Positions 1 to 64,000 of a DNA stretch of 64,000 nt are shown piece after piece. The stretch is from the NCBI RefSeq assembly GCF_000156355.1, contig NZ_GG657895.1, positions 1 to 64,000 on the forward strand, given 5' to 3'. The translations under genes and the position numbers were made by a program. Below the pieces are notes generated by a model. The model saw only the letters and a program-made list of their open reading frames with translations, made no database searches and was not told the DNA's origin. How positions within the stretch are numbered: the first letter of the stretch is position 1; the number at the start of each line of letters is the position of its first letter. The stretch is from Methylophaga thiooxydans DMS010. GTDB taxonomy: Bacteria > Pseudomonadota > Gammaproteobacteria > Nitrosococcales > Methylophagaceae.

Positions 1-204
1 TGGCGAAACTACTCCTCGCTTAACCAAACGTCTCAGCAAAATCCTAGCGACTTGGTCTGGCTTCATACCTCCAAGAGTGGTGAACTCGACCTCTGGCTTA
101 TGAGGGTCACCTAGATCACCATAAACCCGAACCACACCACCAACTTCATGGTACTCAGACTCATAGAGCTTCCCTTCGACCTCAACAGAAACAAAACCAG
201 ACAT
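1..204 (-). CDS. Hypothetical phage protein, partial
   Basis: The reading frame begins at an ATG on the minus strand (complement of 202-204) and stays open for 68 codons to the window edge, so the C-terminus is missing. The protein starts MSGFVSVEVEGKLYES and is hydrophilic, with no signal peptide or recognisable motif. It sits 35 bp downstream of the next gene, in the same direction, near the right (com) end of the prophage, where Mu-like phages carry variable accessory genes. I do not recognise the family. Confidence 0.6.
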   Translation of the reverse strand, partial: MSGFVSVEVEGKLYESEYHEVGGVVRVYGDLGDPHKPEVEFTTLGGMKPDQVARILLRRLVKRGVVSP

Positions 205-239
205 AACAAACTCCAAACTAACTATAGGTAATTAATGAT

Positions 240-1130
240 CTATTTAAGCTGCTTTATATAAGAAGTAAATGCAGAAGATTCATCATAACTGCCACCTAAA
301 CGATCAAGTGGTTTTAAGTTCTCTCTAGTGAGAAACACTCTGGCAAAGAGAATGATTTGTGTGGCTTTACTGACTAAAGAGTCAACCTCTCTAACCCACT
401 TCGCCCATTTCTCTAAATCTTGATAACTGAGCTGATTTATATCGGCATCTCTCAATTGATTGAGATTGCTTTCAAGCTGAATAACCACCAACTCTCTGAT
501 GTCGTTCTCATCATACAAAGCCTCTAAGCCAGCAATTTCAGCAACAGGACGTTCAACATAATGAGGCCTTTCAAGGGTTACATTTTGAGCAGCCTCAATA
601 GCTTCAACCTCTTGCACAGTAGCTTTCACGGTAATTATAAGTTGATTACTCCGTGTCTTGATCATGCTAGACAAGGCTTTAGATATGGTAGGAAATTTAT
701 TCTGTTTAAACGGGCTAAGTTTAGAATTAGCCCAATTGGCACCTTTTTCCTGAGCCTTTAGTTCCGAAACCTGTTGTTGAACAGAATCAATATCAAACTC
801 TCTTAATGTGGCACGGTTTTCAGATTCAGTAACAAAACGGTCGAAGCGTTTCGATAGAGTGTTGAATTCAACACCGAAGTAACTGGCACCACATAACTGG
901 CCGATGTTAGTGGTATAGCCATCTTCAGTTGAGACAATATAGCCTTTGTTATGAGGCGAATGACAAGTTGATAAACCACAACGAATTTTTTCAGTAAAAG
1001 TATAATTACCTAGAATCTCCTTTAATTTATGGTCTGATGGATCGAGGTTTTCCTCAAAACCAGCTAAGTCTTGAATATCTCCCCATGAATCAACACGGAT
1101 TAAGCCTTTCTCGGTATTTAGTGTAATCAT
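240..1130 (-). CDS. Hypothetical phage protein with Cys/His cluster
   Basis: A 296-residue protein of unknown function. Near the N-terminus are C51, C56, H57, H60 and C80, in the arrangement CxxxxCHxxHxxGY followed about 20 residues later by TNIGxLCG, which suggests a small metal-binding or zinc-ribbon fold. The rest (about 95-296) is charged and helical, with likely coiled-coil segments. It lies 31 bp downstream of the Dam-type methylase on the same strand, in the accessory region beyond com. I have the impression that similar Cys-rich N-termini occur in other phage proteins, but assign no function. Confidence 0.75.
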   Translation of the reverse strand: MITLNTEKGLIRVDSWGDIQDLAGFEENLDPSDHKLKEILGNYTFTEKIRCGLSTCHSPHNKGYIVSTEDGYTTNIGQLCGASYFGVEFNTLSKRFDRFVTESENRATLREFDIDSVQQQVSELKAQEKGANWANSKLSPFKQNKFPTISKALSSMIKTRSNQLIITVKATVQEVEAIEAAQNVTLERPHYVERPVAEIAGLEALYDENDIRELVVIQLESNLNQLRDADINQLSYQDLEKWAKWVREVDSLVSKATQIILFARVFLTRENLKPLDRLGGSYDESSAFTSYIKQLK

Positions 1131-1161
1131 CGCTTAAGAATGTGACTCCATTTGTTAATTA

Positions 1162-1923
1162 TCACCAATTCCATATTAGCAGCTCACGGGATGCTTTTTT
1201 ATTGTGATTTCCACCTACCGTGTAATTGATATTTAAAGGCTTATTTGAGAGGCCTTTAAAGACCTTTTTAATAGTGTCGTGGTCGTTGATGCTGATGAGC
1301 ATTTTGCCTTGGATAGTTTGGGCCAGTTCTGCCATGGTTTCGTATTGTTCTAAACCAAAGTCTTGACCGTAACCTGCGGTTTCATAGTACGGTGGATCCA
1401 GATAGAACAGTGTGCCTGGTCGATCATATTTCTGAATGCAGCGCTGCCAGTCTAGGTTCTCGACGTTGGTTCTGGCCAGGCGAAGGTGAGCGGCGCTCAG
1501 ATCCTCCTCGATGCGGAGTAGATTGAGCCGTGGCGGACTGGTAGTGGCGGTGCCATAGCTCTGGCCGTCGACCTTGCCACCGAAGGCAAGCTTTTGCAGA
1601 TAGTAGAACCTGGCTGCACGCTGGATATCGGTGAGCGTTTCGGGTGTTTTGGCTTTTTCCCATTCAAACAGTTGTCTGCTGGATAAGGCCCACTTGAACT
1701 GCCGGACGAATTCTTCAAGGTGGTGCTGAACAACCCGGTAAAGGTTGGTCAGCTCACCATTGATGTCATTAAGCACTTCGACTTTGGATGGTTCCTTTTT
1801 GTAAAAGAGCGCTGCGCCACCAGCAAAGACTTCGACGTAGCATTGATGTTCCGGAAACAGGGGCAGGATGTCTTTTGCGAGTCGGGTTTTACCGCCCATC
1901 CACGGGATAATTGGTTTGGCCAT
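1162..1923 (-). CDS. dam: DNA adenine methyltransferase (D12 class, Dam-like)
   Basis: Transfers a methyl group from S-adenosylmethionine to N6 of adenine in DNA. All hallmarks of the D12 class are visible: PWMGGK at residues 7-12, the SAM-binding FAGGAALF at 33-40, NDIN at 52-55 and the catalytic DPPY at 176-179. At 253 residues it is slightly short of E. coli Dam but complete. The start overlaps the 3' end of com by 35 bp, implying translational coupling. In Mu the gene after com is mom, an unrelated DNA-modification gene, so here a methylase fills that slot. A role in protecting phage DNA from host restriction is inferred. Target specificity (GATC or other) cannot be read from the sequence. 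Confidence 0.93.
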   Translation of the reverse strand: MAKPIIPWMGGKTRLAKDILPLFPEHQCYVEVFAGGAALFYKKEPSKVEVLNDINGELTNLYRVVQHHLEEFVRQFKWALSSRQLFEWEKAKTPETLTDIQRAARFYYLQKLAFGGKVDGQSYGTATTSPPRLNLLRIEEDLSAAHLRLARTNVENLDWQRCIQKYDRPGTLFYLDPPYYETAGYGQDFGLEQYETMAELAQTIQGKMLISINDHDTIKKVFKGLSNKPLNINYTVGGNHNKKASRELLIWNW

Positions 1924-2083
1924 GTTTTTCCTCTATTGGTCTGGCACTCGCTGGTGCTGGATTAAGAGGCTCAATGGCCTTCAGGTTGTTGAGTGTCTTA
2001 CATCGCGGACACTTGATTTCGATTTGTACGTATTCAGCTTTAGCCAGTAACCGGCTGCAGCCACCACATCTAACTTCTTTCAT
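1889..2083 (-). CDS. com: Com-like zinc-finger translational regulator
   Basis: A 64-residue protein with C6-x2-C9 and C25-x2-C28, the four-cysteine zinc knuckle of the Mu Com family. Com in Mu binds the com-mom mRNA and opens the mom ribosome-binding site. Here the downstream partner is the Dam-type methylase, whose start codon lies inside the com 3' end (35-bp overlap). The start is supported by AGAGGC seven bases upstream. The C-terminal third is Pro/Ala-rich and probably disordered. Upstream is a 138-bp structured non-coding stretch that may form its leader. Confidence 0.88.
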   Translation of the reverse strand: MKEVRCGGCSRLLAKAEYVQIEIKCPRCKTLNNLKAIEPLNPAPASARPIEEKHGQTNYPVDGR

Positions 2084-2106
2084 GTGAGCCTCTATCTGTT
2101 TGTGCT

Positions 2107-2206
2107 AGGCTGGCCCGGCTGCGTCGACGCGGCGGGATGGCCTTGGTTGGCTCACAGGGTATGTGCCTGTGGGTTGACGGCTCGGCAGTGTTGGCGCACT
2201 GCCGAG
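2107..2206 (-). promoter_or_regulatory. Structured leader upstream of com
   Basis: The gap between com and the next gene is rich in inverted repeats. Positions 2181-2190 (CTCGGCAGTG) pair perfectly with 2197-2206 around a six-base loop. CACAGG at about 2155 pairs with CCTGTG at about 2167. A G+C-rich dyad centred on GCGTCGACGC lies near 2125. None is followed by a T-run, so these are not ordinary terminators. In Mu the com-mom operon has its own promoter and RNA-level control, and this is the matching position. Confidence 0.5.
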
Positions 2207-2221
2207 TCGCTGTCTCTTCCT

Positions 2222-2584
2222 TTACTTCAGTATTTGGTCTAGCGATTTGTATTGGCCATCTTCAAAATGAAAACGGCCAAAGAAGCGAACCAGACCATAG
2301 AACCCAACAGCTTCTATAGCTGCTGGCAATTGTAATGACCAATGCAGCCGCTTGACATCTCGCAGCATGGCTTTAAAAAAGCCTCGGTCAGCTGAGAGAC
2401 GATCCTTATCACCACCACCACGTTGGTAGTTAAAATCGTGATGACGGCAACTCGCCTCGAAGAACCAGCCAAATAACAGCTTAGCAACTGGTTCGGGTAG
2501 CCAGTCAGGGCCACAGCCATTTCCAAAACTGATTTTTTGTTCCGGTGTCAGGTCTGACCAGGATATTTTTGATTGCTTAGGCAT
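2222..2584 (-). CDS. Phage protein with phospholipase A2-like His-Asp motif
   Basis: A 120-residue protein. Residues 20-30 contain NGCGPDW, and residues 45-53 read SCRHHDFNY, giving Cys-x2-His-Asp-x2-Tyr as in the catalytic CCxxHDxC motif of secreted phospholipase A2, with Tyr in place of the last Cys. A following GGxxxDRxxADxxF stretch resembles the Asp-containing second half of such folds. The C-terminus is hydrophobic and helical. It lies directly downstream of the tail-fibre assembly gene (adjoining at 2584), at the end of the tail module. The enzymatic role is a motif-based inference only; there is no signal peptide. Confidence 0.7.
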   Translation of the reverse strand: MPKQSKISWSDLTPEQKISFGNGCGPDWLPEPVAKLLFGWFFEASCRHHDFNYQRGGGDKDRLSADRGFFKAMLRDVKRLHWSLQLPAAIEAVGFYGLVRFFGRFHFEDGQYKSLDQILK

Positions 2585-3105
2585 TAGCTGTAATCCACAA
2601 CAATCGCGTCAATATCAGCTTGAATCACATCCGGCTGCTGCTCATCTTCGTGCTGTGTTTGAAGTGCATAGAGCAAGTCTTCATAGTCCTGCTTTTTTCC
2701 AATAGCTGGGCCAGCCACACTTTTATAATTGGACGCATTGCTAATGATTCGTCCGACTAGGGTTGCTTTATCAACGCTGGCTCTCTCTGCAACAATGAAG
2801 TCAATCAGTGGCGTCGGCGCGGCATTGTCCGACTGCCAAGCTATTGCTTCTGGCTCTTGCGTTGGGAAGCTAGCAATTTCTTCAGCCGTATAAAGACTCG
2901 TGACTGGAGCCATGGCTAGTTTGAATTTCTGAACAATCTCAGAATGCTTATTAGCAAGCCGATCATCGATTATTAGTTTTGAATCTATGACAGATTGAAT
3001 TTCTGACTCATCAATTTCAGTCATGCCAGACTTAATTAAATGATCTTGTGAGCCATCGGATTCAAATGCAAAGACATTATTATTTTCGTCTTTAAAATAT
3101 TTCAT
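2584..3105 (-). CDS. Tail fibre assembly protein
   Basis: A 173-residue acidic protein that begins MKYFKDENNNVFAFESDG, the usual opening of tail-fibre assembly proteins of tailed phages, and has a variable helical C-terminus. It directly follows the tail fibre gene, sharing the base at 3105, as expected for a chaperone needed to fold or attach the fibre. Family assignment rests on the N-terminus and position. Confidence 0.7.
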   Translation of the reverse strand: MKYFKDENNNVFAFESDGSQDHLIKSGMTEIDESEIQSVIDSKLIIDDRLANKHSEIVQKFKLAMAPVTSLYTAEEIASFPTQEPEAIAWQSDNAAPTPLIDFIVAERASVDKATLVGRIISNASNYKSVAGPAIGKKQDYEDLLYALQTQHEDEQQPDVIQADIDAIVVDYS

Positions 3106-4052
3106 TATCTAAGCTCCCACCAAACATCAAATCCCGAAAGAACTCCAGCTCCGGCTTGATATGTGCTACCGTTCGGAATAATCAAATTAACGTATTGTTC
3201 ATCAGAATCACCTGCGATAGTGCAGATAACTTCACCGTCAACAAGGAAATTACGAGGCCCACTGCCAGCGCTTAGAACTATCGCCAGTTGAATAGATCTA
3301 CCAGTAGTGTTTGTATAAGTAACACCCTCTGAACGACTGACAAAAACGTCTTGCCAGACCTGCCCCTCGCCAATAGCCATCGTTTTGATTTTGGCATCAA
3401 GCTTGTCGGGGCTGATAATACTCTCAGTCGTATCGGTTCCCGTATTCCATGTCGTCTGATCCTGAATAGGCGTACCGGCAATCGGGTCAATATCAACAAA
3501 CATCACGGTGGCTGATTTAGCCAGACCGACGACCACCTTTTCGGATGGCGCAGTTGCAGTAATTTCCCCCTCCGTACTGCCAGACAGATAATACTTGTCA
3601 CCCACCGTCAGGCCGGAGAACAGCGCCGAACGACCAAACGCTTCGACCAGGCTGTTGGTGACATCCGCAAAGCCGACCATCTTCTGTTTGTCGGTACCGT
3701 CGGCAATGGCACGGTCATAGCGGCTGTTGGCAGTGTCCCAGTACACGGCATCGCCATCGGCTACTGATGGACCAAAGGTGACATCTTCCAGCCGTACAAC
3801 GTGGTTGGTGGCTGAGACCAGCTTGACGATGGCTTTCTGCAGCAGGTTTAAATCACCATCATCAGGTGTGAGGCCTGCATTAGTGATGACGTTGCGTAGT
3901 GACTCGCCCATTTTGTAGAACCAATGCGCGCCGGGCCATGTCGCTGGTGTACCGGATGTAGGATCACCATTTGTTGGATAACCAACTGACGGTACTGCTG
4001 GGGCATCAGGAGGTGATGCTGAAGCATCCGCTTCATAATTACGTGGTTCCAT
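3105..4052 (-). CDS. Tail fibre protein
   Basis: A 315-residue fibre that should mediate receptor binding. The N-terminal 80 residues (Pro/Ser-rich, then WPGAHWFYKMGESLR and GLTPDDGDLNLLQKAI) resemble the baseplate-attaching part of Mu-type fibres. The middle is beta-rich and Gly/Thr-rich, and the C-terminus ends in WWELR. It sits between the gp48-like baseplate gene (2-bp gap) and the assembly chaperone. It is short for a fibre, and no second fibre gene or inversion sites are visible, so host-range switching by inversion is not supported. Confidence 0.82.
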   Translation of the reverse strand: MEPRNYEADASASPPDAPAVPSVGYPTNGDPTSGTPATWPGAHWFYKMGESLRNVITNAGLTPDDGDLNLLQKAIVKLVSATNHVVRLEDVTFGPSVADGDAVYWDTANSRYDRAIADGTDKQKMVGFADVTNSLVEAFGRSALFSGLTVGDKYYLSGSTEGEITATAPSEKVVVGLAKSATVMFVDIDPIAGTPIQDQTTWNTGTDTTESIISPDKLDAKIKTMAIGEGQVWQDVFVSRSEGVTYTNTTGRSIQLAIVLSAGSGPRNFLVDGEVICTIAGDSDEQYVNLIIPNGSTYQAGAGVLSGFDVWWELR

Positions 4053-4054
4053 TA

Positions 4055-4642
4055 TTATCCTCCGTAGGAAAAAATGAGTGTGGTGTGATCGGGTTTTAAT
4101 CTATGGAGTGTGCATTCGAGGCGCTTATTGCCCCATGATGCTAATGGCTCATCGACGCGGCCATTCACTCTCCAATAGCTAATCGTTTCTTCAGGCGCAT
4201 TGACCTGCCATGCAAACTGCCAAGACTGCCCATAAAGCGGTTTATTGACTCGGTCTGCGACTGTCCAGCGCGAAAACTCGGTGATAGTGACTTGATAGCC
4301 AATCGATTCTGCAATGGCTATAAAATACGGGATGCTTTGCCCCCCTTTATTGGTCACTTTGGCGTATAGGCTAGCCAGTCGCTGCTGAAGGGTTTGCACG
4401 TCATCTACGCACGGATCGGGCAGCGCGTAAGCGGCTTCCCACTCATTAAGCATTTCATAGGTGGTACGCGGGTCTGCTTCGTCTAACAGGTCATCTTCAC
4501 GGGCGTGAAGGATGGCAAGCTCTTCAGCGGTTGATTCGAACAAGCCGATAAAGTCAGGATCGTGTTGCAGATCGTCCCAAAGCAGGCCGCGAGGCATTAA
4601 GGCCATCAGCATAGTGAGGTATTGCTGGGTTTTTATTGCCAT
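4055..4642 (-). CDS. Baseplate/tail protein gp48-like (YmfQ/DUF2313 family)
   Basis: A 195-residue protein with the family pattern LMPRGLLWDD near the N-terminus, followed by an Asp/Glu-rich helix (ADPRTTYEMLNEWEAAYALPDPC) and a C-terminal beta domain ending in HTTLIFSYGG. Members sit between the J-like baseplate protein and the fibre in Mu, P2-like and lambdoid elements and help to close the baseplate. It overlaps the gp47-like gene by 10 bp. Confidence 0.87.
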   Translation of the reverse strand: MAIKTQQYLTMLMALMPRGLLWDDLQHDPDFIGLFESTAEELAILHAREDDLLDEADPRTTYEMLNEWEAAYALPDPCVDDVQTLQQRLASLYAKVTNKGGQSIPYFIAIAESIGYQVTITEFSRWTVADRVNKPLYGQSWQFAWQVNAPEETISYWRVNGRVDEPLASWGNKRLECTLHRLKPDHTTLIFSYGG

Positions 4643-5697
4643 GTGATATCACCTGGCACGAGAATTTGGCCTAGCGTTAGCGTGACGTCTTCTGTCGGGC
4701 TAACTAAAACATGATCGGTCTCACCAGCAGCGATACTAATCGCTTCTCGGATATGGCTGACTTTGATAGTGCCTTTGCCATTACCATCTTCTGGAATCGC
4801 TTCTCGCGAAAGTAAGTCGGCTATTTCGGATTCAACGGCTGCTTTGACAACCGTGGTATTCGGTGTCAACGCGATAGTTAAATCTAAAGCGACAGGGATG
4901 GGGGCAACAACATAGATCCCGGCTGTAACAGGGTGCTGTTCAAAAATATAGTCATACACCGCTTCCACTTCAGTCGCATCAGGGATGATGCTGTCATCGT
5001 TATCTCTCACGAAACGAACGGTGACAGTGCCTTCACCCATCTCACCCGGATATTGCCATGCACGGGTAACACCTGGCACTTGTTTTGACCATCTAATGTA
5101 GTCATGTGCCGCGCCACCTTGAGCCGGTTGCTGGATGTTTTCGATATGACGTTGACGCCAACTTTCAAGCTGCTCGATGTCGGTACCATTGTTAATACCG
5201 TCTGCGTCAACGATGGCTTGGCCATTAATACCGGCAAGGGTATCGACAAAGGTTAAGGCAACGCCAGCGATGGCATTGGCTTCAGCGCCTGGCAAAACGG
5301 CTGTGACTGAAATAACGGCTTCACCACCGACAATAGTGACTTCATCATCGACTGTGTATTCAACCGCATCAGCACGTTTTAGAGTTTTACCGGCTTCGAT
5401 AACAGCGCCATTGGTGCCGGTGACTTCACATTGGCCGATCGCGTATTCGAATGGGTTTCGCTCGGTGCCTTCAATTGATGCGAGACGACCAAAGTGCGCT
5501 TCATCGGCGCTATCAGGCAATAACTGCTTCGCTTTATAGGCTTGATAGCCATACATCTCATGCATGCCACCCGCCATGACCGTGGCAAAGATATTAAACG
5601 GTGAACGGCGCAGACGTGGCTGACCATCGGTTCTGCTATCAATATTCGCCGTTAAACGGGCATGTAATTCTGCCAATGAAGGACGTTTAAACGCCAT
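4633..5697 (-). CDS. Baseplate J-like protein (Mu gp47 type)
   Basis: A baseplate wedge protein of 354 residues from the ATG at 5697, which has GGGAGG seven bases upstream; an ATG at 5715 would add six residues but has no ribosome-binding site. Typical features are RPSLAELHARL at the N-terminus, PFNIFATVMAG, a central GGAAHDYIRWS stretch, VTVRFVRD, and the C-terminal HIREAIS region. It follows the gp46-like gene with an 11-bp overlap. Confidence 0.93.
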   Translation of the reverse strand: MAFKRPSLAELHARLTANIDSRTDGQPRLRRSPFNIFATVMAGGMHEMYGYQAYKAKQLLPDSADEAHFGRLASIEGTERNPFEYAIGQCEVTGTNGAVIEAGKTLKRADAVEYTVDDEVTIVGGEAVISVTAVLPGAEANAIAGVALTFVDTLAGINGQAIVDADGINNGTDIEQLESWRQRHIENIQQPAQGGAAHDYIRWSKQVPGVTRAWQYPGEMGEGTVTVRFVRDNDDSIIPDATEVEAVYDYIFEQHPVTAGIYVVAPIPVALDLTIALTPNTTVVKAAVESEIADLLSREAIPEDGNGKGTIKVSHIREAISIAAGETDHVLVSPTEDVTLTLGQILVPGDITWQ

Positions 5698-6148
5698 TGA
5701 AAGCCTCCCAGGCATAATTGAAATTTAAAAGCTGGCCGTCTGCTGTTTCGATGTCGATATCTAAGGCTAACCATTCAGCGCGTGGGTAACTGGCTGTGAC
5801 TTGCACGGAATCAACCACTTCATCATCAATGAGATGCTGCAAGGCTTCATCGGCATAGTCTTCAGCGGCTTTTCGCACAGGCTCGGTTTGCTTTTCACGT
5901 TGTAACAACCAAAGCCGTGAGCCGATCAAGTCACCAGAAACAGACGCCAAGGCATCGCCCCACCAGCCACGTTTATCATTGGTGCCATCGGGGATGACGT
6001 CATCTGAGTCGGCTTGTCTGTCAGTGAAAAGCGCCACGATGACGGCTGTTTCCAGTATCGCGACGTAGGTAATTTTTAATGGATCGGTTTCCAGCACAAA
6101 GCGTGGACGACCATTTTTATTCACCATTTTGATAACAAAATCCATCAT
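5687..6148 (-). CDS. Baseplate protein gp46-like
   Basis: A 153-residue protein of the phage gp46 family, with LETAVIVALFTDRQA and GWWGDAL near residues 35-65, then SRLWLLQREK and the C-terminal LDIDIETADGQ. The W/GP25-like fold is thought to join the baseplate wedges. The gene overlaps the gp45-like gene by four bases and the gp47-like gene by 11, so translation is probably coupled. Confidence 0.88.
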   Translation of the reverse strand: MMDFVIKMVNKNGRPRFVLETDPLKITYVAILETAVIVALFTDRQADSDDVIPDGTNDKRGWWGDALASVSGDLIGSRLWLLQREKQTEPVRKAAEDYADEALQHLIDDEVVDSVQVTASYPRAEWLALDIDIETADGQLLNFNYAWEAFNGV

Positions 6149-6696
6149 GGTGTCATACTCTGATTAGGGTTACTGGTGGTGCCGCCACTATCGCCATTAT
6201 GATTGTGGCCGTTATAAGTAGAACGCATGCTCGCCATGGTCAGACCATCGCTATCGACGTGATCGATAATGTCGCCGGTGACGTTCAGTTGGCCTTCGAT
6301 ACGAAAAACCGGCACTTTGGCCGTGATTTGTGTGTTGGCAATCAACTCCATCAGGCCACCCTGCTTGAGGTGAACGAGTTGTCCTTGACTATCGTAGAGT
6401 GCAACTTCGCCCGGCTTGAGACTGACTTGACGATAGCGCTTATCATCCATCTTGATGCAAACATAGCCATTGGTTTTACCGCCAATAGCCGCGACGACAC
6501 CTTTTGCTCCGGGTAGTGGCACGGATGTTATGCCGTAATCTTGAATGCGAGGCACCTCAATCACCTCACCAGATAAGGTTTCGATCTGCACCATTTGAAT
6601 CGGTGGTGCGTCATTGACTTTAAGCAAGGCACCGACACGTAGCATTTGTTGCAGGCCACGTTTTAATGGTGACAGTAATTTCTGTAAGCGACGCAT
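6145..6696 (-). CDS. Baseplate assembly protein V / spike (Mu gp45 type)
   Basis: A 183-residue spike protein. The N-terminal half forms an OB-like beta domain (GYVCIKMDDKRYRQVSLKPGEVALYDSQG). The C-terminus reads SMRSTYNGHNHNGDSGGTT, the His-rich HxH tip that binds iron in Mu and P2 spikes. It would pierce the outer membrane at infection. It lies between the gp44-like hub (sharing the base at 6696) and gp46. Confidence 0.92.
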   Translation of the reverse strand: MRRLQKLLSPLKRGLQQMLRVGALLKVNDAPPIQMVQIETLSGEVIEVPRIQDYGITSVPLPGAKGVVAAIGGKTNGYVCIKMDDKRYRQVSLKPGEVALYDSQGQLVHLKQGGLMELIANTQITAKVPVFRIEGQLNVTGDIIDHVDSDGLTMASMRSTYNGHNHNGDSGGTTSNPNQSMTP

Positions 6697-7718
6697 TACC
6701 AGACACCGCCTTCATCGTTTGGCTCTGGCAGGGCTTGTAGTTCAAACGCTTCAGGCAAACCAAGGATCAGCTCAGCGCGCAGCCCTTTATCATCAACTAT
6801 ATAGGTGATGCCTACGATCAATAGGTCACGATTGACATTCAGGTAGTGGTCTTTCACTGCGATAAGGCAATTGGGTTCGATCAATTCATCGTCTAAATAC
6901 CAGCTCAGCATCGTGTAATTAAATGTCTGAGCTTTCGCTGCAGAAATATTTCTATGCCATGTGGCTCTGGCTTTGCAGCCAGCGGCATCTAAGGCATCTT
7001 CAGCTAGAATAATTTTAGGTCGATGACGAGTAACGGCTTTATCTGCCACGGTAGCTGACACCGATACCGTATCTATCCAGGCACTGCTGGTTTGGCCTTT
7101 AACCGTGTAGTGACTAAAGCGTTCGCGTGATGAGCGTTTACGACTACCGGCTTTAATGTTGACACCGGTTTCTAAACTGCCTTTCAGGCGTCGGGTTCCG
7201 GAACGTGTGATTTTTAGGCCACCCAAACCATCAGACACTAGCAGTACTGCTCTGATTTTAGCGACGGTATCGAGCACTTCAAAGGTGCTTTCACCTTCAT
7301 CTGATTTCATTGTGGCAAACGGTTTGCTGGTATCAACCGTTGAGGACACCGGAATACCGTATGGCTCACAGAGTACTGACGCACCCTCTAATTGGTTACG
7401 ACCAGCCCACTGAAACGATGGCGCGCTACAATCAACCAGGTCACCGGTTGCATCACGCCCTGCTACTTGAATGCCATTAGTGCTGTCATCATAGCTATGA
7501 TCAACTTCATCAATATAGCCAGTGATGACCGTGTGATCATCAATCGTCACCTTGCAGGAATCGCCATCGTTAATAGGGCGTGGCGCGCTGTTTTCAGACC
7601 ATTTATCAGTCAGCTTGAGATTAAACTCATTCGCAATTTGAACAATTGAACGATTGATCCGAACCTCTTCCCAGCCATACCAGTCCAGACCATTCACTTT
7701 CAAGGCGACATCATGCAT
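6696..7718 (-). CDS. Baseplate hub / tail protein gp44-like (gpP, gpD fold)
   Basis: A 340-residue hub protein from MHDVALKVNGLDWYGWEEV; the frame is open for 36 codons further upstream, but that part overlaps the previous gene and lacks phage-like sequence. Family marks include RSIVQIANEFNLKLTD, WAGRNQLEGASV and YLNVNRDLLIVGITY, of the gpD-type hub that carries the spike. The start overlaps the DNA-circulation gene by eight bases. Confidence 0.9.
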   Translation of the reverse strand: MHDVALKVNGLDWYGWEEVRINRSIVQIANEFNLKLTDKWSENSAPRPINDGDSCKVTIDDHTVITGYIDEVDHSYDDSTNGIQVAGRDATGDLVDCSAPSFQWAGRNQLEGASVLCEPYGIPVSSTVDTSKPFATMKSDEGESTFEVLDTVAKIRAVLLVSDGLGGLKITRSGTRRLKGSLETGVNIKAGSRKRSSRERFSHYTVKGQTSSAWIDTVSVSATVADKAVTRHRPKIILAEDALDAAGCKARATWHRNISAAKAQTFNYTMLSWYLDDELIEPNCLIAVKDHYLNVNRDLLIVGITYIVDDKGLRAELILGLPEAFELQALPEPNDEGGVW

Positions 7719-8838
7719 CCAACACCTCCAAAGTCTGACCACCGGGTACAAATCCGGGGTGACCGATGTTATTGCGAGAGACGATATCGGTTGCACGATC
7801 AGCGTCTTGGTAGAGCTGATGCGCAATCACTAATGAGGGCAATGTCGCTTGTGGTGTATAGCGACGAACTTGCTTGAGGTTGGCGGCACGTTCTGTCAGG
7901 TCTTGAACCATGGAAGCCCGTAAATCTTGCAGTGCGATATAGGTCTCATCGTCTGCCGCTTGCATTTGCTCATCTAATACCTCAGACAGTTCATCACGTG
8001 CGGCAATCGCATCTTGAGCCGAGTCATAATCACGGGTACTAGCCACTCTGGCCGCTTCAATTTGTGATGATTGTTGTACCAGGTTAATGATTGCCTGCTG
8101 ATTTGAGGCTTGCTGAACACGACTTGGCGTGGTGGTTGGCACGGCGGCTGATTCGCTACCAAAGCTGAACAGTTTACGAAACTGAGTCATGGCAGAAAGA
8201 CTGCCGACACTGCCAATCACCTGCCCCGCTAAGGCATCGGGCAAACCAACAAAATCGGCAATGGTGGCATCGATAACACCTAATCCGGAAAAGCGTGACT
8301 CGATATCGGATAAGACGGTTTTCGCCTGTTCTTTCACCCAACCTGGAAAGCCGGTAACGCTGTATGCCGATGTAAATTGTTGCTTCACTACAGCTTGTGC
8401 GTTTTTGGCCGCTGCATTGACGCGTTGTTGCGTGTCAACTTTTGATGTTGGCTTGGCGCGTGACTCAGCTTTGTAAAAAGTCAGAGTAAATCGGGCAATA
8501 CCACCTTCTTTATTGGTTTCACGCAAACTGCTGGGGCCAGCCTGCACACGGACACGTCCGAGGTAACGATGAACTAAGGTGCCAGAGCCTTTTTTGTTTA
8601 AAGCCTCAATCAGTTTGTCACGCTGCTGCCTGTAATCTTCACCCACTACAAAAGCAGGAAAGGAGTACACAGCATCTTTGCCGCCTAAGTCTTCGGCATA
8701 GGCATCATCTTTAAAGGGATAATCATGCAACTGGACACGGCGACCAAATTCGAGCGTATGGTCATCAACATAAAACTCAACGCCACGGAATGAGGATTGT
8801 TGAAGTTGCTCGCGCCATGTCAATACTTGTTCGGCCAT
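7711..8838 (-). CDS. DNA circularisation N-terminal domain protein (Mu gp43 type)
   Basis: A 375-residue protein that opens with TWREQLQQSSFRGVEFYVDD, the hallmark of the phage DNA-circulation family found between tape measure and hub in Mu-like phages. The N-terminal 110 residues contain RRVQLHDYPFKD and LVHRYLGRVRVQAG. The rest is helical with a coiled-coil section around 215-320. It is probably a structural tail-tip protein despite the family name. It shares the base at 8838 with the tape measure gene. Confidence 0.88.
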   Translation of the reverse strand: MAEQVLTWREQLQQSSFRGVEFYVDDHTLEFGRRVQLHDYPFKDDAYAEDLGGKDAVYSFPAFVVGEDYRQQRDKLIEALNKKGSGTLVHRYLGRVRVQAGPSSLRETNKEGGIARFTLTFYKAESRAKPTSKVDTQQRVNAAAKNAQAVVKQQFTSAYSVTGFPGWVKEQAKTVLSDIESRFSGLGVIDATIADFVGLPDALAGQVIGSVGSLSAMTQFRKLFSFGSESAAVPTTTPSRVQQASNQQAIINLVQQSSQIEAARVASTRDYDSAQDAIAARDELSEVLDEQMQAADDETYIALQDLRASMVQDLTERAANLKQVRRYTPQATLPSLVIAHQLYQDADRATDIVSRNNIGHPGFVPGGQTLEVLDA

Positions 8839-10610
8839 TACAGATTCCCCACTGTAGGGCCAGTATCGACATTAATATCCATGTCATCGCTTTGGATATT
8901 TTTGACCTGGACACGCTTATCGGTGACTTCAATTTGCAGTTGGCTGCGTTTTTCCGCACTTAATGCGGCCTGAGCATTATCATTACCAAACAAAGCCAAG
9001 GCTTTAGCAATCGAACGGCCTAATGCGTCAGCAAACTCAGTGCCTTCTAATGCATTATCATAAATAACCTTACCGGCTCCGTAACCTGCCAAACCAGCAG
9101 CGCCAACTGCTAAACCAGCAGTACCCATCGCTCCGGCACCCATCGCTGCTATTGTTTTCATATTTGGCGCTGCTCTAAGCATTTGCCTACGATTAGGTTT
9201 TTTTACTTTTGGTTTCTTTTTTGGATCCATACCCGTTGGATCCATGCCGCCGCGCATATTGACAACATAAACAGGCGTTACCCCATCCATCCCGCCTAGT
9301 GCACCACCCATGGCGGATTTAGCTTTGCTGCCTTTAACAAAGTCGGAGATACCCTTGCCACCTTTATAGAGTTTCCTCGCTAGGATAGCTGTGCCACCGA
9401 CTGCAACCAGACCTGCTGCACCTTTGATGAGCATATCCAGTGTTTCTTTATCAATGTCATTGATCGTGTCCGCCAATGATTGAATGTAGGTAGTCAGGTT
9501 TGAGTCAGCAAATTGTTGCCAGGCAGTGTAGAGGTTTCGCATAGCGCCTGCGGCATCATTTGCTGCTCTGGTCGAGTCTTCTAATGTGGTGGTGCCATCA
9601 GCGTGGACATTCATGAATTTATCTAAGCTTTCCAGCCCACCAGTGCGCTGGAACTCGGCAGTGGAAGAATTGAATGCACGCATGGCTTCTGCATCAAACA
9701 CGGTGCTTAACAGTGTTTTTTTGCCTTGTGTTTTTTTGATAATGTCGACCATGATTTCATTGATTGGTCGCAACACTTCTTCGCCACGACTTAAAGCTTC
9801 AGCATCAAATATTTTGATGCCGCCGCTTTTGAGCATGTCTATTTTCTTAGCATCACTCAGTGTCCGCATTAAGGCTTCAAAAGCCGTCGCTGCCATCTCT
9901 GATGAGCCGGTACCCTGACGGATAACCTGCAATGCCGCACCCATCTCACGAATAGCAGGAATACCTTGCCGCCCCATCGAGGTGTAAGCGGTGACAACAC
10001 GAGGGCCTAATGCCGCAATATTTTGCAAGGTGAACGCGCCTTCTTTACCTTGCACATTGAGTGTGTCGAGTGCCGTAAGCACGTCTTTTTCCAAGACGAT
10101 GCCCATTTTCTGGAACTCACCTAGCACTTCACCAATCGATGTGCCTTCTGCACCGGTTGCCTGGATGGCTAAACCAATGTTGCGGATATTGGCTTCAGCA
10201 AAGTCCAGGTCACCGGTTTTCTCGACAATAGATTCAATCGCGCTGGTGATTTGACTTGGGTCAACTCTGATGTCGGGTGATTGTGCCGTTTCATAGATTT
10301 TCTTTTTCAGTTCATCGATTGCTTCAGCACCGATATTGGCTTGAATGCCTAGCCGAGTGAAGCGACGCTCAAGCGAGACTAAAAACTTGGCTGTTCCGGC
10401 ACCAGCGGCACCGGTCAATAGTGCGGTGTAACGATTGCCTAACTTATCAAGCCCGTTACCAAAGCTGCTGACACTTCTACGCAACACGCCCATTTGACGT
10501 TGGCCTGTTTTGCTAAAGCGTTTCCAACGGTCTTCATTAACACGCATCTGGCGGCCGAAGTTACCTCCGGCGTTGATGTTGATGCTGGTTGTTAAGTCGT
10601 TTTGGCTCAT
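8838..10610 (-). CDS. Tail tape measure protein
   Basis: A 590-residue protein that sets tail length and is ejected with the DNA. It is largely helical with Ala/Gly-rich hydrophobic stretches near residues 385-405 and 480-510. The N-terminus has NINAGGNFGRQMRVNEDRW, and residues 85-420 resemble the phage tail TP901 core (SIVEKTGDLDFAEANIR, GEFQKMGIVLEKDVLTALD). Its start codon overlaps the stop of the frameshift extension of the preceding gene, the arrangement seen in many tailed phages. It is shorter than many Mu-type tape measures. Confidence 0.92.
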   Translation of the reverse strand: MSQNDLTTSININAGGNFGRQMRVNEDRWKRFSKTGQRQMGVLRRSVSSFGNGLDKLGNRYTALLTGAAGAGTAKFLVSLERRFTRLGIQANIGAEAIDELKKKIYETAQSPDIRVDPSQITSAIESIVEKTGDLDFAEANIRNIGLAIQATGAEGTSIGEVLGEFQKMGIVLEKDVLTALDTLNVQGKEGAFTLQNIAALGPRVVTAYTSMGRQGIPAIREMGAALQVIRQGTGSSEMAATAFEALMRTLSDAKKIDMLKSGGIKIFDAEALSRGEEVLRPINEIMVDIIKKTQGKKTLLSTVFDAEAMRAFNSSTAEFQRTGGLESLDKFMNVHADGTTTLEDSTRAANDAAGAMRNLYTAWQQFADSNLTTYIQSLADTINDIDKETLDMLIKGAAGLVAVGGTAILARKLYKGGKGISDFVKGSKAKSAMGGALGGMDGVTPVYVVNMRGGMDPTGMDPKKKPKVKKPNRRQMLRAAPNMKTIAAMGAGAMGTAGLAVGAAGLAGYGAGKVIYDNALEGTEFADALGRSIAKALALFGNDNAQAALSAEKRSQLQIEVTDKRVQVKNIQSDDMDINVDTGPTVGNL

Positions 10611-10738
10611 CGTTTCATTAGCTGCGTATAAAAGAGTCTTAAAGGTCTATTTAATGTGTAGTTAAGAGGCGTCTGGCTGTACTGGCTGAACTTAATCGTC
10701 TGCCAGTTCAGGTTCTCCGCCAGACGCATCATGCTTCC
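10607..10738 (-). CDS. Tail chaperone frameshift extension (-2 frame)
   Basis: At CGG GGG AAG (minus strand 10742-10734), slipping back two bases gives GGA AGC ATG and an open frame of 43 codons. It reads MMRLAENLNWQTIKFSQYSQ and ends in QLMKR at a TGA that overlaps the tape measure ATG. The -1 frame stops within three codons, so only -2 (or +1) yields an extension. A -2 shift has been reported for the Mu tail-assembly gene. The extension fills the 81-bp gap before the tape measure gene, which otherwise would be empty. Frameshift efficiency is unknown. Confidence 0.7.
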   Translation of the reverse strand, partial: GSMMRLAENLNWQTIKFSQYSQTPLNYTLNRPLRLFYTQLMKR

Positions 10739-11072
10739 CCCGCTGCATGACAGACTCCAGCACTGCCTGGTCTAATCGTTCTGCATGAAACTGAAGCAGC
10801 TCAAAATCTTCACGGTGAAATTTACGCAGGTCATCAATATCAACAATGCCGTCATAATCACCAATAGATTCAATCTGCTTCGCCAAGGTATGAAGCCCCA
10901 TCAATGTCGGACTGACAGCAAACACATAGCCATCATCTGATGCCGTGACACGTTCAGACGCTAGCCCCGCATCAATGATGTCTCCAGGGGTTAACTCTCG
11001 CAGCAAGACTGTAGTGTGGGTTTTATCGCCCATTTTGACGCCGTGTTCGAGTGAAATTGTTATCGTGGCCAT
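10692..11072 (-). CDS. Tail assembly chaperone (Mu gp41 type), unshifted product
   Basis: A 126-residue protein from MATITISLEHG, with LLRELTPGDIIDAGLASER and an acidic, disordered C-terminus (GGEPELADD). It lies between the tail tube and tape measure genes, the position of lambda G and Mu gp41, and should coat the tape measure during assembly. An upstream in-frame start at 11120 overlaps the tube gene and is less likely. Near the 3' end, codons CGG-GGG-A form a slippery run from which a -2 shift gives the longer product described separately. Confidence 0.85.
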   Translation of the reverse strand: MATITISLEHGVKMGDKTHTTVLLRELTPGDIIDAGLASERVTASDDGYVFAVSPTLMGLHTLAKQIESIGDYDGIVDIDDLRKFHREDFELLQFHAERLDQAVLESVMQRGKHDASGGEPELADD

Positions 11073-11076
11073 GCGT

Positions 11077-11427
11077 TTATACCTTCTCCGCCATATCGCC
11101 TGACATCTCGACATCCGCACTGGTCATGCCATGCTCAATCACATTCACAGTGAAGGCGTTACGCATTAAATAACGTTGGCCGGTATCAGTGATAAACGTG
11201 ACGGTTTTGTTTTTCCACTTATTCACCTCTGTCACGTCAACCGTTGACGTGAGCAGGATTTTAAACTTCAGGTTCGGTGGTGAATCTGATTCGGTGAAAT
11301 AGGTTTTGCCACCATGGCTCGACGGTTCTCTTGAAACACCACCCGGATCTAACGTGGCTTCGTTTTCTGACTCAATAACACCGCCGTCAATTCTGACTTT
11401 TACTTTTCCTGTGACTTGTTCGCTCAT
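11077..11427 (-). CDS. Tail tube protein (Mu gpM type)
   Basis: A 116-residue protein of the Mu tube family: GKVKVRIDGGVIESE at the N-terminus, EPSSHGGKTYFTESDSPP in the middle, and a C-terminal beta region with TFITDTGQRYLMRNAF and SADVEMSGDMAEKV. It stacks as rings inside the contractile sheath. It follows the sheath gene by 15 bp and precedes the chaperone by four. Confidence 0.92.
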   Translation of the reverse strand: MSEQVTGKVKVRIDGGVIESENEATLDPGGVSREPSSHGGKTYFTESDSPPNLKFKILLTSTVDVTEVNKWKNKTVTFITDTGQRYLMRNAFTVNVIEHGMTSADVEMSGDMAEKV

Positions 11428-11442
11428 TGCTTACTCCTAAAT

Positions 11443-12909
11443 TTAACGACGATATTCAGTGTGCACAGCCGTGACACGTAGGTTATTGATGAGTTTTGGT
11501 GAGTCATACATATCCAGACGGTCTGGATCGTCATCATGAATTTCAGCGATGATTGTGGCTTTATAACCTTCATAATCCTGGCACCAGCCGCGATCCATAA
11601 AGACGGTATACAAGGCTAAAAACTCATCTTCCATGGCATTAGGCGTCACCACCGCCTGACCGGCTGGAATATCAAAATCATCATCCGCCAGCTTGTGACG
11701 CGGGAATTTTTGAGACACCATTGCCCGTTGCTCAAAGCGGATGCGTTCTAATGTTTCTGCCGTGTTGATGTTGAGATAACTGTCATCAGCAAAGCCGGAC
11801 GCATTGGTTTGATACATACTGATTTGACGTTCAATTCGTACCAATCCACCACGATCAACACTGTAAGTAGCAATACCATCGAACAGCAGCTGATTACGCT
11901 CGGTACCATCCCAACGCAGTTCTTTTTTCGGTGGCTTAATACCAGGCAATGCCAGCGTTCTTAGCTGACGTGCCGGGTCAATTTGCAAGGAAGCGGCAGC
12001 GACAACACAATTGACGCCAGCCCATAGATAAGGCGGAGTCGGTGAGTCATTGGTACCCATGCAGGTGACGTGTGGGCCATTTCGTCCACTGCCAAAAGTC
12101 CCGGTTTCTGAGTGGGTGCCTTTAAACGCAGTAAATGCCCGAAAGCCGATGGCACGCATTGGCCCCCAGCGACTTTCTGCTTCGGCTTCTAGCACCACTA
12201 AGTTGGCTGTATCGGTATAAGGCACTGCAAGCCAGTTGTACCATTCATCACCAATAGCAGTGAACACATCAGTAAGATCAGGATTACCGGTACCGCCAGA
12301 CATGGCCACAAAGGTGAGGCCGACACCATCAGGCAAGGCTTCATCGTAGAAATTGAGTCGCATATCAATATCGTTGCCGGTTTCACCTTTCCACTTACAA
12401 GTGATATCGACCTCAGTCGACTCTGCACCATTAACTTCGGCTGTTACCGGTAAGGTCGTCTCTGCCGTAATGGCTGCAACGATAGCGCTGGCAATATCTT
12501 CATCCGTGTCAGCAGCGTCAACACCAATGAGTAAGCGATAGCCTGCGATGTAAAGAAAGACTGTGCCTCCTCGCGTGGCCGGGCCAGTAACGGTGATTGA
12601 CCCGGTTGCTTGTTCACCGCCTGATGCATCATCTAAAGCCAAGAACCACTTTTCAGTAAACTGATCGGCATTGATTTGTGCCTTGCCCATTTCAGCCAAC
12701 ATAGAGCCTCGACCAAAATACGCTTCCAATTCTTCAGGGCTATTGGCACGAACTGCTTGCCCCGCTGGAATCGTGCCGGTTGACAGTCGCTGACCGATAA
12801 CCAGCATTTTAAAATCAATATTGGCATTACCTGCCAACCGATTACTGAACTCAATGGCTGTAAACGGTAGACGTAATTTTTCAGGAATCGTATCAAAAGA
12901 AATAGCCAT
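11443..12909 (-). CDS. Tail sheath protein (Mu gpL type)
   Basis: A 488-residue contractile sheath subunit. It starts MAISFDTIPEKLRLPFTAIE and includes MLVIGQRLSTGTIPAGQAV, FGRGSMLAEMGKAQINAD and a C-terminal domain with QKFPRHKLADDDFDIPAGQAV and LDMYDSPKLINNLRV, all typical of Mu-type sheaths. It shows that the phage has a contractile (myovirus) tail. It forms a tight run with gp38 upstream and the tube downstream. Confidence 0.95.
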   Translation of the reverse strand: MAISFDTIPEKLRLPFTAIEFSNRLAGNANIDFKMLVIGQRLSTGTIPAGQAVRANSPEELEAYFGRGSMLAEMGKAQINADQFTEKWFLALDDASGGEQATGSITVTGPATRGGTVFLYIAGYRLLIGVDAADTDEDIASAIVAAITAETTLPVTAEVNGAESTEVDITCKWKGETGNDIDMRLNFYDEALPDGVGLTFVAMSGGTGNPDLTDVFTAIGDEWYNWLAVPYTDTANLVVLEAEAESRWGPMRAIGFRAFTAFKGTHSETGTFGSGRNGPHVTCMGTNDSPTPPYLWAGVNCVVAAASLQIDPARQLRTLALPGIKPPKKELRWDGTERNQLLFDGIATYSVDRGGLVRIERQISMYQTNASGFADDSYLNINTAETLERIRFEQRAMVSQKFPRHKLADDDFDIPAGQAVVTPNAMEDEFLALYTVFMDRGWCQDYEGYKATIIAEIHDDDPDRLDMYDSPKLINNLRVTAVHTEYRR

Positions 12910-12911
12910 GC

Positions 12912-13160
12912 TTATGCATCCTTATCAGTTGAATCTGTGGGTTTGGCAGCAACGGCTTTTTTGGCATCCGTTTTAGCCTTGGCCAACGCTTTTTTAATGT
13001 CGGCGTCACTGGTTAGCTCAATCGCATCACCGTCTTTTATCCGCTTCAGGTAATACACTTCACGTGGCACGTATTCACCGTGCTGATTTAACAGACCGCC
13101 GCGTAGCTTTCGCACATTGACAGCCTGCTTGGCGGGTTTGATAAAAATTCGGTCTGGCAT
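12912..13160 (-). CDS. DUF2635 phage protein (Mu gp38 type)
   Basis: An 82-residue basic protein: MPDRIFIKPAKQAVNVRKLRGG, then YYLKRIKDGDAIEL, and a Lys/Ala-rich tail. This is the small conserved gene directly before the sheath in Mu-like phages. Its function is not established. It lies two bases upstream of the sheath gene. Confidence 0.87.
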   Translation of the reverse strand: MPDRIFIKPAKQAVNVRKLRGGLLNQHGEYVPREVYYLKRIKDGDAIELTSDADIKKALAKAKTDAKKAVAAKPTDSTDKDA

Positions 13161-13163
13161 GGT

Positions 13164-13727
13164 TTATTGCTCCAATGTTATGTGGTCAATAGCGTCGGGT
13201 TCGTCGTCGCCGTCGACCAATGAATGTTCAGCATGAAAGGTGACAAAATCAGCCAACGTTGATGGGTCAAAGTCATTAGGAAATGGCATATTTGGCAACT
13301 CAAAAGTGACGGCATACATCGTGGCTTTGAAGCTTTGCTCCAGCTGCATTGAAAACAGATTCCTGACATTCTTCAGCGCCAGTGAACCGACCCCTGCAAT
13401 CGTCGATTCATGCAGCTTAGGAATCAGTGCCGCTAAAATGTCATAAGCACCAATGGTGGTTGTGTCACCTCGACGCCGGGCGCTGTGGTTACCAACGTGA
13501 CGGGTGATGACATACACATCAAAACGGCCATTGAGGCTACCGCGTGAGTTGCCTTGACCACCGAGAAACGTGGTGTAAACGCCCGGCGTTCTGTTTGAGG
13601 CAACCAACTGTTTCAGTACTGCCAAGTTCAACGCGCTGGGTAACACTTCAGCAGCGCTTAATGTATTGCCAAATAACGCCTGTGCTTTTTCAATGATGTG
13701 ATCTTCAACGGTGCTAATGCTGTTCAT
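13164..13727 (-). CDS. gp37-like tail completion protein (DUF1834 family)
   Basis: A 187-residue protein with VEDHIIEKAQALFGNTL near the N-terminus and RFDVYVITRHVGNHSARRRGD in the middle, matching the gp37 group of Mu-like phages, located between gp36 and gp38. It probably helps to join head and tail or to complete the tail end, by position. The start overlaps the gp36-like gene by four bases. Confidence 0.85.
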   Translation of the reverse strand: MNSISTVEDHIIEKAQALFGNTLSAAEVLPSALNLAVLKQLVASNRTPGVYTTFLGGQGNSRGSLNGRFDVYVITRHVGNHSARRRGDTTTIGAYDILAALIPKLHESTIAGVGSLALKNVRNLFSMQLEQSFKATMYAVTFELPNMPFPNDFDPSTLADFVTFHAEHSLVDGDDEPDAIDHITLEQ

Positions 13728-14143
13728 ATAAAGCTCTTATCTTTACGGTTAAAGACATTGCCACCGGTGTTGATTTTCACTGTGTTTTGGCTGAGAGGTT
13801 TGGCACCTTCTGTACTGATACCAATGCTCAATTCGCCACGGGCGATGCTTTTGAGTGACTTGACTGCTTCGTTGTACCGGTCTTTTACTTCATCGGGCGC
13901 TAGATTTTCGTACAAGTAATAGCGTGTAATTTCGCAAGCAATACGCACCAATGACCTTGGCAGCGGGTCAATCGGCAGGCTGTAACGGCCACCCAGATAA
14001 CCATCAATCATGCTGTCTGAGTCGGCAATGGCTAAATTAATGACGTCCGTGTCCAGCTGACCCGTGTTTTGCTTATCCGTAAGCTGGATCAGTTCATCCT
14101 CTCCATATCGGGTGACCAGGTCTTGTTGTGTGCAGTAAGGCAT
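13724..14143 (-). CDS. gp36-like protein (DUF1320), head-tail connector type
   Basis: A 139-residue protein opening with MPYCTQQDLVTRYGEDELIQLTD, the signature of DUF1320. It then has SMIDGYLGGRYSLPI and RIACEITRYYLYEN, the helical pattern of a connector (gp6/gp15-like) protein. It follows gp35 by 15 bp and is coupled to gp37. Confidence 0.9.
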   Translation of the reverse strand: MPYCTQQDLVTRYGEDELIQLTDKQNTGQLDTDVINLAIADSDSMIDGYLGGRYSLPIDPLPRSLVRIACEITRYYLYENLAPDEVKDRYNEAVKSLKSIARGELSIGISTEGAKPLSQNTVKINTGGNVFNRKDKSFI

Positions 14144-14158
14144 CGTTGAGATATCCGC

Positions 14159-14581
14159 TTATAGCTCGACAACGCTGAACATCGGATCGGCTTCCAGGAT
14201 GGCGACCTCTTCTTCGCTCAGCTCGACATCATCACTGCCTGACCAGGCACGACCTAAACGACGAAACCCATCCCGCATCACGGTCACACGGTAGTGTGGT
14301 AAAGCGTTCTGTTTGGTGCTTGGTTTAGAATCAGGGTCACTGTCGGTTGTAGTGGTTGTTGTGGTTGTGCTGTTTTTGTCTGAGTCACCGCCACCCCCAT
14401 TATCATCAGCTTCTGAATTCGTTTTAGACTGAGCCTGCTTTTCGTCCTGAATGACTTTCCAGGCTTCATCACGCTCTTTGGCTGTAATGCTGTCCAGACC
14501 ATCAAACTTTTTCAGTTCTTCGACGGTAGGCTTTTTGTCGAATGCCTTCTCACGTAGCAGTTGTAGTAAGTTTTCCATCAT
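14159..14581 (-). CDS. gp35-like phage protein with disordered linker
   Basis: A 140-residue protein. Residues 1-60 are helical and charged. Residues about 60-95 are a low-complexity Asp/Gly/Ser/Thr linker with a run of eight Thr. The last 45 residues (HYRVTVMRDGFRRLGRAWSG, ELSEEEVAILEADP) match the C-terminal domain of gp35/HI1506-type proteins. It lies between the major head gene and gp36. The Thr codons form an ACN repeat that may be prone to slippage. Function unknown. Confidence 0.8.
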   Translation of the reverse strand: MMENLLQLLREKAFDKKPTVEELKKFDGLDSITAKERDEAWKVIQDEKQAQSKTNSEADDNGGGGDSDKNSTTTTTTTTDSDPDSKPSTKQNALPHYRVTVMRDGFRRLGRAWSGSDDVELSEEEVAILEADPMFSVVEL

Positions 14582-14599
14582 GCGTTCCTTATCTTGGTT

Positions 14600-14623
14600 A
14601 TCAGGGCGGAAAACCGCCCTGAT
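14600..14623 (-). other. Perfect hairpin after the major head gene
   Basis: ATCAGGGCGG and CCGCCCTGAT form a perfect 10-bp stem around AAAA in the 66-bp gap between the major head gene and gp35. No T-run follows on the minus strand. It could act as an RNA-stabilising or partial attenuating element that keeps head protein levels above those of the downstream genes. Confidence 0.55.
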
Positions 14624-14647
14624 AAAGTTGTCTTAAAGGCTGATTAA

Positions 14648-15718
14648 CTACGCGCCGCCGGTGGAACCGACAGACAGTTGCCAGAAGCCATACACGCCAG
14701 TCGCTCGCGCTTCGGCACCAAACTTGTATTCACGCTTATTGAATACATCATCGTTTTCCATATCCGTCTGGCTGACGAAGACAGGCTTCTTACGCATCTG
14801 GATAATGAAAGGCTTCACAGCGTTGCGGGTGTGGTGGAGGAACCAGACAGTATCAGACGTTAACCCCGGATTGACTTCAATTTTGGCTGTGCCTTTGTAG
14901 GGGTTCGGGCTGTCATCGTCGAGCTTGTCGGCTTCGACCAATTTACGTGCGACAGCTTCCAAAGCCGGTGGCACTTCGAGCAAGTCGGGTACCAGACGCA
15001 ATGGCATGCCTTCGTCATCGGTGAACTTCATCATTGCAGTACGTGCCGCACCGTAAGACGCCGCTGCAGCCGCTGATGTTGCCGCGCTCAATGCCACTGT
15101 CAGTTTGTTCGATACCGAATCTTCATTCACTTCATGATCGGTGTCATAGAAGTACTGACCATCAAGACCTTCATTAATAAAGGCGTTGTTTTTCAGATCG
15201 TCCAAGATGATGTCGTGCAGTTCACCCGCTGAGTCACCCGCCATATTGGCTTGGGTGTTGTAGATACCCAAGGTGTCATCTTCGATATCGTTACGATCAA
15301 CCGCGATGGTCGTTTCCCAATCTTCATTGGTGGCAGTGTATTTACCGGCTTTCAAGGCTTTGACATGCTTTTCACCCACCCATTTACGCATTTTCGGGAA
15401 ACGTTCTAACCAGGCGTAGTCTTCGGTCTTGGTGCTAGACATGACCTCCATCGCAGTCAGTTGCCAGTTACTGGTTCGGGCTTTGAGTGCGTTATGGAAG
15501 ACGGTTTTCAGGCCAATAAAAATATCTTGAATAGCCTGTTTGTTAATGATGATGCCGCCAAACGCCAGCATTGGCATTGCATCACCCATCATGGCCGTAT
15601 TCAATGAGGCAGGGCCGGTCATTAGGCTGGCTGGCAATGACCAGTCAGCCGCCATCGCGGAGGTCATCATTACGAGAGCGCCGACGATGGCCATCGGCAA
15701 GAGAATCAGTTTTTTCAT
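14648..15718 (-). CDS. Major head subunit (Mu gpT type) with signal-peptide-like N-terminus
   Basis: The main capsid protein, 356 residues. From about residue 55 it follows the T family (INKQAIQDIFIGLKTVFHNAL, EDYAWLERFPKMRKWVGEK, VDRNDIEDDTLGIY, and a C-terminal PFIIQMRKKPVF). The first 24 residues, MKKLILLPMAIVGALV to AMAA, look like a secretion signal, an unusual start for a capsid protein. The start is backed by AAGGA seven bases upstream. Other ATGs at codons 33, 48 and 50 have weaker sites. The N-terminus is probably removed or buried during head maturation. Confidence 0.93.
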   Translation of the reverse strand: MKKLILLPMAIVGALVMMTSAMAADWSLPASLMTGPASLNTAMMGDAMPMLAFGGIIINKQAIQDIFIGLKTVFHNALKARTSNWQLTAMEVMSSTKTEDYAWLERFPKMRKWVGEKHVKALKAGKYTATNEDWETTIAVDRNDIEDDTLGIYNTQANMAGDSAGELHDIILDDLKNNAFINEGLDGQYFYDTDHEVNEDSVSNKLTVALSAATSAAAAASYGAARTAMMKFTDDEGMPLRLVPDLLEVPPALEAVARKLVEADKLDDDSPNPYKGTAKIEVNPGLTSDTVWFLHHTRNAVKPFIIQMRKKPVFVSQTDMENDDVFNKREYKFGAEARATGVYGFWQLSVGSTGGA

Positions 15719-15755
15719 GGTGTCATCCTTATTAATTAGCTAAACCAGTGAAGTC

Positions 15756-16157
15756 TTAGTCGAATTTGACCCAGACGCCGTCAACATCAACGTCGACAAT
15801 CTTGCCTGCAGCACTACGGGAGCCGGTGTCGTCAGTGTTAGCCACTGTCTGGTCATCGACGATGTAAGCGGTGGCTTCGATATCGGTGCGGTCAATCGAG
15901 CCATCGTTTGCAAACAAGAACGTGCCTTTGCGTACATCAATGGCTTTATCACCGGCAGAGCCAGCACCGTTATCAACGTGCTGGTCTGCACGGCCTACGG
16001 CTTTCAAACCGGTTGCCGTTGAACCAGCCTCAGCATTGCCAGATGAATCAAGCACAACAATAGAGCCAGCAAAGATGACACTTGATGCCGCCACTGGATG
16101 GTTGTGAACTTCACCTAACCGTTGCGGGGTATTACGGTCTTTGGTTAATGCGGCCAT
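15756..16157 (-). CDS. Head decoration / minor capsid protein
   Basis: A 133-residue Gly/Ala/Asp-rich beta protein: PQRLGEVHNHPVAASSVIFAGSIVVLD, then LKAVGRADQHVDN and a C-terminal DVDVDGVWVKFD. It lies between the protease/scaffold gene and the major head gene, where Mu-like phages and lambdoid phages place a capsid-stabilising or decoration protein. Assignment is by position and composition. It adjoins the protease gene at 16157. Confidence 0.75.
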   Translation of the reverse strand: MAALTKDRNTPQRLGEVHNHPVAASSVIFAGSIVVLDSSGNAEAGSTATGLKAVGRADQHVDNGAGSAGDKAIDVRKGTFLFANDGSIDRTDIEATAYIVDDQTVANTDDTGSRSAAGKIVDVDVDGVWVKFD

Positions 16158-16741
16158 TACTTATCTCCTTTGAGTGATTTGGCGTATTCGGCTGGCTCGA
16201 CACCCAATTGCGTACAAACCGCCAACTGCGCATCAGACAGAACGGGGTTGCCGTCGTCATCGACTTGCTGTGTGGTGGTTTGTTTACCTGTCAGGGCGGC
16301 AATGGGGGCGGCTGATTTAAGGTAGGACTTCAGCACATCAACCGGCTGGTCTTTAGCCCACAGCTCCATGGCGGGAGTGAGCTTGCCATCTGCTTTGGCT
16401 GCGGCAATCATGGCGTCCTTGTCATTGCCATCCAGGCGCGCTGTCAGAGCAGCAATTTCTTCGCCTTGCTCTTTAATAACAGCCATAGCGGTGTCGGGGG
16501 TAGCCGCAGTGGCAGCAGCAACAGCTTCATCAGCGCTATCGGCTTTTTTCTTTAGCTCACCGAGAGCATTGCTAACCGCTGTCAGCGCAGCAAGCCCTGA
16601 AGTGTCTTTCAGCTCCAATGTGGTTGCCATGTTGGTAACCTGCTTATTCATAGCAGTCAGAGCTGCAGTCACCGCTGATTCATCGGCATCAGCTGCAAGG
16701 CCAAATAATTGGCGTAACAGCTTTAAAGTCTCCTCGTTCAT
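16157..16741 (-). CDS. Internal in-frame scaffold product (Mu gpZ type)
   Basis: Codon 171 of the protease gene is an ATG preceded at seven bases by AGAGGA, a better ribosome-binding site than many true starts here. Starting there gives a 194-residue Ala-rich, coiled-coil protein identical to the protease C-terminus (MNEETLKLLRQLFGLAAD). In Mu and lambda the scaffold is made exactly this way, from a start nested in the protease gene. The start of the nested product is inferred from the site and the family. Confidence 0.7.
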   Translation of the reverse strand: MNEETLKLLRQLFGLAADADESAVTAALTAMNKQVTNMATTLELKDTSGLAALTAVSNALGELKKKADSADEAVAAATAATPDTAMAVIKEQGEEIAALTARLDGNDKDAMIAAAKADGKLTPAMELWAKDQPVDVLKSYLKSAAPIAALTGKQTTTQQVDDDGNPVLSDAQLAVCTQLGVEPAEYAKSLKGDK

Positions 16742-17251
16742 AGAAGCGTCCTCTTGTTTTGGTTGCGGGAGAAGGGAAGCCGCTGCCAATACATCATCCA
16801 TTCCATCAATGGCTGGGTTATTGGTTAACGCGACATGAAGTAAATCCAAGACATGACCTGTTTTGGGGTCATAGGTGAAAACGGGTGAAATATATTTATA
16901 TTCTTTGTTGGTGATGAAGCCGTTGGCTTTTGGTGTCCATTCAGGACTAGACAACATGAGACCTTTATCAGGCACCCAACTCAACGCGGCAGGCTTACCC
17001 CAACCGGCAGCGGGTGCAGGCTGACCATTTTTAGCAGCCAACAAAGTTTGGTGTTCGTAATCGAAAACGATGTCGTTCTTGCGTGATTGAACGCGATTAA
17101 TAAGTGCAGCTGCAGAAACATCATCAAGATACCAAGGGCCACTCCCTGCCATCGCACCGCGAGGGGCATCGAACTTGCCAGCAGGAAATAACTGGACGGC
17201 ACCATCAGTGCCGACCAGTAGTGAGCAGATTGCAAGCGCTACGTTATGCAT
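16157..17251 (-). CDS. Head maturation protease with scaffold domain (Mu gpI type)
   Basis: A 364-residue protein. The N-terminal ~165 residues are the protease part (VQLFPAGKFDAPRGAMAGSG, DIVFDYEHQTLLAAKNG, AAGWGKPAAL, and LLHVALTNNPAIDGMDDV). The rest is an Ala-rich, coiled-coil scaffold. It should cleave itself and the scaffold during prohead maturation. The ATG has AAGG five bases upstream and overlaps the stop of a ten-codon leader ORF. In Mu, gene I also begins a late transcription unit, which agrees with the terminator just upstream. Confidence 0.92.
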   Translation of the reverse strand: MHNVALAICSLLVGTDGAVQLFPAGKFDAPRGAMAGSGPWYLDDVSAAALINRVQSRKNDIVFDYEHQTLLAAKNGQPAPAAGWGKPAALSWVPDKGLMLSSPEWTPKANGFITNKEYKYISPVFTYDPKTGHVLDLLHVALTNNPAIDGMDDVLAAASLLPQPKQEDASMNEETLKLLRQLFGLAADADESAVTAALTAMNKQVTNMATTLELKDTSGLAALTAVSNALGELKKKADSADEAVAAATAATPDTAMAVIKEQGEEIAALTARLDGNDKDAMIAAAKADGKLTPAMELWAKDQPVDVLKSYLKSAAPIAALTGKQTTTQQVDDDGNPVLSDAQLAVCTQLGVEPAEYAKSLKGDK

Positions 17252-17276
17252 AGCGACCTTGAGGGAATGATGTCAT
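17244..17276 (-). CDS. Ten-codon leader ORF before the protease gene
   Basis: An ATG with CAGGAG at a good distance starts a ten-residue peptide (MTSFPQGRYA) whose TAA overlaps the ATG of the protease gene. It may couple ribosomes to the protease start. It is too short to judge by sequence and could simply be part of the ribosome entry site. Confidence 0.35.
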   Translation of the reverse strand: MTSFPQGRYA

Positions 17277-17335
17277 GGCGAGTCTCCTGTTCGTCGTTTA
17301 TTTCAAGAACAGGTGCCACTCTACGAATGCGGGGC

Positions 17336-17367
17336 AAAAAAAATGCCCTGAAACAGTTCAGGGCATT
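17336..17367 (-). terminator. Intrinsic terminator between moron genes and protease gene
   Basis: On the minus strand, TGCCCTGAA and TTCAGGGCA pair around a short loop and are followed by eight T. It ends transcription of the two membrane-protein genes upstream. The stem is nearly the same as that of the terminator at 26547-26574. Confidence 0.85.
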
Positions 17368-17424
17368 AAATATTTGTTGTTATTGAAGATACCGTCTACG
17401 CATAAAAACGGCAACAATCAGAAG

Positions 17425-18006
17425 TTAAGATGCAACCGCTTGACCTATGCAATTAGCTTCAGCATCCAGCATTGTCCATTTACTACGTACACTTTTTGAC
17501 GTGACAGCATTATCAATCTTGCGATTTTTTAGAATTAGGAGCAATGCCGTCATATATAGTACCGCCCTTAAAAAGAGTGAACCTCTGACAATGTGATAAA
17601 AGACAGTAAGGTGCATTTCTTTTTGGGCTTTTAATATCAGTTTCTTTTGATGCTCTGACTCTGTTTTTAAGAAAGCATCCTCCCAACGCTCTTGATAACG
17701 TTTTAACTGAGGACTATTTTTAATATCATTCCGGCCCAAAAATAACGTCAGGATAAAATGCATCGCACTTAACTGATGGGTGTATCTAATCACCCCATTC
17801 AAAGTCGTGCGTGTAATGCAATACAATTCATTATCAAAATCAATTTCTCCCGCTTCAGCGGCATTGAATAATTGATCACGTATATCAAAAAGGCGCTGAC
17901 GAGTAGAGTCGTTCAAATAGCTTCTATACTCAACAAACCAGGCGTACCAAATCCCAATAAATAACGCGATCAGTAATATTGAATCATTCAATTGTGAATC
18001 CATCAC
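17425..18006 (-). CDS. Membrane protein of unknown function (moron gene 2)
   Basis: A 193-residue protein with likely membrane segments near residues 8-26, 78-93 and 143-162 and a charged middle section (KRYQERWEDAFLKTESEHQKK). I recognise no family. It overlaps the preceding membrane-protein gene by four bases (ATGA) and ends 58 bp before an intrinsic terminator. The pair looks more A+T-rich than the head genes around it and has no known place in virion assembly, which suggests a lysogeny-expressed accessory pair such as superinfection exclusion. This function is inferred only. Confidence 0.75.
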   Translation of the reverse strand: MMDSQLNDSILLIALFIGIWYAWFVEYRSYLNDSTRQRLFDIRDQLFNAAEAGEIDFDNELYCITRTTLNGVIRYTHQLSAMHFILTLFLGRNDIKNSPQLKRYQERWEDAFLKTESEHQKKLILKAQKEMHLTVFYHIVRGSLFLRAVLYMTALLLILKNRKIDNAVTSKSVRSKWTMLDAEANCIGQAVAS

Positions 18007-18455
18007 ACATCCTCCGGTCTTGTTTCGCCTCTTGGCGTTAAGTCACTAGATGTTCTCTTACTGTCCACTTCTTTTTCATACATCTCTTTATATGGTTGAT
18101 AGCGTTCAACCACATTTTTTCTATGTCTTGACTGACCTCTACCATATAAAATCCCGAACACACCAAAGAGACCACCGAGCAAGCCAACTAGATAACTACT
18201 CTCTTCAGCTGACTTTTCATCCTTGTTAATTTCAGCGTGGATTTTCGCGTTAATGCCAATATCAGCTTTTGTTGTTTTACCAGCCCATGAAATTGCAACT
18301 GGCGATAAAAGATATAGCCCTAAAACCAATGCTGACCCAGCAATAAACCACCTTATAGTTTTTGACCACTCAGCAGCTCGCATTGTTGCGATACTTCCCC
18401 GAAGCGATGCATTTTCAACGAGTAAGTCTGTTCTTGATTGATATTTGTCTGCCAT
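18003..18455 (-). CDS. Membrane protein of unknown function (moron gene 1)
   Basis: A 150-residue protein from MADKYQSRTDLL; a TTG three codons upstream is an alternative start. A likely membrane helix covers residues 35-57 (IRWFIAGSALVLGLYLLSP) and a second, Gly-rich one covers residues 87-105 (YLVGLLGGLFGVFGILYG). The C-terminus is basic, then hydrophilic. No family recognised. It is the first gene of a two-gene unit with a candidate promoter at 18534-18563 and a terminator at 17336-17367, between the G-like and I-like genes. Confidence 0.75.
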   Translation of the reverse strand: MADKYQSRTDLLVENASLRGSIATMRAAEWSKTIRWFIAGSALVLGLYLLSPVAISWAGKTTKADIGINAKIHAEINKDEKSAEESSYLVGLLGGLFGVFGILYGRGQSRHRKNVVERYQPYKEMYEKEVDSKRTSSDLTPRGETRPEDV

Positions 18456-18685
18456 CAGGCACAAAAAAACCCGACACCAATCAAACCATCAGCATCAGGG
18501 TTACTCCCTATTAGTAGTTATCCATAATAAGGCATATTGTCACAGTTTTACATATCCAAGCAATAGCAACACTATTAAAGACCGCTTAACCCCGTTTAAA
18601 TTCCCGCACAATCGTTTAATACTTTTATATTCCAATACTGACCGCACATCAACAGTTAAAACAGCTTAGAACGGCACACAGAGAT
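18456..18685. other. Non-coding stretch near the prophage centre
   Basis: No gene is seen in 230 bp between the G-like gene and the membrane-protein pair. The stretch is A+T-rich and contains a candidate minus-strand promoter (18534-18563). An imperfect stem AACCC...GGGTT followed by seven T (about 18462-18500) could end transcription from gpG. Positions 18574-18606 contain TTAACCCCGTTTAAATTCCCG. In Mu, the strong gyrase site that organises replicative transposition lies between G and I at the genome centre, and this stretch has the same address. Confidence 0.5.
18534..18563 (-). promoter_or_regulatory. Candidate sigma-70 promoter for the membrane-protein pair
   Basis: Minus strand TTGCTT, an 18-base spacer, and CAATAT, about 80 bases before the start codon at 18455. 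The match is moderate and judged only by eye. Confidence 0.4.
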
Positions 18686-19135
18686 TCAACGTAGTGCATC
18701 TTGAAAGTGTTCGTAAAGGGTATCAATTATCATTTGTTCATCGTCTTCTGACACACCCAAGTAGGGCCTGGCGGGAATACCTCGGTCTTCATCACCGAAC
18801 TGATGGGTCGCGCCCTGGATAAGGTTGGTACCCATTTCCATACTCTGGCTGCTGGTGTTATAGGCTAGCGTGTCACGCATGAATCCTTCTAGCACCAGCA
18901 CCTTGTCGGCGTTTTTCTTTTTACGTGCCTGATATTTCGGATCGAGTGGCTCCCATGGGTTACTTTCAGGATCGACTTGCTGATCCCATCGATCATGGGT
19001 GCTGTTAAGTAAACCTTCACCGATATCGATAAAGGCGGGTTCCAAGTCTTCACCGGCATCGACCAGGGCGCGTAGCCGGGCGGCGATGGCTTTATCCGGG
19101 AAGCTATAGTCGATACTGATTGATGCGCCTGCCAT
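18686..19135 (-). CDS. Virion morphogenesis protein (Mu gpG type)
   Basis: A 149-residue protein of the phage virion morphogenesis family: LRALVDAGEDLEPAFIDIGEGLLNSTHDRW, then PWEPLDPKYQARKKKNADKVLVLEG, and TNLIQGATHQFGDEDRGIPARPYLGVS near the C-terminus. It acts in tail completion or head-tail joining. The start overlaps the stop of a 37-codon ORF by TAATG. Confidence 0.92.
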   Translation of the reverse strand: MAGASISIDYSFPDKAIAARLRALVDAGEDLEPAFIDIGEGLLNSTHDRWDQQVDPESNPWEPLDPKYQARKKKNADKVLVLEGFMRDTLAYNTSSQSMEMGTNLIQGATHQFGDEDRGIPARPYLGVSEDDEQMIIDTLYEHFQDALR

Positions 19136-19248
19136 TATTCACCTATACTATGTTTATCGGTTGCGATGCTGGCGCGTACGCCCATAGCATCAAAAACCCG
19201 CCAACCTGGTGCGTCAGGAAAAGTGGCCCCATCATTCTTCATCCCCAT
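19135..19248 (-). CDS. Small phage ORF between F and G (37 residues)
   Basis: A 37-codon frame (MGMKNDGATFPDAPGWRVFD...) fills the gap between the F-like and G-like genes. Its ATG lies inside the F 3' end with AAGGGG about ten bases upstream, and its TAA overlaps the G start as TAATG. Exact tiling at both ends with normal-looking protein sequence argues that it is translated. Function unknown. Confidence 0.55.
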   Translation of the reverse strand: MGMKNDGATFPDAPGWRVFDAMGVRASIATDKHSIGE

Positions 19249-20449
19249 ACACCAGATACCCCTTACGCTGACTGTTCAGGTAATTACGGCGTGATGTCGG
19301 GATAAACGTCCAGCTTTCCAGTAACCCCTTTCTCACATTGGCCACCGCGACCAGGTACCGGCCTTTACCGATATCGTAGGCTTTGACAATGCGAGAGCGC
19401 AGCACCACTTTGCCAGTGCCGTTGTGTTGCTGGAACGATAACCAGACTTCATAAGGATTGGTCAGCAAGTCGTCCAGTAACGGCAGGAACTCAGCACGGG
19501 CGGGATCAATATGTTCTGATAATGCCTTGCTGTTGAGCAGAAACGGTAAGCCTCCGGGGGTGTAGAGTTTCTCTTCACCCACTTGTTTTTGCAGCTGCTC
19601 ATATACTTCTGCTTTTTTATTTAAGCGTGATCCCAACTTCACCGGCGACTTGGTGAAAGGTATCTGTTGTTCTCTGCCAGCTTCAGCCCAGCCTTGTGGT
19701 GTGAGCGTTGTCCACTGAGTGCGTGTTTTTGTGTATTGCGCCATCACATCATCAGCCAGCTGCTCACCAAAAGCGGCTCTGCCTGGATTATAGGCGAAGC
19801 CCGGATCAACACCTTTGGGTACGCTTACGGTACGAGGCGACGGGCCTCGGACACCGACCACTTTATCTTCCAGTTCTACTGCAGGAGCGTTATCCGGGCC
19901 AGTTTTACCGAGCTTATCCATATCGCGTTTGCTGAGTGTTCTGACCCGACACTTGCAACCCCAGCCGTTCTGGGGGTAATGGGTCTGCCAGAATGGGTCG
20001 TCGGCATCAAGGATTAATCCGTCCCAGGCTACATGCTCTGGCCGTGGATGCTCGACAGCATCATTGTGTATGTACTGCCAGAATGGTCGAGTGTGTTTGA
20101 CTTGCTGCATCTGGGCATATCGACCAGCGTTATGGCTTTGATACAGATTGGTCTCGTAGATAACCCGGCTGCGCCAGTTGCGACCACCGTTATAGCCCCA
20201 GCCGTGCTTGCTGACTATCTGATCAAAGTCTTTGCGAAAGTCCTTCAGGCTCATGCCTTCAGTAATCACTTTGTCCATTGATGAACGAAAATCGTTAAGC
20301 AGGTCTTCTTTCATCGCCCCGGCAATGACAAAGGCACGGGCATGCTGGCCCTCATAGATATCTGTCCAGGATGCCGTCGGCAGGTTCAGCTTGTCACGAA
20401 ACGCATCAACCGCTTTATTGAAAGGCATGGAGCCGTAATTGATGTTCAT
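19232..20449 (-). CDS. Minor head / head morphogenesis protein (Mu gpF, SPP1 gp7 type)
   Basis: A 405-residue head protein. The N-terminal part has INYGSMPFNKAVDAFRDKLNLPT and WTDIYEGQHARAFVIAGAM. The SPP1 gp7-like core has WRSRVIYETNLYQSHNAGRYAQM, RPEHVAWDGLILDADDPFWQTHYPQNGW and the CKCRVRTLS motif. It acts with the portal in DNA packaging and ejection. The C-terminal domain (residues 290-400) is of the Mu F C-terminal type. It starts one base after the preceding gene. Confidence 0.92.
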   Translation of the reverse strand: MNINYGSMPFNKAVDAFRDKLNLPTASWTDIYEGQHARAFVIAGAMKEDLLNDFRSSMDKVITEGMSLKDFRKDFDQIVSKHGWGYNGGRNWRSRVIYETNLYQSHNAGRYAQMQQVKHTRPFWQYIHNDAVEHPRPEHVAWDGLILDADDPFWQTHYPQNGWGCKCRVRTLSKRDMDKLGKTGPDNAPAVELEDKVVGVRGPSPRTVSVPKGVDPGFAYNPGRAAFGEQLADDVMAQYTKTRTQWTTLTPQGWAEAGREQQIPFTKSPVKLGSRLNKKAEVYEQLQKQVGEEKLYTPGGLPFLLNSKALSEHIDPARAEFLPLLDDLLTNPYEVWLSFQQHNGTGKVVLRSRIVKAYDIGKGRYLVAVANVRKGLLESWTFIPTSRRNYLNSQRKGYLVYGDEE

Positions 20450-20746
20450 TTAGCCAGCTTCATGCAATTTTTGCTTCAGCAGATAACCTTCCAGTTGCCA
20501 GATTTTATTTTTGGCATTCTCATAGGCTATCTTCTCACCTATTTCAGCGTCGAAGTTTTCTGGACTAGCGCAAGCTGATTCACCTGTTACAGTAAAGCCA
20601 TTTTGTAAAGTTAAGCAGCAGACAGTTAATTGGCTTCCTTCAAATACGTGATACTGCTCTGACTTGATTACAGCCTGAAGCATATCTGGAGTTAACCTTG
20701 GAGCGTTAAGTTCTTTCTTTTGAATTTCATTTTCTATTTCAGTCAT
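20450..20746 (-). CDS. N4 gp49 / Sf6 gene 66 family protein
   Basis: A 98-residue protein from MTEIENEIQKKEL. It contains LTPDMLQAVIKSEQYHVFEGSQLTVCCLTLQNGFTV in overlapping pieces, and GESACASPENFDAEIGEKIAYENAKNKIWQLEGYLL. This closely follows the N4 gp49/Sf6 gene 66 family, which is widespread in phages and of unknown function. It lies between portal and F, where Mu has no gene, and overlaps the portal 3' end by eight bases. Confidence 0.87.
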   Translation of the reverse strand: MTEIENEIQKKELNAPRLTPDMLQAVIKSEQYHVFEGSQLTVCCLTLQNGFTVTGESACASPENFDAEIGEKIAYENAKNKIWQLEGYLLKQKLHEAG

Positions 20747-22304
20747 TTTCAGACACCTCATAACGCCCAGCCAGCTCAGCGGTGGCCAGCGCCATTTGAA
20801 TCACGTCAGCAAGTTCTTCCGGGTCAAGAAAACCGAATGCTTCGACCAGGCGATCCTGAAAGTCTTCTAGCGTGCCACCGTTATCATCCACTTCCTCTAA
20901 TAAGGATTTAATACGGTTATAAAGGTCGTCTAACGGTGACTGTGCTTGTGTTGCCAGTTGATTCACAACACCATCTAACTCTGTTTCATTATCACCGGCT
21001 TTGGCTGCAGCGGTAGCGGCGGCATTCGGGCGTGCAGCATCATTTTGTTCAGGGGTGTTAGTTGGAACCGGTTCATAGCCTTCACCATAGATCTCCGTCA
21101 GTTTTTCTTGGTTAAGCCGGTAGCCCATATCGAACAAAAGCTTATCGCGTTCGGCGCGTTCGTTAAGTTCTTCACCTTCCTCAGAGATGAACTTGATACG
21201 TGGGCCACGGCGTGGATCGGCACCGGGAATATTGAGTGCAACCATTGGCCAAAGTAGGTCACGGTTTAAGGTGCCAGCAATTTGCCGCACGTCACTGACC
21301 AGCAGATCATGACGCACTTCATTATGGATATCACCCAGGTTAGAACCCAGACCGGTATTTTGTGCCGTACTGGTTAAGGTGCCACCGAGAATCGCTTTAG
21401 ACTGAACCGACTCGCACCAGTTGATCATAAACTGGTATGGGTCGCTGGCTCCCTTGGCGGCCTCTTTAAAATCGACATCCATACCATCGGGCATGATGCC
21501 TGCAGCACTGTGGCCGATACCAATGACGGCGCGAAGCAAGGTATTTTTTTCTTCATCACTGGCACCGCTGGGGTAAGTGCCGAGTCGCATTGGTATGCCA
21601 TAGACTTCCAGAAACTCGGCCAGATCCCGAATGCTGTAGTTTTTAAACAGGTATGGCCATGCGAGGATACGATGCAAACCGCCACGGGCAATGCTGCCAG
21701 ACTTGGCTTTATGAACATGCGTTACCCAGCCAAACGGCCACAATTCATCACCTCTGCCACCACTGTTACGCAGCAGAATCTTTTTGCGATCATTTTCATC
21801 GATGGTAAATAGGCGTGCTGATTGATGCTCTAGCGTTGGTAACAGCGTTTTACCCAGCTTATGCCAACCGAGTTCCAGCATCGAATAGCCTTTGCCAATC
21901 GCATCACCGATATCGAAAAGGTGATCTTCGAAGTCTTCCATGTCAAGCAGCCACTCTTTGACCTCTTCGGCAAGCGCTTCTTCTTTTTTATCGGCATTAC
22001 GCGGTGCGACCACATCCCAATCGACACCCATCAACGCCCGTTTTCGCTTACTCATTTCCGCAAAGACATGGGCATCTTTTTCTTCCATATCTTCAAACAG
22101 GTCGGCCTGTTCGACCAGATTGCCTTGTTCAGCTGCTTGCAGAATGCTGGCTAACTTGCGTGGTGTTAAACCACCTGAAGGATGGTTCTCAAACTCTTTA
22201 CTGATAAAGCCGAGCTTGGATGTTTGCTCTTCACTCAGTGCTTCTCGCACCTGTACTGGCTTACCAGCGGCATCTACGATTTGACTTGTTCTTACTTGTT
22301 CCAT
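20739..22304 (-). CDS. Portal protein (Mu gp29 type, DUF935)
   Basis: The portal ring through which DNA enters the head, 521 residues from MEQVRTSQIVDAAGKPV. An ATG nine bases earlier (22313), and a longer open frame up to 22391 overlapping terminase, are possible but less phage-like. DUF935 features are GLTPRKLASILQAAEQG, MEEKDAHVFAEMSKRKRALMGVDWDV, GYSMLELGWHK and ILAWPYLFKNYSIRDLAEFLEVYGIPMR. The C-terminus is helical and acidic. Confidence 0.93.
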   Translation of the reverse strand: MEQVRTSQIVDAAGKPVQVREALSEEQTSKLGFISKEFENHPSGGLTPRKLASILQAAEQGNLVEQADLFEDMEEKDAHVFAEMSKRKRALMGVDWDVVAPRNADKKEEALAEEVKEWLLDMEDFEDHLFDIGDAIGKGYSMLELGWHKLGKTLLPTLEHQSARLFTIDENDRKKILLRNSGGRGDELWPFGWVTHVHKAKSGSIARGGLHRILAWPYLFKNYSIRDLAEFLEVYGIPMRLGTYPSGASDEEKNTLLRAVIGIGHSAAGIMPDGMDVDFKEAAKGASDPYQFMINWCESVQSKAILGGTLTSTAQNTGLGSNLGDIHNEVRHDLLVSDVRQIAGTLNRDLLWPMVALNIPGADPRRGPRIKFISEEGEELNERAERDKLLFDMGYRLNQEKLTEIYGEGYEPVPTNTPEQNDAARPNAAATAAAKAGDNETELDGVVNQLATQAQSPLDDLYNRIKSLLEEVDDNGGTLEDFQDRLVEAFGFLDPEELADVIQMALATAELAGRYEVSEND

Positions 22305-22306
22305 TG

Positions 22307-23833
22307 TTACCATCCACCGCCTTTTTGCATCAGGCTGCTGTAGTCGTTGTCGGGGTTGTCGCGTTCGGTTTTGCTGGGGGCTGCTGTCCACTCAATCGGT
22401 GAAGCCAAATCAAAGCTGGCAGCATGCGCCATGACCAAACTAATCGCTGCGTCACCGTGTCGGCTTTTGGCAGCATCGGTTTTACCATCGGGCAATTTCG
22501 GTACACCTTTAATCACTTGCAGCGCACCGATATCGTCTGCGACATCGGCATCACGCGGGATAAGAATGGTGTCGTCCTCAAACGCAGCTTTGAACTTGGG
22601 CATATTATCCAGGTACCAGCTTTGGCTAAGCATCACTTCTTCGACCACATTGACGCCATAGCGGTACTTGGCTTGCTCTGCCAGATACTGACCATTACCA
22701 CGGGCATCCAGCTTGGCCGCACTGAATCGAGGCAAACGATCACAGATATAAAACAGCACCTGCTCTTGCTGCTTGAACGGCACGTTGTGCAGTTCAACCA
22801 TAAATGGCACTACGCGCCTGAGCTGCTGACTGATGGTCATCGGTGTCAGCACGGTTAAGTCACCGGAGCGACCAAAATCTTCGCCTAAAACGTGGCGTAA
22901 ATTGGGATTTAACTGGTCTAAAAGCGGCTTTAAATTAACCTCACACCAGGCCAGCATTTCTGCCTGGCGAAGATGCTCTGGCCACAGGTTGAACTCGGCG
23001 GTACCGGAATAGCGCAGCACCGGCACATCATGCATGCGGGACTCACGTAGGGCGCGGCTGATATAGGTGCCACCGCCTTGTTTGGGGACGCAGTCATATT
23101 CTTCTTCGGCATCTTCGGTACTGGCAGTATTTTTACGAAGCCCAGCTTTCCATTCGTCTTCGCCTTCTTGTGTCCATTGAATTTTCTGAATTTGGCAGAT
23201 GCGTTTATAGAGACCCATTTCACACGCATCATCCAGTGTGATTCGATGAACGCTGTAATCTTTTTTTCCAGATCGACTGTCTTCGATGAGTTCATTGAAC
23301 AGGTTTTCTACGCCATTATGCGTAGAGATGATTCGAATTTTGCTGCCCCACATCGTCAGAGCTAACGCAGCTTTTAAAAGCTCATCAAGTGCATCATGGA
23401 ATGCCGCCTCATCAATGCAGACATTACCCTGACGACCACGCATATTGCTGGGTCGTGAGCTGAGTGCCTGAATCTTAAAGCCGCTGGCAAAGCGAATAGT
23501 GAAGGTGAGAATATCTTTGTCTTCATCTTCAAAGATTTCCTCTTCAATGGCTGAGGCAGCCTTATTGAATGACTTAGCCCACATCGAACAAGCATCAATA
23601 AACTCTACGGCCATCTCTTTATTAGAACCAACGTAGTAGCAGTTGGTACCGCCCGCAGCCTTTGACGATGAGGCGGCTAATACTTGATCGGCTGCTTCAG
23701 CCCAAGTTAAACCTGTACGTCGTGACTTTTCAGCAAGCTTAAGAATACTGTCATCTGCCATCCAGTTCTTTTGATATGGCAGCAGGACATCATTCGGATC
23801 GTAATCTTTGTATATGGCTAAAGCAGCGCCCAT
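22307..23833 (-). CDS. Terminase large subunit (Mu gp28 type)
   Basis: The packaging motor, 508 residues. An ATPase N-terminus has the variant Walker A region SRRTGLTW (37-44) and the Walker B IDEAAF (140-145). The following ISTHNG is the coupling motif. The nuclease half begins near LGEDFGRSGDLTVLTP, with the expected acidic residues, and includes KLDARGNGQYLAEQ. In Mu this enzyme packages by headful from the integrated end into host DNA. It follows the gp27-like gene by three bases. Confidence 0.93.
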   Translation of the reverse strand: MGAALAIYKDYDPNDVLLPYQKNWMADDSILKLAEKSRRTGLTWAEAADQVLAASSSKAAGGTNCYYVGSNKEMAVEFIDACSMWAKSFNKAASAIEEEIFEDEDKDILTFTIRFASGFKIQALSSRPSNMRGRQGNVCIDEAAFHDALDELLKAALALTMWGSKIRIISTHNGVENLFNELIEDSRSGKKDYSVHRITLDDACEMGLYKRICQIQKIQWTQEGEDEWKAGLRKNTASTEDAEEEYDCVPKQGGGTYISRALRESRMHDVPVLRYSGTAEFNLWPEHLRQAEMLAWCEVNLKPLLDQLNPNLRHVLGEDFGRSGDLTVLTPMTISQQLRRVVPFMVELHNVPFKQQEQVLFYICDRLPRFSAAKLDARGNGQYLAEQAKYRYGVNVVEEVMLSQSWYLDNMPKFKAAFEDDTILIPRDADVADDIGALQVIKGVPKLPDGKTDAAKSRHGDAAISLVMAHAASFDLASPIEWTAAPSKTERDNPDNDYSSLMQKGGGW

Positions 23834-23836
23834 CGC

Positions 23837-24385
23837 TTAACCCAGCCCCAGTATTTCTGTCTTGATTGAATCAATTGCTTTTTGGCTCATGCCTTGGCTG
23901 ACCATAGACTTTTCAGCTGTCGCTGCAGCTTCGTTAGCGGCTTCGGCTCTGATGGCTTTCTCTCGCTCTTCATTCATATTGGCCGCTGACTCCAGTCGCT
24001 GAACAGCGAGTGCCAATTGAGCCAGCATTTTTGGCTCTACAGGGGTATCACCTTCAGCCATATGCATTGCTGAATCAAACGCCATCGTGCGGATGATTTC
24101 ATTGACTAACTTACCAACCTGGCCTTGCGGTGCAGCGCCCAGCTTGCCGATCCACATGCTGGCCAGTTCGCGTGATTGCTGTAGTTTGGCTCCGACATCT
24201 TTCATCTTGACGGCATATCGATTGACCGCAGACTTGCTGACGCGATCATCAGTGCCGAGCTGTTCAAGGATGGCATTGATTTGTGCTGTGGCATCCAGTT
24301 GTGAGACTCGCGGATCTCGCAACAGGGTTTGCAGCTGCTCCAGAATATCGGCTGGCAATTGCTCAATGGATGAGGCGCGAGCCAT
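23837..24385 (-). CDS. gp27-like protein, probable small terminase (DUF3486)
   Basis: A 182-residue helical protein. The opening (ASSIEQLPADILEQLQTLLRDPRVSQLDAT) and the central VSKSAVNRYAVKMKDVG (a helix-turn-helix-like stretch) fit DUF3486, the gene before the large terminase in Mu-like phages. It likely recognises the packaging start near the phage end. Its ATG overlaps the stop of the preceding 57-codon gene (TAATG). Confidence 0.88.
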   Translation of the reverse strand: MARASSIEQLPADILEQLQTLLRDPRVSQLDATAQINAILEQLGTDDRVSKSAVNRYAVKMKDVGAKLQQSRELASMWIGKLGAAPQGQVGKLVNEIIRTMAFDSAMHMAEGDTPVEPKMLAQLALAVQRLESAANMNEEREKAIRAEAANEAAATAEKSMVSQGMSQKAIDSIKTEILGLG

Positions 24386-24558
24386 TATTCAGTCGTCTCT
24401 ACGCTGATGGTGATGGGTGAATAAGAATGTGACATCCCAACACCAAAGAAATAACCAGCGGCAATGATGTAGCAAAAAATAACCACACTCTTTAACACTT
24501 CTTTGCCGAAGCTCTTTATATCTTGCTGTAACAGCCAGTTCTTTAATTTTCTAATCAT
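24385..24558 (-). CDS. Small membrane protein (57 residues) before terminase
   Basis: A 57-codon frame that begins MIRKLKNWLLQQ and has one membrane helix around residues 24-42 (VVIFCYIIAAGYFFGVG), followed by a short polar tail. Its ATG overlaps the stop of the gp26-like gene (ATGA) and its TAA overlaps the gp27-like start (TAATG), so it is part of the translated chain. It might be a lysis accessory such as a spanin or holin-like peptide, but there is no lipobox or other proof. Confidence 0.65.
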   Translation of the reverse strand: MIRKLKNWLLQQDIKSFGKEVLKSVVIFCYIIAAGYFFGVGMSHSYSPITISVETTE

Positions 24559-24845
24559 GGTCGCGCTCTCCCAATACCATCAATTCGGCTCCGCCCCAGC
24601 GCAACATCGACGCCACGCTGAGTCACCTTGGCAATCAACAATTCACCAACCGTTGTAATCGCCAGCAGACCTTGCTCTTCCAGCCAGCGCAATTCGGTAC
24701 GAACACGATCAGCAGACACATCATGACCAACACTGGCCAAAATCATTTGCAAGATGTTTTCGTTATGCGAGTAGCCAGGGTCTTGCTCCAATGCCTGCAA
24801 TAAGGCAAGACGAATAGATTCTGTGAGTATTTGATTAAAGCTCAC
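24555..24845 (-). CDS. gp26-like winged-helix protein
   Basis: A 96-residue protein: LTESIRLALLQALEQDPGYSHNENILQMIL, then VRTELRWLEEQGLLAITTVGELLIAKVTQRGVDVALG, the arrangement of a winged helix, ending in basic residues. It matches the conserved small gene between gp25 and gp27 of Mu-like phages. Role unknown; DNA binding is likely from the fold. It overlaps gp25 by four bases. Confidence 0.85.
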   Translation of the reverse strand: MSFNQILTESIRLALLQALEQDPGYSHNENILQMILASVGHDVSADRVRTELRWLEEQGLLAITTVGELLIAKVTQRGVDVALGRSRIDGIGRARP

Positions 24846-25177
24846 CGCTTATCTCCTCGTAACAGATAGTCATTGATTAGCGTTAGCTGGGTTGTCATGG
24901 CTTTCAAAGAGCCAGTCATTTCGCTGATGTTTTCACTCATTCCATTCATGCGATTGTAGATATTGCTAAGGTCGGTATGCGTTGGTGCACCATTCATTCG
25001 CTCTTCAACGATATCCATTCGGCTAACTACTTTAACTATCTGCTGGCTCACTTCTTTAATCTCTGTTTTATTCACGCGATGGCGATTGATTAGCCAGGTG
25101 TAAACCCAATTACCTGCAAACAAAAAAGCCAGAAACACATCAAACCAAAACCTGTATGCGGTGTAATCTAATTCCAT
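24842..25177 (-). CDS. DUF2730 membrane protein (Mu gp25 type)
   Basis: A 111-residue protein with a membrane helix at residues 10-29 (FWFDVFLAFLFAGNWVYTWL), followed by a coiled-coil (EVSQQIVKVVSRMDIVEERM, NISEMTGSLKAMTTQLTLI). This is the DUF2730 pattern of Mu gp25. The topology, a membrane anchor plus a long helix, is also that of an inner-membrane spanin, and no other spanin is apparent in the lysis region. This is speculative. Confidence 0.83.
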   Translation of the reverse strand: MELDYTAYRFWFDVFLAFLFAGNWVYTWLINRHRVNKTEIKEVSQQIVKVVSRMDIVEERMNGAPTHTDLSNIYNRMNGMSENISEMTGSLKAMTTQLTLINDYLLRGDKR

Positions 25178-25405
25178 TTATCGCTCCCGCTTAGCCTTAA
25201 TGTTTTGACAGTCCACACAGCGCACCGCGTCTGGTCTTGCTTCCAGTCTTTTATTTGGAATCGGCTCACCACAATCCAAGCAATAGCGAATACCGTTTTC
25301 TTCATCAGGTTGTTCTGTTTCTCTGCTACTTCGAAGCACCGTCTGAATCGCGATATCCCTGTCTTTTTGTTCGCGCTCCTGGGCGCGGTCGAACACGTCC
25401 ACCAT
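25178..25405 (-). CDS. TraR/DksA-type zinc-finger protein
   Basis: A 75-residue protein with an N-terminal helix (DRAQEREQKDRDIAIQTVLRS) and the four-cysteine finger CLDCG...RCVDC in its C-terminal half. It matches the short phage TraR/DksA group, which bind the RNA polymerase secondary channel in the plasmid and host members and mimic DksA with ppGpp. It lies in the lysis/packaging junction between holin and gp25. The coiled-coil tip Asp residues are present as in TraR-like proteins (KDRD). Confidence 0.85.
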   Translation of the reverse strand: MVDVFDRAQEREQKDRDIAIQTVLRSSRETEQPDEENGIRYCLDCGEPIPNKRLEARPDAVRCVDCQNIKAKRER

Positions 25406-25407
25406 GC

Positions 25408-25986
25408 TTATTTACTTTCCTTGTTACGGCTTAAAAGAGTAGATAGATTCTGAAATACGCCCGGAGGTGGCGTTTGTCCGGCTGACACTTGTTTATCATC
25501 AGAACGCTTTTTCACTGAGACACCCAGCACAGCAAGCGCGATTGCCCACATACCAGATAGGTTGACCATGGCATTGATAACAGCAGGAGCGTCATTCGGT
25601 GAAATAACGATCACAATGCCCAAAGCAGACATTTGTACAAACCATGTCACGGCAATGGTGTAACCGAAGAAAGGTCTCCAGCGACGGACGAATGAATCGC
25701 CAGAGGTGTACTCGGTTCGCATGGTGGCGTTGATGGTGGCCAACTGCTTGTTCTCGGCTTCTAGTTCGGCGAGAACGATAACGTTCATTTCTTTTTGCAG
25801 TTTTAGTTGAAGCTCTGGATCATGCTTTATTTTGGCTAAGGCTTCATCAGCGTTACCTGCGCCCGTTACTGCATTGGCTGCTTTAACAACCTTATCAGCG
25901 ACGTTACCAGCCCTATCCCCCATTAAAAGCCGGGTTAGCCCCGGCACGAATTGCGCTAATCCTAAAGCAATGCTAATCGGCTCCAT
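25408..25986 (-). CDS. Holin, 3TM (GTA holin) family
   Basis: A 192-residue protein with an amphipathic N-terminus (LGLAQFVPGLTRLLMGD), a central WRPFFGYTIAVTWFVQMSALGIVIV membrane stretch and a second one at MVNLSGMWAIALAVLGVSV. The RRWRPFFGY motif is typical of the GTA_holin_3TM family. It would open the inner membrane for the endolysin. The start overlaps the endolysin 3' end by 14 bases. Confidence 0.87.
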   Translation of the reverse strand: MEPISIALGLAQFVPGLTRLLMGDRAGNVADKVVKAANAVTGAGNADEALAKIKHDPELQLKLQKEMNVIVLAELEAENKQLATINATMRTEYTSGDSFVRRWRPFFGYTIAVTWFVQMSALGIVIVISPNDAPAVINAMVNLSGMWAIALAVLGVSVKKRSDDKQVSAGQTPPPGVFQNLSTLLSRNKESK

Positions 25987-26527
25987 GAGTCACCTCTGTA
26001 TTGATAAATTGCTGCAACACAAACAGACGGCGCATCCAGCCCATAATGAAGCGTTCTTGTGATGGGTTTTCAACGGCGAGGTCATGATAGAAGTCAGCCC
26101 GATAGGCAAGGCTGAGAGTGAGCTTGTTAGTAAGGTAGTCTTCGTTATTAGCGAAACGTCTGATAGCGCCAAGCGTTTCATCACCGATCACACCATCTAC
26201 TTCCACGCGATAAGCGCATTGAAGGAATTTGATTGCTGTTTTGGGCCGGTGGTTTACTACCGAGTCAAACAAGAAACAACCAATGACTGGTGGCAAATCG
26301 CCACAGCCATAGGCTTGCCAGTAGTCACGGAAATAGAGTGCAATGGCATCATCTAATGTCAGCAGTCTGATATTAAGATGGGGGTATTGACGCTTGCTGA
26401 TGCCGTAGTTGGTTTCGCCACCGGCATCGTTTGGATCATCCACATAGCCGCCTTCAATCTTCAAGACATGATTGACTGCTTTGAGGAAAAGTTCTGGGTA
26501 GGTTTTGTTTGTGTCCATGGGTTGCAT
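25973..26527 (-). CDS. Endolysin, glycoside hydrolase family 108
   Basis: A peptidoglycan-cleaving muramidase, 184 residues from MQPMDTNKTY. The catalytic Glu lies in IEGGYVDDPNDAGGETNYGIS (E25). A C-terminal peptidoglycan-binding segment has CAYRVEVDGVIGDETLGAIRR. There is no signal peptide, so it needs the holin that follows it. The frame is open upstream to 26548, but that part runs into a terminator stem, so the internal ATG is preferred. Confidence 0.92.
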   Translation of the reverse strand: MQPMDTNKTYPELFLKAVNHVLKIEGGYVDDPNDAGGETNYGISKRQYPHLNIRLLTLDDAIALYFRDYWQAYGCGDLPPVIGCFLFDSVVNHRPKTAIKFLQCAYRVEVDGVIGDETLGAIRRFANNEDYLTNKLTLSLAYRADFYHDLAVENPSQERFIMGWMRRLFVLQQFINTEVTHGAD

Positions 26528-26546
26528 GATGCTTTCTGGCACAAAC

Positions 26547-26574
26547 AAAAACGCCCTGAATGAGTTCAGGGCGC
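26547..26574 (-). terminator. Intrinsic terminator upstream of the endolysin
   Basis: Minus strand GCGCCCTGAA, a short loop, TTCAGGGCGT and a T-rich tail. It ends the transcript of the small secreted-protein gene and so separates it from the late genes. The core stem GCCCTGAA/TTCAGGGC is the same as at 17344-17364. Confidence 0.8.
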
Positions 26575-26686
26575 TGGGGTGTTACTACAATTTAGTTAAG
26601 CAGGTTTTAGAAGTCTGGGCAATCTTGAGTTATTTTTTTCAGACTGGCTGGAAGTTATAACCAAGCTGGAAATTTACCTATAAGAT

Positions 26687-27007
26687 TCATTGGACTTGGT
26701 CTTTCAGCTGACACCGTTGAACCCAACCGTTTGACATTGCATCCATATCTACTTTTTCAAAACTCTGCCCGGAACGGGCTGCAAATCTCTCAGCTGCCAT
26801 TCGGTAGCTATTATTTACCCAGTTACTACGCGACTCATACTGCTCATCATTCAATGTACTGGGGCTGCCATAAATGCGATTCGCTGCCAAACTCACCATA
26901 CCCTGAGCAGTGAAAGCATCACACCATGGCTGGAAGAGTGAGTCATCGGCTGCAAAAACTGATGAAGAAAGTAGTAGCGCATAGATACAAAAAGCGAGTT
27001 TTTTCAT
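26687..27007 (-). CDS. Small secreted protein, unknown function
   Basis: A 106-residue protein with a clear signal peptide (MKKLAFCIYALLLSSSVFA, cleavage before ADD). The mature part has two Cys (PWCDAF and VQRCQL) that may form a disulfide in the periplasm. I know no family. AAGGAAC lies six bases before the ATG. The gene stands alone between an inverted repeat (27026-27084) and a terminator, the layout of an accessory gene expressed separately from the lytic programme. Confidence 0.75.
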   Translation of the reverse strand: MKKLAFCIYALLLSSSVFAADDSLFQPWCDAFTAQGMVSLAANRIYGSPSTLNDEQYESRSNWVNNSYRMAAERFAARSGQSFEKVDMDAMSNGWVQRCQLKDQVQ

Positions 27008-27025
27008 TTTTAAGTTCCTTTTATC

Positions 27026-27084
27026 AACAACCGATACAACCGCTACAACTTAGCAGATAGGTTGTTCGCGTTGTAGTGGTTGTT
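27026..27084. repeat. Inverted repeat rich in ACAAC units
   Basis: AACAACCGATACAACCGCTACAAC (arm 27026-27049) is complementary at 18 of 24 positions to 27061-27084, with an 11-base spacer. ACAAC recurs several times. It lies just upstream of the secreted-protein gene and touches the 3' end of the RepA-like gene, so it may be a protein-binding site for an activator or repressor. Confidence 0.5.
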
Positions 27085-27991
27085 AAACCAAACTATAGGT
27101 GTAAGCACCTTTTATTTTCTCAGATTGCCAGTGAATACGGTCAAAGCGATCTAGTCTATCACGGGCGGTTTTATCATCTTTTTTGTGACCGCAGGCGTCC
27201 AGTAGCTTGGTTTTATTCAAACTACCTTGCTCCTTCAGCACGGTTTTTACCTTGTCGATAAACGCTCTTTCTTCATCGTTGAGTGTGACTTCGTCGAGAT
27301 CCAGTTCGGTTAAAAACAGATCTGCCACTTCTATTCTTAGTGCGATATTGGCAATGGCAGCACGTTCTTTTTTAACTTCGAGCAGCCAGCGAATTTCACC
27401 TTCGGGCGAGTCCGCTTTGATAAGACGGTACATATTATCGACGCTGTTACGTAGGTTGTTTGATCCTTGATAGTTGCTGCCGTTCTTGGTGGAGTGATGC
27501 AACACAATAATGGTGGCACCGGCGTCACGTATCTTTTTCAGCTTGTTGCCGATCCGCATGGCTGTCAGGTCATTATTGATATCACCAAAGTCTCTGAGAC
27601 TGTCCAGCATCAGCAGCATGTTTTTAAACGCGTTGCCATAGGCTCTGTTTTCAAGCTCATCCAGCAGTTCGAGTGGCTCACCATTGAACTTACTGCGGTG
27701 CGAGTAGGTTAGATTCGGGCAGGCTTCGATCAGTTTATGTTCGATGCCACGCTCTTTCAGCACACTGATGGGGTTATCGACATCGATGTACAGCACATTC
27801 ATCGCGCCTTGCTCACTACCACTGTTGTGTTCAGTGGCATATTTTGCCAGCCCGAAAAGCAACCAGCTTTTACCCATGCCGCCATCGGCATAGATCATAG
27901 TGATTTGTTTTTTAGGCAAAAAATTAGGGTATAAAAACTCAACACTATCGTTGAAGTCATCAGTTGTGAGTGGATTGATAAAATCGAACAT
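27083..27991 (-). CDS. RepA/DnaB-like RecA-fold ATPase
   Basis: A 302-residue P-loop ATPase. Walker A is ADGGMGKS (35-42), Walker B is LLMLDS (126-131), and the HHSTKNGSNYQGSNNLRNSVD region matches the AAA_25/RepA helicase group (sensor HHxxK and GS-N-x-R). The last 60 residues have a winged-helix look (LLDACGHKKDDKTARDRLDRF). RepA-like helicases act in plasmid replication, and Mu itself relies on MuB and host helicase. It is coupled to the Mor gene at 27991. A role in replication or regulation is inferred. Confidence 0.8.
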   Translation of the reverse strand: MFDFINPLTTDDFNDSVEFLYPNFLPKKQITMIYADGGMGKSWLLFGLAKYATEHNSGSEQGAMNVLYIDVDNPISVLKERGIEHKLIEACPNLTYSHRSKFNGEPLELLDELENRAYGNAFKNMLLMLDSLRDFGDINNDLTAMRIGNKLKKIRDAGATIIVLHHSTKNGSNYQGSNNLRNSVDNMYRLIKADSPEGEIRWLLEVKKERAAIANIALRIEVADLFLTELDLDEVTLNDEERAFIDKVKTVLKEQGSLNKTKLLDACGHKKDDKTARDRLDRFDRIHWQSEKIKGAYTYSLV

Positions 27992-28365
27992 TAAAAGAGA
28001 TCCTGTTGTTTGTCATTTTCAAGTTGACGCTGTTTAGCCTGGCGTTTGTAGACAGCGCGTTCAGTAATTTTTTGTGTCCGGGCGACTTCTGCTTTGGTAA
28101 AGCCTTGATCAAGCAGACGGCTTGTCTCTGCCAGATCCACTTGGTATAGCCTTGCTTGAAGCTTGGGGATGGCGATTTTCTCATTACGGAAGGTATGCAC
28201 GAACTGTTTGTATTGATCTGGACTAAGCACTTGCTTTAGGTCACCTTGCCCCGGCACTCGAATAGTGACACCACCGAACTGTTTCACCAGACGCAACAGT
28301 CCATCAAGACCGATCACATCGGCTATCTCTCTGGCTACAGGTGGTAAATAATCAGGTAAATTCAC
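27991..28365 (-). CDS. mor: Mor-family transcription activator
   Basis: A 124-residue protein. The N-terminal dimer domain has IADVIGLDGLLRLVKQFGGVTIRVPGQG, and the C-terminus has a helix-turn-helix, LLDQGFTKAEVARTQKITERAVYKRQ, as in Mu Mor and C. Mor turns on the middle promoter. No second member (C) is visible in the window, so this protein may also drive late genes. It lies 16 bp downstream of the GemA gene. Confidence 0.92.
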   Translation of the reverse strand: MNLPDYLPPVAREIADVIGLDGLLRLVKQFGGVTIRVPGQGDLKQVLSPDQYKQFVHTFRNEKIAIPKLQARLYQVDLAETSRLLDQGFTKAEVARTQKITERAVYKRQAKQRQLENDKQQDLF

Positions 28366-28381
28366 TGGCTCGGTACCTTGC

Positions 28382-28990
28382 TTATGGCAGCGCTACTTGA
28401 GTGGCACGTTCAAACGCGACTTTGTCATTAAGGTGATCGACGATGGCATTGAGTAGCGGCACATTACGACGCCACTTGCTGGCATTCGCACGGCCTGCTA
28501 CCAGCTTCTCGACATAGCTTTCGCTCAGGTTCATGGCATCCAGTAGGTACTCAACGGTTTGCAGCAGGCTGCGTTTTTTCTGTTCCTGATATAACGCGGC
28601 AATGATCGCTTCAAACTGCTGACGCTTGTGCACCCACTCCAGACGTTCAATACCAGGACGGCCTGTTGTTGCATGGCCTTTACCACCGGTGACGTGCCAG
28701 GCTATGGTTTCAGCGTATTCCCAACTGAGTTGCATATCGGTCAGTAAGGCTTCAATTTTTGCCATATACGGGCTGCGATTGAATGGCTTTCTGCCTGCGC
28801 GTTTAGGTGGTTTAATCGCTTTGGCATCACGTAGCAAATTGACTAAATGTTTCAATTCTTTGTCCGTCATCTTGCTGCACGAACGTTCACCGGTATGGTC
28901 TCCTTGCCATGTGCGACGAGCTTCTTCGTCCTTAAACAAGCGGCTAGCGCCGATATGAACAAGCTGGATTAGCTTTTGTCTTGAACTCAT
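28382..28990 (-). CDS. gemA: GemA-like regulatory protein (Mu gp16, DUF1018)
   Basis: A 202-residue basic protein. The N-terminus ([26 protein letters not shown]) and the core [31 protein letters not shown] are typical of DUF1018/GemA. GemA in Mu alters host gyrase and gene expression, though the mechanism is uncertain. It overlaps the HD-domain gene by four bases. Confidence 0.9.
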
Positions 28991-29538
28991 AGCTGCCCCA
29001 CGATTTGTAGATAACGGCCAACAAACATTAAAAACGCTGTGCTGGGAGACACTGGTTCAATGGCTTTTTTTAATGGCTCAATATCTTTAATTAACGGCCA
29101 TTCATCATCGTGTGGTGCCATCAAGTCACGCTGCTCTGTGGCTAACAAGACCAAGTCTGCGTGCTTCACTTCTGCAGGCATCTCAGCGTCTAACCCAAAA
29201 CGGCCTAACACGGCTTTTTCAACACGCTTCTCTATTTCACGATAATCGGGCAAGAGGTTTTTCAGTGGTCTGGCCACATCACCAACAAACGCCTCTGCGG
29301 CATCATGCAGCAGTCCGTGCAAAGCCATTTCAGGCGGTACAATTTCAGACACATAAACCGAATGTTGGGCTACGCTGTAGAACTTATTAGTGTGGCCAGC
29401 GAAGCGGCAAATGTTTGATAGGCCATGAGCGGCAACGTAAATGTCGAACTCAGACTCTTCAGGACACATAAAGTTAAAGTATTCACCACTGATAGTGAGT
29501 ATGTCTGGTCGCATCTCGCTTGCTTCTTTCATGTTCAT
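28987..29538 (-). CDS. HD-domain phosphohydrolase (YfbR-like nucleotidase type)
   Basis: A 183-residue protein from [14 protein letters not shown], whose ATG overlaps the preceding stop (TAATG). The metal-binding HD motifs are visible: [31 protein letters not shown] (His-Asp pair) and a late Asp in [16 protein letters not shown]. Such proteins release nucleosides from deoxynucleoside monophosphates. In a phage early operon it may adjust nucleotide pools. Substrate is not readable from sequence. Confidence 0.85.
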
Positions 29539-29732
29539 TATTTGGATTCCTCTAACGATCCCCAGCTCCATGCAATGGAGTTATGGCCACAATGTTTACA
29601 GCGGAGGATATGAATGTTTTCCGGTGTAACCTCTTTTGCTGTTTTGTACTTGTGACCAGATATATACCGACCACGACTAAGCGACCGCCAGATGCAACGT
29701 GCAAAACAGATTGGGTTCCTTAATTCATCCAT
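29538..29732 (-). CDS. Small Cys-rich phage protein
   Basis: A 64-residue protein from [13 protein letters not shown], with GGGAG five bases before the ATG. Cysteines occur as CFARC and CKHCGH near the C-terminus and probably bind zinc. It belongs to the early/middle cassette and is coupled to the HD gene. I do not know the family. Confidence 0.65.
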
Positions 29733-29900
29733 ATCATCTCCCGGATTTTTCACTGCCTTAACCCCAACGAAGGGGCTAAGTAATCCGTCTCGTGGATCAG
29801 TCGGCGTTGCCCGGCGGGGAGAAAGGTTATAAAACCCACCGTCTCAGCTGCAGTCTGTTAGTTTTTTGCTGGCACCACCTGTCTGCTGACGCGCCGTTGG
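29733..29900. other. Intergenic gap in the early region
   Basis: No reading frame with an ATG and ribosome site is seen. A hairpin CTTAaCCCC / GGGGcTAAG around AACGAA (29757-29780) and several G+C-rich patches are present. The gap may separate the early from the middle transcripts, where Mu has its middle promoter. No clear -10/-35 pair was found. Confidence 0.35.
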
Positions 29901-30125
29901 TTAAGCGGATTTAGGCTGAATATCGATGACGCGATACTTCAACTGTCGTTGAACCCCATCACGGGGACTGGTGACGGTTGGTCGCTCACCAACTTTTATG
30001 TCTGATACAAACGTGCCACTCCAGATACCAGCCTGAAATGGTCTTGAATCAACAACGACGCCATCTTCATCGATGTCCCACTCCAGAAAGTCCTGGCCCC
30101 TGTCTTCGAATACAATCATTTCCAT
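29901..30125 (-). CDS. Small early phage protein
   Basis: A 74-residue acidic beta-like protein from MEMIVFEDRGQDFLEWDIDEDG, with GAGG before the start and the C-terminus RQLKYRVIDIQPKSA. The frame is open to 30266, but the upstream part overlaps the DUF3164 gene and looks non-coding. Similar small proteins follow DUF3164 in Mu-like phages. Function unknown. Confidence 0.7.
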   Translation of the reverse strand: MEMIVFEDRGQDFLEWDIDEDGVVVDSRPFQAGIWSGTFVSDIKVGERPTVTSPRDGVQRQLKYRVIDIQPKSA

Positions 30126-30133
30126 AGAAGACC

Positions 30134-30751
30134 TCACAGAGCAGCCATATCGAGAGCCAGATTCTGAAACTTGCTCTCGGTGGTCGGGCGGTAATAGAAA
30201 CGCACATAGGCGCTGGAGCCAGTGATTTGCATCGAATCTTTCAGCGCCTCCATGGCTTGCTTCCATTTGTGATCGTCAATCTCCAGCCGCAGCAGTCCGA
30301 GGATTCGGGCAGCACTAAGCTGGCCTTCAGTGTTGGTTTTGAAGGCGTGATCGACCAGGGCTTTGATATTGTCGTTGCTGCCTTCTGACCATTCTTGAAT
30401 GCATTCATCAATCAGGGATTTAGCTGCTTCAGCACGCTCATCGAAGTGCAACAGCTCGGCCATTTGAATGCGAATCTGGCGTTTACCGTCATAGCTGGTG
30501 AGGCTGATATTGCCTTTTTTGCCACCGAGCTTGGCATCGTATTTTTCTGCAACAAGCTCGACGAAGGCATAAACGTCATTCATCGCCTGAGCTTTGAAGG
30601 CGACCATCTGCTCTCGCAGCAACTCGGCCTTACCAAACAGTTCTTCGATAAGATCATCACGATCCAGATCGATTTGTTTGATTTTGCTAATGGGTACAAG
30701 GTGACCTTGTGCGTTCACCTTGTGTTGCTCTGTATTGATAGCTGTATTCAT
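30134..30751 (-). CDS. DUF3164 early protein
   Basis: A 205-residue protein with the DUF3164 marks: YDAKLGGKKGNISLTSYDGKRQIRI in overlapping pieces, FDERAEAAKSLIDECIQEWSEG, and GLLRLEIDDHKWKQAMEALKDS. It is the largest gene of the Mu-like early cassette after MuB. Function unknown. In many Mu relatives a Gam nuclease inhibitor lies nearby; I see none here. Confidence 0.9.
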   Translation of the reverse strand: MNTAINTEQHKVNAQGHLVPISKIKQIDLDRDDLIEELFGKAELLREQMVAFKAQAMNDVYAFVELVAEKYDAKLGGKKGNISLTSYDGKRQIRIQMAELLHFDERAEAAKSLIDECIQEWSEGSNDNIKALVDHAFKTNTEGQLSAARILGLLRLEIDDHKWKQAMEALKDSMQITGSSAYVRFYYRPTTESKFQNLALDMAAL

Positions 30752-30764
30752 GGGTTACTCCTGT

Positions 30765-31034
30765 TTAAGCCACAACTTTCCACTGCACCTGGCAGCCGCT
30801 GACTTCTGTGGCGTAGGTTTCGAGACGACGTAGGCCGGTTTTAATGCGGGTTTTTGTGCCGCCCTTAAGTCCACCTGGACTGTCGTTGTAGCCGACGATG
30901 GTGATGGTCGGCTTTCTGGCTTCACCGATGTTGATATCGGTAATGGTGAGGCCACGTCGTGCTAGTTCTGCTAAGCAGTGGCGAACGTCTTCTACTTTTT
31001 TGCTGATGATGTCGTTACCCAAATTCTTGTTCAT
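30765..31034 (-). CDS. Small early phage protein, unknown
   Basis: An 89-residue basic protein: VEDVRHCLAELARRGLTITDINIGEARKPTITI, then GLKGGTKTRIKTGLRRLETYATEVSGCQVQW. The alternation of helix and strand suggests a compact alpha/beta domain. It lies 13 bp before DUF3164 and two bases after the regulator gene, in an unbroken operon. No function known. Confidence 0.7.
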   Translation of the reverse strand: MNKNLGNDIISKKVEDVRHCLAELARRGLTITDINIGEARKPTITIVGYNDSPGGLKGGTKTRIKTGLRRLETYATEVSGCQVQWKVVA

Positions 31035-31036
31035 GA

Positions 31037-31369
31037 TTAGGCTCCAATTTTGCTGTGTTCACAGCCGCCACGGCAGGCTCTATAAAGTTGAATGCGTGTC
31101 GGGTTTGTTGCTGCATACGGGCGGCTTTGGTATTCAATGCATTGGTCGCTGGGGATAGCACCAACCACCGGGCATTGCACACTGCCGGACATAAACTTGC
31201 CTTCAATGAGTGCTTGCAGTCGGTCAGTTCTGCCGGGGTATTTACTCTTGATGACCTGGTTAATCACGGTTGGTGAAGGAAAGCCATCATTCTGTCTGAG
31301 AACAGCGGCCACCTTGGCTTGTGATGTTTTCTCACATTCGGTTTTGAGTACTTGTTTCCAGTCGCTCAT
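31037..31369 (-). CDS. Early phage regulator-like protein with HTH and Cys motifs
   Basis: A 110-residue protein. Residues 12-45 ([34 protein letters not shown]) resemble a Cro/LacI-type helix-turn-helix. The C-terminal half has [41 protein letters not shown], a pattern I associate with early proteins of transposable phages. Four Cys may bind metal. Its start overlaps the csrA stop (ATGA). It is probably DNA-binding. Confidence 0.75.
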
Positions 31370-31545
31370 TTGTTGTCATCCTTTTCTTTCTGAATGCGGT
31401 TATAAATTTCTTCACGATGAACAGAGACATCTTTTGGGGCTTCAACCCCGATCCGGACTTGATTACCTTTGGTACCAAGCACATTCACGACAACGTCATC
31501 ACCGATAATCAGGGCTTCGCCCACACGTCTTGTTAAAATCAGCAT
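31366..31545 (-). CDS. csrA: CsrA/RsmA-family RNA-binding regulator encoded by the prophage
   Basis: A 59-residue protein, [20 protein letters not shown]..., almost the same as enterobacterial CsrA through residue 52. Both RNA-contacting ends are intact: the LTRRVGE strand and the [18 protein letters not shown] segment with the key Arg 44. CsrA dimers bind GGA motifs near ribosome sites and repress or stabilise mRNAs. The gene is tiled into the early operon (TAATG overlap upstream, ATGA downstream), with GGAAGGTGAG before the start. It may retune host metabolism or phage mRNAs during infection; targets are unknown. Confidence 0.9.
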
Positions 31546-31766
31546 TACTCACCTTCCTTTAATGAAATGGGTAACTTGCCAAGCAGTGACAAACTAATCT
31601 TCACGCCTAAATGAACGCCTTTGAGCACCTCCGGATCGGTTATTTCAATCTCTTCACCGATTTTGATAGAGGCACCTTTTTGATCCACTATCAGCTGCAA
31701 TTCATCAACTCGTTTCTGGTGCCATGCCATTAATTGTTGAATTACGTCTACTGTCGCTTCATCCAT
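31545..31766 (-). CDS. Small early phage protein, unknown
   Basis: A 73-residue protein: [26 protein letters not shown], a helical N-terminus, then [27 protein letters not shown]. It shares bases with the genes on both sides (31545 and 31766). I recognise no domain. It is probably coupled to csrA expression. Confidence 0.65.
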
Positions 31767-32377
31767 TACTCACCATCCTTTGGCCATACGACCTTGTTTA
31801 AATTGGGATCAAAGACTTGTTTAATGCGTTGAATCATCGGCGGCTTTGGACCGGTATTCATCGCGGGTAATAGTTTGTATCGCGCCAGACCACCACCATG
31901 GTTGGCTGGGATTATCTCTTTGAGATAATTCGCCTTAGCCAGAAAGGTGATGTAATCCTTGGCAGTGTTCGGTTCGATAGGTGTTTCTTCCGTAGAGGCT
32001 GATGCCACCAAATCACGCCAACTGAAATCACTCAGAATTCGCATGGTTCGCCACATCTGTTCACGGCTCTCGCCACCAGTGACGTGGTCACCTTTGCGGT
32101 TGACGCGAGGTGCATTCACACCGACATCACGAGTCAGCCTCCAGACAATGGCACCGCCCATGCGCTTGGTGGTGCGTTCCAGATAGCCAGCACCTTCCAG
32201 CCCTATCACGTAGGTTCTGGCTGTTCGGCGATTCACTTCATTCAGCTGTTTGTGATCACTGGTGTGTGCTTCCAGGTCAAGTAAAGAAAACACTTTCAAT
32301 TCACGTATGGCTTGCCAGCAGGCATCTCTACCTGACAGCTTGCCGTTTGCTCTTGTGATATGAACAGGCTGTGTCAT
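31766..32377 (-). CDS. Early phage protein with two winged-helix-like repeats
   Basis: A 203-residue protein. Residues 16-80 (RDACWQAIRELKVFSLLDLEAHT...ARTYVIGLEGAGYLERTT) and 105-170 (EQMWRTMRILSDFSWRDLVASAS...AKDYITFLAKANYLKEI) look like two copies of one winged-helix unit, each beginning with an aromatic helix and ending in a loop before a beta hairpin. This protein follows MuB in many transposable phages. Probably DNA-binding; function unknown. Confidence 0.8.
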   Translation of the reverse strand: MTQPVHITRANGKLSGRDACWQAIRELKVFSLLDLEAHTSDHKQLNEVNRRTARTYVIGLEGAGYLERTTKRMGGAIVWRLTRDVGVNAPRVNRKGDHVTGGESREQMWRTMRILSDFSWRDLVASASTEETPIEPNTAKDYITFLAKANYLKEIIPANHGGGLARYKLLPAMNTGPKPPMIQRIKQVFDPNLNKVVWPKDGE

Positions 32378-33138
32378 TTAACCTTCCTCCTGGGTGCGTC
32401 GCCGGTATAGAGGGGACGGTTACCCCAGAGTTTGACGTCGATTTGGTCGGTACCAGCTGAGTAGGCGGCTTGCTGAACTTGGTTGAGATTGACGCAGATT
32501 CGACGGGCGACGCCCATGCTTTCACGCTGGATGCGTTCGAGCAGGTCATCAGCAATGGTGATGTCCGGGCAGTAAAGTTGGGACAGTTGTCGTGTGTCTT
32601 CCAGATCGGCAGGTTGAGCGCCTTGCCAAGCCAGCATTCGATTGTGGAACCGTTCCCACTTGAGCAGCTTGGTCGGGAGCTTCTCTTCACCGATCAGCAG
32701 GATGGCAGCGTTTGATCCTTCATAAATGTCACGCACTACTTCGACGGCTTTCTTTTCGACGATGTGATCCATCTCATCGATGATGAGCGGCAGACCACTC
32801 AGCGCCAGCTGCTGACTGATTTGCTCGACCATGTCATAGTTGGTCTTATCTGGCTGGATGCCCATTTCTTTGAGAATGGAAAGGAGCAGCGCTTTTTTTG
32901 TCCAGGTGCTTTTGCATTCAACGTAGTAAGCGCGGTATTTATTCGCTGCATAAGCTGCAGCAAACGATTTACCCCAGCCACTCGGGCCAAAGAAAGTGAC
33001 CATACCTGGTAGATGTGCTGGGCGATTCATCGCTTGTTCCAGCAATCGTGTACAGAGCATGACGTTTTTCAGTGGTGCCGTGGTGACAGAGGCTTCGACT
33101 CTGTCTCCCAAGTTGACCACGTTTTGATTTGTTGTCAT
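32374..33138 (-). CDS. B: MuB-like AAA ATPase, transposition target selector
   Basis: A 254-residue AAA+ ATPase. Walker A is GPSGWGKS (51-58), Walker B is LIIDEMD (118-124), followed by sensor-type LLIGEEKLP. It forms ATP-dependent filaments on target DNA, delivers it to MuA and gives target immunity. It is shorter than Mu B (312 residues) and seems to lack the N-terminal HTH of Mu B. It follows MuA after a 50-bp gap and overlaps the next gene by four bases. Confidence 0.92.
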   Translation of the reverse strand: MTTNQNVVNLGDRVEASVTTAPLKNVMLCTRLLEQAMNRPAHLPGMVTFFGPSGWGKSFAAAYAANKYRAYYVECKSTWTKKALLLSILKEMGIQPDKTNYDMVEQISQQLALSGLPLIIDEMDHIVEKKAVEVVRDIYEGSNAAILLIGEEKLPTKLLKWERFHNRMLAWQGAQPADLEDTRQLSQLYCPDITIADDLLERIQRESMGVARRICVNLNQVQQAAYSAGTDQIDVKLWGNRPLYTGDAPRRKVK

Positions 33139-33162
33139 TATTTACCTCATCACGTTTTACTT

Positions 33163-33190
33163 ACCCGCCTGCCAGCGGGTTTGTTTTTTT
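33163..33190 (+). terminator. Plus-strand (antisense) intrinsic terminator between A and B
   Basis: ACCCGC and GCGGGT pair around CTGCCA on the plus strand and are followed by TTGTTTTTTT. The T-run is on the plus strand, so it would stop transcription opposite to the early operon. Confidence 0.6.
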
Positions 33191-35357
33191 ATGCCTCGAC
33201 AGTTTCGTCGAAGCTCTCAAAGTCAGCGCTGAACTCGCTCATAAAGCGGAACTCATCGCCTTTCTGGTACATCGCCCAGAATTTCTGATCAGCTGCTGAG
33301 AGTTGACTCCCTTCTCGCAACCGACGGTCTAAATTGACCCAACGCTTGTAGCGCGCTCTGGGGTCATCATTTCTTATGATTTGTGCTGCAGGCTCTTGTG
33401 GCTGTTGGAACTCGGCTTGGAATGTAGCCAGATCCTGTTTTTGTTCGTCAGTTAGTTGTGGCTGCGGTATGTGTCGGCCTAGTTCTGGCGCTGGGCGAAG
33501 TGGTCTGACCACTTTCGGGTTGGCGACTTCAGGCTGTGGCTGCAAAGGCAGGCGACTTGCCACTTCCATTGCATCCATCGCGACTTCGGCTTTCGCTGCC
33601 AGCTTGGTGGCCTTGATAAAGCGAGTGCGATGCTTGTTGAAGCTTCGAGCCGCTTCAGTATCACCAAACCCAGTAGCTTCAATACATTGCGCCTCACCGA
33701 TATAGCGATTATCTAAGGTGTAGGCATAGACGATTTCATGCAGCGCTTGAGGGTCAAAACGAACGGTAATCTTCTGGCCTGCAAAGTCGAGCAACGCTGG
33801 CGCGTGGTAGCGGTTTTTGCCTTGTCCTGTGGCTGATCCGGCATCAAGATTAAATGATCCATCTTTCTGCACTTTGATGGCTTCAGCCATCAGCAGCCAC
33901 ATGCGACGTTGTTCTTGGTTAGCTGTTTTGATAACGGCGGTTTGATAGCTTTCGGTGAAAGCTTGATCAAAACTTTTTGTGCCGTTGCAGATTTCAGTGC
34001 GTCGAGCCGGTTTGGCATTCCAAGCAATGATTTCTTGTTCCAGTACTGCTAGGAACGTTTCAATGGGTACCGCTTTTTTGGCGTAGTTTTCTGGCTTGGC
34101 CATTGGGTTTGGGCCGGTATAGGCACCTTCAAACTTAGGATGCTTGTCCAGATATTCACCAAGACCACCAACACCAAAGGCACGTTCGACAGGTTTAGCC
34201 TGACCGTGTCCTTTGCCGCCAATCACTGATGTCCAGTGCACTTTGATACCGAGCGTAGGGAATAGGCCGAGTGGATCATCTTCTTTTACGGTGAAGCGAT
34301 AGCGGTTTTTAACGCCACCGGTCATCCATTTATTGGCTGCAGCGCGGGTGTTATCAATAGTGACGTGTTCGGGTATGCCGAACTGATCCACAACATCGCC
34401 AAAACTGGCTCGGATTGAGTCGGTGTTTTCTGATTCATCGACGCGGTAAGCCAGTATTTTGCGGCTGTAGACGTCCTGCCAGAACCACGTTTTCATGCGC
34501 GTTACATCGCCATTTGGCAATAGAACAAACACGTTGTGTTGGTAGCCATCACCATTGATCCACTCAAGCGCATGTAGCTCTTGGACTGTTCGCTGTTGGG
34601 CAGGAAACAGTTTGATCAAACCGGCTTCACCTTCACGTAGATAAACGCGGGTTGCCAGCGGTATGGCTTTGATGCGACGTTCCAGTGTTTTTTTGCTGGG
34701 GATTTTCCAGCCTTGTTCGGCTGCAGTACGTTGTAGTCGGTAGTAACAGGCTTCGAACTCTGGCTGCTCCAGGCGAAGGTAATCGGCTTTGTAAAATTCC
34801 CAAGCCTCAGTATCCATATCTGCTGTGACCGTTCGGCCAACAAAGCCGGGTACCAGCGCGGCTAACCAGTCTTGACGAGCATAGAATTTCACCCCTTTCT
34901 TGCTCTTGGTACCGTGATACCAGCCTTGCATGGTGCGTTCACTAATGTCGTTTTGATCAGCCACCAGTAAGAAGGCATTCTTAAGTGTGGCGCCACCGTT
35001 TTCTGTCAGAGCCATGACCTGCAAAAGCAGGTTGAGTTTGTTCTGAGCTGCGTCCTTTTGTTTTTGTGGCTTGTTGTCATAGTGCTGCCATAATGCTTGA
35101 GGATCGTAGCTAAATTCAGTGCTTTCCGAGCTGCTCTTAACTGGGGTCGGCAGGTGTTGTTTTATCAACGCGGCCTGAGTTTCTACTGGCAGGCTGGAAA
35201 GGTGGTATTCATTTGCTGATCCACCTCTTACTTTTACTTGCCTTGTATTCCAGCCTTGTTTTGAGGCCTGCTGATTAACGCCACGCTTGTACTTTGGAAG
35301 ACCTGGTTTGTTTGCTAATTCAGTTGCTGTGAACCATTCCCTGTTTTGTTCAGTCAT
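33189..35357 (-). CDS. A: Mu A-like transposase (DDE)
   Basis: The DDE transposase, 722 residues from MTEQNREWFTATELANKPGLP. The N-terminal 70 residues form the winged-helix Mu-DNA-binding domain. The catalytic residues are D270 (INGDGYQH), D335 (VTIDNTRAA) and E391 (KPVERAFG), almost the same numbers as in MuA. The C-terminal part (last 110 residues) would contact MuB and ClpX. It is longer than MuA (663 residues). The start overlaps the preceding gene by eight bases. Confidence 0.96.
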   Translation of the reverse strand: MTEQNREWFTATELANKPGLPKYKRGVNQQASKQGWNTRQVKVRGGSANEYHLSSLPVETQAALIKQHLPTPVKSSSESTEFSYDPQALWQHYDNKPQKQKDAAQNKLNLLLQVMALTENGGATLKNAFLLVADQNDISERTMQGWYHGTKSKKGVKFYARQDWLAALVPGFVGRTVTADMDTEAWEFYKADYLRLEQPEFEACYYRLQRTAAEQGWKIPSKKTLERRIKAIPLATRVYLREGEAGLIKLFPAQQRTVQELHALEWINGDGYQHNVFVLLPNGDVTRMKTWFWQDVYSRKILAYRVDESENTDSIRASFGDVVDQFGIPEHVTIDNTRAAANKWMTGGVKNRYRFTVKEDDPLGLFPTLGIKVHWTSVIGGKGHGQAKPVERAFGVGGLGEYLDKHPKFEGAYTGPNPMAKPENYAKKAVPIETFLAVLEQEIIAWNAKPARRTEICNGTKSFDQAFTESYQTAVIKTANQEQRRMWLLMAEAIKVQKDGSFNLDAGSATGQGKNRYHAPALLDFAGQKITVRFDPQALHEIVYAYTLDNRYIGEAQCIEATGFGDTEAARSFNKHRTRFIKATKLAAKAEVAMDAMEVASRLPLQPQPEVANPKVVRPLRPAPELGRHIPQPQLTDEQKQDLATFQAEFQQPQEPAAQIIRNDDPRARYKRWVNLDRRLREGSQLSAADQKFWAMYQKGDEFRFMSEFSADFESFDETVEA

Positions 35358-35844
35358 CTTCACCGCCCTCAAAATCTAGACCTGGCTGACTCTGAGAGAT
35401 AACATTTTCTCTGTGGTATGCCACGCCAGCTAACAGTCGAGTGAGCGCTGAAGTAAGGATATCTACCGACTCACCCTCACGATAAAACTTGATTAGCAAA
35501 CTCATTGCATCTGCAGAAAGCTGCTGTAGTTCGGCTAAACCTAGTTCATCCACTTTTTTCCCTGTGGGGATTTGAATCATCAGCTTGTTACTTCGGTAAC
35601 CCAGATATTGGGTGACATAATCCATCTCACAGATATGCTCATATGCCGGGATAAAACTGACTGGCATATCACCAGTAGAGAGCCATTTGTATAAGCGGTC
35701 TTCACTGACAGCCATCAGTTCAGCGATAGCTGGAACAGTTAGCCTTTTGAACTGTCTGGCGTACTCTTTATTAAGCCGCAGCGCGTCTTTTATATTGTTC
35801 GGCTGGATGCGTTTCCAAGCCACCTTACTTTTTGGAATTCTCAT
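35350..35844 (-). CDS. Early phage DNA-binding-like protein before transposase
   Basis: A 164-residue protein from MRIPKSKVAWKRIQ. Residues 38-60 (TVPAIAELMAVSEDRLYKWLSTGDMP) look like a helix-turn-helix. The middle (VTQYLGYRSNKLMIQIPTGKKVDELGLAELQQLSADAMSLL in pieces) resembles small regulatory proteins next to MuA in other transposable phages. An open frame continues to 35919 without a convincing start. Likely early regulator. Confidence 0.7.
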   Translation of the reverse strand: MRIPKSKVAWKRIQPNNIKDALRLNKEYARQFKRLTVPAIAELMAVSEDRLYKWLSTGDMPVSFIPAYEHICEMDYVTQYLGYRSNKLMIQIPTGKKVDELGLAELQQLSADAMSLLIKFYREGESVDILTSALTRLLAGVAYHRENVISQSQPGLDFEGGEDD

Positions 35845-35934
35845 CACAACACCACTTCCAAATTTATTGATTGTTGCGGCAGTACTGCACGGGATAGGCT
35901 GGTTCTGCGTTTTAACCAAACAGGAGATAACAAA

Positions 35935-36387
35935 GTGAAAACAACCAGACCAGCACCCGTCAGTGCCGCGTATTTACACGGGCAGAATGATGGATTCATC
36001 ATCATTTCATCGACCATGCTTTTATCCGAGCTATCAGCTTTTTTAAAAGCATTGAAAGTTGACAAATCGGACATACGTGAACCGGACAATTCAGAGGAAC
36101 TTCCACAACTCGCTGAGACTGTTGCTTGGCAAGTTGTTGAAAACGTATTGCCGCCTTCATCCGCGACGCTTTGTAAGCAGATTGGCGATCTGGATCACCA
36201 AACCCAGGAGAAACTGGCATTCCGTCTTTATCAACTAAAAAGTTTGATTGCGACGTTGAAGCGCACTCATCCAGCCGATACTTACCTTGTGCCGCCGAAC
36301 TGGAATCGCCGTTGGTTTGAACTGCTTTGTGGGCGCGTGCTTTTTGCGGATGTAAGTGCTCTTGATGCGGATAGTTATCAACCATGA
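35935..36387 (+). CDS. Possible plus-strand protein opposite the early operon
   Basis: A GTG start with AGGAGA eight bases upstream opens a 150-residue frame. The sequence looks natural (LAETVAWQVVENVLPPSS, LAFRLYQLKSLIATLKRTH, NWNRRWFELLCGRVLF), with amphipathic helices. It lies between ner and the gene before transposase and runs against both. A minus-strand frame of 127 residues (36002-36385) overlaps it almost fully and is poorer in hydrophobic pattern but better in operon context. Only one is likely real; I slightly favour the plus strand on its ribosome site. Confidence 0.45.
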   Translation: MKTTRPAPVSAAYLHGQNDGFIIISSTMLLSELSAFLKALKVDKSDIREPDNSEELPQLAETVAWQVVENVLPPSSATLCKQIGDLDHQTQEKLAFRLYQLKSLIATLKRTHPADTYLVPPNWNRRWFELLCGRVLFADVSALDADSYQP

Positions 36388-36672
36388 TTAGGCGCTCTCA
36401 GCAAGACCGGCTTCTGCCAGACGCGCTTTTGCTTGATCAATTTTGGCTTGGCGATCAGTTTTTACATCAGACTGATAGCGGGGAATATCCGGAAAAACTG
36501 CTGCAATATCTTTCTCGATTAGCACGGATATTGATCGTGCAACTCTTAAACTTTCCGCTCGTCTTGCACAAACATTCATTACATGCTGATGAGTGCAACC
36601 AATTACTTCACCAGCGACTAACCAAGAAAGACCTTTGGCTTTCAATGCTTGATGTATTTGCTTGTAGTTCAT
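36388..36672 (-). CDS. ner: Ner-like / HTH early regulator
   Basis: A 94-residue protein. The first 65 residues are a helix-turn-helix of the Ner/Nlp kind: YKQIHQALKAKGLSWLVAGEVIGCTHQHVMNVCARRAESLRVARSISVLI. It is the first gene of the early transcript, 68 bp downstream of the strong promoter, in the place of Mu Ner, which shuts down repressor and early transcription. The C-terminal 30 residues are charged and helical. Confidence 0.85.
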   Translation of the reverse strand: MNYKQIHQALKAKGLSWLVAGEVIGCTHQHVMNVCARRAESLRVARSISVLIEKDIAAVFPDIPRYQSDVKTDRQAKIDQAKARLAEAGLAESA

Positions 36673-36702
36673 TGTTACAATCCGTAATTAAATATATAAG
36701 CG

Positions 36703-36731
36703 TTTACATAAATGCAAACAAAACATAACAC
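36703..36731 (+). promoter_or_regulatory. Candidate repressor promoter
   Basis: TTTACA, 17 bases, TAACAC on the plus strand, reading towards the repressor gene. The -10 is weak. It faces the strong early promoter at 36740-36768. The dyad GTTTACAT/ATGCAAAC (36702-36719) overlaps its -35. Confidence 0.4.
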
Positions 36732-36739
36732 CTGCAAAA

Positions 36740-36768
36740 ATTATGTACACATAAAATAACATTGTCAA
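36740..36768 (-). promoter_or_regulatory. Early promoter with operator dyad
   Basis: Minus strand TTGACA (36768-36763), 17 bases, CATAAT (36745-36740), a near-consensus sigma-70 promoter for the ner-A-B transcript. TTATGT-AC-ACATAA (36741-36754) is a dyad lying across the -10, where bound repressor would block it. Confidence 0.8.
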
Positions 36769-36777
36769 GGGCTTGTA

Positions 36778-37596
36778 ATGGAATCATTAGTTTACATTGG
36801 CGGCAGAATACTAGAGGAGCGTAAGCGTCTACGCTTAACCCAGCAGGATGTTGCTGACTTTGTTGGAATCACAAGGCAGTCACAAGCCAAATATGAAAAA
36901 GGTGAACGTAGCCCTGATGCTATTTATTTAGAAAAAATATTAGGGCTTGGGTTTAATTCGTATTACGTGCTGACGGGGAACGAAACCTTTCCAACTCGAT
37001 CCCACTTAGATGTTGATGATAATTCATCATCAACACATAGAAATTCAAACGAATCAGAAACTTATGAAAAGCGGGATCGAAAATCTAAAGTGGGGCAAGT
37101 CGATCCCACTTCCAACGAAGAAGTGGGATCGAGCATCAAAGACTATTCAGCAGGAACTGGTAGCATTATGGAAACATTCGCCCACATCCCACTGTTTGAT
37201 GTAAAAGCATCAGCTGGCAACGGTTATGTCATTCACGAGGAAGAGGAAACTGATGCACTTATATTCAAAAAAGAATGGATATATAACGAGCTACACAGCA
37301 GCCCAGCTAATTTATATCTGATTTATGTAGAAGGTGAGAGCATGGAGCCTGCATTGCGTCCAGGCGACGTTATACTCGTTGATCACACTGACAACGTTGC
37401 TAAACGTGACGGCATCTATGTAATCAGAATGGGTGAGTCATTACTAGTTAAACGGCTACAGCGCCTACCAAGTCAGCGGTTAAAGGTTACCAGTGATAAT
37501 CCAGCTTATGAGCCTTTTGAGATATCACTGGATTTTGATTTGCAGAACGAGCTTTCGATTATTGGGCGAGTTGTTTGGAGTGGTCGTCGTCACTAA
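36778..37596 (+). CDS. CI/LexA-like S24 repressor
   Basis: The lysogeny repressor, 272 residues. The helix-turn-helix covers 10-45 (LTQQDVADFVGITRQSQAKYEKG). A long linker covers about 70-130. The C-terminus is an S24 peptidase: cleavage site A146-G147 (KASAGNG), catalytic S188 (EGESMEPALRPGD) and K225 (LLVKRLQ). RecA-stimulated self-cleavage and SOS induction are therefore expected, unlike the Mu c repressor. It is the only clear gene in the plus direction in the phage. AAGG lies before the ATG. Confidence 0.93.
   Translation: MESLVYIGGRILEERKRLRLTQQDVADFVGITRQSQAKYEKGERSPDAIYLEKILGLGFNSYYVLTGNETFPTRSHLDVDDNSSSTHRNSNESETYEKRDRKSKVGQVDPTSNEEVGSSIKDYSAGTGSIMETFAHIPLFDVKASAGNGYVIHEEEETDALIFKKEWIYNELHSSPANLYLIYVEGESMEPALRPGDVILVDHTDNVAKRDGIYVIRMGESLLVKRLQRLPSQRLKVTSDNPAYEPFEISLDFDLQNELSIIGRVVWSGRRH
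37101..37131 (+). repeat. Perfect inverted repeat inside the repressor gene
   Basis: CGATCCCACTTC (37101-37112) and its exact reverse complement (37120-37131) are separated by CAACGAA, within the codons of the repressor linker. CGATCCCACTT occurs again at 36997-37007 and GGGATCG at 37073-37079. All four copies contain GATC. Confidence 0.75.
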
Positions 37597-37989
37597 TGAG
37601 CTTGATCGCAATTCATGTGTCTAAATGTTTACTATATTTAAAATGATCGCGATCCATAATTAATTATTAAATAAGCTTTAAATGTTACTCAAACCCTCAT
37701 TATTAAAAGCTTCTTCCCATTTAAAACCATTAAATCCCGTTATATCCCGTCTTACTTAATCCATCTGTCCTCATTCACCCAGCCTGTTCAACTTAGACCA
37801 GCTCAACTAAATTATCATAAGCGAAATTCGCGCGTGATAAGTCATTTCACCGCTATCTCATACAGCAGTGGCATGATACGCCCTTCCCTCCTCATCTAGA
37901 CTTGAAGAACAGAGCCGGTTATTCTTCCTGTTCGCGGCTGCATTGTTTTTTTTATGCAGGTCTGAAAATCGCCTAGAGACAAACCCTAC
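37597..37989. other. Repressor-side prophage terminus and junction with host
   Basis: 393 bp without a convincing gene. It contains GATCGCGATC (37645-37654) and an A+T-rich part with the repeated unit (A)TCCCGTTATATCCCGT near 37734-37750, which could be transposase-binding repeats as found within 150 bp of Mu ends. The prophage end lies somewhere after these, probably before 37,900. From 37,900 on, the sequence leads into the host PepSY gene. Confidence 0.5.
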
Positions 37990-39381
37990 ATGACCATAGC
38001 TAAAAACACGGCCACTTCTAAAGAAAACGCTTTTTCTCTGGCACTTTGGCGTTGGCATTTCTATGCCGGCTTACTGGTCATCCCCTTTCTACTAGCTCTG
38101 GCGGGAAGTGGACTGCTCATGCTGTTAAGTAAACCCATAGACAGTATGTTGATGTCGGATATGACTCAGGTTAGTCCTGAGGGCACGATCTTACCAGCAT
38201 CTAAGCAGCTTTCTACCGTACAGCAACAGTTTCCCCAATCTCATGTGAAACTCTATATCCCGCCGTCTGACGCTACCCATTCAGCACAATTTTCATTGGT
38301 ATCACACCATGGTGGTGGCCATTCCGGGGGGCATGGCGCACCGAGTACCACGGCCTATTTAAATCCATATAACGGCGAGCTACTGGGTGAGCATGATTCC
38401 AGCACGACACTCTATGCGAGTATCAAGACATTCCATGGCAAACTTTATCTGGGCGATCTCGGTGATAGTCTGATTGAAATTGCAGCCGGACTGGCGATAC
38501 TGATGGTGCTGACTGGCATTTATCTGGCATTGCAACGACACGGCTGGCGAGACATGCTGCCACGAACCAGCCTGATGAACCGAACTGACTGGCGTCGTCT
38601 ACACAGTTTTATTGGCCTGATCATGGCCATTCCTTTATTGTTCTTACTGCTTTCAGGCTTATCATGGACTAATATCTGGGGTGGAAAACTTACCCAAGCC
38701 TGGAGCTCGGTACCGAGTACAACTTTTGTTGCCCCAGAAGCTAAAGAAACCCATGAAAGTATGAACCATGAGGGCATGGAGCACGTCCCTTGGGCACTGG
38801 AGCAAACCCCCATGCCACAATCAGAAATGACTTCTGATATGCACGGAGACATCACCTTGGACCAGGTGCTCCAGATTGCTAATGAACAAGGCTTTGATAA
38901 CTTCCGGGTTCACCTTCCTGCCAATGCAAACAGTGTATGGACAATCTCAGCAACCACGATGGCCGGTGATATAACTAACCCGAATCAAGAACGCACGCTG
39001 CACCTTGATCGACATACCGGCGCTGTTCTTGCCGATCTTCGGTTTGCTGACTACCCACTGATGGGCAAGGCAATGACAGCTGGTATTCCATTACATCAGG
39101 GTGATCTTGGTCTGTGGAATCTGCTGCTTAACCTGATTATCTGTGCTTTTACCGTTAGCATGATTGTCGGTGGTCTCATGATGTGGTTAAAACGCCGACC
39201 GAAAAAGACGCCCGCTTTAGCACCGCCCCCTGCTCATCCATCAGCCAATAAGGCTGTTGTGGTACTGATGCTGATTGTCGCTTTGTGCTTTCCTCTCTCA
39301 GCTGTTGCTATTGCCGCGATCATCAGCATTGACTTGCTACTGATTTCAAGAGTAGAAAAACTCCGAGTTATATTCAAGTAA
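37990..39381 (+). CDS. PepSY-associated transmembrane protein, Met/His-rich
   Basis: A 463-residue inner-membrane protein of the PepSY_TM/PiuB type with about five membrane segments (residues 20-45, 160-182, 206-228, 370-395, 415-450). Two periplasmic loops contain PepSY-like domains (YLNPYNGELLGEHD, HLDRHTGAVLADLRF). The loops are rich in His and Met (HHGGGHSGGHG at about 110, HESMNHEGMEHVP and MPQSEMTSDMHGD around 255-285), suggesting copper or iron handling. It is the first host gene after the prophage, and its own promoter region lies next to the insertion. Confidence 0.83.
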   Translation: MTIAKNTATSKENAFSLALWRWHFYAGLLVIPFLLALAGSGLLMLLSKPIDSMLMSDMTQVSPEGTILPASKQLSTVQQQFPQSHVKLYIPPSDATHSAQFSLVSHHGGGHSGGHGAPSTTAYLNPYNGELLGEHDSSTTLYASIKTFHGKLYLGDLGDSLIEIAAGLAILMVLTGIYLALQRHGWRDMLPRTSLMNRTDWRRLHSFIGLIMAIPLLFLLLSGLSWTNIWGGKLTQAWSSVPSTTFVAPEAKETHESMNHEGMEHVPWALEQTPMPQSEMTSDMHGDITLDQVLQIANEQGFDNFRVHLPANANSVWTISATTMAGDITNPNQERTLHLDRHTGAVLADLRFADYPLMGKAMTAGIPLHQGDLGLWNLLLNLIICAFTVSMIVGGLMMWLKRRPKKTPALAPPPAHPSANKAVVVLMLIVALCFPLSAVAIAAIISIDLLLISRVEKLRVIFK

Positions 39382-39654
39382 CACTAGACAGTGAGGCAGG
39401 CATGCTACTGTGTGCCACCTTATTGTTTGTGTGTTCACTGGTTTCTTCGCATTATGTGTAGATAACGCGTGAGTCGGTTTAACAAGATCGTTAACGGTTC
39501 CAGAAACGGCAATATATTTGACCTGCTCATGAATACAGTGACCGGCTACAAGACGTTGCGTGTCTGTCACGCGCAGATTAAGCTTGAGTAGTAGTACCTG
39601 ACTGTTTAACGATTTCCTGTCCTACCGCTTTTGTTTACTACCGGAACCGCAAAG

Positions 39655-40170
39655 ATGACTTCTATACCCAAGAAAATCATGCTCTTGCGTCACGCCAAGG
39701 CCGAGCCAGAAGCCGCGCGTGGTGATCATGAACGTGCACTCACCGTAGCGGGTCGGCAGGACGCTGAGAATCTCGGCCAGCATCTTCGTGATGTAAAGCT
39801 GATACCACAATCTATTTATTGCTCTAGCGCCAATCGTGCTATGCAAACCGCGAATATAATCTGTGAACAACTGTTAATTGATCCCAGCCAAATTACGACT
39901 CGCGAAACACTTTACCTTGCTAATACCGATCTATTTTTGTCTCTATTGCAGGGACTCAATAATCGTATCCGCTGCGTTATGATAGTGGGACATAACCCTA
40001 CATTGGAAACAGTAGTTGCATCGCTGTGTAATGATTTAGCCTCTGATCCAGCTAGAGATATACATCTATCACCAGCCAGTTTGGTTGTGCTCGAGTTTGA
40101 TGGTGATTGGAGTTCGCTCAATCGTCACAGTTGTTTCACCAAACAAGTCATACACGGAAAACAGCTCTAA
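39655..40170 (+). CDS. sixA: SixA-like phosphohistidine phosphatase
   Basis: A 171-residue histidine phosphatase from MTSIPKKIMLLRHAKAEPEAARGDHERALTVAG in overlapping pieces. The catalytic RHA (LLRHAKAE) and the second His in VGHNPTLE are present. SixA acts on phosphohistidines such as those of phosphotransferase proteins. An upstream ATG (39631) gives eight more residues but has no better ribosome site. It lies 14 bp before the CHAD gene, with which it probably forms an operon. Confidence 0.87.
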   Translation: MTSIPKKIMLLRHAKAEPEAARGDHERALTVAGRQDAENLGQHLRDVKLIPQSIYCSSANRAMQTANIICEQLLIDPSQITTRETLYLANTDLFLSLLQGLNNRIRCVMIVGHNPTLETVVASLCNDLASDPARDIHLSPASLVVLEFDGDWSSLNRHSCFTKQVIHGKQL

Positions 40171-40184
40171 TAGAGTCTGACAAT

Positions 40185-41045
40185 ATGAAACGCCGCGCCA
40201 TCAAGGCATTGCCGTCCATACTGTTAACTGAACTTAAACAGATTAAGCGCTGGCGTAAAATAGCGATTAAAGGTCATGATCCCGAAGGCGTTCATCAGCT
40301 TCGCGTCAGCCTAAGGCGTATGCGAACTGCTTTTACTGTTTTTACTCCAGTACTGCAACCTGACTACCGTCAACACTGGCGCCGAAAACTCAAATATCTG
40401 GCTAAACTGCTTGATAAGGCAAGAGATCTAGATGTCTTTCTGGAGACTCATTACCCTGATTCAAGCACGGACTCAGCACTCGAGCATTTGCTGCAAAGCC
40501 AGAAAAAACAGCAGCATGAGAGTCTGGCTAAACAGCTGCAGTCCAAGTCATTCAATAAGCCCTGCCGTAAACTCAAAAAACAGCTTAAAAATAGCCAATG
40601 GGCCAGCCTGCATGGTCAACATCTTTCGATTTTGACATCCAGCCTTGCACAACAGCAATTACAACAACATTATGACCGTGTCCTAGAACTGCAGTCAGGT
40701 TTGGACTTGAACGATGAAATAATGCTGCACCAGTTACGTATCCGTATCAAGCAACTACGCTATGGCTGTGAATTATTGGCACCGATATTACAAAGCACTA
40801 ATACCGGGTTCATAACCGCAATGAAAGCACTACAGGACGATCTGGGACTGATTCATGATGCTTCTGTACAGCAAACTATGCTGACTAGTCTGCCTGATCA
40901 AACTCAGCATGAATTCATGCTGATTCTCAGTGCAACAAAAAATACCAGCCAACAACTTAAGTCCACTCTAGAAACAAGCTTAGAGACATTTACTCAGCTT
41001 GCCTTACCCTGGGATGGCATCAGGAAGGAGTCAGAATCTGACTGA
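40185..41045 (+). CDS. CHAD-domain protein
   Basis: A 286-residue helical protein from MKRRAIKALPSILL. The conserved His/Arg/Lys-rich face is evident: GHDPEGVHQLRVSLRRMRTAF, WRRKLKYLAKLLDKARDLDVFLE, LHQLRIRIKQLRYGCELL and LQDDLGLIHDASV. CHAD domains bind polyphosphate through these basic residues. The pairing with SixA recurs in proteobacteria. Its 3' end overlaps the converging Rrf2 gene by 26 bp. Confidence 0.88.
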   Translation: MKRRAIKALPSILLTELKQIKRWRKIAIKGHDPEGVHQLRVSLRRMRTAFTVFTPVLQPDYRQHWRRKLKYLAKLLDKARDLDVFLETHYPDSSTDSALEHLLQSQKKQQHESLAKQLQSKSFNKPCRKLKKQLKNSQWASLHGQHLSILTSSLAQQQLQQHYDRVLELQSGLDLNDEIMLHQLRIRIKQLRYGCELLAPILQSTNTGFITAMKALQDDLGLIHDASVQQTMLTSLPDQTQHEFMLILSATKNTSQQLKSTLETSLETFTQLALPWDGIRKESESD

Positions 41046-41451
41046 GTGAGAATTTGTCGACGACCAAGTCGGCTAGGGTATATTTGTCAAACACGTGGTA
41101 AAGCGCTTGCTGCGACTCATTTAATATTGCAATCAGACGACACACCGACATAATGCAACAATCACCCTCACCATTCACACACGGTAATAAACCCGCTTTG
41201 CCTTCTGTTTTTCTGAAGAGATCGCCCAAACTTATCTCCGTAGGTGTTTTATTTAATCGCATTCCGCCACCTTTACCTCGGATCGTTTTTATATAAGCTT
41301 GCTGTCCAAGATAATGCACAACTTTGGTGAGATGGTTTTCTGAAATTTTGTAAGTATCCGCTATATTGGCAATCGTCACCACATGGTCTTGGTTTAACGC
41401 CAGATACATTAAAACTCGCACCGAATAATCAGAAAAGCGGGAAAGATGCAT
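41020..41451 (-). CDS. nsrR: Rrf2-family regulator, NsrR-like
   Basis: A 143-residue winged-helix regulator: LSRFSDYSVRVLMYLALN, IADTYKISENHLTKVVHYLGQ, IRGKGGGMRLNKTPTEISLGDL. The cluster-binding cysteines are C91, C98/C99 and C104 (LLPCVNGEGDCC, CRL). NsrR senses nitric oxide with an iron-sulfur cluster. The spacing C-x6-C-x5-C is one or two residues longer than in classical NsrR or IscR. Last in the narK-kinase run, it probably reports nitric oxide or nitrite stress. The symbol is tentative. Confidence 0.83.
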   Translation of the reverse strand: MHLSRFSDYSVRVLMYLALNQDHVVTIANIADTYKISENHLTKVVHYLGQQAYIKTIRGKGGGMRLNKTPTEISLGDLFRKTEGKAGLLPCVNGEGDCCIMSVCRLIAILNESQQALYHVFDKYTLADLVVDKFSLSQILTPS

Positions 41452-41482
41452 AATGATCAGAAATCGGAATCTAAGACCTGAG

Positions 41483-43207
41483 TCACTGCATCAGTAAATA
41501 AGCCAATACGAGATTGGTTATCAACAAAAGCAATGATAGAGATCGCCAAAAACCGACCGGGTTTCGTTGTAACAGCGGCAGTTGGTCTTCACGCAAAAAA
41601 TCAGGGTTAGGTTTAACCAAGTCCGATTCAAACTCAGACAAGGCCTCATAACGCGACTCAGGACTGACTTGAACAGATTTACGAACGGCTTTATCAACCC
41701 AGTGCGGAATATCGCTAATATATTCACTGATAGGACGGTAATTTAAGCGGTTGATGCCGCGTTGCTCACGCGCTTTAGCAAGCTTTTCTCCGTAAGGCAG
41801 TTTACCTGTCAGCATCTGATACACGATACAGCCTAAGGCAAACTGATCCGATTGCGTCATCCCGGGCCGTCCAAGCAAATATTCAGGGGCGGTATAATGT
41901 TTTGTACCAAGTAATTCGCGGCGCTCAACAGGAGTTGATATATCAGCGATTCCGGCAATCTTGGTTGAGCCAAAGTCGATAATTTTCAACACCCCATCGT
42001 GAGAAATCATGATATTGCCGGGTTTCAGATCCTGATGCAGCATATCCAGCCGATGAAAAGCGCGCAGCCCAGACACAATTTGTGGCACCAGCTCACGTAC
42101 CGTTTTCAAATCTAACGTGCCTACATCATCCAACCACTGTTCAAGCGTTTTGCCATCCACATACTCAAGCACATAGTAAAGAAAGCGACGTGGGCGTTTC
42201 TGCTCAACGGTACGAATAACATGCGGACTCACAATACGGCGGCCTATCCATTCTTCAAGTTGAAACCGCTCCAAATAGGCCGGATCATCTTCAAAATTGA
42301 CCGAGGGCGTTTTTAAGACAACTTTTTCACCAGTGTCAGTATCAACGGCCAAATAAAGCTGACTGGTCGAACTGGCGTGAATCTCTCGCGTAACCCGATA
42401 ACCGTCCAAAATAACGCCTTCGTATAACTCAGGCGGGAAAGGTAATGCGGTTAACTGTGCAAACACCTCATTGGCATCTTGGCTTGGTAACTGCTCCACC
42501 AGCAGGATCTGACAACTCACATTGTCTTTACTGCCCTCAGCGATAGCCAGATCACACATCTTTTGTGAAAAAGCATCAAGATCAGCATCATGCTCTTTGA
42601 ACAATAACTTGAGCCGTTTGTCGCTGATAACATCATGAATACCATCTGTGGTTAGGAGAAACCTGTCGCCCTCTTCCACGGTCAATGATTTGTAATCAAT
42701 GTCGAGACAATAATCGACGCCAAAGGCTCGACCTAAGTATTCTTGCTCGGCATCAATGCGAATACGATGGTCAGTGGTTAATTGCTCTAACTCACCGTCT
42801 CGAAATAGATAGATCCGTGAATCACCCACATGAAAAAGGTGAGCGGTTGTCGACTTAATCACAATTGCACTAAATGTGCTGGCAAGGCCTCTGGAGGCAT
42901 CTTTATACTGACTACTTTGACCATGTAGCCAAGTATTAATCGCTGTTAGCACCTTACCGCCAGACTGTTTTACAGACCAAGTGTCCGGTGTACTGAAATA
43001 ATCGGCGATAAACCCAGTGACACAAGCCTGACTGGCTTGCTTGCCTTCGGCACTGCTACTAATACCATCAGCCAAAGCACAAGCAATGCCCTTGGTTTCA
43101 AGCAAAGCTAGGTTGCCGGGCACAGAAAAACCAATCGAGTCCTGATTTTCAGCTTTTATGCCTTTATCAGAGTATTGGCCAACGGTGACCTTTAACCTAG
43201 CTACCAT
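41483..43207 (-). CDS. PP2C phosphatase / Ser-Thr kinase fusion
   Basis: A 574-residue two-headed signalling protein. Residues 1-235 are PP2C (ENQDSIGF, ACALADGISSSAEGKQAS, HVGDSRIYLFRDG, TDGIHDV, KDNVSCQILL). Residues 270-530 are a kinase with HQDLKPGNIMISHDGVLKIIDFGST and TAPEYLLGRP. A hydrophobic C-terminal helix (SLLLLITNLVLAYLLMQ) anchors it in the membrane. The same fusion lies between nitrate reductase and nitrate transporter genes in Pseudomonas. It probably regulates nitrate uptake or reduction; the substrate is not known. It follows narK by 14 bp. Confidence 0.9.
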   Translation of the reverse strand: MVARLKVTVGQYSDKGIKAENQDSIGFSVPGNLALLETKGIACALADGISSSAEGKQASQACVTGFIADYFSTPDTWSVKQSGGKVLTAINTWLHGQSSQYKDASRGLASTFSAIVIKSTTAHLFHVGDSRIYLFRDGELEQLTTDHRIRIDAEQEYLGRAFGVDYCLDIDYKSLTVEEGDRFLLTTDGIHDVISDKRLKLLFKEHDADLDAFSQKMCDLAIAEGSKDNVSCQILLVEQLPSQDANEVFAQLTALPFPPELYEGVILDGYRVTREIHASSTSQLYLAVDTDTGEKVVLKTPSVNFEDDPAYLERFQLEEWIGRRIVSPHVIRTVEQKRPRRFLYYVLEYVDGKTLEQWLDDVGTLDLKTVRELVPQIVSGLRAFHRLDMLHQDLKPGNIMISHDGVLKIIDFGSTKIAGIADISTPVERRELLGTKHYTAPEYLLGRPGMTQSDQFALGCIVYQMLTGKLPYGEKLAKAREQRGINRLNYRPISEYISDIPHWVDKAVRKSVQVSPESRYEALSEFESDLVKPNPDFLREDQLPLLQRNPVGFWRSLSLLLLITNLVLAYLLMQ

Positions 43208-43221
43208 CGCAAAACCTTTGC

Positions 43222-44688
43222 TTAGTGGACGTCAATCATTTGCACTGTACCGTCTGGCAGAATTTCAGCCATCTGGCCACGCGGCTCGTCCATAAACTGT
43301 ACCGCAATCAGCGCAATAACGGCTGTTCCTGCAATAACAAAAAAGAATGTCTGAGCAGACACTAACGATAAGACTGTCAGGAAAGTCACCGCACCCACAT
43401 TACCATAAGCACCCGCCATACCAGCGATTTGACCAGTCAGGCGACGTTGTACTAAGGGTACAACAGCAAACACAGCACCTTCACCCGCTTGCACAAAAAA
43501 TGAACACGCCATGGTTGCCAGTACAGCAAACACCAGGAACCATTCCGGTGTAATCATCCCCAGCACAACATAACCAATCGCCAAGCCAGTGATACAAATC
43601 GTTAATGTTTTCTTCCGCCCTAGACGGTCACTGAATAAGCCACCCATTGGACGAGATACCAGATTCATAAACGCAAAGCCCGATGCTAATAAACCCGCTT
43701 GTACCGCGCTGATATCAAATGTGTCACTGAAATACAAAGGCAACATTGAAACAACCGCCAGCTCAGAACCGAAGGTAGCCAGGTAGGCTAAGTCCAAGAC
43801 AGCGACTTGCTTAAAGCTATAACGGTGAATTTCAGGCACCTCTTTTATAAACACCTCTTTGTTGACTTGATAGATGTGATAAACCTGATACAAAAACAAT
43901 GCGACTAAACCGACATAAATGGCATAGGCAATATTTTGTGATAACAGCTCAACCCCTGCTGGTGACAGTTTCCATGCCAACAACGCTAAGGCAGCATAAA
44001 GTGGCACAGTCATAACAATATAGAGAAAGAAATCACCTTTACTGGTTACCTCCATCGCTCCGGATTTCTTCGGTTTGAAGTAGGTTGACCCTTTCGGCGT
44101 ATCAGACACGGTGTTGTAGTAAATGAAGGCATAAACCAAAGCAACAGCACCGGTTGTCGCAATCGCGTAACGCCAGCCGTGTTCACCACCAAACAGCAAG
44201 GCAAGTGTTGGCAAACTCATGGCCGCCGCGGCCGAACCAAAGTTACCCCAGCCACCGTAAATGCCCTCTGCCAGGCCGACTTGTTTTGCCGGGAACCACT
44301 CTGAAATCATGCGGATACCAATCACGAAACCGGCCCCCACAAAACCCAGCATGAAACGCGCCACTGCCATTTGTTCAAAGCTATCCGCAATAGCAAAGAA
44401 AAAACAGATAAAACTGGAAATACCCAGCAACATGCTGAACATGATTTTAGGGCCGTATTTATCGACCAGCATTCCCACCACTATTCGTGCTGGAATAGTT
44501 AATGCGACATTTAAAATGAGGAGTGTTTTGACCTGCTGATCATCGAGACCCAGCGTATCGCGGATGGCAACCATCAATGGTGCATGGTTAAACCAGACCA
44601 CAAAAGTAATAAAAAAAGCCATCCAGGTCAGATGGAGCGTACGAATATTGCCGCTGAAGGACAGTAGGTTTAGTTTTTGACTAGACAT
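43222..44688 (-). CDS. narK: Nitrate/nitrite MFS transporter (NarK/NasA type)
   Basis: A 488-residue MFS transporter from [22 protein letters not shown], with twelve expected membrane segments. Family marks are the Arg in [21 protein letters not shown], the nitrate-signature-like [15 protein letters not shown], and the second [17 protein letters not shown]. It imports nitrate or exchanges nitrite. It is first in a likely operon with the kinase and perhaps the Rrf2 gene, behind a -24/-12 promoter (44741-44757). Confidence 0.92.
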
Positions 44689-44740
44689 GAGTTCAGTTCT
44701 CTCTTTAGAACACCTTACCAACATTGGTTCGGCTTCTAAG

Positions 44741-44757
44741 TGCTGGAATCATGCCAG
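44741..44757 (-). promoter_or_regulatory. Sigma-54 promoter of narK
   Basis: Minus strand CTGGCATGATTCCAGCA: GG, ten bases, GC. Upstream, CTGCACCAATG and CGGTGCCTG look like NtrC-type half-sites. The start codon lies 53 bases downstream. No attenuator is seen in this leader. Confidence 0.6.
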
Positions 44758-44860
44758 TTCTGTAAGTGACTGTTTTACTGGGTTTTGCTAAGAATTAATA
44801 GGTATTTCAGGCACCGGTTTACGTCAACATTGGTGCAGAACCGCACTGTAAAAGTGCAGT

Positions 44861-46144
44861 TTAGTCGAGAGATAAATCTTCATCTGGCCAATCTAAATCG
44901 CAACAAAACACCATCGTTTTATTATCAAGCTGCACAGCGTGGGATACCGTGATACACATATGCGATCCGGCAACGGATAGATAGGGACGGCTGATTTGGG
45001 ATACACCCGGATTTTGCATAGCTCGGTAATGATAATGTCGGTGCGACCAGTTTGCATTGTCACCAGAAAGCAATGGCGTAAAGCGAATATCCAGTTTTTC
45101 TGTGTATTTAGGTGAATAAAGACTCTTACCGATCTGGTAGCCATTCTCATCCAGCAGAAAACACCGGACAACCCGTTCATCTTCGAATAGTTTGTGGCCA
45201 CATTGATCAAAGACTTTATTTTCTTCAAAAAAACGAACCTCAGCATCATAACGTTCGCGAAAGTCATAAAAATGCTGCTGCAATTTACGATTGTACTGGC
45301 TGCGAACATTTTGCTGTTGGTGTAATAAGGCATCCATCTTGTCGGCAAAGCCTTTATCGCTGACGATGTCTGCTGAAGGCATGGCAAAGTAAAAGCCCTG
45401 TACCATATCGGCATTACTGGAAATGGCCACCATGGCTTCTTGTTCTGTTTCAACCCCCTCAATAATGGCTAGACTGCCTGCTTCATGGATAAGAGAAACA
45501 ATACCGGTTAGGATGCGTTCTATCTTTAATGACTTGGCGGCCTGTTTTACTAGACTGCGATCCAATTTCACTAAGTCTGGTTGTAACTCCCAGATTCGAT
45601 CAAAATTAGAGTGCCCCGCGCCGAAGTCGTCAATCGCAATCAGGCAGCCTAATTCTCTGAAATGGTGAATCAGGTGTTTTAGATACTCTCGATCGTCAAT
45701 CTCACTTTCCAAAATCTCAATCACAATACGCCTTGCGCCTAGGCCACTCTGTGCCATTAACTGACGCATGAAACCTGCATCGGGACGTTCCGAAACCAGA
45801 CACTGTGAATTTAAGTTAAGAAATAACCAACTATCGGGTTCTTGTTGCTCCGCAAAATTGCGGGCATGTAATAATCGGCAAGTACGATCTAACTCAAGGT
45901 GTTGTTTCGTCGATTCAGGGCGCTGAAATATTTGCAACGGCGACACTTGACTACCCTCAATATCGTGGGCACGTACGAGCCCCTCATAACCCACCGGCTT
46001 ACGATGTGCGATACTAAATATGGGTTGAAAAACAGACGACAGCGATAATCCAGCAAACTGCGCAGCGAAGTATTCGTCGTTATATGAAATATCACACATA
46101 CCTAAATCTGGCCTCACAGATACTTGTGCGCGTCTAATTAACAT
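44861..46144 (-). CDS. EAL-domain c-di-GMP phosphodiesterase with C-terminal sensory domain
   Basis: A 427-residue protein. Residues 30-270 are an EAL domain with the catalytic set intact: YEGLVR for ExLxR, FLNLNSQ, IVIEILE, IDDFGAG, LVKLD, IIEGVE and QGFYFA. Residues 290-427 resemble a PAS/Cache-type region (YDAEVRFFEENKVFDQCGHKLFEDE, YLSVAGSHMCITVSHAV). It should degrade c-di-GMP in response to an unknown signal. It sits between the nitrate ABC operon and narK, read in the same direction. Confidence 0.9.
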   Translation of the reverse strand: MLIRRAQVSVRPDLGMCDISYNDEYFAAQFAGLSLSSVFQPIFSIAHRKPVGYEGLVRAHDIEGSQVSPLQIFQRPESTKQHLELDRTCRLLHARNFAEQQEPDSWLFLNLNSQCLVSERPDAGFMRQLMAQSGLGARRIVIEILESEIDDREYLKHLIHHFRELGCLIAIDDFGAGHSNFDRIWELQPDLVKLDRSLVKQAAKSLKIERILTGIVSLIHEAGSLAIIEGVETEQEAMVAISSNADMVQGFYFAMPSADIVSDKGFADKMDALLHQQQNVRSQYNRKLQQHFYDFRERYDAEVRFFEENKVFDQCGHKLFEDERVVRCFLLDENGYQIGKSLYSPKYTEKLDIRFTPLLSGDNANWSHRHYHYRAMQNPGVSQISRPYLSVAGSHMCITVSHAVQLDNKTMVFCCDLDWPDEDLSLD

Positions 46145-46218
46145 AAACCTTTCCCCAGATTAGTACATGCCGGTTATGAATTTTTTGTGATGAAACACAC
46201 ACCACAAACGAGGGAGAG

Positions 46219-46247
46219 AGGCCTTACCCCATATATCGGTAAGGCCT
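46219..46247 (-). terminator. Hairpin after nrtD
   Basis: AGGCCTTACC and GGTAAGGCCT form a perfect stem (46219-46228 with 46238-46247) ten bases beyond the nrtD stop. It has no long T-run. It probably marks the 3' end of the nrtABD transcript. Confidence 0.55.
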
Positions 46248-46256
46248 TGTTCAACT

Positions 46257-47048
46257 TTAGGCTACCTTGCGAGCATGACGCGCATGCAGGAAGTGAATGA
46301 CTTCCGAGCGGTAATGGTTGTAATCCCCATTATCAGCGAGTTCTAAGCGTTTACGTGGACGAGGCAACTTCACATCCATTACTTCACCAATCGATGCAGC
46401 GGGGCCATTGGTCATCATGACAATTTTGTCTGATAGTAAAACCGCCTCATCAACATCATGCGTAATCATAATGACAGTATTGTTCAGTTCAGCCTGAATC
46501 TCCATCAACGAATCCTGCAAGTGAGCACGCGTCAGTGCATCCAGTGCGCCAAACGGCTCGTCCATCAATAACACTTTCGGTTCCATTGATAAGGCACGGG
46601 CAATGCCAATACGCTGTTTCATGCCTCCCGAAATCTCTGAGGGCAATTTATGCATGGCATGACTCATATGCACCAAACTCAGGTTATGTTCGATCCAGTC
46701 TTTCATTTCCTGCTTTGAACGCTTGCCACCAAATACAGACTTAACTGCCAGCTCCACATTCTGATAACAGGTCAGCCATGGAAATAAAGAATGGTTCTGA
46801 AACACAATGGCACGATCAGGGCCAGGGTCATTGACTTCACGCCCCTCCAAAATCACACCACCTTCTGTTGCCTGATATAAACCACCGACAATATTCATAA
46901 CGGTTGATTTACCACAGCCTGAGTGACCAATAATGCTGACAAACTCGCCCTTATCAATTTTAAGGTTAACGTTGTCGAGAGCACGAAATGGGCCGTTAGG
47001 TGTTGGAAAGTCGATACTGACGTGATCGATATTAAGGTATTTATCCAT
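46257..47048 (-). CDS. nrtD: Nitrate ABC transporter ATP-binding protein
   Basis: A 263-residue ATPase: Walker A GHSGCGKST (42-50), Q-loop FQNHSLFPWLTC, signature SGGMKQRIGIARAL and Walker B VLLMDEPFGALD. The C-terminus HFLHARHARKVA is typical of the NrtD/SsuB group. With NrtA and NrtB it imports nitrate or nitrite against ATP. It is nine bases after nrtB. Confidence 0.93.
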   Translation of the reverse strand: MDKYLNIDHVSIDFPTPNGPFRALDNVNLKIDKGEFVSIIGHSGCGKSTVMNIVGGLYQATEGGVILEGREVNDPGPDRAIVFQNHSLFPWLTCYQNVELAVKSVFGGKRSKQEMKDWIEHNLSLVHMSHAMHKLPSEISGGMKQRIGIARALSMEPKVLLMDEPFGALDALTRAHLQDSLMEIQAELNNTVIMITHDVDEAVLLSDKIVMMTNGPAASIGEVMDVKLPRPRKRLELADNGDYNHYRSEVIHFLHARHARKVA

Positions 47049-47057
47049 GATAGTGTC

Positions 47058-48080
47058 CTAGCGAATCGTTGCGTTTTTGTCGTATGAAAAGAACTTCTGG
47101 AAACTCAGCGTAATGCGATCCAGAATGAAGCCGACGATACCGATAGTCAGTACCGCTACCATGATGCGACTGAGCGACTCTGAGCTGCCATTTTGGAACT
47201 CATCCCAAACAAACTTACCCAAGCCCGGGTTTTGCGCTAGCATCTCGGCGGCAATCAATACCATCCAGCCGATACCTAGGGAGATTCTGAGTCCGGTAAA
47301 AATCATCGGAATAGATGCAGGAATGACCACCTTATAAATGGTCGTCAGATAATTCAGGCGTAAAACGCGTGCAACATTGATAAGATCTTTATCTATCGAA
47401 GACACGCCCACCGCGGTGTTGATCAAGGTGGGCCACAATGAGCACAACATAACCGTGATCGCTGAGGTGACAAACGATTTTGCAAACAAGGGATTGTCGG
47501 ACACATACAAAGCACTGACGACCATCGTGACAATCGGTAACCAGGCAAGCGGTGAGACCGGTTTAAAAATCTGAATCAGTGGGTTTATAGCCGAATACAA
47601 AGTATTGCTCAGCCCGGCGACGATACCAATTGGAATGGCGATCACACTCGCTAATAAAAAGCCGACAAATACCGTGGCAAGACTGGTCAGAATTTGATCA
47701 AAAAAGGTTTCCTTACCAGTGTAAGGACGGATAGTCACGTCAGCATCAGGATTTTTTTCCAGCTTAATGGCATTACGTTTTTCCTGCCGTTCAATAAATG
47801 CCTGCTCACGCTCACGTTCTTCATAATGCTCATCCACCAATACAGTGGTTTGTTCCCACACCTGCGTTGGGCCGGGTACTTGCCCTAGACTGGTAATAAT
47901 TTTGGCCGCCCCCATGTGCCATAACAGCAGGAAAACAACAATCGCGAAGAGTGGTACACCGACCATCTTCGCCAGATCCTGCAACTGGGCTTTAGGCGAG
48001 TCCCCCGTCCCCAATTTCACTAGTGGAATAAACCAGTTAAAACCAGTTAATTCCAGAAAATAAATTAGTTTATCTTTCAT
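47058..48080 (-). CDS. nrtB: Nitrate ABC transporter permease
   Basis: A 340-residue permease with a long N-terminal cytoplasmic/periplasmic insertion (residues 70-125: a charged EEREREQAFIERQEKRN segment) and about six membrane helices. The BPD motif is EAA-like at RVLRLNYLTTIYKVVIPASIPMIFTGLRISLG. It forms the membrane channel with NrtD. A perfect hairpin (48111-48138) separates it from nrtA. Confidence 0.92.
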   Translation of the reverse strand: MKDKLIYFLELTGFNWFIPLVKLGTGDSPKAQLQDLAKMVGVPLFAIVVFLLLWHMGAAKIITSLGQVPGPTQVWEQTTVLVDEHYEEREREQAFIERQEKRNAIKLEKNPDADVTIRPYTGKETFFDQILTSLATVFVGFLLASVIAIPIGIVAGLSNTLYSAINPLIQIFKPVSPLAWLPIVTMVVSALYVSDNPLFAKSFVTSAITVMLCSLWPTLINTAVGVSSIDKDLINVARVLRLNYLTTIYKVVIPASIPMIFTGLRISLGIGWMVLIAAEMLAQNPGLGKFVWDEFQNGSSESLSRIMVAVLTIGIVGFILDRITLSFQKFFSYDKNATIR

Positions 48081-48110
48081 TTTCGCTCTTTATTTTAGGG
48101 TCGAAACAAT

Positions 48111-48138
48111 CAACCTGCCTGCCATAACAGGCAGGTTG
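48111..48138 (-). other. Intercistronic hairpin between nrtA and nrtB
   Basis: CAACCTGCCTG (48111-48121) pairs exactly with 48128-48138 around CCATAA in the 78-bp gap. It lacks a T-run. Such hairpins after a binding-protein gene often protect that part of the mRNA, giving more NrtA than NrtB/D. Confidence 0.65.
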
Positions 48139-48158
48139 AACTACATTGCTTCTATAAT

Positions 48159-49562
48159 TTACTCAACGATTTCTTCGCCTTTCAGACCAATCGGAAATTG
48201 CTCCAGATAAGCATTCGGCTTAGTACCATCAAACGTAATGTTGTCGATGAACTCTGTTTGTGGTGCTTTGTAACCGGTTTCTGTATCAAAATCAGGGAAA
48301 TCTGCTGCATCCAGCTTACCTTCAGCAATCAGCTCTTTCGCTGCCACTTCATAGATATCAGGACGGTAAACTTTCTTCGCAATATCCATGTACCAGCTAT
48401 CTGCTTTAGGTTCAGCAATCTGTCCCCAACGACGCATCTGTGTCAGATACCAGGTGGCATCACTGTAGTAAGGGTATGTGGCGTTGTAACGGAAGAATAC
48501 GTTGAAATCTGGCACTTCACGCTTGTCGCCTTTTTCGTACTCAAACGTACCTGTCATGCTGTTAGCGATAACGTCATAATCCGCACCGACATAATTACTT
48601 TGTGACAAGATTTCTACAGCTTCAGGACGGTTGGCATTGTTATTTTCATCAAGCCAATGTGCTGCACGAATTAAGGCTTTAACAACTGCAATGTGAGTGT
48701 TGGGGTTTTCTTCAGCCCATGATTTGCTGACGCCAAACACTTTTTCAGGGTTGTTTTTCCAGATCTCATAGTCGGTAATAACCGGCACACCAATGCCTTT
48801 AAACACAGCTTGTTGGTTCCACGGCTCACCGACGCAATAGCCATAAATAGTGCCGGCTTCCATTGTAGAAGGCATTTGTGGTGGCGGCGTCACTGAGAGC
48901 ATCGCATCGGCTTGCAGTTGACCACTCACATCGCCTTTATGTGGTGCGTAATACCCCGGGTGAATCCCTCCCGCGGCCAGCCAGTAACGTAATTCATAAT
49001 TATGTGTTGATACCGGGAACACCATGCCCATATTAAAAGGCTTGCCTTCCGCTTTATAAGATTCGACAACAGGTTTCAGCGCTTCAGCACTGATTGGATG
49101 CACTGGTTTGCCGTCTTCACCTTTTGGAATATTGGGTTTCATTTGTTCCCAGATATCATTGGAGACGGTAATGCCATTACCATTTAGATCCATGCTAAAC
49201 GCAGTGATAATATCTGCTTTTGTACCAAAGCCAATTGTGGCTCCAAGCGGCTGACCAGCCAGCATATGAGCCCCATCTAAAGTGCCGTCGATAACGCCAT
49301 CAAGTAACACTTTCCAGTTAGCTTGCGCTTCTAAGGTGACATAGAGGCCTTCGTCTTCAAAAAAGAACTTTTCATAGGCAATCGCTAGTGGCGCCATATC
49401 GGTCAATTTAATAAAACCAAATTTCAGATCAGGTTTTTCAACCTCACCTGGTGCAGCATATGCCGTCGTTGCTGACATCAAACCGGTACTCAATACCAGA
49501 CTTGCTGCAGCTAATGTTTTCACCATCTTACGACGTGTGATTGATAAAGGATTTTTGTGCAT
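48159..49562 (-). CDS. nrtA: Nitrate-binding protein with Tat signal
   Basis: A 467-residue NrtA from [24 protein letters not shown], with a twin-arginine signal peptide cleaved after AYA. GGGAGC precedes the ATG. The mature part has the NrtA fold: [57 protein letters not shown]. It binds nitrate in the periplasm for NrtBD. Its start codon lies directly behind a terminator hairpin and a NasT-type leader. An upstream in-frame ATG at 49622 lies within the terminator and is not the start. Confidence 0.93.
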
Positions 49563-49584
49563 TATCTGCTCCCAAATTTTGTCC

Positions 49585-49633
49585 AAAAAAAAGGCGTCCT
49601 TGCTGAGCATTTTGCTCATCAAGGACGCCTTTA
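49585..49633 (-). terminator. Leader terminator (attenuator) before nrtA
   Basis: Minus strand AAAGGCGTCCTTG pairs with CAAGGACGCCTTT, with an inner TGAGCA/TGCTCA stem, followed by eight T. It ends 23 bases before the nrtA ATG and downstream of the promoter, so it must be read through for expression. Confidence 0.9.
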
Positions 49634-49657
49634 TCCGTATTCAAATTTTTTAAGGTT

Positions 49658-49671
49658 ACCCGTCGTTGGGT
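49658..49671 (-). promoter_or_regulatory. ANTAR-type RNA hairpin in nrtA leader
   Basis: Minus strand ACCC-AACGAC-GGGT. The six-base loop has A at 1 and G at 4, the known recognition pattern of ANTAR proteins such as NasR and NasT. It starts about ten bases after the expected transcription start. The same loop occurs in the porin leader. A second hexaloop hairpin, often present in ANTAR targets, is not obvious. Confidence 0.75.
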
Positions 49672-49690
49672 TGTGACTCAGAGAGTAGTT

Positions 49691-49707
49691 AGCAGTTAAT
49701 ATGCCAA
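49691..49707 (-). promoter_or_regulatory. Sigma-54 promoter of nrtABD
   Basis: Minus strand TTGGCATATTAACTGCT: GG, ten bases, GC. About 120 bases upstream, TGCACCAGTGCTGTGCG (49814-49830) resembles an NtrC enhancer. Confidence 0.75.
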
Positions 49708-49836
49708 CAAAATACCTAAATTAACTTGTGTTATTTATCAGCAGCTTAATATTGACTATGAGATTTTCTGCATATCAAATCCTGCACAACTTTAGTGTGA
49801 CACGTGCCTAAATCGCACAGCACTGGTGCATGTCAA

Positions 49837-50466
49837 TTAAAGCGTTTTTTTCGGCTCGAGTAAGTTTGCCGTTGCCAGAATATTCTGTGCCAGCTGAGCT
49901 AAACGCATGTTCTGATTCATTGCTGAACTGCGTAAAAGACGATAGGCCTCATCTTCAGTGCACTGACGCTGCTCCATGATTAAGCCTTTTGCCCGGTCAA
50001 TCACTTTGCGATCAGCGAGTGATGTTTTTAAATCCTTCAATTGCGTTTTCATCGACTGATATTGCTTGAACCGCAGTAATGCCGTTCGTAAGATAGGTTG
50101 CACCCGATCTTCACGGAAACCATCCACAATATAGGCACTGACACCCGCCTCGATGGCCTGTTCAATCGCATCATCACGATCATCATGGGTAAAGATAACG
50201 ATAGGCATCGGAAACTGTTCATTAATCACTTTAAACTTACTCAGCACTTGATTATCACTGGTATCCATAATCGCGATAATAAGTTGTGGCTCTTCACTCC
50301 ATTTGAGTGATAAAAGCTGTTGTAAAGTACTGCCTTCAAAAATAATTTTGTATTCCGTCGTAGCTAACGCTTCACTCAGTTTGGCCGTCAGCAACGGTTG
50401 CTCACTAATCACTATAGTATTAATGACGTTATCGATAGTCGTGGAATTCATAGCAACGGTGCTCAT
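49837..50466 (-). CDS. nasT: NasT-like ANTAR transcription antiterminator
   Basis: A 209-residue protein. Residues 15-135 form a pseudo-receiver (PQLIIAIMDTSDNQVL, PIVIFTHDDRDDAIEQAIEAGVSAYIVDG), and 150-200 an ANTAR domain (LADRKVIDRAKGLIMEQRQCTEDEAYRLLRSSAMNQNMRLAQLAQNIL). ANTAR binds hexaloop hairpins in leader RNA and prevents termination. It overlaps the NIT-sensor gene by four bases. Expected targets are the leaders of nrtA and the porin. Confidence 0.93.
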   Translation of the reverse strand: MSTVAMNSTTIDNVINTIVISEQPLLTAKLSEALATTEYKIIFEGSTLQQLLSLKWSEEPQLIIAIMDTSDNQVLSKFKVINEQFPMPIVIFTHDDRDDAIEQAIEAGVSAYIVDGFREDRVQPILRTALLRFKQYQSMKTQLKDLKTSLADRKVIDRAKGLIMEQRQCTEDEAYRLLRSSAMNQNMRLAQLAQNILATANLLEPKKTL

Positions 50467-51326
50467 ATCATTCTTGTGTGTTGTTGAGAGGCATAGTGGA
50501 TGATGATGCCAAACACTTTTAGCACCTCATCAATGGCCCGCGTTGAGATATTGAAATAATCATTGGTGTCGATCTGCAAACGCCCTTCTTTGAGTACTTG
50601 CTTTTCTACCAGGTCGACTAACTTACTAACACTATCGTTAATGGCCTTTGCAGCAGCCTGTAAAGTGGTGTGCAAATCATCGTTTTTAATACTGTTAATC
50701 TCTTTCAACAGCTCACGTGTCGTATTTTGTACCGAGATCCGTAAGAAATCGATGATGATTCTATCCGCCCCTTCACACGTACCGTGAGCACAAATACCAG
50801 AACCGATCGCCCGGGTTTGTCCAACTGTTTCGGCTACACGTAGAGTGTCCAGACAGACTTCTGAAACGCGTGTGCAACGATCCAGCATCATGCGATGTAA
50901 ATCATGATCGCGCATCACATCATCTAGTAAGGAAAGCTGGCCATCAATCATTAAACTGTGCTGACGCACCAGGTTATGTGATTTAAGATCACCTGCTAAT
51001 GCATGCTTCTTGAGCCGTGGCCAATGCTCTGCAAATGACTCCCATTGAGGAAATCTTTGCAGCAATCTGCTATCAGTACTGTTGATCAGGCGCTCTATAT
51101 CACTCTGCAAATTCACTAGTTGAGGTTTGAGCTTTGCATTACCCTGATTGATCGCATTACTCGTGCCACGGTGCTTCTGGCAGCTATCAATAATACGTTT
51201 CAGATGAACGGTTAATACGATGCCTTGCTCAATACGCTTTTGTTCTTGCTTTCTTAGCAAGGCAAGGCGATTGAACAAAAACAGCAGACCTATAACGGTG
51301 ACACCACCGATAAACATCGGATACAT
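50463..51326 (-). CDS. Membrane-anchored NIT-domain nitrate/nitrite sensor
   Basis: A 287-residue protein. Residues 1-22 are one membrane helix (MFIGGVTVIGLLFLFNRLAL). The rest is an all-helical NIT domain, known as the nitrate/nitrite-binding part of Klebsiella NasR, with SCQKHRGTSNAINQGN and RVAETVGQTRAIGSGICAHGTCEG in pieces. In NasR, NIT is fused to ANTAR. Here the two parts are separate coupled genes, and no NasS (NrtA-like) partner is next to nasT. It probably controls NasT by direct contact at the membrane. Confidence 0.87.
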   Translation of the reverse strand: MYPMFIGGVTVIGLLFLFNRLALLRKQEQKRIEQGIVLTVHLKRIIDSCQKHRGTSNAINQGNAKLKPQLVNLQSDIERLINSTDSRLLQRFPQWESFAEHWPRLKKHALAGDLKSHNLVRQHSLMIDGQLSLLDDVMRDHDLHRMMLDRCTRVSEVCLDTLRVAETVGQTRAIGSGICAHGTCEGADRIIIDFLRISVQNTTRELLKEINSIKNDDLHTTLQAAAKAINDSVSKLVDLVEKQVLKEGRLQIDTNDYFNISTRAIDEVLKVFGIIIHYASQQHTRMI

Positions 51327-51362
51327 CTTTGCTCTCCAATGACGTTGACGTTGCCTGACTAA

Positions 51363-51476
51363 TTAATCCCAAGCCGCCAAAAAACCAGCCATGATGCCCA
51401 ACGGTGAAATCATGACCATAAACACTAATTTCACCAACTCTTTCAGCAGATACATTAAATCAATCAAATACCCCAT
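51363..51476 (-). CDS. 37-residue membrane peptide before the NIT sensor
   Basis: An ATG with a perfect AGGAGG six bases upstream opens a 37-codon frame, MGYLIDLMYLLKELVKLV..., with one hydrophobic helix over residues 13-35 ending in GFLAAWD. It lies 36 bases before the sensor gene and directly downstream of a sigma-54 promoter, so it is the first cistron of the sensor/nasT operon. No family known. It could be a partner or anchor of the NIT protein. Confidence 0.65.
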   Translation of the reverse strand: MGYLIDLMYLLKELVKLVFMVMISPLGIMAGFLAAWD

Positions 51477-51511
51477 AACAGCCTCCTGCAAGTTAGTTAC
51501 ACAAATGATTT

Positions 51512-51529
51512 TGCATAAGCTGTGCCAAG
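51512..51529 (-). promoter_or_regulatory. Sigma-54 promoter of the peptide-NIT-nasT operon
   Basis: Minus strand TTGGCACAGCTTATGCA: GG, ten bases, GC, a close match to TGGCAC-N5-TTGCA. The start codon of the 37-residue peptide lies 36 bases downstream. Confidence 0.75.
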
Positions 51530-51647
51530 TGTTTTATGTATACATTTCAACACCTTACAAAGCTAAGGGTATTTATCAGTGCTACATCTTGGTGTCTCGG
51601 TTGGCCTGTTGAACGATTGTGGTGCATATTTCGACTGTGGCTCAAAC

Positions 51648-51676
51648 AAAAAAGCCGGGCTAAGCCCGGCTTTTTT
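51648..51676. terminator. Bidirectional terminator after the porin gene
   Basis: AAAAAAGCCGGGC-TAA-GCCCGGCTTTTTT, a strong stem with A- and T-runs on both sides. It ends the porin transcript on the minus strand. Confidence 0.9.
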
Positions 51677-51693
51677 AAGAAGGTGGATAACGA

Positions 51694-52956
51694 TTAAAAC
51701 TTAACCTGACCCCAAAGCCAGAATTTCTCGGTATCGACACCGCCAAATTCTTCATCAGCATTGTAGTCAGCATATTTCACACCTAGGGTGTAATGCTTAT
51801 TGAAGGTTTTCGCCAGCATGATATCGAACTCATCACCGGCATCGAGACTGCCTTCATCAGTTTCAAAATCATGATAAACCGCGACCAGTTTCGCTCCCAT
51901 AACATTACCAACAAGCGTGACGTAAGTATCTTCAAGCCCTGCTGCCGGAGTGTTCAAGAAATTATCTGCCCAACCTTGATACGCATGGTTGGTTCCAAGT
52001 GGTGTGCGAAAACTGAAAGTACCATCACCTTCTTGTGTTTCATGTGACAGTTTTAATAACCAGCCTTTGTATTTACCACCTAACTCGACTAGGGAATAGT
52101 CTTGCTGATCCATTTCACCATCAGCATAATCATCCTGTGTTGCATACTCGGCTGTGTAGACAACTTTAAAGTCATCATTAATAGCTTGTGCGCCAGCCAG
52201 TCTTACACCATAAGTGGCACGTGAATATGCTGAGTCATCCACTGAATCTTCGTAATCCAGAAGATAGGCATAGCCTTCCAAATTACCAATTGGCAGACCA
52301 CTGTATTGTGCATTAAATAAGTGGCTATCCATATGGATTTCACCATCATCCACCATCAATGCAGCCAAATTGCCATCATCACCAAAAATGGTCTGGACTT
52401 TGTCTATATAGGCATAGCTTAATGTGGTATCAGGCAATGATTTATTGACTATGCTTAATGCATCAAACGTCTGCCAGTTCTGACGCCAGCCCACTGTACC
52501 GATGTAACGGTGGAACGGCGCATCGCGAAAGGTAATGATTTGACGACCAAACTTAAATGTCGTGTCAAAGTTGTTGTAAGCCAAATACGCTTGATTGACT
52601 TCGGTCCCTTCTGGATCGGCGACAATCGAATAGCCTGGTTCGCCATTTGTGCCGGCAGCGTTAAATTTATCTGATCCCAAATGCGAGACATCCTCAAACT
52701 CAACAAAACCACTGAAACCATGGAAAGCGCCTGTTTTATAGCCTAACGTGGTGCGCAAGGTAAACGCATCAGCATCATCTAACGCATTATCTTGCTGCAC
52801 AGTCTCATAACGCGCTCTGGCAGAAAAGCTAACCTTACCGCCAGTCAGTGCTTCCATAAACGCATCCTCAGCCTGGGCGGTTGCGGGTACAAATGCAAAA
52901 CTACTCAGACCAGTGGCGATCAGTGTTAATGCGGTAAGTTTTTTCAGTTGTGGCAT
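51694..52956 (-). CDS. Outer-membrane porin, alginate-export-like barrel
   Basis: A 420-residue beta-barrel with a signal peptide (MPQLKKLTALTLIATGLSSF, cleaved after AQA) and a C-terminal Phe (WLWGQVKF), as required for outer-membrane insertion. Aromatic-rich alternating strands run throughout, with GRQIITFRDAPFHRYIGTVGWRQNWQTFDA in the middle, like the alginate_exp group. Its leader has the same sigma-54 promoter, AACGAC hairpin and terminator arrangement as nrtA, so it probably passes nitrate or nitrite through the outer membrane. Confidence 0.88.
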   Translation of the reverse strand: MPQLKKLTALTLIATGLSSFAFVPATAQAEDAFMEALTGGKVSFSARARYETVQQDNALDDADAFTLRTTLGYKTGAFHGFSGFVEFEDVSHLGSDKFNAAGTNGEPGYSIVADPEGTEVNQAYLAYNNFDTTFKFGRQIITFRDAPFHRYIGTVGWRQNWQTFDALSIVNKSLPDTTLSYAYIDKVQTIFGDDGNLAALMVDDGEIHMDSHLFNAQYSGLPIGNLEGYAYLLDYEDSVDDSAYSRATYGVRLAGAQAINDDFKVVYTAEYATQDDYADGEMDQQDYSLVELGGKYKGWLLKLSHETQEGDGTFSFRTPLGTNHAYQGWADNFLNTPAAGLEDTYVTLVGNVMGAKLVAVYHDFETDEGSLDAGDEFDIMLAKTFNKHYTLGVKYADYNADEEFGGVDTEKFWLWGQVKF

Positions 52957-52969
52957 GTTTTATCCTCAT

Positions 52970-53003
52970 AAAAAAAGCCACGATCTGGTGTCCAGATCAT
53001 GGC
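52970..53003 (-). terminator. Leader terminator (attenuator) before the porin gene
   Basis: Minus strand GCCATGATCTGG-ACA-CCAGATCGTGGC followed by seven T, ending 14 bases before the porin ATG. One G:U or mismatch pair lies in the stem. Confidence 0.9.
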
Positions 53004-53046
53004 CTCGTTACCTTGGTTAAATGAATTAGTTTTTATAGATGTATGG

Positions 53047-53060
53047 CTGCGTCGTTGCAG
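53047..53060 (-). promoter_or_regulatory. ANTAR-type RNA hairpin in porin leader
   Basis: Minus strand CTGC-AACGAC-GCAG: the same hexaloop as in the nrtA leader, with a different stem that keeps pairing. It starts about nine bases after the expected transcription start, matching the nrtA geometry. Confidence 0.75.
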
Positions 53061-53078
53061 AGTCACTGACTAGTAATT

Positions 53079-53095
53079 AGCAACCATAATGCCAA
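53079..53095 (-). promoter_or_regulatory. Sigma-54 promoter of the porin gene
   Basis: Minus strand TTGGCATTATGGTTGCT: GG, ten bases, GC. Upstream TGCACCA (53158-53164) and TGGTG near 53181 are NtrC-like half-sites. Confidence 0.75.
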
Positions 53096-53210
53096 TTTCA
53101 TAACACGTTGATTTTATTTTGCTTTATACATATTTATTACAAAACCATGACTGAAATGCACCAATTGAATACTTATTTAATGGTGATGTGCACTACTTCG
53201 GGCCACTGAA

Positions 53211-55859
53211 TTAGTGACCGAGTAGCTTTTTCAATTCAGGAATGCACGAGCCACAGTTGGTGCCGGCATTCAATTTGTTGCCAATCTCATCCACCGACGT
53301 AAGCTTGCCGACTGCAATGGCCTCTTTTAAGGTGTTTTCACCCACACCAAAACATGAACACACAATGGCACCGCAGTCCTTCTGCCCTTTACCTGGTTGA
53401 CCAACCAACAGGCTATAACGCTCTTCGTCTGTCAGGCTAGGCGAGGTAAATAATTGTGATAACCACGAACGTGCCGGTAAATCATGGTCAGGCGCAACAA
53501 AAACAACGCCTTCCAAACGGTTACCAACAATAATCCCGGCGCGGTAGCGCCCTGCTTTTTTATCAATAAAATCTAGCCATTCGCCATTTGTGCCTAAATG
53601 CTTTTGTGCCCAAACATCCGGATGTTGGATTTCTTGTTCACCGGCAATTTCATAACGCCAGAATTGCCCACCGCGGACTTTCACCCAGTAGTTAGCATCT
53701 TTGACTGATATTGGGTGGCGCGACAAAATAAAGCCATGCCAGACCGGTTGATACGGTCTGATTTTGACTGGCGTATGCTTTGACTCAGGTTGCCCTGAAA
53801 TCGGATCGACAACAGCCGCCACTAAGGCATCTACCCGCGCCAGAGAAGCTGATTGATTACTCCAGTGAATCGGTACAAACACACTGCCAGGTCTTTGTTC
53901 GTCAGTGATAACCACCCGAACAATCATCTTCCCAAGCTTGCTGCTGACTTGTGCTAAAGCGCCATCAACCAACCCCCAGTTTTGAGCATCTACCGGATGG
54001 ATTTGTACCATGGGTTCGGGAATATGCGCATTGAGCCTTACCGCCCGCCCCGTCCGTGTCATCGTATGCCATTGATCACGAATCCTGCCGGTGTTTAGCA
54101 CCAACGGATAGTCATCTGATGTTTTATTTTCTGGTAACTTCGGCTCAATCGGCACCATTCTGGCTTTACCGTTTGGCGTAAAAAATTGGTAATCCGTAAA
54201 TAATCGTGCCGTGCCTGCTGGCGCATTGTCACTGACTGGCCACTGAATAGGAGCCAGTTTTTCATAGGCTTCGTCACTTATCTCCGCTAAACCGCTTAAA
54301 TCAAAATCACGGCTGCCATTGTTTTCAAATGCAGACAAGCGAGCGTGTTCACGAAACACATCAACGGGCTTTTCAAATGGAAATGCCTTTTCAAATCCCA
54401 TTTTTCTGGCAACTTGTGTGATGATCCACCAATCAGGTCTGGCTTCACCGGGTGCTATTAAAAATTGACGCTGATGGCTAATACGTCTCTCAGAGTTAGT
54501 GACCGTCCCGTCTTTTTCACCCCAAGCGGCAGCTGGCAACAAGATATCAGCCAGCTCAGTGGTATCCGTGTTGCTCTCACATTCCGAAACCACCACCAGC
54601 TCACATTGTTCTAAAGCGGCTTTTACTTTATCGGCATCAGGCAAGCTGACGACGGGGTTCGTTGCCATGATCCAGACCGCTTTGATTTTACCCTCACCCA
54701 CATCATTAAATAAATCTACCGCTTTGGCACCATTTTCTGTTGCCAGGCGGTCAGTTTCCCAAAAGCGGGAAACACGATCATGATGCTCGGGGTTGGTAAT
54801 TTCCATATGGGCGGCAAGCTGATTACTCAAACCACCCACCTCACGGCCCCCCATCGCATTAGGCTGGCCGGTCATTGAAAATGGCCCCATTGCCGGTTTA
54901 CCCAAACGCCCTGTGGCTAAATGGCAATTAATTATGCTGTTGCTTTTATCTGTTCCTGATGTGGACTGGTTAACGCCTTGTGAATACAAGGTAATCACTT
55001 TTTCAGTGGAAGCAAATAACTGATAAAACTTAATAATGTCTTGTTCTGGTAACTCGGTTACCGCTGACACTTGGGGAATGTTACCTGCTGATGTTTTTGC
55101 TGCTTTCAAGGCGGCCGAAAAACCTTCGGTATGCTGCTCAAGAAAATCAAGATCCAGATAATCTTCTTTTTTCAGGTAATTCAACAGACCGTTAAATAAA
55201 CTGGCGTCGCTGCCTGGACGTAATGGCAAGTGCAGATCAGCTAAATCACAGGTCGCTGTTGTGCGTGGGTCGATGACCACCACTTTCATCTCAGGCCGAT
55301 CTTCTTTGGCCTGTCTGATACGCTGGAAAATAACAGGGTGACACCAGGCAAGGTTCGAACCAGTAATCACTAATAAATCAGCTTGCTCCAGATCTTCATA
55401 ACTGCATGGCACTGAGTCGCTACCAAAGGCGCGTTTGTAGCCCGCCACAGCAGATGACATACATAAGCGTGAGTTCGTATCAATATTGGCACTACCGATA
55501 AAGCCTTTCATGAGCTTATTCGCGGTGTAATAGTCTTCAGTCAGAATCTGACCTGAAACATAAAAGCCAATGGCGTTAGGCCCATGTTTTGCAATGATAT
55601 CGTTAAACTTTCGGCTTACTGTGTTGAGTGCTTCATCCCAAGGCACACGCTTGCCATCAATTTTGGGGTGTAACAGTCTATTACCGTGGTCGACCGTTTC
55701 ACCTAAAGCTGATCCCTTTGAACATAAACGTCCAAGGTTAGCCGGATGATTGCTATCGCCCTCAATGCTCACTGTGCCATCAGCTTGCGGTGTGGCCAGC
55801 ACACCGCAGCCAACGCCGCAATAAGGACAGGTAGTCTGAATAGTTTGTTCTTTACCCAA
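53211..55859 (-). CDS. nasA: Assimilatory nitrate reductase, catalytic subunit
   Basis: An 882-residue molybdopterin enzyme reducing nitrate to nitrite. Residues 11-18 plus C46 form the [4Fe-4S] site (CPYCGVGC, LCSKGS). The MGD-binding core has GFYVSGQILTEDYYTANKLMKG and GTDKSNSIINCHLATGRLGKPAMGPFSMTGQPNAMGGREVGG in pieces. The last 50 residues are a BFD-like [2Fe-2S] domain (CSCFGVGENTL, TNCGSC), as in Klebsiella NasA, giving direct electron entry. It is 17 bp after nirD. Confidence 0.95.
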   Translation of the reverse strand: MGKEQTIQTTCPYCGVGCGVLATPQADGTVSIEGDSNHPANLGRLCSKGSALGETVDHGNRLLHPKIDGKRVPWDEALNTVSRKFNDIIAKHGPNAIGFYVSGQILTEDYYTANKLMKGFIGSANIDTNSRLCMSSAVAGYKRAFGSDSVPCSYEDLEQADLLVITGSNLAWCHPVIFQRIRQAKEDRPEMKVVVIDPRTTATCDLADLHLPLRPGSDASLFNGLLNYLKKEDYLDLDFLEQHTEGFSAALKAAKTSAGNIPQVSAVTELPEQDIIKFYQLFASTEKVITLYSQGVNQSTSGTDKSNSIINCHLATGRLGKPAMGPFSMTGQPNAMGGREVGGLSNQLAAHMEITNPEHHDRVSRFWETDRLATENGAKAVDLFNDVGEGKIKAVWIMATNPVVSLPDADKVKAALEQCELVVVSECESNTDTTELADILLPAAAWGEKDGTVTNSERRISHQRQFLIAPGEARPDWWIITQVARKMGFEKAFPFEKPVDVFREHARLSAFENNGSRDFDLSGLAEISDEAYEKLAPIQWPVSDNAPAGTARLFTDYQFFTPNGKARMVPIEPKLPENKTSDDYPLVLNTGRIRDQWHTMTRTGRAVRLNAHIPEPMVQIHPVDAQNWGLVDGALAQVSSKLGKMIVRVVITDEQRPGSVFVPIHWSNQSASLARVDALVAAVVDPISGQPESKHTPVKIRPYQPVWHGFILSRHPISVKDANYWVKVRGGQFWRYEIAGEQEIQHPDVWAQKHLGTNGEWLDFIDKKAGRYRAGIIVGNRLEGVVFVAPDHDLPARSWLSQLFTSPSLTDEERYSLLVGQPGKGQKDCGAIVCSCFGVGENTLKEAIAVGKLTSVDEIGNKLNAGTNCGSCIPELKKLLGH

Positions 55860-55876
55860 AACAGATGACTCTTTAG

Positions 55877-56188
55877 TTATAGCGAAATGAAAACCACGCC
55901 GTCTTCGACTTTAGTGTCAAAGGTGCGCGTACAGCCTTCGTCCGGTCCTGTCGCTTCACCGCTTTCCATATCAATGACCCAGTTATGTAGGGGACAGGCA
56001 ACACGTTTATCATAAACGATACCCTGTGATAGCGGGCCGTGTTTATGTGGACAACGGTCGAATAATGCAAACACTTCATCGCCTGCAGTTCTGAAAACGG
56101 CAACGTCACCATCTGGGGTCTCCAGTACGCGTGATCCTTTATTTGGAATATCGGCCAGTGGGCCAACTTCGGTCCAGCTCATGCTCAC
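55877..56188 (-). CDS. nirD: Nitrite reductase small subunit
   Basis: A 103-residue Rieske-like protein: FDRCPHKHGPLSQG and ACPLHNWVIDMESGEATG give the C-x-H and C-x2-H ligands. NirD assists NirB in reducing nitrite to ammonium; in many NirD the cluster ligands are lost, but here both pairs are present. It is two bases after nirB. Confidence 0.93.
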   Translation of the reverse strand: MSMSWTEVGPLADIPNKGSRVLETPDGDVAVFRTAGDEVFALFDRCPHKHGPLSQGIVYDKRVACPLHNWVIDMESGEATGPDEGCTRTFDTKVEDGVVFISL

Positions 56189-56190
56189 CT

Positions 56191-58623
56191 CTAGCTTACT
56201 TGTTTAATTGGAATGTAGTTTTCTTTGTACTTGGCCGCATGTTCTGCCCAAGGATCATTCTGGGAATTTTCTTGCGATTTATAGAAACGCTCAGCGAGAC
56301 GCTTACGATTTTCTGCATCATCCACCACTAAGGCCTGAACGTGATTTAATCCGACACGTTCAATCCATGGTGCCGTCCGTTCCAGATAATGGCCTTCTTC
56401 ACGATAGAGCTGCATATAAGCTGCGGTGTATTCCATCGCTTCTTCTTCTGTTGCCACTTTGCACAAGAAGTCAGTCGCACGTACTTTGATACCACCGTTC
56501 CCACCGACATGAAGCTCGTAACCTGAATCGACACACACCACACCAATATCTTTAATGGTGGCTTCGGCACAGTTACGCGGACAACCTGATACTGCGATCT
56601 TGAATTTATGTGGTGTCCAACTACCCCAGGTCATTTTTTCCAGTTTAATACCCAGGCCGGTAGAGTCTTGAGTACCAAAACGACACCACTCACTACCGAC
56701 ACAGGTTTTGACGGTACGCAGTGATTTACCATAAGCATGACCAGACACAAAACCGGCGTCACTTAGATCTGCCCACATTTTCGGCAAGTCGTCTTTTTTC
56801 ACGCCCAACAAATCAATACGCTGGCCACCGGTAATTTTCACGGTGGGCACATCATACTTTTCTGAAATATCCGCAATGGCACGCAGTTCACCCGGGTTCG
56901 TTACCCCACCCCAGATTCTTGGCACCACAGAGTACGTACCATCTTTTTGAATGTTGGCATGTACACGTTCGTTAATGAAACGGGATTGTGGATCATCGAC
57001 ATACTCATTAGGCCAGCTGCTTAACATGTAATAGTTCAACGCTGGACGACAAGAATGACAGCCATCAGCATTTTTCCACTCTAACGCTTCCATCAACTGA
57101 GGAATGTTTTTCAGGTCCTGCGCTTTAATGGCGTTTTTGACTTCATCATGAGACAAATCAGTACAACCACACATGGCTTTTTTGCTTGGTGTATCGTTGA
57201 AATCTGTCCCCAGTGACGAAGCCAGAATTTGTTCTACCAGACCGGTACAAGAGCCGCACGACGCTGACGCTTTTGTATGTGCTTTAACTTCATCCAGAGT
57301 GAACAGGCTATGTTCGGCGATGGCTTTAGTGATATCGCCTTTGCAAACACCATTACAACCACAAATTTCGGCATCATCAGGCAAGTTATCTGTTGAGTTT
57401 GCAGCGCCGTGACCAGAGTCGCCCAAGTGATGTTGGCCAAACAGCATGTTTTCGCGGATATCAGAAACATCAGTTGCATCACGCATTAACTGGAAGTACC
57501 ACGTACCGTCAACAGTATCGCCATACAGAACAACACCAATTAAGCGGTCATTCTTAATCACCAGCTTTTTGTAGACGTGGCGGGCGGCATCTTTGAATAC
57601 TAAGTCTTCAGTCTCTTCATCGCCATTAAAGTCACCTGCTGAAAACAGATCAATACCGGTAACTTTTAATTTAGTTGATGTAACCGAGCTGATGTAACGG
57701 GCAATCCCCATTTTCGCCAGGTGGTTGGCACAGACTTTAGCTTGCTCAAACAATGGCGCCACTAAACCAAAGGTCTGATTACGATGCTGCACACACTCAC
57801 CGACGGAATAGATAGTCGGGTCGAATGTCTGCATGGTGTCATCTACCACAATGCCGCGGTCACAGTGAATACCGGCAGAGTCTGCCAGTTCAACATTGGG
57901 ACGAATACCTACTGCCATTACCACCAGATCGGCATCAATGTCACTGCCATCTTTAAAGTGTAATTTCTCAACGCGACCATCACCACTGATTGATTCCGTG
58001 GCATGATTCATTAAGAAGTTCAGACCTTTGCCTTTTAACTCTTCCAACATCAAGTCAGAAGCAGTCTCATCCAACTGCTGGTTCATCAACACGCCACTGA
58101 TATGGACGACGGTAACGTCCATACCTTGCAGCATCAGACCATTTGCAGCTTCCAGTCCCAACAGACCACCACCGATAACGACCGCTTTCTTGTGGGTTTT
58201 GGATGTCGACAACATCTCATCGACGTCTTTGATATCTCGGAAACTAATGACACCCGGTAAGTCTGCCCCCGGAACCGGCAGCATAAAAGGTCGAGAACCG
58301 GTTGCCAGCAAGAGTCGATCATATTCTTCAACAGTGCCATCATCTGCAAGCACCTGACGATTAACACGATCAATCTTGGTAATTTTCTTACCTGCATGCA
58401 GTGTAATGTTATTGTCTTCGTACCATTGCATATCATTAATCATGATTTCATCAATGGTTTTTTCGCCTGCCAAAACAGGGGATAACATAATACGGTTGTA
58501 GTTGCCGTAAGGCTCTTCACCAAAAACAGTAATGTCGTATTTTTCGGGTGCTAACTTGAGTAGTTCTTCAAGTGTTCTGACCCCGGCCATCCCATTACCA
58601 ATAAGGACTAATTTTTCTTTCAT
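56191..58623 (-). CDS. nirB: Nitrite reductase large subunit
   Basis: An 810-residue NAD(P)H nitrite reductase forming ammonium. The order is FAD domain (GNGMAGVRTLEELL), NAD domain (VVIGGGLLGLEAANGL), two BFD-like [2Fe-2S] regions (CGCNGVCKGDITKAI with CGSCTG; CGCTDLSHDEVKNAI with CHSC), ferredoxin-like half, then the sirohaem/[4Fe-4S] ligands CVGSEWCRFG and GCPRNC. First gene of nirB-nirD-nasA, behind an almost perfect sigma-54 promoter. Confidence 0.95.
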   Translation of the reverse strand: MKEKLVLIGNGMAGVRTLEELLKLAPEKYDITVFGEEPYGNYNRIMLSPVLAGEKTIDEIMINDMQWYEDNNITLHAGKKITKIDRVNRQVLADDGTVEEYDRLLLATGSRPFMLPVPGADLPGVISFRDIKDVDEMLSTSKTHKKAVVIGGGLLGLEAANGLMLQGMDVTVVHISGVLMNQQLDETASDLMLEELKGKGLNFLMNHATESISGDGRVEKLHFKDGSDIDADLVVMAVGIRPNVELADSAGIHCDRGIVVDDTMQTFDPTIYSVGECVQHRNQTFGLVAPLFEQAKVCANHLAKMGIARYISSVTSTKLKVTGIDLFSAGDFNGDEETEDLVFKDAARHVYKKLVIKNDRLIGVVLYGDTVDGTWYFQLMRDATDVSDIRENMLFGQHHLGDSGHGAANSTDNLPDDAEICGCNGVCKGDITKAIAEHSLFTLDEVKAHTKASASCGSCTGLVEQILASSLGTDFNDTPSKKAMCGCTDLSHDEVKNAIKAQDLKNIPQLMEALEWKNADGCHSCRPALNYYMLSSWPNEYVDDPQSRFINERVHANIQKDGTYSVVPRIWGGVTNPGELRAIADISEKYDVPTVKITGGQRIDLLGVKKDDLPKMWADLSDAGFVSGHAYGKSLRTVKTCVGSEWCRFGTQDSTGLGIKLEKMTWGSWTPHKFKIAVSGCPRNCAEATIKDIGVVCVDSGYELHVGGNGGIKVRATDFLCKVATEEEAMEYTAAYMQLYREEGHYLERTAPWIERVGLNHVQALVVDDAENRKRLAERFYKSQENSQNDPWAEHAAKYKENYIPIKQVS

Positions 58624-58655
58624 GGATCTCTCCGGTAATAACTATTTTAAGACTA

Positions 58656-58734
58656 TGGCAATGACCGTGCCAGTTCTTAAGGTATTGATATTATTGGAAA
58701 TGTACTTTCCGGAGAGCCCTTAATTGGTGCACCA
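58656..58734 (-). promoter_or_regulatory. Sigma-54 promoter and NtrC-type site of nirBD-nasA
   Basis: Minus strand CTGGCACGGTCATTGCC (58657-58673) matches TGGCACG-N4-TTGC. Upstream is the palindrome TGGTGCACCA (58725-58734), with more GCACCA motifs at 58748 and 58769, at a usual enhancer distance. There is no attenuator in the short leader. Confidence 0.85.
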
Positions 58735-58844
58735 CTTACTTATTTACGCACCAAAATAAACCAGCCTTGCACCAATGCAAATCAAGTTTGTTTAAACCTT
58801 CAAAATCTGCTATCACCTCCCTGTGATAGCTGCACTAAAATGGA

Positions 58845-59285
58845 TCAGGGAGCGGCGTTCCACACGTGAGACTGTAATTCCCATTCTCCTGCTGCATTCT
58901 GCTTAAGTACTGTGACCAGAACGCCACCAAAACTTATGGCCTGCCCTTCTGCATTGACACCTTCTGCTTGCCAATGACCAATCTGGGTAATTTGTTGATC
59001 AGCAGCCATTACGTCCACAGTTTTGATCTGATGATTATGAACACCATTTTCGATAAAACCACCAAACAAAGAGCGAATATCCTCATGCCCGCTTAACACA
59101 GCACCATTTCCGGGAGAGACGGTCGCAGACTCAGTGTAAAAACTGACTAGTTTGTCTATATTGCCTTGATTCAAGGCTTGGTCCCATTGCTTATTCGCAT
59201 CAGCGACGACCTGCTCTGGACTTTGGGCGAATGCAGCCCCACTCAGTGCAAGTGCTGCTGTTGTTGCTATCAATAATTTTTTCAT
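58845..59285 (-). CDS. Secreted SnoaL/DUF4440-like protein
   Basis: A 146-residue protein with a signal peptide (MKKLLIATTAALALSGAAFA) and a cone-shaped NTF2-like fold: ANKQWDQALNQGNIDKLVSFYTESATVSPGNG, then RSLFGGFIENG and LQSHVWN at the end. Such domains bind or isomerise small molecules; the ligand is unknown. The TTAGGAAGCTAA site just upstream suggests control by the neighbouring MarR protein. Confidence 0.83.
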   Translation of the reverse strand: MKKLLIATTAALALSGAAFAQSPEQVVADANKQWDQALNQGNIDKLVSFYTESATVSPGNGAVLSGHEDIRSLFGGFIENGVHNHQIKTVDVMAADQQITQIGHWQAEGVNAEGQAISFGGVLVTVLKQNAAGEWELQSHVWNAAP

Positions 59286-59303
59286 TTTTTTCTCCTGATT
59301 TAA

Positions 59304-59315
59304 TTAGGAAGCTAA
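59304..59315. promoter_or_regulatory. MarR-type operator before the SnoaL-like gene
   Basis: TTAGGAAGCTAA has the outer half-sites TTAG-N4-CTAA of the perfect palindrome at 59850-59865. It lies 19 bases before the start codon. Confidence 0.5.
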
Positions 59316-59334
59316 CTATTAAGATAAAAAAGTG

Positions 59335-59838
59335 TTACTCAAAAATATGGCGTTGACTTTTCAGTGCAAGTAATAAGGTCATAAAATGCTCGCCCTGTTC
59401 TTTATCAAAGACTGACATTAGCTTATTAAGCCGTTGATAATAATCTGGCATAACCTCATCTAATTTACTCTGCCCTTTTGCTGTCACCCTGACGCGACTT
59501 TGACGTCTATCATGGCTATCGGTGACGCGGGAGACTAAACCATCACGTTGCAAACCATTCACCAAACCAGTCATCGTTGCACGACTGACACCTGCCTGCT
59601 TGGCCAATGTTGATGGTACAGAACTAAAATCATCTTCACGCATCAACAACAATAATACCCACCAACGTCCCTGCAACAAATCATAACTGCCAAGAAACTG
59701 ATCCAAACTATTAGACAGATCAGAGGCGACCCGCAGAAAGGTTAAAAACTGCAGCACCTGCTCAATATTGGCATCCGGGTAACGCTTAGTGAATTTTTTC
59801 AGTACTTCAGCGTCCGGTAATTCTTTAACTTGCAACAT
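59335..59838 (-). CDS. MarR-family transcription regulator
   Basis: A 167-residue winged-helix regulator: RWWVLLLLMREDDFSSVPSTLAKQAGVSRATMTGLVNGLQRDGLVSRVTDSHDRRQSRVRVTAKG in overlapping pieces is the complete DNA-binding domain, with dimer helices at both ends. It lies 50 bp upstream of the SnoaL-like gene. The perfect palindrome 12 bases before its start suggests self-repression. Ligand unknown. Confidence 0.9.
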   Translation of the reverse strand: MLQVKELPDAEVLKKFTKRYPDANIEQVLQFLTFLRVASDLSNSLDQFLGSYDLLQGRWWVLLLLMREDDFSSVPSTLAKQAGVSRATMTGLVNGLQRDGLVSRVTDSHDRRQSRVRVTAKGQSKLDEVMPDYYQRLNKLMSVFDKEQGEHFMTLLLALKSQRHIFE

Positions 59839-59849
59839 AGGCTCATTAT

Positions 59850-59865
59850 AGTTAGCTAGCTAACT
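59850..59865. promoter_or_regulatory. Perfect palindromic MarR operator
   Basis: AGTTAGCTAGCTAACT, a perfect 16-bp palindrome between the divergent MarR and PepSY genes. It could control either or both. Confidence 0.65.
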
Positions 59866-59955
59866 AATTGCAAATAGTTATTTTTCATGAAGATTCAGCT
59901 TGGTTTAAGTTTCAGAATCTACTATGTAAAGCGTTCAACAACCAAGGAGAATGAA

Positions 59956-60273
59956 ATGAAAACATTTACAGCTATGACGTTGAGTGGTGCATTTGCATTA
60001 ACTGCTGCGGTAAGCATTGCAAATGCTGATGATGACATCCGTGAAATGAAAACCTTATCTGAAGGACTGGGGTTGATTTCACTGGAAGAAGCATCAGCTA
60101 AAGCTTTAGAAGCCAAACCAGGTGTGATCGAGGATGCTGATCTTGAAGATCGTGACTTCAAAAAAGGCTGGGATTACGAGTTTGAAATCGTTGATGCGGA
60201 TGGCAATGAATGGGAAGTTTATATCGATGCCAAAACTGGTGAAGTGGGTAAAATTGAAAAAGACTGGTTCTAA
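59956..60273 (+). CDS. Periplasmic PepSY-domain protein
   Basis: A 105-residue protein from MKTFTAMTLSGAFALTAAVS, with a signal peptide cleaved after ANA and AGGAGA before the ATG. The PepSY domain has ISLEEASAKALEAKPGVIEDADLEDRD and YEFEIVDADGNEWEVYIDAKTGEVGKIEKD in pieces. It is probably a periplasmic partner of the sensor kinase whose gene converges on it (4-bp overlap), like the second PepSY protein at 62269. Confidence 0.87.
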   Translation: MKTFTAMTLSGAFALTAAVSIANADDDIREMKTLSEGLGLISLEEASAKALEAKPGVIEDADLEDRDFKKGWDYEFEIVDADGNEWEVYIDAKTGEVGKIEKDWF

Positions 60274-61601
60274 TCAGGAAGTGAAGACTGCAGGTGCACT
60301 GTCACCTGCAGTCCCCCTTTATCAGAATCCTTGAAAAGTAGCTTGCCATCATAACTTTCCACAATATCAAAGACGATAGCAAGGCCAAGACCACTACCCG
60401 GTTTAGATTCATCAGCACGAAATCCACGTTGGGTTAAACGAGATAAATCGTCAACTTCACAGCCCGGCCCATCATCGTCAATAACAATTTTTAAACCCTC
60501 TTCCATACTGGCACTCACATCAACCTGATGCTGGCACCATTTACACGCGTTATCCAGCAAGTTGCCTAATAGTTCCTGTATATCCTCACGATCACCGTTA
60601 AAACGAACATTGGTATCAACATGCCAGTGAATCGCTAATCGTTTATCCTGGTATATCAAATTCAACGTGTCACTGAGTTGCTCCAGCATTTCGGCTAGAT
60701 TCACCCCTTTTCCAGGTAAGGTAAAGCCAGATACACGTGCTCGCTTGAGTTCACGATCGATAACCTGTCGTATCGCTTCAGTTTGTTGATAAATCATTTG
60801 TCGCGTTTGAGGATCTTGTTTAACACTGTCTTTGTCTGCAATTTGATTTAATAATGTGAGCTGTGTTTTTAAACGGTGGGCGAGGTTACCCAGCGATTGA
60901 CGTGATCGGCGAGTTTTGATGATCATGCTATTGGTTAACCGGTTCAACTCCGACAATAAAGGGCGAATTTCATCTGGAGCGCGTTCATCAACTTTATCAA
61001 TATCACCTATTGCCAATTTTTTTAATTGACGTTGTGCATGACTCAGAGGGCGAAGTACCTGTCTTATCATTCCCGCCTGAAACAACAATAATAGTAAGAC
61101 GCCTACTGCTGATACCAAGCTAAAATTACGTACAAGAAGTCGTTTTTCCGCTAACATCCAATCGATATTTTCAGCGACGGTAATGGTAAATTGTTGGCCC
61201 TGTTTGAAGTAACCTGCTGATACAGCGAGTAAGGGTTGCTGACGTGGCCCTTCTATATAACTAATATCTTTGACCCCGGTACCCACCCGTTGACTAACAA
61301 GGTTGAAGTCCCACAAGGATCGTGAATACAGCGTTTTTTGTTTTGTTTCAACGACGAAATAAAGCCCGGAAAAAGCCCGTTGGTAATTGCTACTGAGCTG
61401 AGCATCACTAATCTGTAACTGGCCTGTTTTGTCGATATTTAGATTCGCTAACAAACTCTCAGTTTCTTCCTGAAGATGTTTAATGACCTGCTTTTCAACC
61501 AGTTCTTTTACTGTGAAAGTTAACCATAACCATTGACCAAGCAATAACACGGCAAGCAATATCGTCAGACCAATAGAGAGACGACTGCGGATGGAAGTCA
61601 T
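60270..61601 (-). CDS. Sensor histidine kinase, PhoQ-like
   Basis: A 443-residue kinase. Two membrane helices (residues 10-31 and 160-180) flank a periplasmic sensor of about 125 residues. Then come HAMP-like and HisKA regions with H242 (NLAHRLKTQL, as in PhoQ), and an ATPase with N box LLDNACKW, G1 DDGPG and G2 GSGLGLAIV. It overlaps its response regulator by four bases. The signal is unknown; PepSY neighbours suggest a periplasmic or cationic stress. Confidence 0.93.
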   Translation of the reverse strand: MTSIRSRLSIGLTILLAVLLLGQWLWLTFTVKELVEKQVIKHLQEETESLLANLNIDKTGQLQISDAQLSSNYQRAFSGLYFVVETKQKTLYSRSLWDFNLVSQRVGTGVKDISYIEGPRQQPLLAVSAGYFKQGQQFTITVAENIDWMLAEKRLLVRNFSLVSAVGVLLLLLFQAGMIRQVLRPLSHAQRQLKKLAIGDIDKVDERAPDEIRPLLSELNRLTNSMIIKTRRSRQSLGNLAHRLKTQLTLLNQIADKDSVKQDPQTRQMIYQQTEAIRQVIDRELKRARVSGFTLPGKGVNLAEMLEQLSDTLNLIYQDKRLAIHWHVDTNVRFNGDREDIQELLGNLLDNACKWCQHQVDVSASMEEGLKIVIDDDGPGCEVDDLSRLTQRGFRADESKPGSGLGLAIVFDIVESYDGKLLFKDSDKGGLQVTVHLQSSLPD

Positions 61602-62266
61602 GCCGAATCGTTACCAAATACATACCCCTGACCTCGACGTGTATGGATAAGATCGGGACCCAGTTTTTGTCTTAGACGATTCACATACACTTCCATCACA
61701 TTACTGTCTTTATCGCTATCCAATTGATAGACATGTTCGGTCAATGTGGTTTTAGAAAGTAACTTTCCACGATGCAACATGAAATAGCGCAGTAATTTAA
61801 ACTCCGTGCCGGTTAAAGCAAGATTTTCACCGGACTTGAGGGTGACGCTTTGTTTAGACTCATCTAATATCAATCCATCTGAATTCAACGTGCCCGGACT
61901 CAGGCCTGAGCTTCGCCTCAAAACAGCATTGATACGGACTAGCAACTCTTCTGTTTGGAAAGGCTTGGCCAGATAATCATCGGCTCCCGCCTTAAAGCCC
62001 AAGACTTTATCCTCCCACGCATCTCGCGCTGTGAGAATAATAACGGGCGTCGCATTCTCTCTCTGTCGCCAGTTTTTAAGTACCTCAAGCCCTGATTGCC
62101 CGGGTAGGCCTAAATCAAGCACGATAAGATCATAGGGTTCAATGTCCCCCATTGCTTCACCATCAATGCCATCTTCAGACAGATCCGTGGCAAAGCCTGA
62201 TTTATTCAATGCTGATTGTAAGTTAGGACCAAGAACCGGATCATCTTCAACCAGCAATATCCGCAC
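61598..62266 (-). CDS. OmpR/PhoP-type response regulator
   Basis: A 222-residue regulator. The receiver has acidic residues E7-D8-D9, phospho-acceptor D51 (VLDLGLPG), the Thr in ILTAR and K101-region KPFQTEELL. The C-terminal winged helix has TGTEFKLLRYFMLHRGKLLSK and SNVMEVYVNRLRQKLG, and ends IHTRRGQGYVF. It pairs with the downstream kinase and follows the PepSY gene by two bases. Confidence 0.94.
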   Translation of the reverse strand: MRILLVEDDPVLGPNLQSALNKSGFATDLSEDGIDGEAMGDIEPYDLIVLDLGLPGQSGLEVLKNWRQRENATPVIILTARDAWEDKVLGFKAGADDYLAKPFQTEELLVRINAVLRRSSGLSPGTLNSDGLILDESKQSVTLKSGENLALTGTEFKLLRYFMLHRGKLLSKTTLTEHVYQLDSDKDSNVMEVYVNRLRQKLGPDLIHTRRGQGYVFGNDSA

Positions 62267-62268
62267 GT

Positions 62269-62586
62269 TTAATCCTCGTTTTCAAGCTCAAGAAGCTCAC
62301 CTGTCTGAGCATCCAGTTCTATTTCCCACACTTGTCCGCGGCTATCAAGAATTTCAAGTTCATAGACATAGCGGCCGTCATCACGCTCCAAATCTGTCTC
62401 AAGAATTTGACCTTGTTTCACGGCAACAGCCAGATCAATGATCTGTTCCAACGGCAAGATATCGCCACGTTGTTGAAGTTGTCTTGCCGTGTCGGCTTTT
62501 TGATCGGCCAAGGTGATCGTGCCAAAGGTCAGGCCGAGAGCACAGACAATCGTTATTGTTAGGCCACAAGAGAGTTTGTTAAGCAT
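62269..62586 (-). CDS. Periplasmic PepSY-domain protein
   Basis: A 105-residue protein with a signal peptide (MLNKLSCGLTITIVCALGLT, cleaved near TLA) and a PepSY domain (LPLEQIIDLAVAVKQGQILETDLERDD and YVYELEILDSRGQVWEIELDAQTGELLELE in pieces). It is the first gene of an operon with the response regulator and kinase. Similar PepSY proteins lie next to such pairs in many proteobacteria and may report to the kinase sensor domain. Confidence 0.88.
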   Translation of the reverse strand: MLNKLSCGLTITIVCALGLTFGTITLADQKADTARQLQQRGDILPLEQIIDLAVAVKQGQILETDLERDDGRYVYELEILDSRGQVWEIELDAQTGELLELENED

Positions 62587-62659
62587 GCTTTATTCCAGCT
62601 ATAAATCTGTTGGTCAACATGCCATATCTAACTTAATTTAAACTGAAAGTAACGTGAGG

Positions 62660-62995
62660 TTATTGTTGCACCATCGTAAAAATCCGAATGACTTCATCAT
62701 TTTTGAGTATCACATGCGTGTCATCATTACCTGTTGTACGGTACATCCATTTTTCGAATTGATCATTACTCTGTTCAGCGGTGTCATTGGTACCAACTGC
62801 AGGACGGGTATGCCTGCTGATATACGATGGCTCCCAATTTTGGCCACATGTCATTTTGATATCGTCAGCACTCATTCCTAATTCAATCGCTTTCGCACCA
62901 CACTGCAGCTTATCCATGTCACTGCTGCCAGCCCATGCCGAACCAGCCAGGCTGAGAACTGAAACTAAGCCCATGATAGTTAAACTTTTTGTCAT
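62660..62995 (-). CDS. Secreted DUF2845-like protein
   Basis: A 111-residue protein with a signal peptide (MTKSLTIMGLVSVLSLAGSAWA). The mature part has two Cys (LQCGAKAIELGMSADDIKMTCG) that match the CG...CG arrangement of DUF2845. It is followed by WMYRTTGNDDTHVILKNDEVIRIFTM, a small beta domain. Function unknown; periplasmic. Confidence 0.75.
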   Translation of the reverse strand: MTKSLTIMGLVSVLSLAGSAWAGSSDMDKLQCGAKAIELGMSADDIKMTCGQNWEPSYISRHTRPAVGTNDTAEQSNDQFEKWMYRTTGNDDTHVILKNDEVIRIFTMVQQ

Positions 62996-63667
<672 letters not shown>

Positions 63668-64000
63668 ATGGAAGCAGAACTTAGAGAAATACGCGATCAC
63701 CTGAGTCAACATCCTCCATTTGATACGTTACTGGACGAGTTGTTAGATGATGTTGTGGGCAATGTTGAGATTACCTATTTTAAGGCAGACTCGATGATCC
63801 TTGAGCAAGGGCAGACTATCCACGCACTCTCATATATTCGCAGCGGCGCTGTCGAGATCTATCACTACAATGGTGAGCTCTATAACCGTTTGGAAGAAGG
63901 GGATATCTTTGGTCAATTTGGTCTTTTGCGTCAACGCAAGATCCGATTTCCGGTTAAGGCCATAGAAGATACGCTGCTTTATCAAATCCCTGATACTATT
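63668..64000 (+). CDS. Cyclic-nucleotide-binding domain protein (DUF294 type), partial
   Basis: 111 codons to the window edge; the C-terminus is missing. The protein begins MEAELREIRDHLSQHPPFDTL and enters a cNMP-binding beta-barrel: ITYFKADSMILEQGQTIHALSYIRSGAVEIYH, LEEGDIFGQFGLL. The opening matches DUF294 proteins, which continue with CBS domains and a nucleotidyltransferase-like region. AGAGA lies seven bases upstream of the ATG. The full domain order cannot be seen. Confidence 0.8.
   Translation, partial: MEAELREIRDHLSQHPPFDTLLDELLDDVVGNVEITYFKADSMILEQGQTIHALSYIRSGAVEIYHYNGELYNRLEEGDIFGQFGLLRQRKIRFPVKAIEDTLLYQIPDTI

Follow-up and report, generated by a model that had tools for sequence, protein, structure and literature searches.

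In the parts of the literature drawn on here, the RNA target of an ANTAR protein consists of two hairpins, P1 and P2, of at least three pairs each, with hexaloops carrying A1 and G4, and P2 is built on the 5′ arm of an intrinsic terminator (Ramesh et al. 2012, PMC3369931; examples are E. faecalis eut, K. oxytoca nasF, and P. aeruginosa amiE). The targets of NasR and AmiR were at first described as one hairpin plus a terminator, P2 being recognised later (PMC3369936). In the NasS-NasT systems of Paracoccus (PMC3795266, PMC5424462) and Bradyrhizobium (PMC6759348), as the same partial accounts have it, a NasT-type ANTAR protein belongs to a nitrate assimilation cluster in which leader hairpins precede nitrogen genes. 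Klebsiella NasR (4akk; PMC7496416) joins a NIT nitrate-sensor fold to an ANTAR output for nitrate assimilation.

The window, the 64,000 nucleotides of Methylophaga thiooxydans DMS010 analysed here, holds two leaders of the two-hairpin class, one before nrtA and one before an outer-membrane porin gene. The class is already known; the arrangement of the sensor is less ordinary. To judge from their pairing and layout, both leaders are very probably ordinary ANTAR antitermination switches that put nrtABC and the porin under NasT. They share with the targets of PMC3369931 the two hairpins of at least three pairs, the A1/G4 hexaloops, and the position of P2 over the terminator 5′ arm. They differ in preceding nrtA and a porin gene, in a U-G pair closing P2 in both leaders, and in the porin linker: P1 and P2 are separated by 21 nt in the nrtA leader and 34 nt in the porin leader, compared with the curation range of 2–25 nt set for actinobacteria (PMC8164766). 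Unlike the NasS-NasT systems as described in those sources, the assembly yielded no NasS, a NIT protein adjoins nasT, and nirBD-nasA is without a leader switch. Unlike NasR as given in PMC7496416, NIT and ANTAR are here separate proteins from adjacent genes, the former with an N-terminal membrane helix and the latter with a receiver-like domain.

All features are on the minus strand. The sigma-54-type promoter of nrtA, TTGGCATATTAACTGCT (49707–49691), has one mismatch to YTGGCAYNNNNNTTGCW, and transcription is predicted to start at approximately 49680. P1, ACCC-AACGAC-GGGU (49671–49658), begins at +10. P2, GGAU-AAAGGC-GUCC (49636–49623), the putative antiterminator, overlaps the intrinsic terminator (49632–49585; −30.5 kcal/mol without the U tract), whose 5′ arm contains the P2 loop and the P2 3′ side. 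The nrtA ATG lies at 49562, 22 nt past the terminator, and the gene (49562–48159) encodes the binding protein of a nitrate ABC transporter (NMT1_2, 326.7 bits). A longer nrtA frame is possible from a TTG at 49622, a start that falls inside the terminator.

The porin leader is laid out similarly. Its promoter, TTGGCATTATGGTTGCT (53095–53079), matches the sigma-54 pattern with no mismatches, and the predicted start is at approximately 53068. P1, CUGC-AACGAC-GCAG (53060–53047), begins at +9, and the putative antiterminator P2, GGU-AACGAG-GCC (53012–53001), overlaps the 5′ arm of the terminator (53006–52970; −23.1 kcal/mol without the U tract). The ATG follows 13 nt past the terminator at 52956. 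The earlier note had described twin leaders of sigma-54-type promoter, AACGAC hairpin, and terminator less than 25 nt from the start codon, with an ANTAR gene between them; the analysis confirmed this order on the minus strand for both, with P1 near +10, and confirmed nasT at 50466–49837. It also revealed on each terminator arm a P2 that the note had overlooked.

Whole-leader folding was stronger than in 200 of 200 dinucleotide shuffles for each leader (z = −6.0 for nrtA and −4.4 for the porin). When the terminator was kept intact and the remaining leader sequence was shuffled 20,000 times, P1 and P2 occurred jointly in 0.07% (nrtA) and 0.03% (porin) of shuffles. P1 and P2 have 4 and 4 pairs in the nrtA leader and 4 and 3 in the porin leader, at or above the class minimum of 3 each, and all four hexaloops (AACGAC and AAAGGC; AACGAC and AACGAG) carry A1 and G4. 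In both leaders, pairing of P2 and of the terminator is mutually exclusive. The porin P2 has 5 pairs in several relatives compared with 3 in the window, where one is U-G and an A-A mismatch lies below. Searched with Rfam, the window gave no match at or above a family's gathering score.

Alignments were made from 26 of 27 nrtA leaders (L054 was dropped) and 15 of 30 porin upstream regions, the other 15 being left out because no acceptable combination of P1 and P2 was seen (L037–L042, L052, L054, L056–L059, L062, L065, and L068). Hairpins were chosen by eye among A1/G4 loops, making the invariance of A1 and G4 a matter of construction. The porin set keeps L047 and L066, which both fail the full scan described below, and omits L041, which passes it. 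Choosing rows with pairs biases both sets toward structure, and it is with this bias that the following values are to be read: in the nrtA set, both sides changed in 8 of 11 pairs (P1, 5/6; P2, 3/5), and the covariation score was 0.473, compared with 0.221 after shuffling (0/500 as high) and at most 0.161 after sliding; in the porin set, the corresponding values were 6 of 11 pairs and 0.286, compared with 0.192 (0/500 as high) and at most 0.205. Covariation in the porin set came mainly from P1, both sides of P2 having changed in 1 of 5 pairs, in one row.

Covariance models were built from 18 of the 26 nrtA rows (R1) and 13 of the 15 porin rows (R2). In the organism's own assembly, R1 scored the nrtA leader at 57.8 bits (next match, 18.1) and R2 the porin leader at 52.2 bits (next match, 19.1), each leader being a training member of its model; the models found no other strong element in the assembly. 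Among relatives, R1 at E ≤ 0.05 matched 14 of 30 nasT-bearing genomes, 10 of which had supplied training rows and two of which (G060 and G061, among the rest) score only 24–26 bits, and none of 28 nasT-less genomes. Sixteen of the nasT-bearing genomes were without an R1 match at this threshold. At E ≤ 0.5, R2 matched 27 of the 58 relatives, mostly noise. At E ≤ 1e-8 it matched nine genomes, all with nasT, eight having trained R2 and the ninth (G002) being near-identical to one of these; the next-best match, 27.1 bits in L167, was not upstream of a porin. The full scan for P1, P2, and terminator was passed by 24 of 27 regions upstream of nrtA and 14 of 30 upstream of the porin. Porin leaders of the M. 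aminisulfidivorans and M. muralis groups mostly show no clear P2 or terminator. As background, the scan was run on the upstream regions of 705 ORFs from 41 loci, those of nrtA and the porin among them; it gave 41 matches, 12 of them more than 700 bases from any nrtA or porin match. Several of these 12 (L062, L068, and L070) look like genuine ANTAR elements serving other nitrate genes. The earlier assignment of the leaders to ANTAR-type attenuators drew support from the improbability of P1 with P2, from covariation, and from the model searches, and NasT, encoded between the leaders, is their likely regulator.

In the proposed mechanism, nitrogen limitation would start transcription through sigma-54, presumably with NtrC. 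Without nitrate, the terminator would form and transcription would halt 13–22 nt short of the start codon. When nitrate is present, NasT would bind the P1 and P2 loops and hold P2, the terminator would be blocked, and RNA polymerase would read through; until nitrate binds, the NIT protein would keep hold of NasT. At up to two mismatches, the sigma-54 pattern occurred 62 times in the window compared with 49.7 expected, so weaker matches mean little, and sites were accepted only with at most one mismatch. Sigma-54-type sites were also seen by eye upstream of many relatives' nrtA leaders. The NtrC site TGCACYNNNNNRGTGCA, at up to two mismatches, occurred 12 times in the window, with 11.9 expected, so control by NtrC is no more than a presumption. 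The nirBD-nasA operon has a predicted leader of approximately 23 nt, too short for a switch, and looks to be under sigma-54 control only, which would place nitrate-specific control on the entry steps, the porin and the ABC importer. Before nirB, the small ORF and NIT gene, nasA, and narK of the window, no switch was accepted; the one scan match before nirB falls on the far side of that gene's sigma-54 site, upstream of it, and was taken as chance.

Three other readings of the leaders were weighed. The earlier note had proposed that NasT reads P1 alone, a one-hairpin variant that would reach the terminator some other way. P1 is indeed the more obvious hairpin, minimum free energy folds of the leaders give P1 and the terminator without P2, and seven porin leaders of relatives (L038–L040 and L056–L059) have a P1-like hairpin and no clear P2. 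Both window leaders, however, carry an A1/G4 P2 on the terminator arm, and the nrtA P2 helix has the compensatory changes noted above. The variant is very improbable in general and, as a description of the window leaders, is refuted by the second hairpin found in each; the claim returns to the established two-hairpin rule. An equally improbable reading makes the two structures plain terminators, that before the porin ending the upstream nasA operon, with AACGAC loops by chance. Strong intrinsic terminators do stand in both gaps, and the loop alone is not rare, AACGACG occurring 10 times in the window compared with 5.5 expected. This reading is opposed by the position of the hairpins, downstream of the sigma-54 sites from which nrtA and the porin would be transcribed, and by a P1 and P2 that are jointly improbable, conserved, and co-occurring with nasT. 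Finally, the switch might work on translation, the terminator stem and P2 masking the ribosome site near the start codon. The 13–22 nt between terminator end and ATG would suit this, in some M. muralis-group leaders, by eye, the hairpins are not followed by a clear U-tract terminator, and PMC3369931, in the part drawn on, allows for such cases. Both window leaders, however, have a U tract after the stem, as attenuators usually do, which makes a translational switch very unlikely, and termination controlled through P1 and P2 remains our preferred reading.

The porin (52956–51694) is predicted by fold to be an OprD/Occ-like barrel: its AlphaFold model (pLDDT 65.9) has OccD2 and other Occ porins as best PDB fold matches. 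A Pfam search gave no match, the NCBIfam Opr porin model scored 31.4 bits, far under its cut-off of 150, and neither PDB sequences nor E. coli genomes yielded a useful match. Plasmid homologues carry the annotation 'alginate export family protein'. The locus comparison drew on 40 of the 51 other genomes with nasT, and gene order was conserved, with losses, across the family loci. In L130 and L135, which represent two other families, a porin gene and an nrtA-like gene come after nasT, with an R1 match upstream of both; in L126, a porin and a nirB-like gene follow nasT, with R1 matches likewise upstream. The porin gene thus carries this switch in relatives of Methylophaga and in two or more other families, so its product is probably the route by which nitrate crosses the outer membrane and is most likely part of the nitrate-uptake system. 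This supports its earlier placement in the nitrate regulon and hints at what a vaguely annotated family of porins may do. In the open-access literature searched, no paper connecting an ANTAR leader with a porin was found.

The sensor genes lie between the two switches. NasT, whose gene was the sole ANTAR match in the assembly (genome search, 81.1 bits), has an ANTAR domain (77.6 bits) and a receiver-like domain matching at 23.6 bits, under the cut-off of 30.2. Directly upstream, overlapping nasT by 4 nt, is the gene of a membrane-anchored NIT-domain protein (51326–50463), the one NIT gene found in the assembly. On its own it scored 24.6 bits with Pfam NIT, whose cut-off is 24.9 (24.8 in the genome search; 25.2 with neighbouring sequence in frame), and 7 of 9 family members matched NIT at E ≤ 0.01. 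Its model (pLDDT 91.5) has two NasR 4akk chains as top PDB fold matches (the best with E = 1.4e-3, TM 0.63, and rmsd 5.9, the second with E = 1.5e-3), no fold match falling under E = 1e-3, and a profile search of PDB sequences gave no match at E ≤ 0.1. In the assembly, which is 94.7% complete, no NasS or second NrtA-like gene was found at E ≤ 0.01, NrtA itself being the only match. Nitrate is most likely sensed by this cytoplasmic, membrane-anchored NIT protein in place of NasS.

A conserved hydrophobic small ORF of 37 aa (51476–51363) heads the NIT-nasT operon, behind a sigma-54-type promoter with one mismatch (51528–51512) after which no attenuator was seen. NasT might instead be controlled by an unseen partner or by the 37-aa protein, with NIT serving another function, which we consider rather unlikely. 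The small ORF accompanies nasT without a NIT match in L042, L053, and L055, and several nasT loci carry neither; since NIT beside nasT was not found in several family loci (L042, L044, L046, L047, L049, L051, and L053–L055), it cannot be the sole means of sensing. In the window, however, the NIT gene directly precedes and overlaps nasT, and the closest fold of its product is NasR, itself a NIT-ANTAR protein. If NIT is the sensor, a layout of NIT, small protein, and NasT would fall between the NasR and NasS-NasT types. A bolder version, tentative and on balance doubtful, is a third ANTAR sensory layout in Methylophagaceae, in which the tethered NIT protein and the 37-residue membrane microprotein would hold NasT at the inner membrane and nitrate would free it, opening only the porin and ABC importer genes and not the reductases. 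No paper tying a separate NIT protein to NasT was found in the open-access literature searched. Homologues of the 37-aa ORF occur in 24 of the 41 loci examined, and their codons differ least at position 2 and most at position 3.

The leaders of nrtA and the outer-membrane porin gene, both on the minus strand, are new examples of the established two-hairpin ANTAR target RNA. The motif was defined, and its way of working set out, for EutV in a study that also places it in AmiR and NasR targets (PMC3369931); the two-hairpin form is reviewed in PMC3369936, and binding of Paracoccus NasT to nasA leader RNA is described in PMC3795266. The layout described in the earlier note was right, and both leaders have each part: a sigma-54-type site (relative to YTGGCAYNNNNNTTGCW, no mismatches for the porin and one for nrtA), a first hairpin, P1, starting at approximately +10 (nrtA) or +9 (porin), and a terminator ending 22 nt (nrtA) or 13 nt (porin) before the ATG. 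The one-hairpin variant that the note suggested was not borne out, as a second hairpin, P2, had been overlooked in nrtA (49636-49623, minus strand; GGAU-AAAGGC-GUCC) and the porin (53012-53001, minus strand; GGU-AACGAG-GCC). Both are hexaloops with A at position 1 and G at position 4. The first bases of the terminator were the P2 loop (nrtA) or the end of that loop (porin), plus the P2 3′ side. Computed energies for nrtA and the porin were −3.4 and −2.5 kcal/mol for P2 and −30.5 and −23.1 kcal/mol for the terminator, and the MFE folds of both leaders were the terminated state. Thus, P2 is far weaker than the terminator and would need protein to hold it. When the upstream part was shuffled 20,000 times with the terminator kept fixed, P1 arose in 1.4% (nrtA) and 1.5% (porin) of the leaders, P2 in 4.7% and 3.0%, and both jointly in 0.07% and 0.03%.

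NasT matches were found in 52 of 143 genomes, own genome counted, and stretches from 40 of the 51 others were taken for comparison. The order nirB-nirD-nasA-porin-NIT-nasT-nrtABC persisted across the genus and family, with losses. The nrtA P2 stem varied (GGAU/GUCC, AGAC/GUCU, GGGC/GCCG, AGGC/GCCU and others) around loops that were mostly AAAGRC or AACGNC; the porin P2 was mostly (AU)GGU-AAYGAA-GCC(AU), and the nearest kin of the window have AAGGU. Both-side changes occurred in 8 of 11 pairs of the nrtA alignment (86.4% of cells paired versus 75.0% shuffled) and in 6 of 11 pairs of the porin alignment (86.0% versus 79.8%), where only one of the five P2 pairs changed in this way. By eye, five nrtA leaders (L042, L045, L046, L048, L049) had an extra short inverted repeat in the P1-P2 linker, e.g. 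UCCC...GGGA, which could bring P1 and P2 together.

A script scan found complete P1, P2 and terminator in 24 of 27 nrtA and 14 of 30 porin regions. Among the nrtA passes, the three from the M. muralis group (L056-L058) looked unlike the others. The porin regions that failed were L037-L040, L042, L047, L052, L054, L056-L059, L062, L065, L066 and L068. Of these, L066 had P1 and P2 and no terminator by the scan, and L062, from the same genome as L126, had by eye a second loop starting with G instead of A. P1-like hairpins were mostly still present in the M. muralis and M. aminisulfidivorans groups, with P2 or the terminator not clear (L056-L059, 5′ of nrtA and porin; L037-L041, 5′ of porin); the switch may have moved to another mode there, or may be decaying. 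The stretches taken for L037-L041 held no nrtABC.

Models built from the nrtA (R1) and porin (R2) leaders each found one strong element in the own assembly, where 150 of 1011 (R1) and 150 of 1378 (R2) first-look candidates were scored. At E up to 0.05 in 58 relatives, R1 matched 14 genomes, every one nasT-bearing, and none of the 28 nasT-less genomes; the Fisher P of 1.8e-5 overstates the case because the genomes are kin to one another and R1 was trained on rows from 10 of the 14. The matches outside training were G026 (28.6 bits), G073 (31.8), G061 (25.9) and G060 (24.1).

Porin homologues occurred in 64 of 274 class genomes. The scan for leader elements covered the 27 porin loci listed from outside the family, among 61 other genomes with a match. 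Elements 5′ of the porin were detected by R1 in L126 (E 0.0013), L130 (1.5e-5) and L135 (0.011) and by the script in L130, L135 and L149; the remaining loci of the 27 had none by either. L126 and L130 belong to one family and L135 to a different one, and in all three the gene upstream of the porin is nasT. A moderate model (pLDDT 65.9) suggests an OprD/Occ-type barrel. The porin probably passes nitrate.

One ANTAR gene and one NIT gene were found in the own assembly, and no second NrtA-like (NasS) gene. A separate membrane-anchored NIT-domain protein, encoded at 50463-51326 (minus strand) and overlapping nasT, stands here instead of NasS or a fused NasR. By eye, its N-terminus is a hydrophobic helix followed by basic residues, which would place the NIT domain in the cytoplasm. 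The predicted structure (pLDDT 91.5) had NasR 4akk chains as its best two fold matches (E 1.4e-3 and 1.5e-3, TM 0.63). The NIT domain of NasR holds nitrate between a pair of conserved arginines, which sit on adjacent helices (PMC5424462). R53 and R172, invariant across nine NIT family members, may be the counterparts of these arginines. Scanning genome contigs with two peptide patterns yielded 21 NIT relatives among 56 matching stretches; 18 had nasT alongside (17 Methylophaga, one gammaproteobacterial bin), and three distant ones had no nasT match in the available stretch.

The 64-kb window held eight sigma-54-type sites with at most one mismatch, four of which precede nirB, the porin, the smORF-NIT-nasT unit and nrtA. 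The nirBD-nasA site (58623-58673 region, minus strand; one mismatch) ends 33 nt 5′ of the nirB start codon, leaving no space for an attenuator, so these reductase genes look to be outside NasT control here. ANTAR-like elements do stand before distant nirB-like genes in L062, L064, L068 and L071.

First in the NIT-nasT operon is the smORF, a conserved hydrophobic 37-residue small ORF, MGYLIDLMYLLKELVKLVFMVMISPLGIMAGFLAAWD (51476-51363, minus strand), with its own sigma-54-type promoter (51512-51528, minus strand). Of 41 loci, 24 carried a homologue: each of the 21 close NIT loci, plus L042, L053 and L055, in which no NIT gene was found. The distant NIT locus L064 lacked one. Differences at codon positions 1, 2 and 3 numbered 3473, 1566 and 5752, as for coding sequence. 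Among 274 class genomes, the smORF was found only in two, both of the window's genus. The assembly has a paralogue with 48% identity at another locus (L157), by eye near a tsaB-like gene. Finally, an EAL-domain gene between nrtC and narK (44861-46144, minus strand) was retained near that position in several relatives, a placement that raises a possible link of nitrate with c-di-GMP.
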